A stretch of 44,090 nucleotides of DNA. Origin: Desulfotignum sp. GTDB taxonomy: Bacteria > Desulfobacterota > Desulfobacteria > Desulfobacterales > Desulfobacteraceae. The position numbers and the translations under genes were made by a program. The notes under the pieces were generated by a model. It ran no database searches and was not told the DNA's origin. It saw only the letters and a program-made list of their open reading frames with translations. The first letter of the stretch is position 1. Each line of letters starts with the position of its first letter. The stretch spans positions 1 to 44,090 of the forward strand of contig JAABSB010000007.1 of assembly GCA_011390615.1 (NCBI GenBank). Direction: 5' to 3'. Positions 1-44,090 of this stretch are shown piece by piece.

Positions 1-1044
1 CATGGCCATCTGGTCAGGGCCCAGGGTGTGGGTGCCGTGGTCGGCCAGAAACCCGATATCCTGGTTGATGCCGATCATTTTTTCCATGATGGCGGTGATC
101 TCTTCTCGCAGGGCATCAGGATCAGCCATCTGGTAGGTGGTGCCGATGATGGGCAGATCCATGGCCGTGATCAAAGGCAGGCTGGCAGACTGTTCTTTGT
201 ATTCCAGAACCAGGGCTGCCGCTCCCTGGCCGGCAGAGATGTTTTTTTCGGCGATGGCCGGCCAGGACAGGGCCATGATATCATGTTTTTCAGCGATTCT
301 GTCCAGGGTCTGTCTGTCGGAAATATCGGTGTGTTCAAACACCAGTATATCCCGGCTTCTGGCGTTGATGTCTGCAATGGTGTCTTTGACGGTCTCAGCC
401 AGTTTCGGGAGATTGTCCAGGCCGATGAGCGGCGCAATGGTGTGCAAAGAAGAGGACAGGTATAGTTTGGCCTGGATGGCATCTTTTACACGCAAGAGTG
501 CGGATACCTTGTTGTTGAGTTTCTGGATGGTGGTTGTCAACTGGTATTCCAGCCCGGCGGTGGATGTGACTGCATTTATTTTTTCGATGAGATCGCCGTG
601 GATGATCACCAGGCCCATGAATGCGTTCTTGAATTTGATCTCATCATTTTCCATTATCCGGATCTGGATGGGGGAGATGCCGTAACTTTTGGCCATCTCC
701 CTGTTTTCGTTGGCCCGGGAAGAAAGGTCTCCCTCTTCGGAAGATACATTGTAAAAACTGTAGTTGAACAGGCGCCCGGCCCGGGCAGCATACTCATCCA
801 GAAGATCCCGCAGATACCGTTCCGTGTTGTTGTGGGGGGCAGGCAGGTCTTTGGAGAAGAAAACCTTGACGCTCATGGGTTCGGACAGGGTGGCCACTGC
901 CTCTTTGCTGGCTTCAGACAGCGAAAAGATCTGGTTGCGGGTGAGATCAGCCCTGAAAAACAGGGTCAGCCCGGCGATGTTCACCAGCACTATTACTGCA
1001 ATATAGAGGATGAATTTGATATAGGGTTCTTTCAGGTGTCCCAT
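1..1044 (-). CDS. GldG-like ABC exporter substrate-binding subunit (3' end cut by window)
   Basis: Reading starts at the ATG complementary to 1042-1044 and stays open to the window edge, giving 348 codons without a stop, so the C-terminus is missing. The protein opens with a short cytoplasmic stretch and one membrane helix (about residues 10-30), then a large extracytoplasmic region. The motif RNQIFSLSEAS just after the helix is typical of GldG/ABC_transp_aux proteins, which work with GldA and GldF-type subunits. It follows the permease gene by 9 bp and is the last visible gene of that operon. The transported substrate is unknown; in gliding Bacteroidetes the system supports gliding, but Desulfobacterota carry it without gliding. 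Family call is good, role is open. Confidence 0.8.
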   Translation of the reverse strand, partial: MGHLKEPYIKFILYIAVIVLVNIAGLTLFFRADLTRNQIFSLSEASKEAVATLSEPMSVKVFFSKDLPAPHNNTERYLRDLLDEYAARAGRLFNYSFYNVSSEEGDLSSRANENREMAKSYGISPIQIRIMENDEIKFKNAFMGLVIIHGDLIEKINAVTSTAGLEYQLTTTIQKLNNKVSALLRVKDAIQAKLYLSSSLHTIAPLIGLDNLPKLAETVKDTIADINARSRDILVFEHTDISDRQTLDRIAEKHDIMALSWPAIAEKNISAGQGAAALVLEYKEQSASLPLITAMDLPIIGTTYQMADPDALREEITAIMEKMIGINQDIGFLADHGTHTLGPDQMAM

Positions 1045-1053
1045 GGTGTCTCC

Positions 1054-1758
1054 TTAATTTTTTTCCTGCATGACAATATAGGTTGAGAATATGAAAATAC
1101 ATATCAGGCTGATGAAATAGATGATGTCCCGTGTATCGAGAATGCCTTTGGAAAAATTGGTGAAATGGGAACTGGCCCCGATGTATTCGATGAAAGCCAC
1201 AATTTTCGGGGGCATGAAAAACAGCATCCGGTTTATGATGGTCAGGGTGAAACACAGGGCACACCCGATGATAAAAGCGATGATCTGGTTTCGGGTCAGC
1301 GCGGATGCAAACAAGCCCATGGCACAATATGCAGCAGCCAGAAAAAGGGCACCCAGGTACCCGCCCGCAACCGGGCCGGGATCAACATCTCCGATAAAGG
1401 AGATGAAAACAGGATAGGCCAGGGTGGGTAGCAGCATGGCAGCGGAAAACAAGGTGGCGGCAAAAAATTTACCCAAAGCAATATCGGTGAAGGAAACCGG
1501 CATGGTTAAAAGGGTTTCATAGGATCCCACATTTCTTTCTTCGGCAAACAGCCGCATGGTAATGGCAGGAATAAAAAACGAAAACACAATGGGCAGCAGA
1601 GAAAAAAAATCCCGCATATCAGCCCTGCCGAAAATAAAAAAAGTGGAAAAGAAAAACCATCCGGTAACAATCAGGAACAAGGCAATCACAATATATGCGA
1701 TGGGCGATATGAAATAGTCTTTGAACTCTTTGATGGCAATATGCTTGATCTGTGACAT
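1054..1758 (-). CDS. ABC-2 type permease (GldF-like)
   Basis: A 234-residue integral membrane protein with about six hydrophobic helices. The N-terminal pattern, an amphipathic start (IAIKEFKDYF) followed by a long helix, then F-AEER with nearby GSYETLLT, is the ABC-2/GldF signature. It lies between the ATPase gene (2 bp upstream) and the GldG-like gene (9 bp downstream), so the three should form one exporter complex. The start is the first ATG after the ATPase stop. Family membership is clear from sequence; the exported substrate cannot be read from it. Confidence 0.85.
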   Translation of the reverse strand: MSQIKHIAIKEFKDYFISPIAYIVIALFLIVTGWFFFSTFFIFGRADMRDFFSLLPIVFSFFIPAITMRLFAEERNVGSYETLLTMPVSFTDIALGKFFAATLFSAAMLLPTLAYPVFISFIGDVDPGPVAGGYLGALFLAAAYCAMGLFASALTRNQIIAFIIGCALCFTLTIINRMLFFMPPKIVAFIEYIGASSHFTNFSKGILDTRDIIYFISLICIFIFSTYIVMQEKN

Positions 1759-1760
1759 GG

Positions 1761-2726
1761 TTAGGCCTCCTGACGGGTCAGCTGCTGGAATATTTTTTCA
1801 AGGGCCTGGGTTTCTCTTGCAAGCTCCATGATGATCCAGTCGGTTTGTTTGATCTTCAGGTATATATCGGATCTCACATCCCGGTTGTCCGGGGGACGGA
1901 TTTCAAAGCATACCAGACCCGCTTCCTTTGGTTCTAACGGTCTGATATCCAGTGCAGGATCCATGGTTGTCAGAAAATCATGGGCTGTTTTCAGGTCAGG
2001 GCCCTTCAGGGCCAGGCGCACAAAACTGTTCTGCATCCCTGCATGTTTCAGGTTGGCGGTGGTGTCATCAGCTACCACACGGCCGTTGTTGATAATAACG
2101 ATGCGGTCGCAGGTGGCTTCGGCTTCGCTGAGGATATGGGTAGAAAATATAATGGTTTTTTCTTTGCCGATCTGCCGGATAATGGCACGGATCTCAGCTA
2201 TCTGGTTGGGGTCCAGCCCGGAGGTGGGCTCGTCAAGCACCAGGATTTCCGGGTCCGTCATCATGGCATGGGCCAGCCCCACCCGCTGTTTAAGCCCTTT
2301 TGACAAAGTGGCGATGGGCTTGTCCATGATAGCGGACAGTCCGCAGAGATCTGCCAGGGTTCTGAACCGCTCCATCTGTTTGTCCGGATCAGTGATGCCT
2401 TTGATTCTGGCCACATAGACCAGGTAATCATATACCAGCATATTGTGATACAAAGGGGCTGATTCCGGCAGATACCCCATCAGGGATTTGATGCGCAGGG
2501 TATCTTTGGGCATCTGAAGGTCTTTCACTGAGATCCGTCCGGATGTAGGCCTGAAATATCCGGTGAGCATGCGCAGGGTTGTGGTTTTTCCGGCCCCGTT
2601 GGGCCCAAGCAGTCCCAGAATTTCTCCGGGCGCAACCGACAGATTGATATGGTCCACCGCGCAGAAATCGTTGTAATACTTGGTCAGGTCTTGAACGTCT
2701 ATCAATGCATCCTCCTCATGGGTCAA
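1761..2726 (-). CDS. ABC transporter ATP-binding protein (GldA-like)
   Basis: A 321-residue cytoplasmic ATPase. Walker A is GLLGPNGAGKTT near residue 40, the signature region reads LSKGLKQRVGLA, Walker B is ILVLDEPTSGLD, and the switch histidine lies in FSTHILSE. About 90 residues follow the nucleotide-binding domain, as in GldA/CcmA-type exporters. The first gene of the three-gene exporter operon; the tandem ribbon-helix-helix gene ends 16 bp upstream and may be co-transcribed. LSKG instead of LSGG is common in this subfamily. Confidence 0.9.
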   Translation of the reverse strand: MTHEEDALIDVQDLTKYYNDFCAVDHINLSVAPGEILGLLGPNGAGKTTTLRMLTGYFRPTSGRISVKDLQMPKDTLRIKSLMGYLPESAPLYHNMLVYDYLVYVARIKGITDPDKQMERFRTLADLCGLSAIMDKPIATLSKGLKQRVGLAHAMMTDPEILVLDEPTSGLDPNQIAEIRAIIRQIGKEKTIIFSTHILSEAEATCDRIVIINNGRVVADDTTANLKHAGMQNSFVRLALKGPDLKTAHDFLTTMDPALDIRPLEPKEAGLVCFEIRPPDNRDVRSDIYLKIKQTDWIIMELARETQALEKIFQQLTRQEA

Positions 2727-2742
2727 TCATTGCGATGTTATG

Positions 2743-3318
2743 TTAAAAGTCTTCCAGTACCTGGCTTTTTTGTAAAAATTCATGGAGATCTTCTGCTGTT
2801 TTGCGGGCCGCCTGGACCGCTTTGGCCAGGTGCCGGCAGAAAGGATCATCTTTGCCCAGGGTTTTGACCACAGACCGATATACCTGTTCTCCTTTTTCAA
2901 AATGTGTCATGACCTCTGCCGCCAGTTTTTTGCGCTCTGCATGGCGTATTTTTTCACTGTGGATGACGGACTCCAGTTTCTGCACCGCATATTCCACAAG
3001 GGCATCCCTGGGCATATCATAGGTCTGGGAGATGGTGCGCAATGCATCAATGGTTCTGCGGCTCATGACAAAGGTTTTCTGACGTCGGGGGATTTTTTTG
3101 AATTGCCGGAGGTGTATGGTTTGGGCCAGATTCTCCAAAGCCTCCTTGTCTTCAATAATATGATCGAACAAAGATTTCTGTTTGATACCCATGTGGACTG
3201 CCACCAGACCGATGGCATCTATGGCCTTCTGGGACAACTTAAAGGTCGCCCTGACAGACTGTCTTCCCTGCAGGTCAAACATGGAAGAACCTGAAAAAGG
3301 ATCCAGTGGCTCTGGCAT
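2743..3318 (-). CDS. Protein with two ribbon-helix-helix-like repeats (possible DNA-binding regulator)
   Basis: A 191-residue, basic, soluble protein with no family I can name. Two similar segments are visible: near residue 20, SVRATFKLSQKAIDAI followed by GIKQKSLFDHII; and near residue 80, KTFVMSRRTIDALRTI followed by DMPRDALVEYAV. Each looks like a beta strand plus two helices, the ribbon-helix-helix pattern, so one chain could form an intramolecular pseudo-dimer that binds DNA. The C-terminal third is helical and charged. On the minus strand a TATAAT-like hexamer (3345-3350) lies 27 bp upstream of the start. The position ahead of the exporter suggests co-transcription or local control, which is inference. 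Confidence 0.55.
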   Translation of the reverse strand: MPEPLDPFSGSSMFDLQGRQSVRATFKLSQKAIDAIGLVAVHMGIKQKSLFDHIIEDKEALENLAQTIHLRQFKKIPRRQKTFVMSRRTIDALRTISQTYDMPRDALVEYAVQKLESVIHSEKIRHAERKKLAAEVMTHFEKGEQVYRSVVKTLGKDDPFCRHLAKAVQAARKTAEDLHEFLQKSQVLEDF

Positions 3319-3459
3319 ATGCCCCCTTTGTTTATCCCTGTTATATTATAGCTCCGGAATATCTATATTATTAAAACAATGCATTCATAAAAGTAATGAA
3401 AATATATTGTGACTCAAACTGTACAATAAATTTTTTGGCGGTTCAACCATAAATTTTTA

Positions 3460-4248
3460 TTATGACCAAAATGTCATTTTAACGAATATGTGAAACGGAC
3501 AGATCATCACCAGGCACAGAAACAGACCTGCTCCCAGAAAACGCATTTCATTTTTACCTGTTTCAAAAACAGGATCGGTTCTGTCTTCGCTGTAGCACCT
3601 TGCATCCATGGCAAGGCACAGGCTGTCGGCTGCCAGAAAGATTTTTTTGAGCAGGGGCAGGACCAGGTATCGGATACGGCGTACAGGGTTTTTGTTCAGG
3701 TTGCCGCAGCGGGCATTTACGGCATCTGAAATCTGTTGTGCCTGGGTAAGGATCAGGGGTAGAAATCGCAGAAACAGGCTGATCATGATTGCCACCCGCT
3801 TTTCCGGAACAAATGGGATGGGTTTCAGATACCACTGGGCAGCACTTTTCAGGTCTGCGGGCCGGGTGGTTGCAGAAAAAAGCAGGCCGGTTATCATGAC
3901 CAGAAAAAACCGCATTACCACAAGAGCCCCCTGGGCAAGGCCCTCATGGGTGAAAACAAGTCCGAAAAAAGAAAAAAACGGTGTGCCCTGTACGGTGAGG
4001 CTTCTGGCAATAAACATGATGCCCAGCAGCAGGATGAACCATTTTAACTGGGCTGCCAGATGAATATAGGAAATACCTGTGGCGTAAACCAGCCAGGACA
4101 ACGCCAGAAAACAGACAAAACAACCGGCAAACCCGGCTTTTAAAAGGGCCAGGCTCACCATGCACACAAGGGCGGTTTTGTAGCGGACATCCAGACGGTG
4201 CAGGGCGGTGCTGCCGCAGTGGAAGGTGAAAATATTCATGCCTGCCAC
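3460..4248 (-). CDS. bioN: ECF biotin transporter transmembrane subunit (BioN/EcfT)
   Basis: A 262-residue membrane protein of the EcfT/CbiQ family with about five helices. It carries two arginine motifs in the coupling region, NARCGN and DARCY, where EcfT proteins have Ala-Arg-Gly type motifs that contact the ATPase. The gene overlaps the end of bioM by 13 bp and is the last gene of birA-bioY-bioM-bioN, so it should pair BioM with the biotin-binding BioY. An alternative start three codons in (MNIFTFHCG) is possible. Confidence 0.85.
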   Translation of the reverse strand: MAGMNIFTFHCGSTALHRLDVRYKTALVCMVSLALLKAGFAGCFVCFLALSWLVYATGISYIHLAAQLKWFILLLGIMFIARSLTVQGTPFFSFFGLVFTHEGLAQGALVVMRFFLVMITGLLFSATTRPADLKSAAQWYLKPIPFVPEKRVAIMISLFLRFLPLILTQAQQISDAVNARCGNLNKNPVRRIRYLVLPLLKKIFLAADSLCLAMDARCYSEDRTDPVFETGKNEMRFLGAGLFLCLVMICPFHIFVKMTFWS

Positions 4249-4991
4249 GGTGGTGCACTGTATCCCATGCGGAAAAAACAGGGTTCTTTGATGCCATGGG
4301 CCGCCAGATCCAAAAGCAGGTCCCCCGGCCGGCCGTCCCGGGCCAGGCAGCCCTGCCGGTCCAGGATAAGCATCCGGGTGGCACAGGTGATGACCTCCTC
4401 TAAGTCGTGGGTGGCCATGATGATGGTTTGTCCTCCCTGGTTCAGCGCCTGTATGGTTTTGATCAAAGATATGGATGAGGGGTGGTCCAGATTGGCAAAC
4501 GGTTCATCCAGCACAATGATTTCAGGATCCATGACCAGGATGCCGGCAATGGTCAGCCGCCGTTTTTCCCCGCCGGACAGGGTGGCGGGATTCCGGTCTT
4601 TCAGAAGGGACAGGTCCAGACGTGCCAGGGTCTGCATCACTTTTTGTTGAATTATATGACGGGGCATTTTTAAATTTTCCGGACCGAATGCCACTTCATC
4701 ATATACGGTATCTCCCACAATCTGGGTGTCAGCATCCTGAAAAACCATGCCCACAGTTCTGCGTGCTGTGGTTATATCAGATTTTACCGGTTTGCCATGC
4801 AGCCGGACATCGCCTGATGCGGGCAGCAGCAGGCCGTTGAGGTGCCGTATCAAGGTGGTTTTTCCACACCCGTTAGGACCGGCCACCAGGATATATTCTT
4901 TTGGAAACACCTGGAAAGAAATATTTTGGATGCCTCCGCCGGATGTGAACAGGTGGGTCAGGTGATCAATTTCCAGAATCGGGTGGTCCAT
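4236..4991 (-). CDS. bioM: ECF biotin transporter ATPase (BioM/EcfA)
   Basis: A 251-residue ABC ATPase that energises biotin uptake. Walker A is GPNGCGKTTLIRH, Q-loop in GMVFQDADTQIVG, signature LSGGEKRRLTIAG, Walker B IIVLDEPFANLD and switch H in MATHDLEE. The Q-loop sequence DxDxQ is the form seen in cobalt/biotin ECF ATPases. I use the ATG at 4991 (MDHPILEIDHL) because the longer open frame, to 5135, only reads through bioY in another frame with no family similarity. It starts 5 bp after the bioY stop and overlaps bioN by 13 bp. Confidence 0.9.
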   Translation of the reverse strand: MDHPILEIDHLTHLFTSGGGIQNISFQVFPKEYILVAGPNGCGKTTLIRHLNGLLLPASGDVRLHGKPVKSDITTARRTVGMVFQDADTQIVGDTVYDEVAFGPENLKMPRHIIQQKVMQTLARLDLSLLKDRNPATLSGGEKRRLTIAGILVMDPEIIVLDEPFANLDHPSSISLIKTIQALNQGGQTIIMATHDLEEVITCATRMLILDRQGCLARDGRPGDLLLDLAAHGIKEPCFFRMGYSAPPWQA

Positions 4992-4996
4992 GGTAT

Positions 4997-5527
4997 CTAC
5001 AGCTTGACCAAGGGCCGGATTTTTCCGGCAATGACTGCGGCAGCCGCAATTTTTACCGCATCTCCCAAAAGAAAAGGAACCATCCCCGCTGCCACAGCCT
5101 TTCCCCAGGACAGGGAAAAGGCGATTTTGAGCCATGGTACCCCGGCAGCATACACAACCATTGATCCTGCAACCGCAGCAAGGATGTCACCGCCCAGTCT
5201 TTTTCCCAAAGCCCTGGACAGGACCCCGGTGACCAGAACAGCCGGCAGATATCCAAGCAGGTACCCGCCTGTGGGGCCGAACAGCTTGCCTATGCCTGAG
5301 GTGCCGCCGGCAAACACCGGAAGACCTGCCAGACCTGTGAGCAGGTATATCCCCACACAGGCAAGTCCCCAGGCCGGGCCCAGGATCAGGCCGGCCAGCA
5401 GGACAAACATGTTCTGGAGCACAATGGGTACCGGCCCGATGGGAATGGCGATAAATGCGCCCACGGAGATGAGGGCAACAAACAGGGCGGTGTTAACCAT
5501 GGGTCTTAGTGGGTATGCCGGCGGCAT
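4997..5527 (-). CDS. bioY: Biotin transporter substrate-binding membrane protein BioY
   Basis: A 176-residue six-helix membrane protein, the S component that binds biotin. Family hallmarks seen are PIGPVPIVLQN near residue 30, GAGLPVFAGG-like GLAGLPVFAGGTSGIGKL, and GPTGGYLLGYLPA. Length and motifs are typical. The gene follows birA by 47 bp and precedes bioM by 5 bp, giving a complete BioMNY importer. Its stop codon is TAG (4997-4999), notable because UAG is apparently recoded elsewhere in this window. Expression is probably controlled by biotin through the BirA operator at the birA start. Confidence 0.93.
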   Translation of the reverse strand: MPPAYPLRPMVNTALFVALISVGAFIAIPIGPVPIVLQNMFVLLAGLILGPAWGLACVGIYLLTGLAGLPVFAGGTSGIGKLFGPTGGYLLGYLPAVLVTGVLSRALGKRLGGDILAAVAGSMVVYAAGVPWLKIAFSLSWGKAVAAGMVPFLLGDAVKIAAAAVIAGKIRPLVKL

Positions 5528-5574
5528 GGGCAGTCTCCTTGCAGTATCTTTTCCAGGTGAAAGGTTAATAGTTT

Positions 5575-6546
5575 TCAGGTGTGAAAGCAGTCTCCGTAAA
5601 TGATTCTATGCATCTGCTGCTGGTCATCTTTCAAAAGCAGGGTGCCGGTGTCATCCACATCCATGGCCAGGCCCTGAACTGTCTGCTTATGTGTTTCCAC
5701 CCTGACCTTGGAACCGATGGTGGCGGTGCGTTCTTTCCATGCTTTCATGATTGCTGCAGGTTCCATATCCCGGGTCTGAAAAACAAATTCCTGGAGAAAT
5801 GCAGCCAGGATTTTTTTCCGGGAGACAGGATGTCCCAGTATCTGCCGGATGGATGTGGCATCAAACAACGCTGAGCCGGGATCATTATTGACATTAATGC
5901 CGATGCCCACTAGCAGAAACCGGATCATATCTGCCTGGGTTTCGATTTCAGACAAAAGGCCCACCATTTTTTTACCGTTCCAAAGCAGGTCATTGGGCCA
6001 CTTGACCCGGACATCAATGGTGAAAAGTTTTTCCAGTGCCTTTGACAGGCTCAAAGAAGCGGCAAAGTTGTAGAGGTATGCCATGGGCGGGGGGATGTCA
6101 GGAACCAGGATCAGTGTAAACCACAGCCCCCCCCGGCCGGATTCCCATTGCCGGTTGAGGCGGCCCCTCCCCCTGGTCTGGTGCTCCGCCACCACACAGC
6201 TTAAGTGCGGGGCTCCCTGCCTGGCCAGCTCCCGGGCAGTGTCCATGGTGGTTTCCACCTGTGGGAAATAAAATATCCGGTCCTGTAAAAGGACATCTGA
6301 ACGGCCGGGCAAAGGGCCGTCAAAGCAGAAGGGCAAAAGCAGGTCACGGGAATCCATCAGGTGGTAGCCCTTAGGACCGGATCCAATGGTGAATCCCTCT
6401 TTTTTCAGGACAGTGATATGCTTCCACACCGCCACCCGGGAAATCCCGGTGAGCCGGCTGAGGGTTACCCCGGAGACGGTGCTGCCTTTTTCCCGGTACA
6501 GCCGTTCCAGGATCGTATTGCGGATATTTTGTGTCTGGTTAACCAT
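5575..6546 (-). CDS. birA: Bifunctional biotin-protein ligase / biotin operon repressor BirA
   Basis: A 323-residue group II biotin-protein ligase. The N-terminal 65 residues form a winged helix (LSRLTGISRVAVWKHI), present only in BirA proteins that also repress transcription. The catalytic domain shows GRGRLNRQWESGRGGLW, where biotinyl-5'-AMP is held, and KWPNDLLWNGKKMVGLL with the catalytic lysine, followed by the C-terminal SH3-like domain. It attaches biotin to carboxylase or decarboxylase carriers. It leads the birA-bioY-bioM-bioN unit. The start ATG overlaps a near-perfect BirA operator, so the gene should be autoregulated. Confidence 0.95.
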   Translation of the reverse strand: MVNQTQNIRNTILERLYREKGSTVSGVTLSRLTGISRVAVWKHITVLKKEGFTIGSGPKGYHLMDSRDLLLPFCFDGPLPGRSDVLLQDRIFYFPQVETTMDTARELARQGAPHLSCVVAEHQTRGRGRLNRQWESGRGGLWFTLILVPDIPPPMAYLYNFAASLSLSKALEKLFTIDVRVKWPNDLLWNGKKMVGLLSEIETQADMIRFLLVGIGINVNNDPGSALFDATSIRQILGHPVSRKKILAAFLQEFVFQTRDMEPAAIMKAWKERTATIGSKVRVETHKQTVQGLAMDVDDTGTLLLKDDQQQMHRIIYGDCFHT

Positions 6547-6568
6547 AACAGGATAGATTGGTTAACAA
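6536..6568. promoter_or_regulatory. BirA operator
   Basis: Two inverted 9-bp half sites, TGGTTAACC (6536-6544) and GGTTAACAA (6560-6568), are separated by 15 bp. This matches the widely conserved BirA box (TTGTNAACC, 14-16 bp, GGTTNACAA) with one mismatch outside the variable position. It covers the birA start codon and the 22 bp upstream, so bound BirA-biotinyl-AMP would block transcription of birA and the biotin importer genes. Confidence 0.85.
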
Positions 6569-6669
6569 AATATTGGAACCAGGTCAAGAAAAATTGTTGT
6601 TCCCTGGATATTTGCCATAAGTGCATTGGTTTTTCAATCGTTCCATGGCGTGTCCTGGTCCCAAGCCCG

Positions 6670-6829
6670 CCCCTGGAGGTGTGCTGTGCCCGGCCCGAGA
6701 TCCTCCGGGGTCGGTTGTCAGGGTATCAAGAGGAAGCAGGAACCGGGCAATCACACCCGCACCTGCTGTTTTGCAGGTCTGCATGGCCCCTCCGGCTCTG
6801 ACGGTCCTGTCACAGCACACCTCCAGGGG
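6670..6829. ncRNA. Candidate structured RNA closed by a long perfect stem (family unknown)
   Basis: Arms at 6670-6688 and 6811-6829 are exact reverse complements over 19 bp; G6669-C6830 adds a twentieth pair. Inside lie a possible 11-bp helix (about 6714-6724 with 6796-6806, wobbles included) and a terminal hairpin ACCTGC/GCAGGT near 6760-6777. The segment is GC-rich and shows no convincing coding frame. Size and shape (closing stem, asymmetric bubble, apical hairpin) recall 6S RNA, but I cannot match conserved 6S positions. A hexamer pair TTGTTG (6595) and CATAAG (6617) upstream could be a plus-strand promoter. A miniature inverted-repeat transposable element is the main alternative; no target-site duplication is obvious. 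Strand is undecided. Confidence 0.4.
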
Positions 6830-6973
6830 CTCCCTGCCAAGGTCCTTGTAATACACAATCCAGTATAGCAGATATCCAGGTTGTTCCAGAGCAGTTTTTC
6901 TGTATTCTTATGGGACTGGCTGTAGCAGAAGCCTATCCTTAGGCCCCTGATGAATTTATCTGAATGGTTTTGC

Positions 6974-7002
6974 TTGCACATGGCTGCCATCTGGTTTATA
7001 AA
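6974..7002 (+). promoter_or_regulatory. Sigma70-type promoter of the 7030 gene
   Basis: TTGCAC (6974-6979), a 17-bp spacer and TATAAA (6997-7002) form a good housekeeping promoter. The predicted transcript starts near 7009, downstream of the upstream ATG at 6964. This supports the ATG at 7030 as the real start. Confidence 0.6.
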
Positions 7003-7029
7003 AAAAACCTGGATAAAAAGGAAATACCC

Positions 7030-7569
7030 ATGCAGGTGTTGCGACAGATACTGCCCCATGCAGCAGATTTCAAACGCTTCTGGAAACAGGCAGGCCCCTT
7101 TGCATTTGCTTTGACCAGTGCTGAATTCCCACCGGTCCTTCTGGCACCGGAGGAATGGATTTTCGGTCACACCGCTAAAGATGTGCTCAAAGAACTGATG
7201 CAGTTCACCCAGAATAAAATGGCCTTTGTTCCTGCTGATTTTAATCCGGACAACCAGGGCATCCTGCGTCCTGACAATCTGATTCCCTGGAAGATCCGCC
7301 ATTTCCCGGAAGAATGGAACCATATGGCGACCGGCTTTTTTATGCCCCAGGGACATCTGACACTGGCGGTGGCAGAACAGATCAAGAAAACTTCCGGTAA
7401 GGAAGATGACATCCTGCAGGTGGCATCTGCATTTTTTGTGCTTCTGGAAAAAAATCTGGATGCCATGGGATATGTTCTCTTAAGACCCCGGGAAGGGTCC
7501 AAATATGCAGCCATCCGCAAATATCTGGCAGAATGGGAACAAGATGATGCAGATGCCGGTCTGGTATAA
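7030..7569 (+). CDS. Hypothetical protein, 179 aa
   Basis: I do not recognise this protein. It is soluble, without signal peptide or membrane helix, rich in aromatic residues in the middle (PWKIRHFPEEWNHM near residue 97) and acidic at the C-terminus. It has no cysteine motif. The start at 7030 is chosen because AAGGAAA lies just upstream and because a clear promoter (6974-7002) would start transcription after the earlier in-frame ATG. It is a single gene with its own promoter, convergent with the ATP-grasp gene 9 bp downstream. Confidence 0.75.
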   Translation: MQVLRQILPHAADFKRFWKQAGPFAFALTSAEFPPVLLAPEEWIFGHTAKDVLKELMQFTQNKMAFVPADFNPDNQGILRPDNLIPWKIRHFPEEWNHMATGFFMPQGHLTLAVAEQIKKTSGKEDDILQVASAFFVLLEKNLDAMGYVLLRPREGSKYAAIRKYLAEWEQDDADAGLV

Positions 7570-7578
7570 GGCTTTGGG

Positions 7579-8364
7579 TCACACCGCATCCGTGAGTATC
7601 AGGCGGCACAACATCTTTTTATAGTTGATTCCCGCTTTTTGAAATCCTTTGGTGCCATATTTCATATTGCCTTCCAGCACAAAATACCGGCTGCCTGAAC
7701 GCAGAATGTCAATACCCACATCATCCCATCCGCATAATTTTGCCGTTGTAAGGGCAAGGTCCAGGGCAGGTTTGGGCACAGGATCAAAACAGATGCTGCC
7801 TCCCTGGGATATATTGGTTTTAAACGAAGATGCTTCGGCTGTCCGCCAATAGGCCAGTACAACTTTCCGGCCGATCACTATGATGCGCATATCTTTTTTT
7901 ACAGGCAGATATTCCTGGATATAGGCCGGGCATTTCAGTGTCAGATAAGCTGCCAGATCTGCCTGGTTTTGGATCAAAAATATGCCCTGCCCCCTGGCAG
8001 ACCCCCTTGGAATCTTGGCGATAAAGGGAAAAGAAAACCAGTCCAGAATGGTTTTCTTTTGTTTTTGGCCATAGAATATCCGGGTTCTGGGGTGGGGGAT
8101 TTCAAGCATCTGGAACATGGCAGTCTGCCGGATTTTATCCATGGCACAGGTATAGGTGTGGAAACTGGGAAAGGTCGGTTTTCCCATGGCGTTGAAAAGA
8201 CCGGCATAAAAGGCAGTGGGGTAAAGCACCCGACGGGTGGACAACAGGGCCTGTCTCTGGGAGGCATCATAATCGTAAAAATTGGGACGAAATCCCAGGG
8301 TGTGGATTTCAGGACAGCTTTTGAGGCGGGCACCGATGGCAACCGGCCTTTGTATCCGGGTCAT
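7579..8364 (-). CDS. RimK-like ATP-grasp domain protein
   Basis: A 261-residue protein with an ATP-grasp fold of the RimK/glutathione-synthetase type. Visible elements are FPFIAKIPRGSARGQGIF (nucleotide-binding lysine and glycine-rich loop, near residue 120), YIQEYLPVKKDMRIIVIG (adenine-binding strand) and the C-terminal metal-binding stretch GIDILRSGSRYFVLEGN. Such enzymes ligate a carboxylate to an amine with ATP; the substrate here is unknown. The start at 8364 creates an ATGA overlap with the stop of the HEAT/pseudo-receiver gene, implying translational coupling, and is preferred to the ATG at 8379. Confidence 0.75.
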   Translation of the reverse strand: MTRIQRPVAIGARLKSCPEIHTLGFRPNFYDYDASQRQALLSTRRVLYPTAFYAGLFNAMGKPTFPSFHTYTCAMDKIRQTAMFQMLEIPHPRTRIFYGQKQKKTILDWFSFPFIAKIPRGSARGQGIFLIQNQADLAAYLTLKCPAYIQEYLPVKKDMRIIVIGRKVVLAYWRTAEASSFKTNISQGGSICFDPVPKPALDLALTTAKLCGWDDVGIDILRSGSRYFVLEGNMKYGTKGFQKAGINYKKMLCRLILTDAV

Positions 8365-9842
8365 GGGGTTATTATCCATGATTTTATGGTTTCCAGAGAG
8401 GCGGGAAATGCAAAAAAACCGGTAACACCTGATTGATTCATTGCATCTGCCAGCAGATGTGTGTTCAGGTTTTTGTGCAGGGCTGAGATGATAACCGGCA
8501 GATCGTTTTTGCCATACAGCTCCCTGATTTCTCTGGAAAAGTCAAAACCGGAAATATTGTGCAGGAACAGATTACATACAACAGCATTCGGCTTATGTGA
8601 AACAATGGCTTCAAAAGCATCCTGGGAGCTGTTAAAGGGCAGTGCCCGAAACCCGGCAGCCCATATCAGTTTTGTGTAAACATCCAGACAGGTCTGGGAC
8701 AAACTTGTCACAACAATGGTCTTCCTGGGTTCGCAGGCCTTTATATCAAGGATTTGCCGGTATTTTCTGGCACTCGACCAGCGGTTCCGGTTTTCCAGTA
8801 CGTGGATAAAGGTCTCCAGCACCGGTGCGCAAGCATTTTTTTCCAGGTGGTTGGAGGCGGCATAAAAAAAGGTGTCTGTGTTGATCAAGGCAGATATCAG
8901 TTTTGCGGCCCGGACATCTAAAATGGCCTGGACAAGGGTTTCGCCTGTTTTGGTACCAGATTCCACCATGCTGCGGACCTGGGAAATAATGGGGTCTGAA
9001 CAGTTTTTTTCCAGTACGCCTGCTGCAGCCATTCTGACATGGGAGCTGGTATCGGTTACTCCTTTCAAGGCGGCAACTGCAGCCCCGCGGCCTGGAAAAG
9101 CCTGCAGGGCATCATAGGCGGCAAATTTCAGGTGACTGCCGATTCTGTTACTGGATACCAGGGCCAGGATATTTCTGGCAGCCCCTTTGGGGGTAGTTTT
9201 GGATACCAGGTGCAGCAGCCGGATGAGCAGGTCATGGTTATGGCTGTCAAGGTTTTGGTTCAGGGCGGCAGCCGTCTGGCTGCTGTGGTTTGAAAAATAC
9301 GCAAACGCCTGGCAGCATTTTTCCAGGTGCCGGGATCCCAGGCGGGCCAGATTTTTTTTGTATTCAGCTTTTTTTTGCGGTTGTCTGTCCGGATCCGGGG
9401 CAGGGGCCAGGGAACCGTAAATTGTTGCTGTGAGACCGGCAATGGCATCCAGAATGTCCTGATCGCATTTATCGGTTTTTGCCGCCTGTTCAAGACACCT
9501 GAGGGCATTGGGGGTGCCGATCTTTTCCAGGGCCCGGGCCGCTTGGGTTTTGAGCAGGGCATTGTCATAAAATAAAAACTCTGCCACATCAGTTACCATA
9601 TCCTTGCGCCTGAATTTTCCTATGGTACGCAGAATGCCTGCCAGAAGGGTTTCATCGGTTTGCCTGACCAGCAGATGTCTGAGCATGGCTCCAGCATTTG
9701 CATCCGGTGTCAAAGCCAGCAGTTCCAAAGCCTTTCGTTTTTGTGGTTCCGGCTGTTGTCCGATCCTGTCCAAAAGTGATCTGCCCTGGTCCAGCCGGGC
9801 TGTTCTGACCATCTGTTTCAACTGGACCAGATAGTCAGTCAT
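8361..9842 (-). CDS. HEAT-repeat protein with degenerate C-terminal response-regulator receiver domain
   Basis: A 493-residue soluble protein. Residues 1-370 are made of helical HEAT-like repeats (for example RKDMVTDVAEFLFYDNALL and HVRMAAAGVLEKN), a scaffold for protein contacts. From residue 373 a receiver fold is recognisable (KTIVVTSLS, then AVVCNLFLHNISGFDF, then LPVIISALHK). The phospho-acceptor aspartate position is Asn424, the N-terminal acidic pair is replaced by TS, the conserved Thr/Ser by Ala and the Lys by Phe. It therefore probably cannot be phosphorylated. It is translationally coupled to the ATP-grasp gene. It may be an adaptor; the partner is unknown. Confidence 0.75.
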   Translation of the reverse strand: MTDYLVQLKQMVRTARLDQGRSLLDRIGQQPEPQKRKALELLALTPDANAGAMLRHLLVRQTDETLLAGILRTIGKFRRKDMVTDVAEFLFYDNALLKTQAARALEKIGTPNALRCLEQAAKTDKCDQDILDAIAGLTATIYGSLAPAPDPDRQPQKKAEYKKNLARLGSRHLEKCCQAFAYFSNHSSQTAAALNQNLDSHNHDLLIRLLHLVSKTTPKGAARNILALVSSNRIGSHLKFAAYDALQAFPGRGAAVAALKGVTDTSSHVRMAAAGVLEKNCSDPIISQVRSMVESGTKTGETLVQAILDVRAAKLISALINTDTFFYAASNHLEKNACAPVLETFIHVLENRNRWSSARKYRQILDIKACEPRKTIVVTSLSQTCLDVYTKLIWAAGFRALPFNSSQDAFEAIVSHKPNAVVCNLFLHNISGFDFSREIRELYGKNDLPVIISALHKNLNTHLLADAMNQSGVTGFFAFPASLETIKSWIITP

Positions 9843-9869
9843 GAATGATTTCCTTTGTTTTCGAATCGT

Positions 9870-10886
9870 TTATACAGCTGCATACCCCTGGGGGTTGTTT
9901 TTCTGCCAGTTCCAGGTATCTTTGCACATATCATCCAGGGTCTTGACCGCTTCCCATCCCAGCTCCTTTTTCGCTTTGGTGGGATCTGCCCAGCAGGCGG
10001 CAATATCCCCCGGTCTTCTGGGAACAATGTCATAGGGGATGGAACGGCCGCAGGCCCGCTGGAATCCTTCCACCATTTCAAGCACGGAAAACCCCCTGCC
10101 TGTGCCCAGGTTATAGGTAACGATCCCGGGGTTGGAAAAAAGTTTTGGAAGGGTTTTGATATGGCCGCATGCCAGGTCTGTCACATGGATGAAATCGCGT
10201 ACCCCTGTTCCGTCCGGGGTGCCATAATCATTGCCGAACACCTGGAGCCTGTCCAGAGTTCCGATTGCCACCCGGGATATAAAGGGTACCAGATTGCTGG
10301 GAATACCCTGGGGATCTTCCCCGATCAGTCCGCTGGCATGGGCACCCACCGGGTTGAAATACCGCAGCAGGGCAATATTCCATTCCGGATCTGCGTGGAA
10401 AAGATCTGTAAGAATCTCTTCAATCATCAGTTTGGTTCTGCCGTAGGGGTTTGCTGCGGACAAGGGAAAATCCTCGGTGATGGGAAGGCTTGCGGGATCT
10501 CCGTATACGGTTGCGGAAGATGAAAATACAATGTTTTTCACCCCTGACTGTGCCATCACAGACAGCAGGTTCAGGGTGCCTGTGATGTTGTTGTGAAAAT
10601 AGGTCAATGGCATGGTTACGGATTCACCCACAGCCTTGAGACCGGCAAAATGGATCACTGCATCAGGCCGGAACCGGGAAAAAATTTGGGTCACAGCCGC
10701 TTTGTCCAGCAGGTCTGCCTGGAAAAACGCCAAAGATTTTTTGGTGATCTTTTCCACACGGATCAAAGATTCCTTTGAGCTGTTGGACAAATTGTCCAGC
10801 ACCGCTACATCATAGCCTTCCTGTAAAAGTTCCACGCAGGTATGGCTGCCGATATATCCGGCACCACCGGTGACAAGTATCTTCAT
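9870..10886 (-). CDS. galE: UDP-glucose 4-epimerase
   Basis: A 338-residue short-chain dehydrogenase of the extended type, full length for GalE. It has the NAD motif GGAGYIGSHT at the N-terminus, the catalytic Ser region FSSSATVYG and the Tyr-Lys pair in NPYGRTKLMIE. The motif RYFNPVGAH is typical of GalE. It interconverts UDP-glucose and UDP-galactose, feeding surface polysaccharide or LPS synthesis. The gene overlaps the upstream U32-like gene by 4 bp (ATGA), so the two are co-translated. Confidence 0.93.
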   Translation of the reverse strand: MKILVTGGAGYIGSHTCVELLQEGYDVAVLDNLSNSSKESLIRVEKITKKSLAFFQADLLDKAAVTQIFSRFRPDAVIHFAGLKAVGESVTMPLTYFHNNITGTLNLLSVMAQSGVKNIVFSSSATVYGDPASLPITEDFPLSAANPYGRTKLMIEEILTDLFHADPEWNIALLRYFNPVGAHASGLIGEDPQGIPSNLVPFISRVAIGTLDRLQVFGNDYGTPDGTGVRDFIHVTDLACGHIKTLPKLFSNPGIVTYNLGTGRGFSVLEMVEGFQRACGRSIPYDIVPRRPGDIAACWADPTKAKKELGWEAVKTLDDMCKDTWNWQKNNPQGYAAV

Positions 10887-11947
10887 TGCTTATCCTTGTA
10901 TGGTTTTATGGTTATGGGCTGTTTTCGGGCTGCATGTGTGAACAGTTCCCGGCATATCCCGCATTTTTGACAAAATTTATCACAATTTGCAAGGGTATCG
11001 AGAAAATCCGGGCCCAGTTTTTTGTTGTCAATATAATAGGTATCAGCCAGAAAACCGGTGGCATCCATAAGTTCCAGAAGATTGCCGTCAAAAGATCTTT
11101 GGGTATAGGCGGCGGTTACTTTGCCCAGAAATTTTGGTCCCAGGGTCCTGCCGCTGATCTTGATGGTATCGGCCAGACCGGCATAGGCATGCATGTCTTC
11201 GGGCCTGATAAAAGGGGCGCTTAAAAACAGGTGGGGATGGTGAAAAAAGGTGTCATGACACCCAAGGGTATGGCTGATGCGGTGGGTCTGTTCCTGGACC
11301 AGGCCAGTGTTGGATAACGAAATCTGGGCATCATGGGTGAGTTTAAAAGGGCAGTGGAGGAGACATCCTTCATTTGCCATCAGTTCAATGCCCATTCGGG
11401 GATATGCCTGCCTGATGCCCCGGACCGTTCTTTCAAGGCCGTGAAAATCCCGGTTCAAAGACCGGTCCAGAACCAGTTTTCCGGGGAGTCTGAATCCGGT
11501 TTTACGGATGGCGTCCAATAGAAAAAAGGCTTTGGGAGCCGTGTCTGTCATCATATTGATGCCGGGGACTGCTTCCAAATGGGAAATCAGGCCATGGCCG
11601 GTTCTGGAAAGGGCATGTATGAGATACAGATCGGAAAATACAATACCCTGGAGACCGATTGTTTCATGCAGTTTCTGGAGGGTGTCCAGGGTCCGGGATA
11701 AAAAAAGATCATCCAGATAAAGATCCGGTCTGATAAAGCGTGAATTGAGCAGACAATATGGTTTTATGCCAGTCAGCCGGCCCAGGGTTTTTACAAACAA
11801 AGATGGATCTACCGGGGTGGACTGGACCCTGGCATCCAGCATCGGACCGGAATGAAGGCAAAAATACACCGATGCCAGATCGGCTTTTTTCTGTGCCAGA
11901 ATTTTGGCGTAAACTGTGTCCGGAATAAAGGGTACGGATAATTTCAT
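10883..11947 (-). CDS. Peptidase U32-like protein with C-terminal cysteine cluster
   Basis: A 354-residue soluble protein resembling the TIM-barrel part of the peptidase U32 family. The central ELMANEGCLLHCPFKLTHD (near residue 190) matches the family pattern around its first cysteines, and the C-terminus carries CDKFCQKCGICRELF. In UbiU/UbiV and RlhA relatives such cysteines hold a 4Fe-4S cluster and the proteins act in hydroxylation or RNA modification rather than proteolysis. It overlaps galE by 4 bp, which suggests, without proving, a part in surface-sugar metabolism. Assignment is to the superfamily only. Confidence 0.55.
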   Translation of the reverse strand: MKLSVPFIPDTVYAKILAQKKADLASVYFCLHSGPMLDARVQSTPVDPSLFVKTLGRLTGIKPYCLLNSRFIRPDLYLDDLFLSRTLDTLQKLHETIGLQGIVFSDLYLIHALSRTGHGLISHLEAVPGINMMTDTAPKAFFLLDAIRKTGFRLPGKLVLDRSLNRDFHGLERTVRGIRQAYPRMGIELMANEGCLLHCPFKLTHDAQISLSNTGLVQEQTHRISHTLGCHDTFFHHPHLFLSAPFIRPEDMHAYAGLADTIKISGRTLGPKFLGKVTAAYTQRSFDGNLLELMDATGFLADTYYIDNKKLGPDFLDTLANCDKFCQKCGICRELFTHAARKQPITIKPYKDKQ

Positions 11948-12031
11948 ATGGACATGCTACAATAGACAATGGTTTGTTGGCAATAAATTAGATCCTTTCG
12001 TGCAAAATTATGGGAAAAACAGATCTATACA

Positions 12032-12060
12032 TTGACAGGTTCAGGGGCCGTGGTTAAAAT
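12032..12060 (+). promoter_or_regulatory. Sigma70-type promoter of the selenoprotein gene
   Basis: A consensus TTGACA (12032-12037), 17-bp spacer and TAAAAT (12055-12060) lie 57 bp before the HesB-like selenoprotein start. The predicted start of transcription is near 12067, leaving a leader of about 50 nt with a strong TAAGGAGAG ribosome-binding site at 12101-12109. Confidence 0.8.
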
Positions 12061-12116
12061 ATAATCATTCAGGCATGTTTTACCTGGATCGAATAAACCA
12101 TAAGGAGAGTTTACAA

Positions 12117-12434
12117 ATGATTGAACTGACAGATCCTGCCAAAGTGCAGATTGATGACTATTTCCAGGGGAAAGAACCCACCCCTATCCGGATTTTTCTC
12201 AATTCCGGCGGCTGAGGGGGACCTTCCCTTGCCATGGCTCTGGATGAGCCTAAAAACACGGATGATGCCTTTGATGTGAAAGGACATAAGTTTGTTGTGG
12301 ACAAAGAGTTCATGCAAAAGGCTGAACGCATAAAGATTGATTTCACAGGCATGGGGTTTGCCCTGGATTCCAATATGGATCTTGGCGCGTCGGGCTGCGG
12401 CAGCTGCGGTTCGGGTGGCTCCTGCGGTGACTGA
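12117..12434 (+). CDS. HesB/IscA-like selenoprotein (UGA-encoded selenocysteine at codon 33)
   Basis: A 105-residue small soluble protein read through an in-frame TGA at 12213-12215. The N-terminal part (MIELTDPAKVQIDDYF) has the A-type carrier fold start, and the family's first conserved cysteine position, LNSGGU-GGPSLAMALDEP, is selenocysteine. The C-terminus is SGCGSCGSGGSCGD. The same frame continues to a TGA stop at 12432, and spacing, ribosome-binding site, promoter and terminator frame the whole reading frame as one gene. Sec-containing HesB-like proteins are known from Desulfobacterota. Their role, presumably redox or Fe-S chemistry, is not established. selB at 31-33 kb supplies the decoding factor. 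Confidence 0.9.
12236..12250 (+). promoter_or_regulatory. Bacterial SECIS hairpin of the HesB-like selenoprotein
   Basis: GGCTC (12236-12240), loop TGGAT (12241-12245) and GAGCC (12246-12250) form a perfect 5-bp stem with a 5-nt loop, 20 nt after the UGA. The apical loop starts 25 nt downstream of the UGA and has G in its second position, as required of bacterial SECIS elements bound by SelB. Confidence 0.75.
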
Positions 12435-12459
12435 TTCCCGGCCCTGGTTTTCTTGGAAA

Positions 12460-12492
12460 AAGGTGTCCTGAGGTAACAGGGCGCCTTTTTTT
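12460..12492 (+). terminator. Rho-independent terminator of the selenoprotein gene
   Basis: Arms 12460-12470 and 12477-12487 pair over 11 bp with two G-T wobbles around a 6-nt loop, followed by a run of T. It lies 26 bp after the stop of the selenoprotein gene and closes a monocistronic unit. Confidence 0.85.
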
Positions 12493-12612
12493 ATTCATGT
12501 GGCACATAAAGCATCCTGGTTATGGTTTCAGGTATTCTTGACCCTTGCTTATCTTCATGATAGCCTGATAATTATGTGCATACAAAAATTTTGTGATGGT
12601 TGGGGCCTTTTG

Positions 12613-13488
12613 ATGAAACGGTTTGCCTGTAAAAGTTTGACACCTCTTTTCATGGCCTGGATACTTTTTTTCATGGCAGGATGTGGTGACTCAACGACAC
12701 AAGACAAAGAAATGGTGCTTGGCAACTGGACCCTGCAAAGAAACCGTGCATATATCCTGTTGATCATCAATCCCAAGGGAACATGGCAATCTTCGGTGCG
12801 CATTGCAGATGCCACATCCAAGATCGTAGCCAATAAAGGTGATGCAGATGGTACCTGGCATCTGCAGGACGACCAATTTATTTTTACTGTCATGGAATCC
12901 ACCATTGACGATGTGTGGGCCAAGAATCATACCTATGTGTTTGACGTCGTGGAATTACATGATCACAGCATGCTGCTTCAGGAAGAAAACGGGCGGAAGG
13001 CGGAGTGGAAGAAAACAGGTGCCCGCAAACCCGGAGATAAAGATGAAAATACGGCAATGGTAATTCCCATGGCCCCCATAGCAGTGAATTTGAATAAAAT
13101 CAGTTCAGGCTCACCTGACCGGTATCTTTGCATCAGTATGGAACTGGCACTTAAAGAATTAATGCCTGGTCAGAAAATACCCCGGGTTCACCCCAGGGCC
13201 AAAGAAGCGGCTATTGTGTTTCTCAGTTCTCTTATACATAGCGATGTTGAGGATTTTGATAAGGTCAGGGACCAGAAATCCCGTCTGAAAGAGGTGCTCA
13301 ATCCTTATATGGACGGTGTTATTGAAGATATCAACATCAAGCGTGTCATTGTGTCCACCTCCATGGAAAAGGTGGAGGAGTTTTTCATTGAGCATACTAT
13401 TGGTGCCGAAGAAAAAAACAGCCCTGGTAACAATGAAAGAGAAACAAAACAGCAGGATAGCGCATCTGAGGATGATCAGCAAACCTGA
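12613..13488 (+). CDS. Lipoprotein with FliL-like C-terminal domain
   Basis: A 291-residue protein. The start at 12613 places a proper lipoprotein signal at the N-terminus: KR, a hydrophobic helix, and lipobox LFFMAGC with the lipidated Cys near residue 21. Residues 30-130 form a beta-rich region (GNWTLQRN, then GTWHLQDDQFIFTV) like small lipocalin-type beta domains. The C-terminal half (RYLCISMELALKE, then AAIVFLSSL, then SRLKEVLNPYMDG and INIKRVIVSTSM) resembles the periplasmic domain of FliL. FliL proteins normally have a membrane helix, not a lipid anchor. No flagellar gene is near. The tail is very hydrophilic. It is not in an obvious operon. Confidence 0.6.
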   Translation: MKRFACKSLTPLFMAWILFFMAGCGDSTTQDKEMVLGNWTLQRNRAYILLIINPKGTWQSSVRIADATSKIVANKGDADGTWHLQDDQFIFTVMESTIDDVWAKNHTYVFDVVELHDHSMLLQEENGRKAEWKKTGARKPGDKDENTAMVIPMAPIAVNLNKISSGSPDRYLCISMELALKELMPGQKIPRVHPRAKEAAIVFLSSLIHSDVEDFDKVRDQKSRLKEVLNPYMDGVIEDINIKRVIVSTSMEKVEEFFIEHTIGAEEKNSPGNNERETKQQDSASEDDQQT

Positions 13489-13501
13489 TGATCCAACCGG
13501 T

Positions 13502-14194
13502 TCAATCCGTGGACCTGGCAGCAATGAGAATGCCTGACCGAATGGATATCACTGTCTTTTTTTCCATAAAATAATTACTTATGCCAAGGGAGCTGCCCAT
13601 ATAAAGGGTATGGTTCTCAAGTGGAAAGGCAAGTCCCTGGAGAGTAACCCCTTCCACACGGGGGGAGACCGGGATAAGGGAAAGCAGATCACCGGGATCT
13701 CCTGAAAGTTCCAGCCGGTCTTTCACCAGACAGATTTCATTATGGGGATCCAGGATCCGGGCCTGAACACCGGCATCTGTCAGATGTGTCAGCAAAAAAA
13801 TATTGGCCAGTGTGTGGTCAAGCCGCGTGCCGGTGGCAGCCAGAAAGGTGATGTCATCAGCCCCCTGATCAAGGGCATGGGCAAGGCACAATTGCGTGTC
13901 TGTCTGGTTCTTGCGTGTGGGATGGGTGCGGATATCAACCCCCTTTTTTTTAAAGAAATGCAGTGCCCGGGGGGCAATGGAATCCAGGTCCCCGATGATG
14001 ATGTGTGGCAGGCGGTTCAGTTCCATCAGGTGGGTTGCACCGCTGTCAGCAGCAATGATCAGATCAGCTGTCGAAAGAAGGTGGTCAAGACGCTGCTCCC
14101 ATTTTGCTTTCCTGCCCGTATCCTGGGGACGGCTGCTGTCGGATGCGCTTCCGCAGGTGTAAAGGGATCCGCCGGCAATGATGATGCATTTCAT
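13502..14194 (-). CDS. Thiamine pyrophosphokinase
   Basis: A 230-residue cytoplasmic enzyme that transfers pyrophosphate from ATP to thiamine. Family motifs are AADSGATHL near residue 50, IIGDLDSI, HPTRKNQTDTQLCL (the catalytic QTD segment) and GATGTRLDHT-like AATGTRLDHTLAN. Length fits the family. It is convergent with the lipoprotein gene, 13 bp apart, and divergent from the LPS operon. An insert near residue 20-35 (SDSSRPQDTGRK) is unusual but lies in a variable loop. Confidence 0.92.
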   Translation of the reverse strand: MKCIIIAGGSLYTCGSASDSSRPQDTGRKAKWEQRLDHLLSTADLIIAADSGATHLMELNRLPHIIIGDLDSIAPRALHFFKKKGVDIRTHPTRKNQTDTQLCLAHALDQGADDITFLAATGTRLDHTLANIFLLTHLTDAGVQARILDPHNEICLVKDRLELSGDPGDLLSLIPVSPRVEGVTLQGLAFPLENHTLYMGSSLGISNYFMEKKTVISIRSGILIAARSTD

Positions 14195-14287
14195 GCTTTC
14201 TTTTTTATCACAAAACAGCAGGTGTGAAAACCGGTATTTGTTTTGTGCCTTGACACTTTGGGTGCAAGCTTATATTTTCCATCAAAA

Positions 14288-15487
14288 ATGATACCTGTGA
14301 ATATAATACACCGATATATCTTCAAAGAATTTCTGCCGCCGTTTGGCATCAGCCTTTTTTTTCTGACCTTTGTATTCCTGATGACAAGGATTCCGGATAT
14401 CGCCAATCTGGTGGTGAACTATAATGCAGATATTTCTGCCATTCTTATGATGGTTGTCTATACGCTGCCCCGGTTTCTGGAGTTCACCATTCCCATGTCT
14501 GTAATGATCTCCGTGCTCCTCACATTCATGCGCATGTCCGGAGAAAATGAAATTGTTGCATTAAAAGGGGCTGGCCTGTCCCTGTACCGGCTGTTGCCTC
14601 CGGTGCTGATCTTCTGCTTTCTGGGAACCGGGCTGACCCTGTGGATAACCATATCCGGTGTTGCCTGGGGCAAATTGTCCATTAAGCAGAAAACCATTGA
14701 AATGGCCCGGTCGAGTATTGATCTGGCCCTCCAGGAACGGCAGTTCAATTCTCGGCTCAAAGATATCATGATCTATGTTTCCCATGTGGACATGAAAACA
14801 AAGGACCTTACCGATGTTTTTATCGAGGACCGCTCTGTTTCGGGCATGACCCGGATATCGGTGGCACCGCAGGGCAGGCTGATTCACTCGCAAAATGACA
14901 ATATATATACCATACGCCTGTATGACGGGATTATCAACCAGGTGGATGTGGGGGACAAAGCGGTTTCCACCATCCATTTCGGCAATTATGACATCAATAT
15001 CGATCTGGCTGCCATGCACCAGGGGCCAGGCAGAATCAAAAAGGATCTGGACGAACTGAATCTGAATGACCTCATCGGAATCATCCGCACCGGTACCCGG
15101 GACACCGCTGAAATGAGCGAAGCATTGATGGTGCTGCATGAAAAATTTTCCGTTCCGTTCGCCTGTCTGGCAATGGGGCTTCTGGCCTTTCCCCTCGGGG
15201 TCCAGTCCCTTTCTTTGCGCAGGTCTTCAGGATTTGGTATGGGGGTATTTTACCTGCTGGTCTATTATTTTTTTCTGGCAGCCGGGTGGTCGGCCGGGGA
15301 AACCGGATATTTCCCGCCTGTTTTGGGCATGTGGCTGCCCAATCTGATTATGGGTGCTGCCGGTATTTACCTGCTTTGGCGAAATGCCCGGGAAAAACCG
15401 GTGAAAATGCCACTGGTTATAACCAGTATGATGCGCCGGCTGCAAAACCGATTTTTGAGAATGATGCACAATGACATGTCTGCATAG
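14288..15487 (+). CDS. lptF: LPS export permease LptF
   Basis: A 399-residue inner-membrane protein of the YjgP/YjgQ family: helices near residues 15-35, 55-80 and 95-120, a periplasmic beta-jellyroll region (about 130-260), then three more helices. It works with LptG and LptB to extract LPS. The start at 14288 (MIPVNIIHRYIFKEF) fits the family N-terminus better than an ATG 15 codons upstream. It heads the envelope operon and overlaps lptG by 17 bp. The stop is TAG at 15485-15487; readthrough would add only 24 codons. Confidence 0.92.
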   Translation: MIPVNIIHRYIFKEFLPPFGISLFFLTFVFLMTRIPDIANLVVNYNADISAILMMVVYTLPRFLEFTIPMSVMISVLLTFMRMSGENEIVALKGAGLSLYRLLPPVLIFCFLGTGLTLWITISGVAWGKLSIKQKTIEMARSSIDLALQERQFNSRLKDIMIYVSHVDMKTKDLTDVFIEDRSVSGMTRISVAPQGRLIHSQNDNIYTIRLYDGIINQVDVGDKAVSTIHFGNYDINIDLAAMHQGPGRIKKDLDELNLNDLIGIIRTGTRDTAEMSEALMVLHEKFSVPFACLAMGLLAFPLGVQSLSLRRSSGFGMGVFYLLVYYFFLAAGWSAGETGYFPPVLGMWLPNLIMGAAGIYLLWRNAREKPVKMPLVITSMMRRLQNRFLRMMHNDMSA

Positions 15488-16553
15488 ATACTGGCTCAAG
15501 GAGTTTGCCAAATATTTCGGTATTATTCAGACCGTTATCCTGGTGCTGTTTGTGGTCATTGATTACCTTTCCCGGATGGACAAATTTCTGGATTCCGATG
15601 TTTCCATGATCCAGGCCTTCTGGTATGTGGTGCTGAAACTGCCGTTCATGTTTATTCAACTCACACCGGCCGCCATTCTGCTGGCCACCATTGCCGTGTT
15701 CGGGTTGATGAACAAAAACAATGAGCTCACTGCTGTCAAGTCTTCCGGCATTTCTGTATATTTTCTGGTCAAACCCGCACTTGCTGCAAGTGTCGTGCTT
15801 ATGGGCGTTATGTTTTTCATGGGGGAATCTCTGGTGCCGTTGTCCATGGCAAAAGCCAATCATATCCGCCAGAATGAGATACGCAATCAGGACAATATTT
15901 CCCGGAACCGCAATGATATCTGGATAAAATCCCAAAACACCATGGTACACATCCGCTTTTTTGATCCGGTCCAGCAGACAGTGGCAGGCGTCTGTGCCAC
16001 CACCATGGGGGATGATTTTACCCTTGTTTCCAGGATTGATGCCGGTCAGGGCCGGTATGAACTGGACCAGTGGCTGCTGGAAGATGTTGTTGAACAGACC
16101 TATAATCCTGACACCGGTGATTATGATGTGGTGCTGTCAGATATGAAACTGGTTGACCTGGGCATGGGCCTGGTGCCGGAGAACCTTGGTCAACTGGTCA
16201 GGACATCCGATGAGATGGGCTTTTTTGAACTCAAGGCTTATGTGGATAAGGTCAAAAGCGAAGGGTATGATGCCACCACCTATCAGGTGGATATGCATGG
16301 GAAAGCAGCGTTTCCCTTTATTTGTATAATCATGGCCCTCACCGGTGCCGCCACAGGCATGCGCAGCTTTGTCAAGGCCAATCTGCCGGCAGGTATCGGC
16401 GTTGGCGTTGTGATTGCCTTTTCTTACTGGGTCATGTACGGCATCTGTCTGTCCATGGGATATGCAGGGGTTCTGCCGGCACTGGCTGCCCCCTGGGCCG
16501 CCAATATTATTTTTCTGTGCGCAGGCACAATTTTCCTCATCAACACGGAATAA
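15471..16553 (+). CDS. lptG: LPS export permease LptG
   Basis: A 360-residue paralogue and partner of LptF with the same layout: RYWLKEFAKYFG amphipathic start, helices, the motif LTPAAILLATIAVFG in the third helix, NELTAVKSSGIS cytoplasmic loop, a periplasmic jellyroll, and three C-terminal helices. The KSSG(I/M)S loop is diagnostic of LptG. It starts inside the end of lptF, so translation is coupled, and waaA follows after 4 bp. Confidence 0.93.
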   Translation: MTCLHRYWLKEFAKYFGIIQTVILVLFVVIDYLSRMDKFLDSDVSMIQAFWYVVLKLPFMFIQLTPAAILLATIAVFGLMNKNNELTAVKSSGISVYFLVKPALAASVVLMGVMFFMGESLVPLSMAKANHIRQNEIRNQDNISRNRNDIWIKSQNTMVHIRFFDPVQQTVAGVCATTMGDDFTLVSRIDAGQGRYELDQWLLEDVVEQTYNPDTGDYDVVLSDMKLVDLGMGLVPENLGQLVRTSDEMGFFELKAYVDKVKSEGYDATTYQVDMHGKAAFPFICIIMALTGAATGMRSFVKANLPAGIGVGVVIAFSYWVMYGICLSMGYAGVLPALAAPWAANIIFLCAGTIFLINTE

Positions 16554-16557
16554 TGAG

Positions 16558-17868
16558 ATGCTGCTGCTGTATCATACCCTGGTATCTGCGGGATTTGTCC
16601 TTATGCTGCCCTTTTTACCCCTTGTCTGGCTGGTATCAGAAAAAAGGCGGGCCAACCTGCTCCAGCGCTTAGGGATAAAAACAGGCATTCATAAAAAAAC
16701 TGGGTTTCAAAAACGTATCTGGATCCATGCCCTGTCCGTGGGAGAAGTGCGGTCTGCCCTGCCGCTGGTCAAAGCTGTCAGGCAGCGGTATCCGAAAATG
16801 GATATCGTTTTTACCGCCACGACCCGGACAGGATTTGATACGGCACAACATCTGTTCTGCAGACCCGGCCACCACCTGGTGTCACAGATTGCCTATTTTC
16901 CTTTTGACCTGCCATGGGCCGTTGAAAGAGTCAGGCATCTCATCTCACCGGACCTGGTCTGTCTGGTTGAAACAGATCTGTGGCCCGGATTTCTCCACAG
17001 CATGCAGAAAAACAATATCCCTGTGGTCTTGACCAATGCACGGCTTTCAAAAAAATCCTTTTACCAATACCGCCGACTGGGGCGGGCAGGGGCACTGTTT
17101 TTTTCCGGACTGTCCCATGTTCTGGTGCAGACCGGGGAAGACCAGGACCGGTTTGAAGCATTGGGGCTTTCAAAAGAAAACCTGACACGGGCAGGCAATA
17201 TCAAGTTTGATCAGCCCCTTCTGGTTCTGGATAAAAAACAGAAAGCAGATCTTAGGACCTGGTTTGGTATCCAAAAAACCGACAGGCTCTGGATAGCCGG
17301 CTCCACCCACCCGGGGGAAGAAAGTATGCTCCTGGCGGTTTTCCACCAGGTGCACAAGGCGGTTCCCGGCCTGAAACTGGTTGTGGCCCCCAGGGACCCG
17401 GCCAGATGCAGACGGGTGGCAGATGCCATGGCCCGCCAGGGATGCCGGCCCAGGCTGCTTTCCACGACCCGGGATCATCCTGACAATACCCCGGTGATGC
17501 TCCTGGATTGTCTCGGGGTGCTGTCATCTGCCTATGGTGTGTGTGATGCTGCGTTCATCGGCGGTTCCCTGGTCCCTTTTGGCGGGCACAACCCCCTGGA
17601 GCCGGCCATGTTCAAGAAACCAGTATTGTTTGGTCCCCATATGGATGATTTTTCAGGGATTGCGGCCCTGCTGTTAACCCAAAAAGCCGCCTGTCAGGTG
17701 GCGGACCAGAATGATCTTGCCCATGCCCTTCAGATGCTGCTCACCCGGCCGGGCCTTGCTGCAGATATGGGGAACCGGGCATTTGAGGTGTGTGAAAAAA
17801 ATTCGGGGGCAGTGGACCGCACCCTGGACAGGTTCTGCCTTCTGGGCCTGGAGGACAGCAATGTTTAA
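16558..17868 (+). CDS. waaA: Kdo transferase WaaA (KdtA)
   Basis: A 436-residue GT30 glycosyltransferase that adds Kdo to lipid IVA at the inner membrane. It has an N-terminal membrane anchor, then IWIHALSVGEVRSALPL near residue 60, ETDLWPGFL, NARLSKKSF and, in the donor domain, GGSLVPFGGHNPLEPA, all hallmark segments. The start at 16558 lies right after lptG; the open frame reaches further upstream but only inside lptG. Given the kdnA/kdnB genes nearby, the sugar donor may be CMP-8-amino-Kdo. It overlaps lpxK by 8 bp. Confidence 0.94.
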   Translation: MLLLYHTLVSAGFVLMLPFLPLVWLVSEKRRANLLQRLGIKTGIHKKTGFQKRIWIHALSVGEVRSALPLVKAVRQRYPKMDIVFTATTRTGFDTAQHLFCRPGHHLVSQIAYFPFDLPWAVERVRHLISPDLVCLVETDLWPGFLHSMQKNNIPVVLTNARLSKKSFYQYRRLGRAGALFFSGLSHVLVQTGEDQDRFEALGLSKENLTRAGNIKFDQPLLVLDKKQKADLRTWFGIQKTDRLWIAGSTHPGEESMLLAVFHQVHKAVPGLKLVVAPRDPARCRRVADAMARQGCRPRLLSTTRDHPDNTPVMLLDCLGVLSSAYGVCDAAFIGGSLVPFGGHNPLEPAMFKKPVLFGPHMDDFSGIAALLLTQKAACQVADQNDLAHALQMLLTRPGLAADMGNRAFEVCEKNSGAVDRTLDRFCLLGLEDSNV

Positions 17869-18964
17869 GGCCCTTGAAAAAAAAATTATCCAGGTTTCCG
17901 GGCAGCAGTTTCAGCCAGCGGCGTTTTCATTTGAGGGTCTGCTTGTGGCAGCTTCATTTCTCTATGGCGCAGGGACAGTTTTCAGAAACCGGTTATACCG
18001 GTCCGGCTGCCTTGAACAGAAAAGCCTGCCATGCCCGGTGATATCCGTGGGCAATATCACAGCCGGCGGAACCGGGAAAACCCCCATGGCTATATATCTG
18101 GCAGACCTGCTCACACGGCTTGGCAGAAAACCGGTTGTCATCAGCCGCGGATACAAAGGCCGTTTGAAAAAAGGTGCCGCTGTTGTGGGCAACGGATACG
18201 ACCTGTTCCTGGATGCGGACCAGGCCGGAGATGAACCCCATATGATGGCCCGAATGAAGCAGTTTGGCGTGGTGGTGGGAAAAAACCGGTATCACGCAGG
18301 CCTGCTTGCCCTGGACCGTCTGTCCCCGGATATCATGTTGCTGGATGATGGGTTCCAGCATATCCGGTTGAAAAGAAATATTGACCTTTTGCTCATGGAC
18401 CATGACCAGCCTTTTGGCAACGGCCGGATGCTGCCGGCAGGACGGCTTCGGGAGCCTGCTGCCCGGGCCCTTGTCCGGGCCCATGCTGTAATCCTGACCA
18501 GGTGTCCGGATATTATCCCCCGAAAACCCCACCCTGTCTCCTGTCTGGCACCGCATCTGCCTGTTTTTTATACCAGGCACCAGCCATTTTTGTACACCTG
18601 GATATCCGGGCCGGACAGTAAGCCGCATACACGGTTGGACAGCCTTAAAGGCCTTTGTGTCGTGCTGTTTTCCGGCATCAGTGATAACCAATCCTTTTAT
18701 CGGACAATCCAGAACCTGGGAGCCAGAATTCTGGACCACCTTGAATTTGCAGATCATTACCGGTATAAGGGAGCAGATATCCGCAAAATTCAGGATCGGG
18801 CGGTATCTCTGGGAGCGGATATGCTGGTTACCACCCAGAAGGACTGGGCAAAACTTGATCCTGGGGAAAAATGGATGAAAGATCTGGCAGTGGTGGGTGT
18901 GCAGCTGGTTTTTTCAAAGGAAAAAAGATTTCAATCCTTTATAACAAGCCGGCTGCATATATGA
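17861..18964 (+). CDS. lpxK: Tetraacyldisaccharide 4'-kinase LpxK
   Basis: A 367-residue membrane-associated kinase that phosphorylates the lipid A precursor at the 4' position. Visible are the P-loop VGNITAGGTGKTP near residue 60, SRGYKG, DAGDEP-like DQAGDEPHMMA, and LLDDGFQHIRLKRNIDLLL. The C-terminal FADHYRYKGADI and TTQKDWAKL are typical. The ATG at 17861 overlaps the waaA stop by 8 bp; the longer frame lies inside waaA. About 145 bp without a gene follow before lpxL, with only a small GCGC/GCGC hairpin near 19075. Confidence 0.94.
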   Translation: MFKALEKKIIQVSGQQFQPAAFSFEGLLVAASFLYGAGTVFRNRLYRSGCLEQKSLPCPVISVGNITAGGTGKTPMAIYLADLLTRLGRKPVVISRGYKGRLKKGAAVVGNGYDLFLDADQAGDEPHMMARMKQFGVVVGKNRYHAGLLALDRLSPDIMLLDDGFQHIRLKRNIDLLLMDHDQPFGNGRMLPAGRLREPAARALVRAHAVILTRCPDIIPRKPHPVSCLAPHLPVFYTRHQPFLYTWISGPDSKPHTRLDSLKGLCVVLFSGISDNQSFYRTIQNLGARILDHLEFADHYRYKGADIRKIQDRAVSLGADMLVTTQKDWAKLDPGEKWMKDLAVVGVQLVFSKEKRFQSFITSRLHI

Positions 18965-19109
18965 CACCGCGCAGGTGTGAACAAACATGGGCAGTGCATT
19001 ATATAGTATGTAAATTTGCATGTAGCTGTTAGGTTTTAGCTGACAGTTAATGGCTGAATACTAAAAGCCCGCGCAATAGCGCGCTAAGTTTATGGTGAAT
19101 ATGTAAAAA

Positions 19110-20006
19110 ATGACAGCCAAAAATACCATTGCATACCAGTTGATCAGGCAGGGTTTTTTTTTACTTGGCATGCTGCCGAGAGGTATGCTGCATTTTTTTT
19201 CAGATATGCTGGGGCTAGTCTGGTACAAAATTGACAAGCGCCACAGAACCGTTGCCCTTGAAAACATTCGAACTGCGTATCCGGGGACATTCAGTCCTTT
19301 TGAGGCAGAAAGGCTGGCAAAAACCATTTTTAAAAATATTGCCGGCATTCCGTTTGAAGTCCTCTGGTTCTATGGCAAGCCATGGAAAACCCTGGCCCCG
19401 TATTTTTCGATAAAAGGCCGCAGATATTTTGAAAATGCAAAAAAAAAGGGCCGGGGGATTATTTTTGTTACCTGTCATCTCGGAAATTTTGAACTGCTTC
19501 CGGCTGCCCAGCAGGCAGCCGGGATAAAAAATCTTCATGCGATATACCGGAAATTTGATTTTTTGCCCCTGGAACGGCTCATGCTTGAGATGCGGCAGCG
19601 GTTTGGGACTGTGATGATCCCCACAGGCGGGGCAGCAAGAAAAATAGATAACATTTTACATCATGGGGGTGTTGTAGCCACCTTGTTCGACCAGAATGCC
19701 GGGTGGTATAACGGTGTGGTCACAGATTTTTTCGGCAGACCTGCCTGTTCCAAAAACAGCCTGGCCAAACTTGTTTTAAAATCCAGTGCTTCAGTGGTGC
19801 CGGTTTTCATGGTGAAAAAAAATGCCCGTTATGTTGTTGAATTTCTGCCGGAAATTCCTCTGCAGAGGACCGGTTGCCCCATCAAGGACATTGAAGTCAA
19901 TACCCAGAATTATGTAACAGCTGTTGAAACCATGGTCAGACAATGCCCGGAACAATATTTCTGGGTACACAACCGGTGGAAGACCAAACCCTTCTCTACT
20001 ATTTGA
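19110..20006 (+). CDS. lpxL: Lipid A late acyltransferase (LpxL/HtrB family)
   Basis: A 298-residue inner-membrane acyltransferase with a hydrophobic N-terminal helix. The catalytic HX4E motif is seen as CHLGNFELL near residue 125, followed by IYRKFDFLPLERLM and TLFDQNAGWYNGVVTDFFGRPA, the conserved acceptor region. The final QYFWVHNRWKTKP is the family C-terminus. It adds a secondary acyl chain to Kdo-lipid A. Only one such enzyme is seen here. It is part of the plus-strand envelope operon. Confidence 0.9.
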   Translation: MTAKNTIAYQLIRQGFFLLGMLPRGMLHFFSDMLGLVWYKIDKRHRTVALENIRTAYPGTFSPFEAERLAKTIFKNIAGIPFEVLWFYGKPWKTLAPYFSIKGRRYFENAKKKGRGIIFVTCHLGNFELLPAAQQAAGIKNLHAIYRKFDFLPLERLMLEMRQRFGTVMIPTGGAARKIDNILHHGGVVATLFDQNAGWYNGVVTDFFGRPACSKNSLAKLVLKSSASVVPVFMVKKNARYVVEFLPEIPLQRTGCPIKDIEVNTQNYVTAVETMVRQCPEQYFWVHNRWKTKPFSTI

Positions 20007-20034
20007 TGAAGATGGAAAGATAAGGACACTATTT

Positions 20035-20994
20035 TTGCATAACCAGCCTCCATTGTGCATCACTGCCTTTTATGATACCCGGCCGGGACATGTAAAACAG
20101 ACCCGGGGCCTGATTCATGCTTTAAAGGAATTCACCCCGGTTCAGGCAGCCGAGGTGTTTTTGCCCGATTACAACCTGTCCCGCATTTTTCATGATTGGC
20201 TGGGCTTCTTGGGGGGTAAACTGAAAAATAAAAAATCAGATCCGGCGAAACCGGATCTGATTCTGGGTACAGGCACCCACACCCATATCCCCATGCTTTT
20301 GCACCGCCGCAGACACGGGGGAAAGGTTGTCACCTGCATGACCCCGGAATGGCCTCTGGCAAAATATATGGATCTGTGTTTCATCCCGGAACATGATACC
20401 CCAAAAGCAGCAGACAATATCGTTACCACCGTGGGACCGCCCAATACAGCGGTTAACCGGGATATCCATGATCCTTTGCAGGGACTGGTTGTCATTGGCG
20501 GCATAGACAGCAAAACCCATCACTGGCATAATGAAAAAATGGCAGATCAGGTCCGCCGGATTCTTGATATCCAACCCCATATTTCCTGGACCCTGTCCAC
20601 CTCTCCCCGCACCCCCCACACAATGGTCCACATACTGGCTGATCTTGCAAAGACAGGTTCCAACACAAGGTTTATTCCCTTTGAACAAACCGGTCCCGGC
20701 TGGATTGAAAACCGGTATGCAGAATCCAATGTCGTATGGGTGAGTGCGGATTCTGTTTCCATGGTGTATGAGGCGCTTTCAGCAGGCTGCCGAGTCGGCA
20801 TTCTGCCGGTGGATTGGAAAAAAAAGGGAGTCCGTCTGGCACGGGCAATTGCCCTTTTGGAAAAAAACAATAAAATTGTATCTTTTGCATCATTTATGCA
20901 GGATGCGGTATATCCGGATCATTCACATCTTAATGAGGCCCGGCGGTGTGCCGCAAAAATATTGGAGAGATGGTGGCCAGATCGCTTACAATAG
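20035..20994 (+). CDS. ELM1-like (DUF1022-type) GT-B fold protein
   Basis: A protein of about 319 residues of the mitochondrial fission ELM1 family, found in many Gram-negative bacteria beside LPS genes. Seen are DTRPGHVKQTRGLI at the N-terminus, LILGTGTHTHIP, CMTPEWPLAKYMDLCFIPEHD, VVIGGIDSKTHHW and, near the end, WVSADSVSMVYEALSAGC, where nucleotide-sugar binding would be expected. No ATG fits; TTG at 20035 with AAGGAC about 9 nt upstream gives the family N-terminus, while the ATG at 19924 would overlap lpxL by 83 bp. It ends in TAG and overlaps the next gene by 25 bp. Probably envelope glycan-related. Confidence 0.75.
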   Translation: MHNQPPLCITAFYDTRPGHVKQTRGLIHALKEFTPVQAAEVFLPDYNLSRIFHDWLGFLGGKLKNKKSDPAKPDLILGTGTHTHIPMLLHRRRHGGKVVTCMTPEWPLAKYMDLCFIPEHDTPKAADNIVTTVGPPNTAVNRDIHDPLQGLVVIGGIDSKTHHWHNEKMADQVRRILDIQPHISWTLSTSPRTPHTMVHILADLAKTGSNTRFIPFEQTGPGWIENRYAESNVVWVSADSVSMVYEALSAGCRVGILPVDWKKKGVRLARAIALLEKNNKIVSFASFMQDAVYPDHSHLNEARRCAAKILERWWPDRLQ

Positions 20995-22115
20995 TTCAGA
21001 TGCTGCCGGAATTGATCACCGGCGGGGTTGAAAGAGGCACCCTTGAAACAGGGACTTATTTTGTAAAAAACGGCCACAGGTCCATTGTGGTTTCCAATGG
21101 CGGCCCAATGGTGGAAGCGCTTATAAAAAATGGCAGTGAACATATCACCCTGCCTGTGGGAGAGAAAAATCCCAGGGCTTTGTTTTGCATACCCCGCCTC
21201 AGACAATTGTTTATAAAAGAAAAGGTGGACATACTGCACCTGCGCTCCAGATTACCGGCGTGGATGGGACTGCTGGCGGCAAAATCCATCCCCGGAGCAA
21301 CACGGCCGAGAATTGTGACCACATTTCACGGGTTCTATTCAATTAACCGCTACTCTGCGGTCATGACCAAAGGGGAACGGGTTATTGCGGTTTCCAAACT
21401 GATCAAGGAGCATATCTGTCACCAATATGGTGTCTGTGGAAATCATGTGAAGGTTATCCATCGCGGTTTTGATGCATCATGCTTTGATCCTCAGCTGGTG
21501 GATAAACAAAAGGTGTCTGATCTCAGGGAAAAGTGGAAAATTGATGAAAAAAAGGGTCCAATTCTGATGCTTCCTGGAAGGTTTACAGAGCTTAAAGGCC
21601 ACAGTCTTTTTTTATCAGCCCTTGAGAAGATAAAGCATCTTTCATGGACTGCTGTCCTGGTAGGAGATATGAACGAAAAACCGGACTATGCTGTCCGGTT
21701 ACAAAGAGAAACATTGGAAAAAGGTTTGGGGGAACGGGTGATTTTTGCAGGGCATTGCAGTGACATGGCAGCTGCCTTTATGCTTTGTGATGTCACCATA
21801 AGTGCCTCCATCCATCCAGAGTCATTCGGCAGGATAGGGGTGGAATCCCAGGCCATGGGAGTTCCTGTGGTGGCAACAGCACACGGCGGAAGCCTTGAGA
21901 CTGTTGTTCCGGAAAAAACCGGCTGGCTTTTTTCTCCTGATGATGTCGATAGGTTTGCAAGCGCCCTGGCAGAAGCTGTAAAAGATGAAAAAAAAAGAAA
22001 AAAAATGGGTGCCAGGGGTAGGACATGGGTGGCAGATCATTTTACCACAGCCCATATGTGCGCAAAAACCCTAAGGTTGTATGAAGAATTGGCGGCAGCC
22101 CCCCGGACCCTTTGA
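20970..22115 (+). CDS. Glycosyltransferase family 4 protein (LPS core type)
   Basis: A 381-residue GT-B enzyme. The N-terminal VQMLPELITGGVERGTLE is the acceptor-side start common in LPS-core GT4 enzymes; TTFHGFYSINRYSAVMTKGERVIAVS follows. In the donor domain LMLPGRFTELKGH and ISASIHPESFGRIGVESQAMG hold the EX7E-type catalytic glutamates. It is translationally coupled to the ELM1-like gene (25-bp overlap, ATG at 20970). Transfer of a core sugar onto Kdo-lipid A is the likely job; which sugar cannot be told. Confidence 0.88.
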   Translation: MVARSLTIVQMLPELITGGVERGTLETGTYFVKNGHRSIVVSNGGPMVEALIKNGSEHITLPVGEKNPRALFCIPRLRQLFIKEKVDILHLRSRLPAWMGLLAAKSIPGATRPRIVTTFHGFYSINRYSAVMTKGERVIAVSKLIKEHICHQYGVCGNHVKVIHRGFDASCFDPQLVDKQKVSDLREKWKIDEKKGPILMLPGRFTELKGHSLFLSALEKIKHLSWTAVLVGDMNEKPDYAVRLQRETLEKGLGERVIFAGHCSDMAAAFMLCDVTISASIHPESFGRIGVESQAMGVPVVATAHGGSLETVVPEKTGWLFSPDDVDRFASALAEAVKDEKKRKKMGARGRTWVADHFTTAHMCAKTLRLYEELAAAPRTL

Positions 22116-22196
22116 TGCCTGGTGCTTTGTCCATGCGTATTTTTTTCTGGATACAGATATCTTTTTGTACTGATCCGCAATTGCATCGGGGGAAAT

Positions 22197-22793
22197 ATGC
22201 TATTGCTTGATAACCGTCTGCTGATCAATCAGGGAAGAACGCGTGCCTGTTATCAGCACCCTGGAGACAAGAACCTTGTCGTCAAGGTGCCTTGTGGAAA
22301 CAAAAAGACAGACAGCATGTCCAATATAATTGAGCTGCGCGGATATCAGGCATTGATGCGTGAACAGGTTGATCTGTTCTGTATCAGTCATTGTTATGGA
22401 TTTGTCACAACCAGCCTTGGCAAAGGACTTGTGTGTGACTGTATCCGGGATGATGATGGTGCTGTCTCAAGAACCATCTGGGATATTATTATTTATCAGG
22501 ATGATTGTAATATTGAATATATTAAAGCTGTTATCGATGATTTTTGTGGATTCCTGATAGAAAGAGATGCCCGGCTTTTTGACCTGAACCTGAAAAATAT
22601 TGTCTTAAAACTGCAAAATGATGGCGTTTATGCCCCGTTTGCAGTTGATTTAAAAGGCCGTTTCGATAACAAGGAGACCATACCTGTATCAAGTTACAGC
22701 AGATATTTTGCCAGAAAAAAAATGGTTCGGAGACGCAGACAGCTCATTGAGCGGATCTCTTTTTTTCGGGAAAAGAGAGTGGAATGGAAGTGA
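22197..22793 (+). CDS. yrbL: YrbL-family protein kinase-like protein
   Basis: A 198-residue protein of the PhoP-regulated YrbL family, a minimal kinase fold. Residues LVVKVPCGNKK hold a candidate ATP-binding lysine; RDARLFDLNLKNIVLK resembles the catalytic loop D-x4-N; PFAVDLKGR sits where the metal-binding aspartate would be. Members lie in or near LPS operons in several Gram-negatives, and an LPS-core or lipid kinase role is plausible but unproven. The start at 22197 has a GGGGGAAA ribosome-binding site; the ATG at 22122 has none. It is the last gene of the operon, convergent with the next glycosyltransferase. Confidence 0.75.
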   Translation: MLLLDNRLLINQGRTRACYQHPGDKNLVVKVPCGNKKTDSMSNIIELRGYQALMREQVDLFCISHCYGFVTTSLGKGLVCDCIRDDDGAVSRTIWDIIIYQDDCNIEYIKAVIDDFCGFLIERDARLFDLNLKNIVLKLQNDGVYAPFAVDLKGRFDNKETIPVSSYSRYFARKKMVRRRRQLIERISFFREKRVEWK

Positions 22794-22812
22794 ATCATTC
22801 ACAAGACAGGAT

Positions 22813-23991
22813 TTACTCCCGGGGCTGAAAATCTTGCCCAAATCCCTGCTGCCTGCTGCATTTAACCTGGTGCAGCCGGTAGATGCGGATAATGTTCCGG
22901 CCCATGGCATCAATGGTATAAAACCGTCTGACCAGTTCTCTTGCTGCATGGACCCGTTCCAGTGTGGCCGCTTCCCTGTTCAGGGTGTCAAGTACAAGTT
23001 CTGATAGAAAAGCAGCATCCTTTGCATCAAAGAGCAGACCTGTTATGCCGTGCTGTATGATATCTGAAATGCCGGCGGTTTTTGATCCGATCACCGGGCA
23101 GGAGCAATACATGGCTTCCAGCAGTGCCCGGGAAACACCTTTATTCGGCATGCCCCCGATATCTTCGGATGCCAGAACCATACAGTCCATTCCTCGGTAA
23201 CCGGGCCAGGTATCTTCAGTCAATCCAATGAAATGGGTCCGGCTGCTGATTCCCATTTTCTGTGCCATGTCCTTGTATCTGGTTCTGTCATTGTCAGGTC
23301 CGCTGTCCACCAGCAACAGGTGATGGCTGATTCTGGACTGGATCTGTCTGAATGCCTGGAAAATGGTGGTCACCCCGTTATTTCGGGATATCTGTCCCAC
23401 AGATCCGATGAACCGTGTGGCAGGATCACATCCCAGCTCCAGGGTCAGGTTTTTCCGGGCAGTTTCTGGAGGGACAAGAGTTTCATGTTCCGGAATACTG
23501 TTTGGAATGGAAAAAACCTGTGTGCTTTTGAGATGAAACAGCGCCTGCAGATGCTGGGCGGCATAATCAGTTGTGGTGAAAATATAATGGCTCAGTTTTT
23601 TGTACATCCTGCGGTTATACCAGGAGTTGCGGACATGGGCAGTGTCATGGCAAGACAGTATTCTGCAGGGTACATGCGTTTTTTGGGCTGCAGCCAGGGC
23701 CACTTTTGCGTCGGTATGCCCGTGGGCATTGAGAACATGGGGCTGCTCATTTTGAAAAATGCGGATCAGCTCCCGGTAATTGTTTATCAGCCCCATGGGT
23801 GTAAAGGACATAGCATAGACCCGGAAACCGTATTTTTTTGCCTTCTGGAATAAAGGGGTGTCTTCCGGTGCCGTGATCACCACCTGGTGTCCGTTTTTGT
23901 CCATCCACACAGATTCATTGAAAATGCGTTTTTCCAGAACGTCCCAGCCGTCACCACAGGTGGTGTGTACGATTTTGTAATGGGATTTCAT
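22813..23991 (-). CDS. Glycosyltransferase family 4 protein
   Basis: A 392-residue GT-B enzyme. NAHGHTDAKVALAA and ILSCHDTAHVRN in the N-terminal domain, and GSVGQISRNNGVTTI plus SEDIGGMPNKGVSRALLEAMYCSCPVI in the donor domain, place it in GT4. It overlaps kdsB by 4 bp and is the last gene of kdnA-kdnB-kdsB-GT, so it probably acts on the 8-amino-Kdo-containing inner core, or uses a related acceptor. That link rests on gene order only. Confidence 0.85.
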   Translation of the reverse strand: MKSHYKIVHTTCGDGWDVLEKRIFNESVWMDKNGHQVVITAPEDTPLFQKAKKYGFRVYAMSFTPMGLINNYRELIRIFQNEQPHVLNAHGHTDAKVALAAAQKTHVPCRILSCHDTAHVRNSWYNRRMYKKLSHYIFTTTDYAAQHLQALFHLKSTQVFSIPNSIPEHETLVPPETARKNLTLELGCDPATRFIGSVGQISRNNGVTTIFQAFRQIQSRISHHLLLVDSGPDNDRTRYKDMAQKMGISSRTHFIGLTEDTWPGYRGMDCMVLASEDIGGMPNKGVSRALLEAMYCSCPVIGSKTAGISDIIQHGITGLLFDAKDAAFLSELVLDTLNREAATLERVHAARELVRRFYTIDAMGRNIIRIYRLHQVKCSRQQGFGQDFQPRE

Positions 23992-24731
23992 GGGATGTTG
24001 CTTTGCAGCAGTTTTTTCTCCATTCGCCTGATGTCTTCGGGTAGATCGATTTCAGGTGAGTCAAATTCTGTGACCACAATCTTTATGGGATATCCGAATT
24101 CCAGTGCCCGCAGTTGTTCCAGTTTTTCCACATTTTCACACCGGCCTGTGGGCAGAGATACGAAAATATCCAGAAATGACTTTTTATAGGCATAAAATCC
24201 CAGGTGTTTATAAAAATCAGCCAAAGTATCCTTTTCCCGTGGAAACGGGATCTGAGCCCGGGAAAAATACAAAGCAGACCCATGGACATCAAAGGTGACC
24301 TTGACATCTTTGGGATCGGTTATTTCTCTTGGGTCCTGGATTTTATAAGCCAGGGTGGTCATCATCGTATCCGTGTCTTTCCCGAACGGGGCAATCAGGT
24401 CATTCAGAGATTCGGGATGAAATATTGGCTGGTCCCCCTGGATATTGATGATGATCTCATCCGGATCCAGCTTGAGCAGATTGGCGGTTTCAGCCACCCG
24501 GTCGGTGCCGGACCGGCAGGCATCCGAGGTCATAATGGCGTTGCCGCCAAATGCCTGCACCGCTAGGACAATGCGCTGGTCATCCGTGGCCACCCAGGTC
24601 TGGGTGACAGTTGTTGATTTTTGGGCCTGCTCATACACACGCTGGATCAGGGATTTGCCGGCAATGGCCATAAGGGGTTTCCCTGCCAGGCGGCTGGAGC
24701 CGAACCGGGAGGGGATGATGGCAATGGTCAT
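23988..24731 (-). CDS. kdsB: CMP-Kdo (probably CMP-8-amino-Kdo) synthetase
   Basis: A 247-residue cytidylyltransferase. It starts with IIPSRFGSSRLAGKPL, the CTP-binding motif, and contains ATDDQRI, SGTDRVAE, INIQGDQPIF and YKHLGFYAYKKSFL, all KdsB hallmarks. It activates Kdo, or here most likely its 8-amino derivative, with CTP. It lies directly behind kdnB (9 bp), as in the Shewanella kdnA-kdnB-kdsB order, and is co-translated with the following glycosyltransferase. Sequence alone cannot tell whether it prefers the amino sugar. Confidence 0.92.
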   Translation of the reverse strand: MTIAIIPSRFGSSRLAGKPLMAIAGKSLIQRVYEQAQKSTTVTQTWVATDDQRIVLAVQAFGGNAIMTSDACRSGTDRVAETANLLKLDPDEIIINIQGDQPIFHPESLNDLIAPFGKDTDTMMTTLAYKIQDPREITDPKDVKVTFDVHGSALYFSRAQIPFPREKDTLADFYKHLGFYAYKKSFLDIFVSLPTGRCENVEKLEQLRALEFGYPIKIVVTEFDSPEIDLPEDIRRMEKKLLQSNIP

Positions 24732-24740
24732 GGCGCTGCC

Positions 24741-25823
<1,083 letters not shown>

Positions 25824-27011
25824 TTATACTGTTAGAGATTTTTTAATGGCAGCAATACGCTGTTCCAGGTCCTGGTCCGACCAGGACAGCATGATCTGCA
25901 TGGACAGGGTGCGCTGCATTACGGCATCGGATTCCGGCAGTTCCAGATGCTGATAATCCGGCAGGTTGCCGCATAGTTCCACAGCCATGGGCGCGGCAGC
26001 GGCCATTTTTTTCAGGTGGTGCCACTGGCGGTAATAATGCCAGTTGTTGGCATACCAATAGGGGCAGGAGACACCGTTTTCTGCAAGCCTTTTAGCTGCC
26101 TGTCTGGCTTTTTCTTCAGTGGGCAGCAGAAAACTTAAAAAGGTGGCAGAATCCCCGAAGGGATCCGGCAGGTACCGAAAGGAAATACCGGGCAGGTCTG
26201 TCATGGCATCCTTGAGAATCTGTTTGTTCCTGCGCTGGGTGTCAAGGATCTGGTCCAGTTTTCTGAGCTGGGCCAGGCCCACGGCTGCGTTGAGTTCCGA
26301 GATCCGGTAATTGCATCCCAGAATGGGGTGGTCATCCGCGCCCCGGTCCGGTCCGCCCAGATGGTCATGGCCGTGGTCAGCATATTGATGGCATCTTTCA
26401 TACACCCGGGGGTCATTTGTTATCACGGCACCGCCTTCACCACAGGTCACGGTCTTTACCGCATCAAAGGAAAAACAGCCGGCCATACCGAAACTGCCCA
26501 GATGTTTTCCCTGATAGGTTCCCCCCAGTGCCTGGCAGGCATCTTCCAGCAGGATCAGGCCTTTCTGGTCGCAGAAATCTTTTATTTCATCAATGCGTGC
26601 CATGGCACCGCACATGTGCACCGGGACCACTGCCCGGGTTCTGGGGGTGAGCACAGCCCCTAGCCGGTCCGGGTTCAGGCACAGGGTTTCATCAATTTCG
26701 GCAAACACCGGTATGGCACCTGCCTGAAGCACTGCTTCAAAAGTGGCAACAAAGGTGAACGGCGGAATAATGACCTCATCTTTTGCCCCGATGCCGCAGG
26801 CAGCCATGGCTGTGCTCAGGGCTGCAGTGCCGCTGGCGCACAGATGGCTGAAAGCCGATCCCGTGATATCCCCCAGTTTTTTTTCAAATTCCAGTGCTTT
26901 GTAGTGGCCTTTTCTGGCCCCCTCAAACCCGTAGCGCATCAGAACGCCGGTGGACAAAACATCCCCCACCTCTTTTCTTTCTTTGTCGCCGAATATTTCA
27001 AACCCAGGCAT
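25824..27011 (-). CDS. kdnA: Kdo8N aminotransferase KdnA (DegT/DnrJ/EryC1 family)
   Basis: A 395-residue PLP-dependent aminotransferase. Lys186 in FSFDAVKTVTCGEGGA is the Schiff-base lysine, LLEDACQALGG holds the PLP-pocket aspartate, and CNYRISELNAAVGLAQL is the family motif. In Shewanella, KdnA converts the C8 aldehyde made by KdnB to an amine, using glutamate. It is the first gene of the minus-strand operon, with about 120 bp to the divergent hemW promoter. The family is broad; the call rests on the kdnB and kdsB neighbours. Confidence 0.85.
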   Translation of the reverse strand: MPGFEIFGDKERKEVGDVLSTGVLMRYGFEGARKGHYKALEFEKKLGDITGSAFSHLCASGTAALSTAMAACGIGAKDEVIIPPFTFVATFEAVLQAGAIPVFAEIDETLCLNPDRLGAVLTPRTRAVVPVHMCGAMARIDEIKDFCDQKGLILLEDACQALGGTYQGKHLGSFGMAGCFSFDAVKTVTCGEGGAVITNDPRVYERCHQYADHGHDHLGGPDRGADDHPILGCNYRISELNAAVGLAQLRKLDQILDTQRRNKQILKDAMTDLPGISFRYLPDPFGDSATFLSFLLPTEEKARQAAKRLAENGVSCPYWYANNWHYYRQWHHLKKMAAAAPMAVELCGNLPDYQHLELPESDAVMQRTLSMQIMLSWSDQDLEQRIAAIKKSLTV

Positions 27012-27128
27012 GACAGACTCCTATAATTATAAATCCAACTGTATTCTTAAATTATCAAGATAGTTCTATCTATCACATCCTGTGTTTAAGTTTCAAGAAC
27101 AGTTCACCAATTCTCAGGTGGAAAGCAA

Positions 27129-27158
27129 TTGACCCACAAACATCCGTGGGTCTATAAT
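27129..27158 (+). promoter_or_regulatory. hemW promoter with an inverted repeat in the spacer
   Basis: TTGACC (27129-27134), an 18-bp spacer and a perfect TATAAT (27153-27158) lie upstream of hemW. A perfect 7-bp inverted repeat, GACCCAC (27131-27137) and GTGGGTC (27146-27152), spans the -35 box and spacer. This suggests a repressor site, though no regulator is identified. Confidence 0.6.
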
Positions 27159-27221
27159 GAAATTATGGATCAAAAAAACCAAAAAGGTCGGACTCAGGAT
27201 GAATTACATGGGGGGATCACC

Positions 27222-28478
27222 GTGCCTGATTTTTTATCCCTGTATATCCATGTGCCCTTCTGCAGAAAAAAATGCCCGTACTGTGATTTTTTTTCAGTGA
27301 CCGATCTGTCTTGGGTCAACGCCTATGTTGCAGGTGTCTGCAAAGAGATCCAGCTGTGGTCTGACATGAACGGACCATGGTCCCGGATGCCGGTGCATAC
27401 CATATATTTCGGAGGCGGCACCCCGTCTTTGCTGTCTGTAAACCAGATGCACCAGATCCTTGATATGGTGCAGAACTGCTTTCGTCTTGCTCCTGGCCCG
27501 GAAATCACATGCGAGGTGAATCCCGGCACTGTGGATGCCCAGTACCTGGCAGGCCTGCGGCAGTTGGGGATCAACCGCATCAGCATCGGGATCCAGTCAT
27601 TTGATCCCCAGAAACTGTCATTTTTATCCCGGCTGCATACCAGAAAACAGGTGTTTGATGTCCTGGAAGGCGCTTGCCTGGCCGGGTTTTCCAATCTGGG
27701 CCTGGACCTGATGTACGGTCTGCCTGAAGAAACCCATGGGGCCTGGCAGGCAGATCTTGATACAGCCCGCAGGTTTGCGCCGGCCCACCTGTCCTGCTAT
27801 ATGCTCACCATCGAGCCGGGGACCCCCTTTTTTGACCACTGTGAAAAAGGGCTTTTTTTACCCTGCGACCGGGAACGGCGCATGGATTTTTTTGTGCAGA
27901 CAGCTGAGGTACTGGAAAAATCCGGTTATATCCATTATGAGGTGTCAAATTTTGCCCTGGGGCAAAAAAACCGGTCGGTTCACAATTCCCATTACTGGCA
28001 CCGGGGGGCCTATATCGGGCTGGGGCCGTCTGCCCACTCTTTTGTGCCGGAAAAAACTAAAGGCATATCAGGCATACAGAAAGTTTCAGGGGCGGTTCCC
28101 CCCTTTTTCGGAGCCAAAGGCCCGGCCCGGTCCTGGAATGCTGCAAATCTGCACACCTGGTTGGAGCGTGTTGATGCCGGCAAACTGCCCCGGGCTGGTT
28201 ATGAAATGCTTACACCGGCCCAGGAGATACTGGAGCAGGTTATGCTGGGACTGAGAACAGAACATGGTATCCAGATACACCGTTTGGACAAAGATATCCA
28301 TGCATTCATGGCCCGGCTGGAAGACCAGGGCATGGGCATGATTTCTGCGTATGCCGGCACTGCAGGCACAGTCAGGCGTTTCAGACTGACCCGCACAGGC
28401 ATGACCTGCCTGGACAGCATTGTGGATGCGTTTGCCCGAAATATTTTTGATAAAATGGATTTTTATGATAATTTTTGA
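27222..28478 (+). CDS. hemW: HemW-like radical SAM protein (heme chaperone)
   Basis: A 418-residue radical SAM protein. CRKKCPYCDFFS near residue 15 binds the 4Fe-4S cluster; FGGGTPSLL and ISIGIQSFDP follow, and DLMYGLPEETHGAW is the HemW-type motif. HemW transfers heme to target proteins and is distinct from HemN in lacking the N-terminal extension. I choose GTG at 27222 because it gives the family start (PDFLSLYIHVPFC) and has GGGGGG just upstream; the ATGs at 27129 and 27165 overlap the promoter or the predicted transcript start. A weak hairpin, ATCCT/AGGAT at 28506-28520, follows. Confidence 0.85.
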   Translation: MPDFLSLYIHVPFCRKKCPYCDFFSVTDLSWVNAYVAGVCKEIQLWSDMNGPWSRMPVHTIYFGGGTPSLLSVNQMHQILDMVQNCFRLAPGPEITCEVNPGTVDAQYLAGLRQLGINRISIGIQSFDPQKLSFLSRLHTRKQVFDVLEGACLAGFSNLGLDLMYGLPEETHGAWQADLDTARRFAPAHLSCYMLTIEPGTPFFDHCEKGLFLPCDRERRMDFFVQTAEVLEKSGYIHYEVSNFALGQKNRSVHNSHYWHRGAYIGLGPSAHSFVPEKTKGISGIQKVSGAVPPFFGAKGPARSWNAANLHTWLERVDAGKLPRAGYEMLTPAQEILEQVMLGLRTEHGIQIHRLDKDIHAFMARLEDQGMGMISAYAGTAGTVRRFRLTRTGMTCLDSIVDAFARNIFDKMDFYDNF

Positions 28479-29128
28479 CAAAATTATCTTTTAATTTTAT
28501 AAAAAATCCTGTAAAAGGATATGTTTTTACCGGCAGTGTCCATGATTTATGGGCAGATATTAACCCAAATATGATGGTTTTATGTATTTAAGATTAAAAA
28601 TTTTATGTTTATTCGGCAGGTTACATATTCAAAAAATGATCCGGCATCTCTTGCGTATGCCGCAGGCCAGGGAGTTGCGATTGCTGCTGGGGGGATAAAA
28701 GACATAAAGTCTTTTTTGCACAGGAATTGTTTCTACTTCACATATCTCTCCGATACCCACCCCCATCACAATCATATTCCCTTTCGCCCGATTCTTCGTA
28801 AGCCAGCCAGGACAGGGTATGCTGCCTACAGACAAACCGGATATGTCCATGCCGTAAAACTTGATCACATGGTGACTGCAGTTGTTTTGGCAGATGCAGC
28901 CCTGGACATGACTAACATTTTACAGAAAAGGATTGTTCCGGCACAAACCACGGCTTAAAGGGTTCTTTTTCGATTTTGGATAATTGACAAAGACCTTTTT
29001 TACCGTTTTTCTGCCCTTTTGCATGCCGTATCTGGTCATGTTCAAAGGTGCAGACTGTTTTTGGCATCCCAACGATGTTTTGGGGTAATTTTAACCGATA
29101 TTTTTATTGACTATTGGAGACAGCAGTA
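28479..29128. other. 650-bp stretch with no recognisable gene
   Basis: Between hemW and speD. It contains a weak terminator-like hairpin (28506-28520), then two overlapping open frames that I cannot assign: 117 codons on plus (28605-28958) and 79 on minus (28629-28868, GTG start). Neither has a good ribosome-binding site or a known motif. The stretch just before speD is AT-rich and probably carries the speD promoter. A decayed gene is possible. Confidence 0.4.
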
Positions 29129-29965
29129 ATGCTTGATAAAAATATTACTTTTGTTGAAGATTCCCGGAGAAATGATTTTTTTGCTCTGGGGCGGCAGATA
29201 ACCATTGAATATTATGCATGCAGTGCAACAGCCTTTCTGGATGAAATCCTTGTTGAAAACGCCCTGTTACAGGCAGCAGAAAACAGCGGGGCCACCATTA
29301 TCAGTTCCTCTTTTCATAAGTTTGACCCCCAGGGTGTCAGCGGTGTTGTGGTTATTGCGGAATCGCATTTTACAATCCACGCATGGCCGGAACATGATTA
29401 TGCCGCAGTGGATATATTCACCTGCGGTGACAATATCGACCTGGAAAAAGCCATTGACTCCATGAAAGATTCCTTTGGGTCAAAAAATGTGTTGATCTCT
29501 TCTGACCAGAACAGGGGCATCATCTCCAAACCCTTTGAACAGCAGAAAATTGGTGAAACCATAGCAAATTCAAAGGTGCATCCCATATCCTGGAAAAAGG
29601 AATATGCACACAAAAATCCCTGGGGCGTACTGGCTTCTGTTGATATTTATGACACTGATCCGGCTGTTATAAGGGATGCCGGAAGCATTAAGGATTTTGT
29701 GCACCAGTTGTGCGATCTTATCGAGATGAAACGTTACGGGGAATGCCAGGTGGTGCATTTTGGAGAAGATGAACGGGTGGAAGGGTTCAGTATGACCCAG
29801 CTCATTGAGACATCATTGATATCCGGTCATTTTGCAAATGCCTCCAACACCGTATACCTGGATGTGTTCAGCTGCAAATATTATGATCCCAGGCAGGTGG
29901 CTGAGTTTGCCATCTCTTTTTTCAAAGGGCGCCATTACAAAATGCAGATCGCTATGCGGCAGTGA
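29129..29965 (+). CDS. speD: S-adenosylmethionine decarboxylase with a duplicated C-terminal half
   Basis: A 278-residue pyruvoyl enzyme that makes decarboxylated AdoMet for spermidine. Residues 15-125 match the short prokaryotic class 1B form: AESHFTIHAWPEHD with Ser79 as self-cleavage and pyruvoyl site, His84, and Cys99 in DIFTCGD. Residues 150-278 look like a second, degenerate copy: ETSLISGHF and YLDVFSCKYYDPRQVAEF align with the first, but the Ser-His pair is lost. The usual class 1B chain is about 120-140 residues, so this is a fusion or tandem duplication. The start at 29129 has GGAGA upstream. speE follows after 96 bp. Confidence 0.85.
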   Translation: MLDKNITFVEDSRRNDFFALGRQITIEYYACSATAFLDEILVENALLQAAENSGATIISSSFHKFDPQGVSGVVVIAESHFTIHAWPEHDYAAVDIFTCGDNIDLEKAIDSMKDSFGSKNVLISSDQNRGIISKPFEQQKIGETIANSKVHPISWKKEYAHKNPWGVLASVDIYDTDPAVIRDAGSIKDFVHQLCDLIEMKRYGECQVVHFGEDERVEGFSMTQLIETSLISGHFANASNTVYLDVFSCKYYDPRQVAEFAISFFKGRHYKMQIAMRQ

Positions 29966-30061
29966 AAATTACAGATATGGCGCGTGGGGGATGAGGGGCT
30001 CAGCGCAGCTGAAACTTTATCCCCCACACCATTCATGCACAAGTGGAAAAAGGAGAATAAA

Positions 30062-30928
30062 ATGGCAGATGCCAATCATATCAAAGACGGCTGGTTTTTT
30101 GAAACCTGTTCCATGTGGTCCGGGATGGGGTTTGCCCTTGAAATTGAAAAAGTTCTTCACAAAGAAAAGAGCCGATATCAGCTGATCGAGGTGTTTCAAA
30201 CCAAAAATTTTGGAAGAATGCTTGCCCTGGACGGCATTATTCAGCTCACGGAATTTGATGAATTCAGTTACCAGGAAATGCTGGCCCATGTGCCGCTGTT
30301 TGCCCATCCGTCTCCTGAAAGTGTGCTGGTCATCGGCGGTGGAGACGGCGGTATTTTACGGGAGGTCTGCCGCCATGACTGTGTAAAAACCATTGATTTT
30401 TGTGAAATTGATGAAGCGGTTATCAGGGTGTCAAAACAGTTTTTGCCCACCCTTGCCTGCGGATTTGATGATCCCAGGGTCAGCGTTTTCATCGGGGACG
30501 GTAATGACTATATCCGGGAAAAAAAGAACCGGTATGATGTGATTATTGTTGATTCATCCGACCCTGTGGGACCCGGAGAGGTGCTTTTTCAAGAGCCGTT
30601 TTACAAAGGGCTGAAAGCAGCATTAAAACCTGACGGGATTGTGGCCACCCAGGGGGAATCCATTTTCCTGCACCAGGAATGTGTTAAAAACCTTGCCCGC
30701 ATCACACGGCAGCTGTTTGTAAAACAGGCGTATGCCTGCATAATGGTTCCTACATATCCGGGGGGCAATATCGGTATCTGCCTGGGATCACTGGGGCCGG
30801 ATATCCAACAGCCTGGAAGAGATATATCTGATAAAATCCAGTCTCAGCTGCGTTATTATACCCCTGAAATGCACAGTGCTTCCTTTGTAATGCCCGGGTT
30901 TGCACAAAAAATGTTCGAAACGATATAG
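30062..30928 (+). CDS. speE: Spermidine synthase
   Basis: A 288-residue aminopropyltransferase. The motifs VLVIGGGDGGILREV, DFCEIDEAVIRVS, FIGDGNDYI and IIVDSSDPVGPGEVLF are the SpeE signature, with the catalytic aspartate in DSSDP. It transfers the aminopropyl group from decarboxylated AdoMet to putrescine, releasing methylthioadenosine. The ATG at 30062 has AAAGGAGAA upstream; the frame extends to 29984 without support. It forms an operon with speD, ends in TAG, and is followed by a strong terminator. Confidence 0.95.
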   Translation: MADANHIKDGWFFETCSMWSGMGFALEIEKVLHKEKSRYQLIEVFQTKNFGRMLALDGIIQLTEFDEFSYQEMLAHVPLFAHPSPESVLVIGGGDGGILREVCRHDCVKTIDFCEIDEAVIRVSKQFLPTLACGFDDPRVSVFIGDGNDYIREKKNRYDVIIVDSSDPVGPGEVLFQEPFYKGLKAALKPDGIVATQGESIFLHQECVKNLARITRQLFVKQAYACIMVPTYPGGNIGICLGSLGPDIQQPGRDISDKIQSQLRYYTPEMHSASFVMPGFAQKMFETI

Positions 30929-30940
30929 AATATTGAAATA

Positions 30941-30973
30941 ATGCAGCAGGTGCCTGCGCCTGCTGCATTTTCC
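30941..30973. terminator. Terminator shared by speE and selB
   Basis: A perfect 10-bp stem, ATGCAGCAGG (30941-30950) and CCTGCTGCAT (30959-30968), with an 8-nt loop and a T-rich tail on the plus strand. It lies between two convergent genes, speE and selB, and may act in both directions, though the minus-strand tail is less T-rich. Confidence 0.75.
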
Positions 30974-30976
30974 TTT

Positions 30977-32890
30977 TCAAAGCTTTCGGCGCAGCTGACG
31001 CAAGTCCCCCACCCGGATGGTCAGGTTGATGGAATCAAAGTATTCAATGAGGGGGATGACATATTTTCTGGAAATTCCTGTCATATCCTTGAATTCCGGG
31101 GTGGTGATTTTTTCGTTTTTTTTGAGAAAATCCACAAGGTCGTTTTCCAGCCGGGCAATGGCATCTGCATCAAAAAACAGGTCATCTTTTGTCTTGATGA
31201 TCTGTTTTTCATCAATGAGCATCTGCAGCACATCTTTTGCCGTATTTTTGTCCAGGCCCAGATCCTGGCACACTGTTCGAAAAAAAGGCGGGGTCAGGCC
31301 TGCGATCCGATAAATCTGTATGATGTTTTGTTTTATTTCATGCTGGTCCACCTGCAAAGCCACCTCAAATCCTGTAAGTTTCACCAGGTTTTTGTCCAGC
31401 ACCACGGTGTTTTCCTTGTCAAGCCGTGAAAACAGGATATTGAAGAACTTAGGGTCTTTTATGTACTTGAACTTGGATTTGAGTTCCTGGGTGGGCATGC
31501 CCTCTTTTAGGGGATTGGCTTCATGGTAGTGCTGGATTTTTTCTAAGACTTTTGTTTTAAAATCAGTGAAAAATGCACCGCTGACATAGATTTGTCTTTC
31601 CTTGTCCGTCTGGATGATTTCCTGCTGGGCCAGCATTTTCTGCAGGGTTGCGGCCAATTTTTTATCAGTTATGTTTGTCATGATCCGCAGATCATTGAAA
31701 CTGAGTCCTTTAAAGCCTTTCAAAGACAGGAAAAATAAAATGGTCTGTTGCATATCCTCTGCTGCCAAGGCGTTAAGGCCCTGGATCACAGGTGCATCCA
31801 GGTGTTTGTGCTTCTGGGACACCGGGTTGAGAATGGCCCCGCCCCCGATGGTTCTCACCGGTGAATAGCTTCTGACAACATACCGGTCATCTTTTATACA
31901 GCACACCGGTGATTCCAGGCGGAACTGGACCAGGGCATCCTCTCCGGGCAGCAGTTCTTCTCTGTCCAGAAGCACCATATATCCCAGTATTTCACTGGTC
32001 CCGGAATGAAAACGGACACGGGTACGTGCTTTGGCCGGCCGGGTGTTGGATTTTAAAAAATGGAATCCAGCATCCACCATATAACTTTCAATGAGGGTGC
32101 CAGGTGTGGAAAGAATGTCCCCCCGGTTTACAGATTCCTTGTCCAGGCCCTGGAAATTGATGGCGGTGCGGGTACCTGGCCCGGCCTCTTCCACACTGCT
32201 GGAATGCACCTGGATGCCCCGCACCCGGGAGACAATTTTTTTGGGATAGACCATGATATCTTCTCCCACCCGGATACTGCCCGAGGCCAGGGTCCCGGTT
32301 ATCACCGTGCCGAAACCTTTCATGCTGAACACCCGGTCCACCGGCAGCCGGAATATGGAGGAAAATTTTCGTTCCGGCAGGTTGCTGCAGATCTTCTCAA
32401 GGGCTGCTACAAATTGTTCCAGACCCTGGCCTGTGACCGAAGATACCGGAATAACAGGCTTGTCCTCCAGAAATGTGCCCTGGACAAAATCATGGATATC
32501 TTCCATGGCCAGTTCCAGCAGGTCCTCATCCACCATATCGGTCTTGGTCAGGGCGATCAGGCCATTTTCAATGCCCATGAGGTTGCAGATTTCCATGTGC
32601 TCCCGGGTCTGGGGCATGACCCCTTCGTCCGCTGCAATGACCATGGTGACCACATCAATGCCTGAGGAGCCTGCCACCATGTTTTTAACAAATTTTTCAT
32701 GGCCCGGCATGTCCACAATGCCGATATGGGAACCCCCTGGCAGATCCAGAAAGGCAAATCCCAGTTCAATGGTAATGCCCCGTTGTTTTTCTTCCTTGAG
32801 ACGGTCGGTTTCAATGCCGGTTAGTGCCTTTACCAGGCTGGTTTTTCCATGGTCGATATGGCCGGCTGTGCCGAGAATGATGTTTTCCAA
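30977..32890 (-). CDS. selB: Selenocysteine-specific translation elongation factor SelB
   Basis: A 637-residue GTPase that brings Sec-tRNA to the ribosome at UGA codons. G1 is [17 protein letters not shown], switch I has [11 protein letters not shown]3 [11 protein letters not shown] and G4 TKTD. Domains 2 and 3 follow, and the last 260 residues form the tandem winged helices that bind the SECIS hairpin (for instance [13 protein letters not shown] and [23 protein letters not shown]). Full length. It implies selA, selD and tRNA-Sec elsewhere in the genome; none is seen here. The selenoprotein at 12.1 kb is a direct client. Confidence 0.96.
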
Positions 32891-32895
32891 TGGGT

Positions 32896-33078
32896 CTATC
32901 CCTTTTTCCGGGGGGTGGATTTTTTAAAGTACTGCATGCCGTAAGCCAGGGCCACCAGAACCAGGCCTGTGAGTATACCGTTACCTATACCCCATTCCGG
33001 TTTGAAGACCCGGATCAGAAGAATGCCGAATACCAGTCCCAGTATGAGCCTGACAACAAATATGAGCAATGCGTTCAT
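32896..33078 (-). CDS. Small two-helix membrane protein
   Basis: A 60-residue protein with two hydrophobic helices (about 4-23 and 33-48) joined by a short loop ([12 protein letters not shown]) and a lysine-rich tail. I do not recognise the family. It lies 5 bp upstream of selB on the same strand, so it is probably co-transcribed. It ends in TAG. GAACGCTTC upstream contains no strong ribosome-binding site, although AAAGGAACG lies close to the ATG. A link to selenium metabolism is only by position. Confidence 0.65.
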
Positions 33079-33311
33079 GAAGCGTTCCTTTTATTTGGTA
33101 GGTCATGTTTTTGTACCAAGGATAATAGTCAAACAACCAGGTCAGGTCAATGTTAAATTTCAAATCTCTCCGGGCCATTGCATGTAATCACATCCTGTTC
33201 AGCTGCTTGATACACCACTGCCCACAGGGGGCTATGTCATTACAGGTGACGCTGCATCTGTATGCGATTATCCTGTCAAACCTCTGATTACGGCAATTTG
33301 TGAAAAAACTA

Positions 33312-33340
33312 TTGAAAAAACCACCCGATTCTGATAATGT
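33312..33340 (+). promoter_or_regulatory. tRNA-His promoter
   Basis: TTGAAA (33312-33317), a 17-bp spacer and TAATGT (33335-33340) lie 15 bp before the mature tRNA-His 5' end, giving a start of transcription near 33347. Confidence 0.7.
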
Positions 33341-33355
33341 AGGAGAGTTTTTTGC

Positions 33356-33432
33356 GGTGGGTGTAGCTCAGTTGGTAGAGCACCAGGTTGTGGCCCTGGT
33401 GGCCGCGGGTTCAAGTCCCGTCACTCACCCCA
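33356..33432 (+). tRNA. tRNA-His (anticodon GTG)
   Basis: A complete cloverleaf of 77 nt: acceptor GTGGGTG with CACTCAC, D arm GCTC/GAGC, anticodon arm CCAGG/CCTGG around TTGTGGC, T arm with GGTTCAAGT, and genome-encoded CCA. The extra G at 33356 opposite C is the G-1 characteristic of tRNA-His. The 190 bp after it hold no gene. Confidence 0.97.
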
Positions 33433-33623
33433 TTGTTTTCTTTATTTCAGTCGGTTCGCCGCCAAATTCCGTTCAGATTCGTTGACCAGCTTTTTACCCC
33501 TTCATGCTGGACCCGCTGGACCGCTATGACGTCCAAGATAGCCCGGTATTGTCCGGCATCCCATCCTTTGAGTCTTTTGTCACGGCATGCAGCGCCCTTC
33601 CGGTCATATCCTGTGACGGTGCT

Positions 33624-34325
33624 TTATAACAGGGGCATGGCCGGCATGGCAGAAAGAATACGCTGCTGTCTTTTTTTCAGATATGGGCTGGGATCCTTGG
33701 GTGACCATCTGTGGGGACTGGGCAGCACCGCAGCCATCAGGGCTGCCTGCTCTTGGGTCAGGCTGGCTGCATCTTCTGCAAAATAAGTGCGTGCCCCTGC
33801 CTGGGCTCCCACAATACCGGTGCCCCAGTCCACAGTATTCAAATAGATCTCCAGGATGCGCGGTTTTTCCCACATCAGTTCAATGAGCACCGTGTACCAG
33901 GCCTCTGCCAGTTTTCGCAGCGGGTTTCGGGTGGCGGGCAGGAACACGGATCGGGCCGCCTGCATGGTGATGGTGCTGGCTCCTCTGAAGGATTTTCCTT
34001 TCAGGACATTGTTTAACACGATTTTTATTTCTTCAAAATCAAATCCATGATGGATCAGAAACCGCTGGTCTTCAGCTGCGATGACCGCCTGCTTTAGATG
34101 GGAGGAAATACTGGAAAGATCCTGCCATTCATAGGCAGGAACAACATAAGGGGCATCAAACAATTCATGGCGCAGCCGTTCCCAGACCATGTTGATGGTG
34201 AACGGCGGGTTAATAAATTTCAATGCCGCTACCTGGAGCAGGGTCAGACAGACAAGGAGCAGAAAAAGTTTTATAAAGCTTCTTAACACCCACCCGAAAA
34301 GTGACCTGCGCTGTTTTTTTTTCAT
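33624..34325 (-). CDS. mtgA: Monofunctional peptidoglycan glycosyltransferase MtgA
   Basis: A 233-residue GT51 enzyme with one N-terminal membrane helix (about 12-35). The catalytic region AAEDQRFLIHHGFDFEEI near residue 90 carries the essential glutamate; GASTITMQAARSVFL and RKLAEAWYTVLIELMWEKPRILEIYLN are the next family motifs. It polymerises lipid II without a transpeptidase domain. I choose ATG at 34325, which has AAGGAAA upstream; the ATG at 34361 would add 12 residues. It stands alone. Confidence 0.92.
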   Translation of the reverse strand: MKKKQRRSLFGWVLRSFIKLFLLLVCLTLLQVAALKFINPPFTINMVWERLRHELFDAPYVVPAYEWQDLSSISSHLKQAVIAAEDQRFLIHHGFDFEEIKIVLNNVLKGKSFRGASTITMQAARSVFLPATRNPLRKLAEAWYTVLIELMWEKPRILEIYLNTVDWGTGIVGAQAGARTYFAEDAASLTQEQAALMAAVLPSPHRWSPKDPSPYLKKRQQRILSAMPAMPLL

Positions 34326-34370
34326 GAGGGATTTCCTTTTTCGAAAATATCCTACCGGCAATTCAATCGG

Positions 34371-34535
34371 TTGTCAATCATTCAGAAAAGGTGCAGAAAT
34401 GGCGAGATAACCCTGGAAAAATATGACCTGGCTGTGTCAGAACTGGACCACAGACTTGCAGCCATTTGGGAACAGCTGGATGGCACTTATATTATAGAAA
34501 AAGACCCTGATGAAAAAAGACACCGTTGCAAATAA
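34371..34535 (+). CDS. Possible short protein, about 54 codons
   Basis: A short open frame with protein-like composition (ITLEKYDLAVSELDHRLAA, then IWEQLDGTYIIEKDP) ending at TAA 34533-34535. There is no ATG; TTG at 34371 is the only plausible start and lacks a clear ribosome-binding site. It could be a genuine small acidic helical protein or a fragment. No family is recognised. Confidence 0.25.
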   Translation: MSIIQKRCRNGEITLEKYDLAVSELDHRLAAIWEQLDGTYIIEKDPDEKRHRCK

Positions 34536-34674
34536 ATGTGCTGACCATACCCGTATTTTCGGTGCCCCTGCCGTGAAAAAATAATTGTGCTGTATTTTCT
34601 ATGGGGATACTTTTATTATTGAGCCCTGTGTGATAAAATTTTGGAATAGTTATCTGAACAATCAGGAGAACAGT

Positions 34675-35367
34675 ATGGCGGACAATAAAAACAGTGAACA
34701 TCCTTCATGTGCAGTTTGTGACATGCCGGTGGGGGAAAAAATATGTTTTACAGAAAAGGGGAAAGGCCATAAGGGATGCCCTACAGTGACCCGTAACCCG
34801 GTGCTGAAAGCGGCCAACAAGGCATATGAAGCTGAAGATGTTCAAAAATTTGCCCATGCCGCATCTGCCCAGGAGGCTGCCTGTTATGCCAACCGGGACC
34901 AGCAGCCCTATGTGATGCAGCCCTGCAAAACCAGGATTGTGGAAACCTGTGAATTTGCCGGGAGAATGGGCTATCAGCGCATCGGCCTGGCTTTCTGTCT
35001 GGGGCTTTGTGCTGAGGCGAAAACTGTTGGAGAGATTTTTCAAGCCCATGGATTTGAGGTGATTTCCGTGTGCTGCAAAGCCGGCAGAACCTCCAAAGAT
35101 TTCATCGGCATCACGGATGTGGACAAGATATACAGGGGAAGCGATGAAGCCATGTGCAATCCTGTATTCCAGGCACAGCTGCTGAACAGGGAACAGGTGG
35201 ATTTCAATGTTCTGCTGGGCCTGTGCGTGGGACATGATGCACTGTTTTTCAGGAACACGAATATTCCCACCACAGTGCTGGCGGTAAAGGACCGGGTCAC
35301 CGGACACAACCCCCTGGCTGCCGTGTACCAGGCAGATTCCTATTACCGCAAGATCCGCAATCCCTAA
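34675..35367 (+). CDS. DUF1847 metal-binding protein
   Basis: A 230-residue, cysteine-rich cytoplasmic protein. CAVCDMPVGEKICF and GHKGCPT at the N-terminus look like metal ligands. GYQRIGLAFCLGLCAEAK, SVCCKAGR, CNPVFQAQLLN and NVLLGLCVGHDALFF are the conserved DUF1847 segments. The family is common in anaerobes and its function is unknown. The start at 34675 has a GGAG ribosome-binding site. It lies 3 bp ahead of surE, so the two are translationally linked. Confidence 0.85.
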   Translation: MADNKNSEHPSCAVCDMPVGEKICFTEKGKGHKGCPTVTRNPVLKAANKAYEAEDVQKFAHAASAQEAACYANRDQQPYVMQPCKTRIVETCEFAGRMGYQRIGLAFCLGLCAEAKTVGEIFQAHGFEVISVCCKAGRTSKDFIGITDVDKIYRGSDEAMCNPVFQAQLLNREQVDFNVLLGLCVGHDALFFRNTNIPTTVLAVKDRVTGHNPLAAVYQADSYYRKIRNP

Positions 35368-35370
35368 GAC

Positions 35371-36123
35371 ATGCATATTTTTCTCACAAATGATGATGGG
35401 TTTCAGGCCCCGGGCATCCAGGCATTGTACAAAGTGTTGTGCCGGGAGCACCATGTGGTGATGGTGGCGCCGGACCGGGAAAAAAGTGCGGTGAGCCATG
35501 GCATCACCCTGCATCATCCCATGCGGATCCAGCAAATGCCGGCCGAAGGCGGCGGCAGGATATATGCTGTTGACGGTACCCCGGCGGACTGTGTCAAGCT
35601 GGGGTTGTCTGAATGTGTTGATGCACTCCCGGACATGCTGATATCAGGGATTAATCCGGGAACCAACATCGGCATTGACATCAATTATTCCGGCACGGTT
35701 GCCGCTGCAAGGGAAGGGGCGCTGAACGGCATCATGAGCATGGCGGTTTCCATGAAGATCAGCCGGGTCATGGATTATGAAAACCTGGCCAGGTGGATTG
35801 CCAACATGGCTGAAACCATCCGGAGACATAATCTTCCCGCCGGCACTTTTTTGAATATCAATGCCCCGGGTGTTGCTGTTTCCAAAATTGCAGGGGTGAA
35901 AATCACCTGCCAGGCCTTTGACAACCTGTCCCGTTTTTTTGAAAAACGAAAAGATCCGAAACAACGGTGCTACTTTTGGTATGGAAACCAGGAACCGGTA
36001 TCAGGGGCCCAGGATACCGATGTCAATGCCATTGCACAAAATTATCTGTCCATCACCCCTGTCCGGTGTGATCTCACTGACTACCGGGCCATGGCGGAAA
36101 TGCCGGTTTTTTCAATTGGCTGA
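35371..36123 (+). CDS. surE: 5'/3'-nucleotidase SurE
   Basis: A 250-residue phosphatase. The metal site LTNDDGFQAPGI at the N-terminus, the GINPGTNIGIDINYSGTVAAAREG core with catalytic Asn and the YSGTVAAA motif are diagnostic. SurE removes phosphate from nucleoside monophosphates and helps survival in stationary phase. In many proteobacteria it sits next to pcm or nlpD; here the neighbour is the DUF1847 gene, 3 bp upstream. Confidence 0.94.
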   Translation: MHIFLTNDDGFQAPGIQALYKVLCREHHVVMVAPDREKSAVSHGITLHHPMRIQQMPAEGGGRIYAVDGTPADCVKLGLSECVDALPDMLISGINPGTNIGIDINYSGTVAAAREGALNGIMSMAVSMKISRVMDYENLARWIANMAETIRRHNLPAGTFLNINAPGVAVSKIAGVKITCQAFDNLSRFFEKRKDPKQRCYFWYGNQEPVSGAQDTDVNAIAQNYLSITPVRCDLTDYRAMAEMPVFSIG

Positions 36124-36189
36124 TCCAGGCGTAGAAAACCTGAAAAACCGGTATGCCTTTCTGCGCACATGTGCGGGATATATCTGCAG

Positions 36190-36615
36190 ATGAACACGAT
36201 TTTAGACATGGCCAGACAATACCAGGAGATTCTGGCGCTGTTGACGATTGTTTCGGCTGCCGGTTTTGTTTTTGGTCTGCTGGCGGTGTCCAGACTGGTC
36301 TGCTGGCTGCCGGCTAATTATTTTATGGGCTATGGTACGCCGGGACCGGCTCCGAAACTGCTGCGAAGGCGGGTCAGGGTGGTAAAAAACCTGGCAGGAC
36401 TGGTTCTGGTCTTTCTGGGTTTTGTCATGCTGTTCGTGCCGGGCCAGGGCCTGCTGACCCTTTTTCTGGGGATTGTTGTCATGGATTTTCCCGGCAAAAA
36501 AAAAATGATCATATGGTTGATCCGCATGCGGCAGATCCAGTCATCGTTAAATTGGATCCGTAAAAAAAATAGACGTACCCCATTTGAATTTCCGGCTTCC
36601 CGAAAAATGGGATAA
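36190..36615 (+). CDS. PGPGW-type small membrane protein
   Basis: A 141-residue membrane protein with helices near residues 12-35 and 70-95. The core FVMLFVPGQGLLTLFLGIVV, followed by a basic segment (FPGKKK), is the pattern of the PGPGW family of putative transmembrane proteins, whose function is unknown. The second in-frame ATG (36190) is taken as start, as the upstream one at 36169 gives a cysteine-containing extension with no support. The tail is basic. Confidence 0.65.
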   Translation: MNTILDMARQYQEILALLTIVSAAGFVFGLLAVSRLVCWLPANYFMGYGTPGPAPKLLRRRVRVVKNLAGLVLVFLGFVMLFVPGQGLLTLFLGIVVMDFPGKKKMIIWLIRMRQIQSSLNWIRKKNRRTPFEFPASRKMG

Positions 36616-36691
36616 TGGTAATCTGTCTTTGAATTATAAAAAATGGCCAACGATATGCATCTTGTAACGGATACCCTGGTATCTGAGCAAT

Positions 36692-37537
36692 TTATCCCTG
36701 CAGAATCTCAAGGATGGTTTTTTGGGTTTTCGAAATTTGGTCAGTATTCGTGATCACCGCATCTGTTAGAGATGTCCGGCAGCCGAAATCTGTCCGGGGA
36801 AGCGGGGAACCCATGAGCCCGTGCAGCAGATCCTGGACTTTCTGGATGCTTTCACTGTACCGTTCCAGCACCGATGCCAGACTGGCATGGTGAGACGGGT
36901 CATCCATCCAGCAATCATAATCGGTGATGATGCAGATGGCCGCATAACACATCTGGGCCTCCCTGGCCAGAAAGGCTTCCGGGACATTGGTCATGCCCAC
37001 CAGGTCGCATCCGGCCAGGCGCAGAAAATGGCTTTCCGCTTTGGTGCCCAGCCGGGGACCTTCCACGCAGGCATAGGTTTTGCCGGTGTGCAGGGGCAGC
37101 TCCATGTTTGCGGCATGGTCTGCGATCCATTGGGTCAGGCTGCCGCAGACAGGTTCAGCCGTTGATATGTGGGCGGCAAGACCATCTCCGAAAAAGCTGG
37201 ACTGGCGCCGGCCCCGGGTCCAGTCAAAATACTGACCCGGTATGACAAGATCTCCGGGATGGATGTTTTCCTGCAGGCTGCCGGTGGCGGAAACACTGAT
37301 GATCCGGGTGGCACCCAGTTGTTTCAATGCAAAGATATTGGCCCGGTAGTTGATCTCATGGGGCAGAAATTCGTGATTGCAGCCGTGGCGGGGGATGAAC
37401 TGCAGGTCCCTGCCGTTGAATACCGCCCGGACAATGGGGGCGGACGGGTTCCCGAACGGGGTGTCAACTGTCTGTTCCGCTTTGATTTCAAGTCCTTGGA
37501 TTTGATAAAATCCGGTACCGCCGATAATTGCAAGCAT
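36692..37537 (-). CDS. mtnP: S-methyl-5'-thioadenosine phosphorylase
   Basis: A 281-residue purine phosphorylase of the trimeric PNP/MTAP class. AIIGGTGFYQI at the N-terminus, FIPRHGCNHEFLPHEINYRANI (phosphate and nucleoside site), SVSATGSLQENIHPGDLVIP and GMTNVPEAFLAREA are the MTAP motifs. It cleaves methylthioadenosine, the by-product of SpeE at 30 kb, to adenine and methylthioribose-1-phosphate. Methylthioinosine as substrate cannot be excluded. It is a single gene. Confidence 0.88.
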   Translation of the reverse strand: MLAIIGGTGFYQIQGLEIKAEQTVDTPFGNPSAPIVRAVFNGRDLQFIPRHGCNHEFLPHEINYRANIFALKQLGATRIISVSATGSLQENIHPGDLVIPGQYFDWTRGRRQSSFFGDGLAAHISTAEPVCGSLTQWIADHAANMELPLHTGKTYACVEGPRLGTKAESHFLRLAGCDLVGMTNVPEAFLAREAQMCYAAICIITDYDCWMDDPSHHASLASVLERYSESIQKVQDLLHGLMGSPLPRTDFGCRTSLTDAVITNTDQISKTQKTILEILQG

Positions 37538-37703
37538 CTGGTATTGGTTCCTTCCTCAATATCGGGTTAATTTGATTCGCCAGTACAGCCACATACCATC
37601 AAATACAGCAAATTTCAAAATCAAAATCCACATCCGGATGTTTTTTCCTGATCCCCGGCCCCCAGAGACCCTGCCGTTTCCATGGCTGTGGCCAATGACC
37701 ATA

Positions 37704-39128
37704 TTATTTTAAGGCAGATGCCAGAAACGCTTCTCCTTTAGCCATGATAGTGTCATGGTCCTCTGGAATGGCAAGGTGTTCCAGCAGGTCACATGTTTTG
37801 TCGTGCAGAATGCCGGCGGCGGTGGGGGCACCCTTGTTCCGCCATTTGTCGAGGGACAGAAACGGCCAGATCGTGCTTGAAAACTGGGATTCCCTGAAAT
37901 GCCGGCCGGTCAGGGATGATGACAGAAAATTTCCCCCCGGACCCAGTTTTTTAATGTCGGAAAACCCGATATGGTCATCTGCTATGGAAAATCCGGCAGC
38001 AAACTGTCTTGACTGGCAAATGAGATCATCGGAATAAACAACCAGTTCCGGAGAAAAAACCAGGGAATCAAAACTGCCCCCCACAAAAGGGACCATGCCC
38101 ACCGCCCCTGAGCAGCTTGTAAGGTGGTTGATGCACAGGGTGGTTGCGGCAAGCAGGTCTGCGCCCCAGCCGTTACCGCTGCCGGATGTGCCGCAGTGGG
38201 GAATATTGTAGAAGGCCATCATTTCAGCACAGGCCAGATTCAGCACCAGGGTGCGGGGTGAATAAAAACTGCCGGCATGTTTCATGTCAAAGGCGGCAGG
38301 CAGGCTGCCCAGGATGATGGGAGCCCCCGGCTTCACCAGCTGGCTGTACACCAGTCCTGCCAGCAGTTCAGCGGTGAGCAGGGCCAGGGTGCCCCCTGGG
38401 GTGATGGGACAGGTGGCACCGGACATGCCATAATTGGAAAAGATAAACGGCAGCCCTTTTTGAATGGACAGATCTATTTTCCGGGTGGTGTCCGCGTTCA
38501 GCACCAGCGGGGTGATGGGATTCACATAAGGGATCACAAAGGGATGATCAGACAGGTCCCTGGTAAGATGTTCACACAGGCCCAGGGCGGTTGCAAAGCA
38601 ATTCTGGTTGGATATGAGCATCACCAGGGGTTTTGTGGTATGGGCCAGCATTTCCAGGACCCCTAAGGTGTCTGCTGTTTCCGAAGAAAAATCCTGTATC
38701 ACCCCGGGGGTTGAAATAAAATCAAAGCTTTTCAAGGTATGGCCCAGGCCTGCGGCAAGGCCCATGTGGCGCCGCAAAAACGGCTGGATTTTGTTTGTGA
38801 ACGGGTCGTGATAATGCAGATTGGTAACACCGATGCCGAACACCGCATCCTGGTTCTCATCGCTTTTTAAAACAAAGCATGGCCGGCCCATGCGGTCAAA
38901 TATGGGTATGCTTGACGGGGCTGAATCGATTGCCCTTTGGACAAGGTCTTCCGGGATATGAACCACAGACGTGTGTGCGGATTTTCCCATGGCTTTTTCA
39001 AATACCTGCCGTGCCCCGGGATCATCTACCTTTATCCCGGTCTGTTGAAGAATTAAGAGTGCATCATGGTGGATTTTTTCAATCTGTTCTTTATTCATGA
39101 CCCGGGTTCTGGGTTTCAGATCAAACAT
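37704..39128 (-). CDS. Non-pyrrolysine MttB-family methyltransferase
   Basis: A 474-residue protein of the MttB superfamily with an uninterrupted frame. Where the pyrrolysine enzyme has GG-Pyl, this one reads PHCGTSGSGNGWGADLL, so it belongs to the non-Pyl branch. Characterised members demethylate glycine betaine, proline betaine, carnitine or related quaternary amines and pass the methyl to a corrinoid protein. The substrate here is not known. The ATG at 39128 has AAGGA 9 nt upstream and is preferred to that at 39158. It follows the GntR gene by 51 bp on the same strand. Confidence 0.88.
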   Translation of the reverse strand: MFDLKPRTRVMNKEQIEKIHHDALLILQQTGIKVDDPGARQVFEKAMGKSAHTSVVHIPEDLVQRAIDSAPSSIPIFDRMGRPCFVLKSDENQDAVFGIGVTNLHYHDPFTNKIQPFLRRHMGLAAGLGHTLKSFDFISTPGVIQDFSSETADTLGVLEMLAHTTKPLVMLISNQNCFATALGLCEHLTRDLSDHPFVIPYVNPITPLVLNADTTRKIDLSIQKGLPFIFSNYGMSGATCPITPGGTLALLTAELLAGLVYSQLVKPGAPIILGSLPAAFDMKHAGSFYSPRTLVLNLACAEMMAFYNIPHCGTSGSGNGWGADLLAATTLCINHLTSCSGAVGMVPFVGGSFDSLVFSPELVVYSDDLICQSRQFAAGFSIADDHIGFSDIKKLGPGGNFLSSSLTGRHFRESQFSSTIWPFLSLDKWRNKGAPTAAGILHDKTCDLLEHLAIPEDHDTIMAKGEAFLASALK

Positions 39129-39179
39129 ATGGTTTTTTTCCTTTACAGCAGGTTTCACAGGGGGGTGTTTCTTACGGGA

Positions 39180-39848
39180 TCAGACAGTTAAATAATCATC
39201 AGGGGTTATCCGGTTCACATCAATACCGCTCACCGTATTTGTAAGGTGCTGTTCCATGGCCTGTTTTGCCCGGGCACTGTCTTTTTGTTCCAGGGAAAAC
39301 ACAATTGTTTGATGTTCATCCGGAGAGGTGTTGTTGGCCTCCAGCAGCTGGTAAAACGGATCAAACAAAATCAGGTAGATGGTGGTTTTCTGGATCAGTT
39401 CCCTGATGTAGTGGACCAGAACAGGGTTGGCCGTTTTTTTTGCGATCAACAGGTGAATGGCATTATTGATCTCATAGTATCGGTCAAGTTCCCTGGCATT
39501 GAACACCTTTTTTTCCTTTTCTATCAGGTGGTGAAGGGTATGGAAATCCCCGGAATCAAGGTGGTGCAGCGCCAGTGAGACCGCCATCTTTTCCAGCTGG
39601 GCCCGCACCTGAAAACAGGCTTTGATCTCTTCAAGGGTGGGGTTGACCACCGACGCCCCCTTGTTGGGGGAAAAATCAGCCAGCCCTTCAAACACCAGCC
39701 GTTTGATGGCACCCTTTACCGTGGCCCGGCTCATGCCCAGACTGTTTGCCAGAGAGACCTCTTTGAGTTTGCTGCCTTTCTGGATATACCCTTTGCTGAT
39801 GGCAATCTTGATTTTATCGTAGGCCTGGTCTTCCAAACTGAGGGCCAT
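39180..39848 (-). CDS. GntR-family regulator with FCD ligand-binding domain
   Basis: A 222-residue transcription factor. The winged helix is at residues 8-70 (QAYDKIKIAISKGYI, then SLANSLGMSRATVKGAIKRL), followed by an all-helical FCD domain with likely metal-binding Asp/His positions (YYEINNAIHLLIAK). FadR/GntR proteins of this type sense organic acids or related catabolites. It lies between the MttB homologue and the ABC importer, so it is the obvious candidate to control both. The palindrome at 42710-42726 is a possible target. Confidence 0.88.
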   Translation of the reverse strand: MALSLEDQAYDKIKIAISKGYIQKGSKLKEVSLANSLGMSRATVKGAIKRLVFEGLADFSPNKGASVVNPTLEEIKACFQVRAQLEKMAVSLALHHLDSGDFHTLHHLIEKEKKVFNARELDRYYEINNAIHLLIAKKTANPVLVHYIRELIQKTTIYLILFDPFYQLLEANNTSPDEHQTIVFSLEQKDSARAKQAMEQHLTNTVSGIDVNRITPDDYLTV

Positions 39849-40021
39849 TCCTTCACCTCCTTATGTCATTTTCCATGGATGACCCGAGCCTGTCTTGGCC
39901 AATCGACTCGCAGTTTATCTTTCTGTTTTGCAATGGTTTTTTTTCAGTCATTGCCTGTAGATCGGTCGCCGGATATATCGCACAACCTAAAAAGCCATAG
40001 CCCGTAGGGGCGGTTCTGGAT

Positions 40022-40786
40022 TCAAAGAATATGGGCCAGAAACTGCCGGGTGCGCTCCTGTTCCGGGTTGTTGAAAATCTTTTCCGGCGGTCCCTGCTCC
40101 ACCCAGTTGCCGTTGTCCATGATCAGAATCCGGTCTGCCACATCCCGGGCAAAATGCAGCTCATGGGTAACGGCAATAATGGTCATCCCTTCCTTTGCCA
40201 GTCTTTCCATGACCTCCACCACCTCTCCCACCAGCTCCGGATCAAGTGCGGATGTGGGTTCGTCAAACAGCATCACCTTGGGTTTCATGGCCAGGCTCCT
40301 GGCAATGGCCACCCGCTGCTGCTGGCCCCCGGACAGACGGGAAGGGTGCTCATCGCGTTTTTCCGAAAGCCCGATCCACTGCAGCAGCTGTTCGGCATAG
40401 GAAACAGCGGCCTCTTTTTTCTGGTGCAAAACAGTGACCGGGCCTTCAATGATGTTTTCCAGCACCGTCATATGTGGAAACAGGTTGAATGCCTGAAAGC
40501 ACATGCCGGTGCGTTTGCGGATATCCCTGATGCGGCCGTTTCTCAGTTTGTCGTTTTCCCCGGCCTCAATAACGATACCATCCACCTCCACCGTGCCGGC
40601 AGTAGGTTCTTCCAGAAAATTGATGCACCGCAGCAATGTGCTTTTTCCGGAACCGGACGCCCCTAAGATGGCAACGGTTTCCCCTTTTTTCACCTCCAGG
40701 TCAATGCCGCACAGCACATGCATGTCCGGGTGAAACACCTTGTGGATATTGGATATTTTCACCATGAAAGAATCGTTTTCCATCAT
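40022..40786 (-). CDS. Polar amino acid-type ABC transporter ATPase
   Basis: A 254-residue ATPase. Walker A ILGASGSGKSTLLR, Q-loop MCFQAFNLFPHMT, signature LSGGQQQRVAIA, Walker B VMLFDEPTSALD and switch H VTHELHF place it with GlnQ/HisP. It energises the importer encoded upstream. It overlaps the permease gene by 4 bp (ATGA). The substrate is not set by the ATPase; the location between two MttB-type genes suggests a methylated amine or betaine rather than a common amino acid. Confidence 0.92.
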   Translation of the reverse strand: MMENDSFMVKISNIHKVFHPDMHVLCGIDLEVKKGETVAILGASGSGKSTLLRCINFLEEPTAGTVEVDGIVIEAGENDKLRNGRIRDIRKRTGMCFQAFNLFPHMTVLENIIEGPVTVLHQKKEAAVSYAEQLLQWIGLSEKRDEHPSRLSGGQQQRVAIARSLAMKPKVMLFDEPTSALDPELVGEVVEVMERLAKEGMTIIAVTHELHFARDVADRILIMDNGNWVEQGPPEKIFNNPEQERTRQFLAHIL

Positions 40787-41649
40787 CTGATACTCCTGTC
40801 GCCCCGGGCCATATGGGTTTCAAGTTTTTCCTGGAAATACTGGAGCATGATGCACATCATCCAGTAAATCAGGGCCACGGTGATGAGCATCTCCAGAGAC
40901 TGGAAATGCCGTCTGCCCATTTTAATGGCCCGGTAGCTCAGCTCCCACACCCCCATGAGAGACACCAGGGACGAGTCTTTGACCATGGCGATAAATTCAT
41001 TGGAAACCGGGGGGATGATGACCCGCAGGGCCTGGGGAAAGATGATGCGTTTCATGGTCTGGGTCCGGGTCATGCCCAGGGCGTTGGCCGCTTCGGTCTG
41101 GCCCGGATCGATGGACTGAATGCCGGCCCGGACCGTTTCGGTCATGTAGGCCCCGTAACACACCCCTAAGGCCAGGATACCAGCGGTCAGGGCCGGGAGG
41201 GTAAAATATGCCTGGATACCGGTGAACCCGTATCCTTCCAGGGCCTTTCCGATCTGGGGCAGGGCCAGGTACCACATGTACACCTGGACCAGAAGCGGCG
41301 TTCCCCGGATAAGGGATACATAGGAAGAGGCAATGCTGTTGAACACCGGGTTTTTGGACAGCCGCCCCAGGGCCCCGATAACGGCCAGAAAACAGGCCAG
41401 GGAGATGGCCATGAATGAGACAAAAAGGGTGTACCCCATGCCGGCAAATATAAAGGGCAGCTGGTTTTTCATGAACCTGAAATCCAGTTTCAGAAGGATG
41501 AGCACCGTTACCATGGCGATGGCCAGAATGATAAAGGATATGATCAGTTTGCGTTTGTAGGCGGCCCTGTCTGTTTCAATCTGTGTAAGGGTTTTTCTGG
41601 CCTCTGCAGGAATACCGCTGCCCTCAGAAAAATTTGTATCGGCCTTCAT
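40783..41649 (-). CDS. Polar amino acid-type ABC transporter permease
   Basis: A 288-residue inner-membrane permease of the HisM/GlnP family with an N-terminal cytoplasmic extension of about 35 residues before the first helix. VSLIRGTPLLVQVYMWY is the family motif, and the EAA loop reads EAANALGMTRTQTMKRIIFPQA. The ATG at 41649 (MKADTNFSEG) has AAGGAAA upstream; the ATG at 41694 lies in the terminator region and is rejected. Only one permease is seen, so it probably forms a homodimer. Confidence 0.9.
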   Translation of the reverse strand: MKADTNFSEGSGIPAEARKTLTQIETDRAAYKRKLIISFIILAIAMVTVLILLKLDFRFMKNQLPFIFAGMGYTLFVSFMAISLACFLAVIGALGRLSKNPVFNSIASSYVSLIRGTPLLVQVYMWYLALPQIGKALEGYGFTGIQAYFTLPALTAGILALGVCYGAYMTETVRAGIQSIDPGQTEAANALGMTRTQTMKRIIFPQALRVIIPPVSNEFIAMVKDSSLVSLMGVWELSYRAIKMGRRHFQSLEMLITVALIYWMMCIMLQYFQEKLETHMARGDRSIR

Positions 41650-41672
41650 TTTTTGGTTTCCTTGTCTGTGAT

Positions 41673-41746
41673 AAAAAAAGAAACAAAAATACACAAGCAG
41701 TTTCAGCCGGATACCATGATATGGTCTGGAAAGAAACTGCTTGTGT
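41673..41746 (-). terminator. Intra-operon intrinsic terminator after the binding-protein gene
   Basis: Arms 41691-41704 and 41733-41746 are a perfect 14-bp inverted repeat (ACACAAGCAGTTTC and its complement), with a small inner hairpin ACCAT/ATGGT. On the minus strand it is followed by a T-rich run (41690 down to 41673). It lies between the binding-protein and permease genes, so partial readthrough would give more binding protein than membrane subunits. Confidence 0.8.
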
Positions 41747-41755
41747 GTCTGGTTA

Positions 41756-42604
41756 TCAGAGCTTTGGAATCAGGTTGGTTTGGTAGAACTTTTCAGACAG
41801 GGCCACCAGGGTGCCGTCGGCATTCATGGACAGAATGATTTCATTTAGTTTGTCCACCAGGGTCTGGCTGTTGGCCCGGCTTTTGTCCAGCGCAAAACTC
41901 AACGGCTCGTAATAGGGGGGATCTCCCAGCATTTTGATGGGGCAGCCGTTTTTGCATCCGGAACTTATGGCTTCGGCAAGGGTCTGCCGGGAGGTGAACA
42001 CGGCATCCAGCCGCGCGCCGTCGCCAAGGGTCAGGTCTTCGATGTGGTTGGCATCGGTGGGATAGGTCACCAGGTCGGCTTCCCAGTCCTGAAACACAAT
42101 CTTTACATCTTCGATGGACAGATCTTTCTGCAGATATCTTTCATTGGTGGTTTCACTGGCAACACCGATTTTTTTGCCGGCCAGGTCTGCCAGGGTTTTG
42201 ATGGAAGTGTTGTTTTTATGCACGGCAAACTGGGCAGGAGAGCTGTAATAGGGCAGGGTGAACAGCAGCGCTTTTTTTCTTTCCTTGGTGGGGGTCATGG
42301 ACCCGATGGAGATATCCCATCTTTTTCCCCATTTGCCGGCGGTGATCAGGTCCCAGTCCGGTGTGACAAATTTGACATCCACACCCAGTCTTTTGGCCAC
42401 TTCTTTGGCCACACTGATGTCAAACCCTTCCAACTCGCCTTTTTCATTCAAAAAACTCTGGGGGGCATAATTGGCATCAGTGGATACCACAATGGTCCCT
42501 GCTGCCATAATTTCTTCAAGCACAGACTGCCCGGCAAAAGATCCTGCAATAAAAAAAAGGCAGGTGGATAAGATCGCTGCAAAGGTCCAAGACAATTTTT
42601 TCAT
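41756..42604 (-). CDS. Family 3 solute-binding protein of the ABC importer
   Basis: A 282-residue periplasmic binding protein. The ATG at 42604 gives a signal peptide (KKLSWTFAAILSTCLFFIAG, cleavage probably after SFA) and has GGAGG 7 nt upstream. TIVVSTDANYAPQSFLNEKGELEGFDISVAKEV, split over strands, is the family 3 signature, and GKKIGVASETTNERYLQ the second-lobe motif. It captures a small polar or quaternary amine; the ligand cannot be named from sequence. First gene of the importer operon, divergent from the pyrrolysine mttB. Confidence 0.92.
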   Translation of the reverse strand: MKKLSWTFAAILSTCLFFIAGSFAGQSVLEEIMAAGTIVVSTDANYAPQSFLNEKGELEGFDISVAKEVAKRLGVDVKFVTPDWDLITAGKWGKRWDISIGSMTPTKERKKALLFTLPYYSSPAQFAVHKNNTSIKTLADLAGKKIGVASETTNERYLQKDLSIEDVKIVFQDWEADLVTYPTDANHIEDLTLGDGARLDAVFTSRQTLAEAISSGCKNGCPIKMLGDPPYYEPLSFALDKSRANSQTLVDKLNEIILSMNADGTLVALSEKFYQTNLIPKL

Positions 42605-42709
42605 GGTAAACCTCCTGTTGGTTATTATTTCCGGAAGCGGCATGCCACCGGTAACTTACGCGAACATTACTGGTCTTGTCTGTTTGGCCTTGTCTCTGGT
42701 GTCATCCAT

Positions 42710-42726
42710 AAATTGTTGAACAATTT
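42710..42726. promoter_or_regulatory. 17-bp perfect palindrome in the importer/mttB divergent region
   Basis: AAATTGTT-G-AACAATTT reads the same on both strands over 17 bp. It lies between the divergent binding-protein and mttB genes, 106 bp and 163 bp from their starts. Its length and symmetry fit a dimeric regulator, with the nearby GntR/FCD protein the first candidate. The regulator is an inference. Confidence 0.55.
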
Positions 42727-42735
42727 TTGATTGAC

Positions 42736-42751
42736 AAACCTATAAAGGTTT
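42736..42751. promoter_or_regulatory. Second dyad next to a TTGACA box upstream of mttB
   Basis: AAACCT (42736-42741), four bases, AGGTTT (42746-42751) form a perfect 6-bp dyad directly after TTGACA (42731-42736). If TTGACA is the mttB -35 box, the dyad sits in the spacer and could hold a repressor or activator. The matching -10 (TAGGGA at 42754) is poor. Confidence 0.35.
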
Positions 42752-42888
42752 TGTAGGGATGTCAAGTGGAAATATCGCCCCGGCAGGTGCTTTGGGCGGT
42801 TTTTTGTGAAACGCAGGCTGACACCCCTTTTCATGACTGTATGTATGGGGGGATAATTGATGAAACATGGTGGCGAGGTGGAAATAAG

Positions 42889-44090
42889 ATGAAACGCAAT
42901 TTTCACGCAGGAGGGCTGCGCAGCGCCGGACTGAGTCTCAATATCCTGACCGATGACGAACTGGATGAGATTCACTACGGCACCCTTGAAGTGCTCAATG
43001 AAACAGGGGTATTTGTGGAAGATGCTGCTGCCCTGGATTGTTTTGAAAACGGGGGGGCCGTGGTTGACCGGGATACAAAAAATGTACGGATCCCCCCCCA
43101 TGTGGTGGAGGATGCCATACGGTCGGCCCCTGCCAAGGTGGTTCTGTATGGCCGCAATCCAGCCCATGACATTGTTCTGGAAAGCACCCGGGTGCATTTT
43201 ACCAATTTCAGCGAGGGGGTGATGGTAAATGATCCCTATACCGGAGAAAACAGGGCCCCCGTAAAACAGGACCTGATCGATTCTGCCAGGGTCATCGATT
43301 ATCTGGATGAGATCGATTTCTGTGAAAAAGCCCTGGGGGCCCATGACGTGGACCAGCGCACCGTGCCTTTGCACAATGCGGAAGCCTATTTGACCCATAC
43401 ATCCAAGCACTGCGCATTCGGACCGGGCAACGGCGGGTTTCTGGAAAAGATCATTGCAATGGCCCAGGCCATTGCCGGTGGGGCCGCGGCATTTGCCAGA
43501 CGGCCCATCGTGTCCTTTACCACCTGTCCGGTAAGCCCTTTGAAACTGATCGCTGACTGCTGCGACATCATCATGACATCGGCAAAAAACAATGTGGTGT
43601 GCAACATCCTGTCCATGGCCATGGCCGGCGGCACGGCCCCGGTCACCCTGGCCGGGACTCTTGTGAACCACAATGCCGAGGTGCTGTCCGGGATCACCCT
43701 GGCACAGCTGACCCGGAAAGGCACGCCCGTGATTTACGGCAGCTCCACCACGGCCATGGACCTGAAACTGGCATCCGCCAGTGTGGGCACCCCGGAATGT
43801 GCCGTGATATCCGGGGCCGTGGCCCGCCTTGCCAGGTACTATGCCCTGCCCAGCTATGTGGCGGGCGGGTAGGGCGACAGCAAAATATCCGATGTCCAGA
43901 CTGGCCATGAAAAGACACTCACCGGACTGATTCCCGCATTGGCAGGTGCCAATATGATTTACGGTCCGGGGATGCTTGAAAGCGGCATTACTTTTGATTT
44001 TGGCCAGCTGGTGCTTGACTGTGAGTTTGTGCGTATGATCAAACATACCATTCAGGGCATTCCCGTGAATGATGACACACTTGCCATCGA
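42889..44090 (+). CDS. mttB: Trimethylamine methyltransferase MttB with amber-encoded pyrrolysine (3' end cut)
   Basis: The frame opens at ATG 42889 (AGGTGG ribosome-binding site), runs 327 codons to TAG at 43870-43872, and continues open to the window end with strong MttB similarity on both sides. Before the codon: [20 protein letters not shown] at the N-terminus and ALPSYVAGG. After it: [16 protein letters not shown], then [17 protein letters not shown]. Codon 328 matches the Pyl334 position of Methanosarcina MttB. The enzyme moves a methyl from trimethylamine to a corrinoid protein, with pyrrolysine in the active site. The corrinoid protein and pyl genes are not in the window. The last 72 codons seen fit the family C-terminal part. 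Confidence 0.93.
43870..43872 (+). other. In-frame UAG decoded as pyrrolysine (codon 328 of mttB)
   Basis: GGC GGG TAG GGC GAC AGC gives Gly-Gly-Pyl-Gly-Asp-Ser. The residues around the codon (GG before, GDSK after) are the conserved pyrrolysine site of MttB. No sense codon fits the family here, and 72 codons of conserved sequence follow. Confidence 0.9.

Follow-up and report, generated by a model that had tools for sequence, protein, structure and literature searches.

The window analysed here, a stretch of 44,090 nucleotides, is the entire contig C190 of a 3.02-Mb genome that is split into 222 contigs and judged to be 83% complete. At its right end lies mttB, which starts with the ATG at 42889 and is open to the contig end at 44090 except for a TAG at codon 328, with 72 sense codons lying 3' of this TAG. 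The genes and features of this region are as follows.

42889..44090, plus strand: mttB, Pyl-dependent trimethylamine:corrinoid methyltransferase, codons 1-400; the 3' end is cut by the contig end and continues on contig C173
43870..43872, plus strand: predicted pyrrolysine codon, the in-frame TAG at codon 328 of mttB
41756..42643, minus strand: ABC solute-binding protein (SBP_bac_3), divergent from mttB; part of the stretch missing at this locus in Pyl-less sister genomes
40783..41694, minus strand: ABC transporter permease (BPD_transp_1)
40022..40786, minus strand: ABC transporter ATPase
39180..39848, minus strand: GntR/FCD-family regulator
37704..39158, minus strand: MttB-superfamily homologue without TAG (TIGR02369, 203.8 bits; cut-off 525)

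Because the window comprises the whole contig, the last ~97 residues of MttB lie beyond it; they were found at the end of contig C173 (TIGR02369 positions 383-469). The homologue at 37704..39158 was not filed as a Pyl-MttB, given its score below the cut-off, and is by inference a betaine-type methyltransferase. About 10 kb from mttB, the window also carries selB, encoding the selenocysteine elongation factor (30977-32890, minus strand; 341.4 bits against an NCBIfam cut-off of 242.25), which makes a Sec system probable here too, matching the published relatives.

The earlier note had taken the host for a probable sulfate reducer. This view is supported at the level of the genus, in which 9 of 13 genomes have dsrA above cut-off, whereas none was found above cut-off in the host's own 83%-complete genome, whose incompleteness may account for the missing gene. 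In the same incomplete genome, the best corrinoid protein reaches 195.5 bits against the pyl_corrinoid model (TIGR02370, cut-off 215.3) and is encoded beside a non-Pyl homologue.

The in-frame TAG of mttB and the pyrrolysine genes

When read through the TAG, the 400-residue partial MttB scores 616.7 bits against TIGR02369 (trimeth_pyl, an equivalog model), exceeding the cut-off of 525 by 92 bits despite its truncation, which confirms the earlier claim that a UAG at codon 328 (43870-43872) lies inside one continuous MttB. The best structural relatives are the solved MttB structures 7xcm and 7xcl (343 bits over residues 2-400), and codon 328 aligns with their residue 334, the position named Pyl334 in passages of PMC9842639. 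The same passages describe Gly110 and Tyr364 of Methanosarcina barkeri MttB as fully conserved, Gly110 in 66 Pyl-MttBs, and stress the importance of Tyr364. The equivalent of Tyr364 is retained here as Y358, so that both the Pyl column and this tyrosine are shared with methanogen MttB (7xcl, 7xcm; M. barkeri, PMC9842639). Unlike in the M. barkeri enzyme, Gly110-Thr111 is replaced by Ser108-Glu109 (codons 108-109, window 43210-43215). The Ser-Glu pair is found in all 28 sequences of clade 1, defined as the mttB genes at ≥83% identity with the window's included, and the Gly110 position is occupied by glycine in two fetched paralogues of 58-59% identity.

Matches to MttB at E up to 1e-90 occur in 30 of 86 family genomes, the host's own included. 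Among the 59 MttB matches listed, 52 contain a TAG and the seven that do not are all only 43-44% identical. The TAG column was aligned for 30 of these 52, namely those fetched as loci, with the window among them, and the TAG stands in the identical column in 29/29 relatives (58-99.5% identical; best match per genome). The host genome holds eight further MttB homologues without TAG, seven of which were tried for the Pyl column; six gave a residue there (A, L, L, L, V, S). Codon-based comparison with 10 of the 29 relatives, two of which had saturated dS on one side, yielded Nei-Gojobori dN/dS values of 0.00-0.13 for codons 329-400 and 0.03-0.12 for codons 1-327 in the eight comparisons that were finite on both sides. 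The similarity to MttB reported 3' of the TAG is thus real, as 72 further codons are open and dN/dS there is as low as before the TAG. Since the column is the same in all 29 relatives and constraint is unchanged 3' of the TAG, a TAG by chance is excluded. Within the family, TAG-bearing MttB paralogues form several groups at 40-65% identity, and tandem pairs of a TAG mttB with a 43% identical copy without TAG were observed at G038:C35:71535-74375 (L125) and G037:C25:9367-12206 (L055).

The earlier note had proposed to look for pyl genes in the rest of the genome, and all of them were located on C173. On one strand, this contig carries the C-terminal end of mttB, a gene for an 821-aa DAO-GcvT flavoprotein, tRNA-Pyl(CUA), the split pylSn and pylSc, and between these two pylB, pylC and pylD. 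PylSn, PylB, PylC, PylD and PylSc each score above their curated cut-offs; among 14 control genomes, a single one passes a Pyl-protein cut-off, presumably Methanosarcina acetivorans. The tRNA-Pyl folds with a CUA anticodon, a 6-bp anticodon stem, 1 nt between acceptor and D stem, and a 3-nt variable loop, the last being a trait of tRNA-Pyl. An extra anticodon-stem pair and a shortened acceptor-D spacer are given as traits of this tRNA in the main text of PMC8318568. A search of the surrounding 401 bases matched no Rfam family at E up to 1.

The flavoprotein gene starts 19 nt past the mttB stop, and tRNA-Pyl begins 13 nt past the flavoprotein stop. The ends of C190 and C173 overlap by 16 nt with one mismatch, and the joined mttB depends on both contigs. 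The two contigs very probably adjoin, because in four genomes of the same genus (G068, G065, G070 and G072) a single contig holds the whole series from mttB through the flavoprotein gene, tRNA-Pyl, pylSn, pylB, pylC and pylD to pylSc, although the contig of G072 begins within mttB.

In the host genome, the TAG stop of pylB overlaps the start of pylC (ATGCGCATAG, L014 11144-11153, minus strand). TAG ends pylB in 5/5 genus genomes with a complete pylB, and tRNA-Pyl could therefore extend PylB by 24-80 residues. Autoregulation through this codon was considered and set aside as a remark, as in the host the overlap with the start of pylC dictates the TAG; elsewhere in the family, the best PylB-like matches of four genomes, some of them weak, end with TGA or TAA.

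With the TAG, its conservation, the selection 3' of it and all pyl parts present in the sequence, we infer with high confidence that UAG 328 is decoded as pyrrolysine by a complete bacterial system in the same operon-like cluster (mttB-flavoprotein-tRNA-Pyl-pylSn-pylB-pylC-pylD-pylSc, C190 plus C173), and that full-length MttB serves to demethylate trimethylamine for sulfate-coupled oxidation. The pyrrolysine ring of the full-length enzyme would take the methyl group from trimethylamine, the group would pass from MttB to a corrinoid protein and on to tetrahydrofolate, and the methyl on tetrahydrofolate would then be oxidised in coupling with sulfate reduction. A coenzyme M route, as in methanogens, is not expected here. 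The pyrrolysine reading of codon 328 put forward in the earlier note accordingly gains support from the Pyl-column alignment, the conserved TAG and the pyl genes of the genome.

Three other explanations of the gene were weighed. That mttB is decaying and its TAG arose by nonsense mutation or sequencing error agrees with the interruption by just one codon and with the cassette decay seen in related genomes; it is nevertheless in effect refuted by the TAG column shared by all 29 relatives, and the unchanged selection 3' of the TAG and the complete pyl set of the host leave it a negligible probability. A nonsense mutation or a frameshift was rejected on the conserved column and on this selection. 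It is also very improbable, if slightly less so, that UAG acts mainly as a stop, with a functional 327-residue form and read-through that is minor or dependent on growth conditions. TAG does end 10 of 71 mechanically picked ORFs of ≥150 aa, a set that may include mttB itself, and some termination at codon 328 is likely for this reason; against a functional short form, the Tyr364 equivalent sits 3' of the TAG, where constraint equals that on the 5' side, and the TIM barrel, which extends to residue 395 in M. barkeri MttB according to passages of PMC9842639, would be cut short. Finally, a methylamine other than trimethylamine is an unlikely substrate: in its favour are the Ser-Glu replacement of the Gly-Thr pair adjoining the pyrrolysine and the TAG-bearing paralogue groups of the family, which suggest that substrates have diverged, whereas the partial protein clears the equivalog cut-off by 92 bits, and in all 23 clade-1 cases that could be resolved the next gene is mtbB or one of demethylase type.

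The flavoprotein gene in the mtbB position

The gene following mttB was recorded for 51 of the 59 mttB entries, leaving out the seven without TAG and one TAG copy of 40% identity (G078:C156), which by coordinates is followed by mtbB 345 nt later. For the flavoprotein, 49 of 102 entries were used, those below 40% identity and five partial ones being set aside. Within clade 1, five genes at contig ends were excluded (the window's own and four with fetched loci shorter than an uncut contig would give), which leaves 23 resolvable cases. The flavoprotein gene follows in 21 of these, 273-359 nt past the matched stretch and in two pieces in G019, and the remaining two, G057 and G002, have mtbB there instead (297 and 377 nt). 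Outside clade 1, 18 of the 23 mttB genes used (4/6 at 61-65% identity, 14/17 below) have neither gene within 1 kb or are not resolved; two TAG-mttB paralogues at 63-65% identity are followed by mtbB, and three further ones have a more distant flavoprotein gene (45%) directly upstream. Across whole genomes, mtbB is absent from all 13 genomes of the genus and occurs in 9 of the family's 86, and mtmB is likewise found in 0/13 and 4/86. The clade-A flavoprotein also occurs in five of the nine mtbB genomes (G031, G038, G055, G061 and G078), so that the two genes are not exclusive genome-wide.

The flavoprotein is composed of DAO, FAO_M and GcvT domains, and its nearest solved structures are dimethylglycine dehydrogenase/oxidase (4pab, 5l46, 1pj5), matched over the full length at E values of 3e-131 to 4.5e-104. 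It resembles these enzymes in its complete DAO and GcvT parts and in keeping the equivalents of DMGO His225, Tyr259 and Asp552 and the WHAAGL histidine, the roles of which we take to be those of a flavin-site histidine and a folate-site aspartate; it differs from them in being tied to a Pyl-mttB and in occupying the mtbB slot. In 13 clade-B entries, the position of the WHAAGL histidine holds alanine. A second gene of this type in the host genome, 33% identical, lies on C168 beside two non-TAG MttB homologues.

Relatives of the flavoprotein were taken as the best 80 of at least 506, with 11 of the 80 loci mapped and 21 of the 80 placed in the alignment and tree. Among these best 80, homologues of 52-70% identity from other phyla or classes stand in seven mapped loci without an mttB homologue nearby, which means that the flavoprotein need not be specific for dimethylamine; several of these loci come from genera known to be aerobic. 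Two Chloroflexota loci place a flavoprotein homologue near MttB-superfamily homologues of only 32-35% identity. NCBIfam scans of ten neighbouring proteins, nine taken from six of the loci lacking an mttB homologue and one from the Chloroflexota locus L161, revealed no common partner gene, nor did Pfam scans of five of these proteins.

Two readings of this enzyme compete. Because it fills the mtbB slot, and mtbB and mtmB are missing from all 13 genus genomes, the flavoprotein may demethylate dimethylamine onto tetrahydrofolate, thereby replacing the pyrrolysine enzyme MtbB, a role to which we lean slightly on genomic context. Alternatively, it could be an ordinary dimethylglycine/sarcosine dehydrogenase of the betaine branch, working with non-Pyl MttB homologues, whose place after mttB reflects shared C1-tetrahydrofolate chemistry. 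This is a possible, rather less probable explanation, and it accords with the identity of the best solved relatives, with the seven mapped loci of 52-70% homologues lacking an mttB neighbour and the two Chloroflexota loci, with the non-TAG MttB homologue 3.7 kb from mttB in the window, with the retention of the flavoprotein gene in Pyl-less sisters and with its co-occurrence with mtbB in five of nine family genomes. It is weakened by the host's second gene, which already sits with two non-TAG MttB homologues on C168, by the mttB-linked gene standing at the exact position of mtbB in G057 and G002, and by the lack of mtbB and mtmB in the genus.

Probable loss of the pyrrolysine cassette in sister genomes

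Of the 13 genus genomes, 7 have PylSc and 6 have PylB. Three sister genomes, G062 (98% complete), G063 (96%) and G073 (87%), have neither of these, nor an MttB match at E up to 1e-90. They align to the left flank of the window up to 37646 and again to C173 past the pyl genes; window 37646-44090 and pylSn-pylSc are missing at the locus, and the flavoprotein and tRNA region alone is left between. The tRNA-Pyl of G062 (L108 11864-11934) and G063 (L109 8977-9047) keeps its anticodon and has a mutated T stem and acceptor, no cloverleaf and no CCA, and in the relic that follows the flavoprotein gene of G073 (L110) the anticodon is changed as well. In G062, MazE- and MazF-like genes lie directly after the relic. 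As these sisters keep the flavoprotein beside a decayed tRNA-Pyl, the cassette was probably lost in them.

Between the Pyl-less species and the host genome, flavoprotein dS is 0.27-0.37, compared with 0.60 to the Pyl-positive G070. The flanking genes of the Pyl-less species give 0.58-1.36 versus the host for six of seven genes, the seventh giving 0.36-0.62 over an alignment of just 33-76 codons. The flavoprotein tree places the Pyl-less species inside the genus clade, with an inner order that is not resolved. A recent exchange of the cassette followed by its loss would fit these sisters, and it is less likely that they gained only the flavoprotein, since the tRNA relic came along.

In G069, whose MttB is 99.5% identical, TAG-mttB, tRNA-Pyl, pylSn, pylD and pylSc are kept, with pylB almost wholly gone and pylC gutted (L048, about 12300-12760), which may reflect real decay or an assembly fault. 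Three fragmented genomes give a mixed picture: G064 combines a flavoprotein gene whose upstream sequence is that of the Pyl-less species with a PylSc on a separate contig; in G067, pieces of the flavoprotein are present with no tRNA relic after them; and in G066 PylB is partial and PylSc missing.

Altogether, a model can be put forward tentatively, at somewhat less than even confidence, in which the genus needs only one pyrrolysine protein for trimethylamine: MttB would yield dimethylamine, and the flavin/tetrahydrofolate enzyme in the mtbB slot would demethylate it. If a single such protein suffices, pyrrolysine code expansion would become a discrete, losable cassette, here of ~14.7 kb at a fixed site, and the sisters would display its loss, ranging from one genome stripped of pylB and most of pylC to others in which the flavoprotein gene stands bare but for a decayed tRNA-Pyl and, in one checked case, a MazEF-type module beside it.

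Relation to known systems and biological meaning

The window's Pyl-MttB is a further member of a published kind of system. Kivenson et al. (2021; PMC8318568) describe Pyl-MttB in the main text for sulfate-reducing MAGs of Deltaproteobacteria-bbl related to Desulfobacula, and the earlier note thus overrated its novelty. As described there, those MAGs share with the host genome a full Pyl and Sec machinery and sulfate reduction, and likewise have a lysine/arginine/ornithine-type binding protein, permease and ABC genes, a regulator and a non-Pyl betaine-type methyltransferase by mttB; their in-frame amber codon is at position 327, compared with 328 here. The main text of PMC8318568, whose supplementary tables list the neighbourhood, contains no mention that we could find of a DAO-GcvT gene following mttB, of its swap with mtbB or of a fossil tRNA-Pyl. 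In the open-access text searched, nothing links pyrrolysine or trimethylamine methyltransferase to dimethylglycine/sarcosine dehydrogenase; PMC8547467 deals with betaine, its consulted passages using pyrrolysine solely in the word "nonpyrrolysine", and the papers found for pyrrolysine loss concern archaea. The swap and the loss of the cassette with a fossil tRNA were accordingly not found in print within the open-access literature, supplements aside, and it is on these two features that the interest of the locus centres.

An apparently truncated gene becomes a probable working trimethylamine enzyme, and a further lineage of sulfate reducers may compete with methanogens for this substrate. The swap after mttB suggests, in testable form, how such bacteria could use dimethylamine without MtbB. 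Furthermore, the sister genomes provide a view of how genetic code expansion is lost and of the order in which its parts may go.
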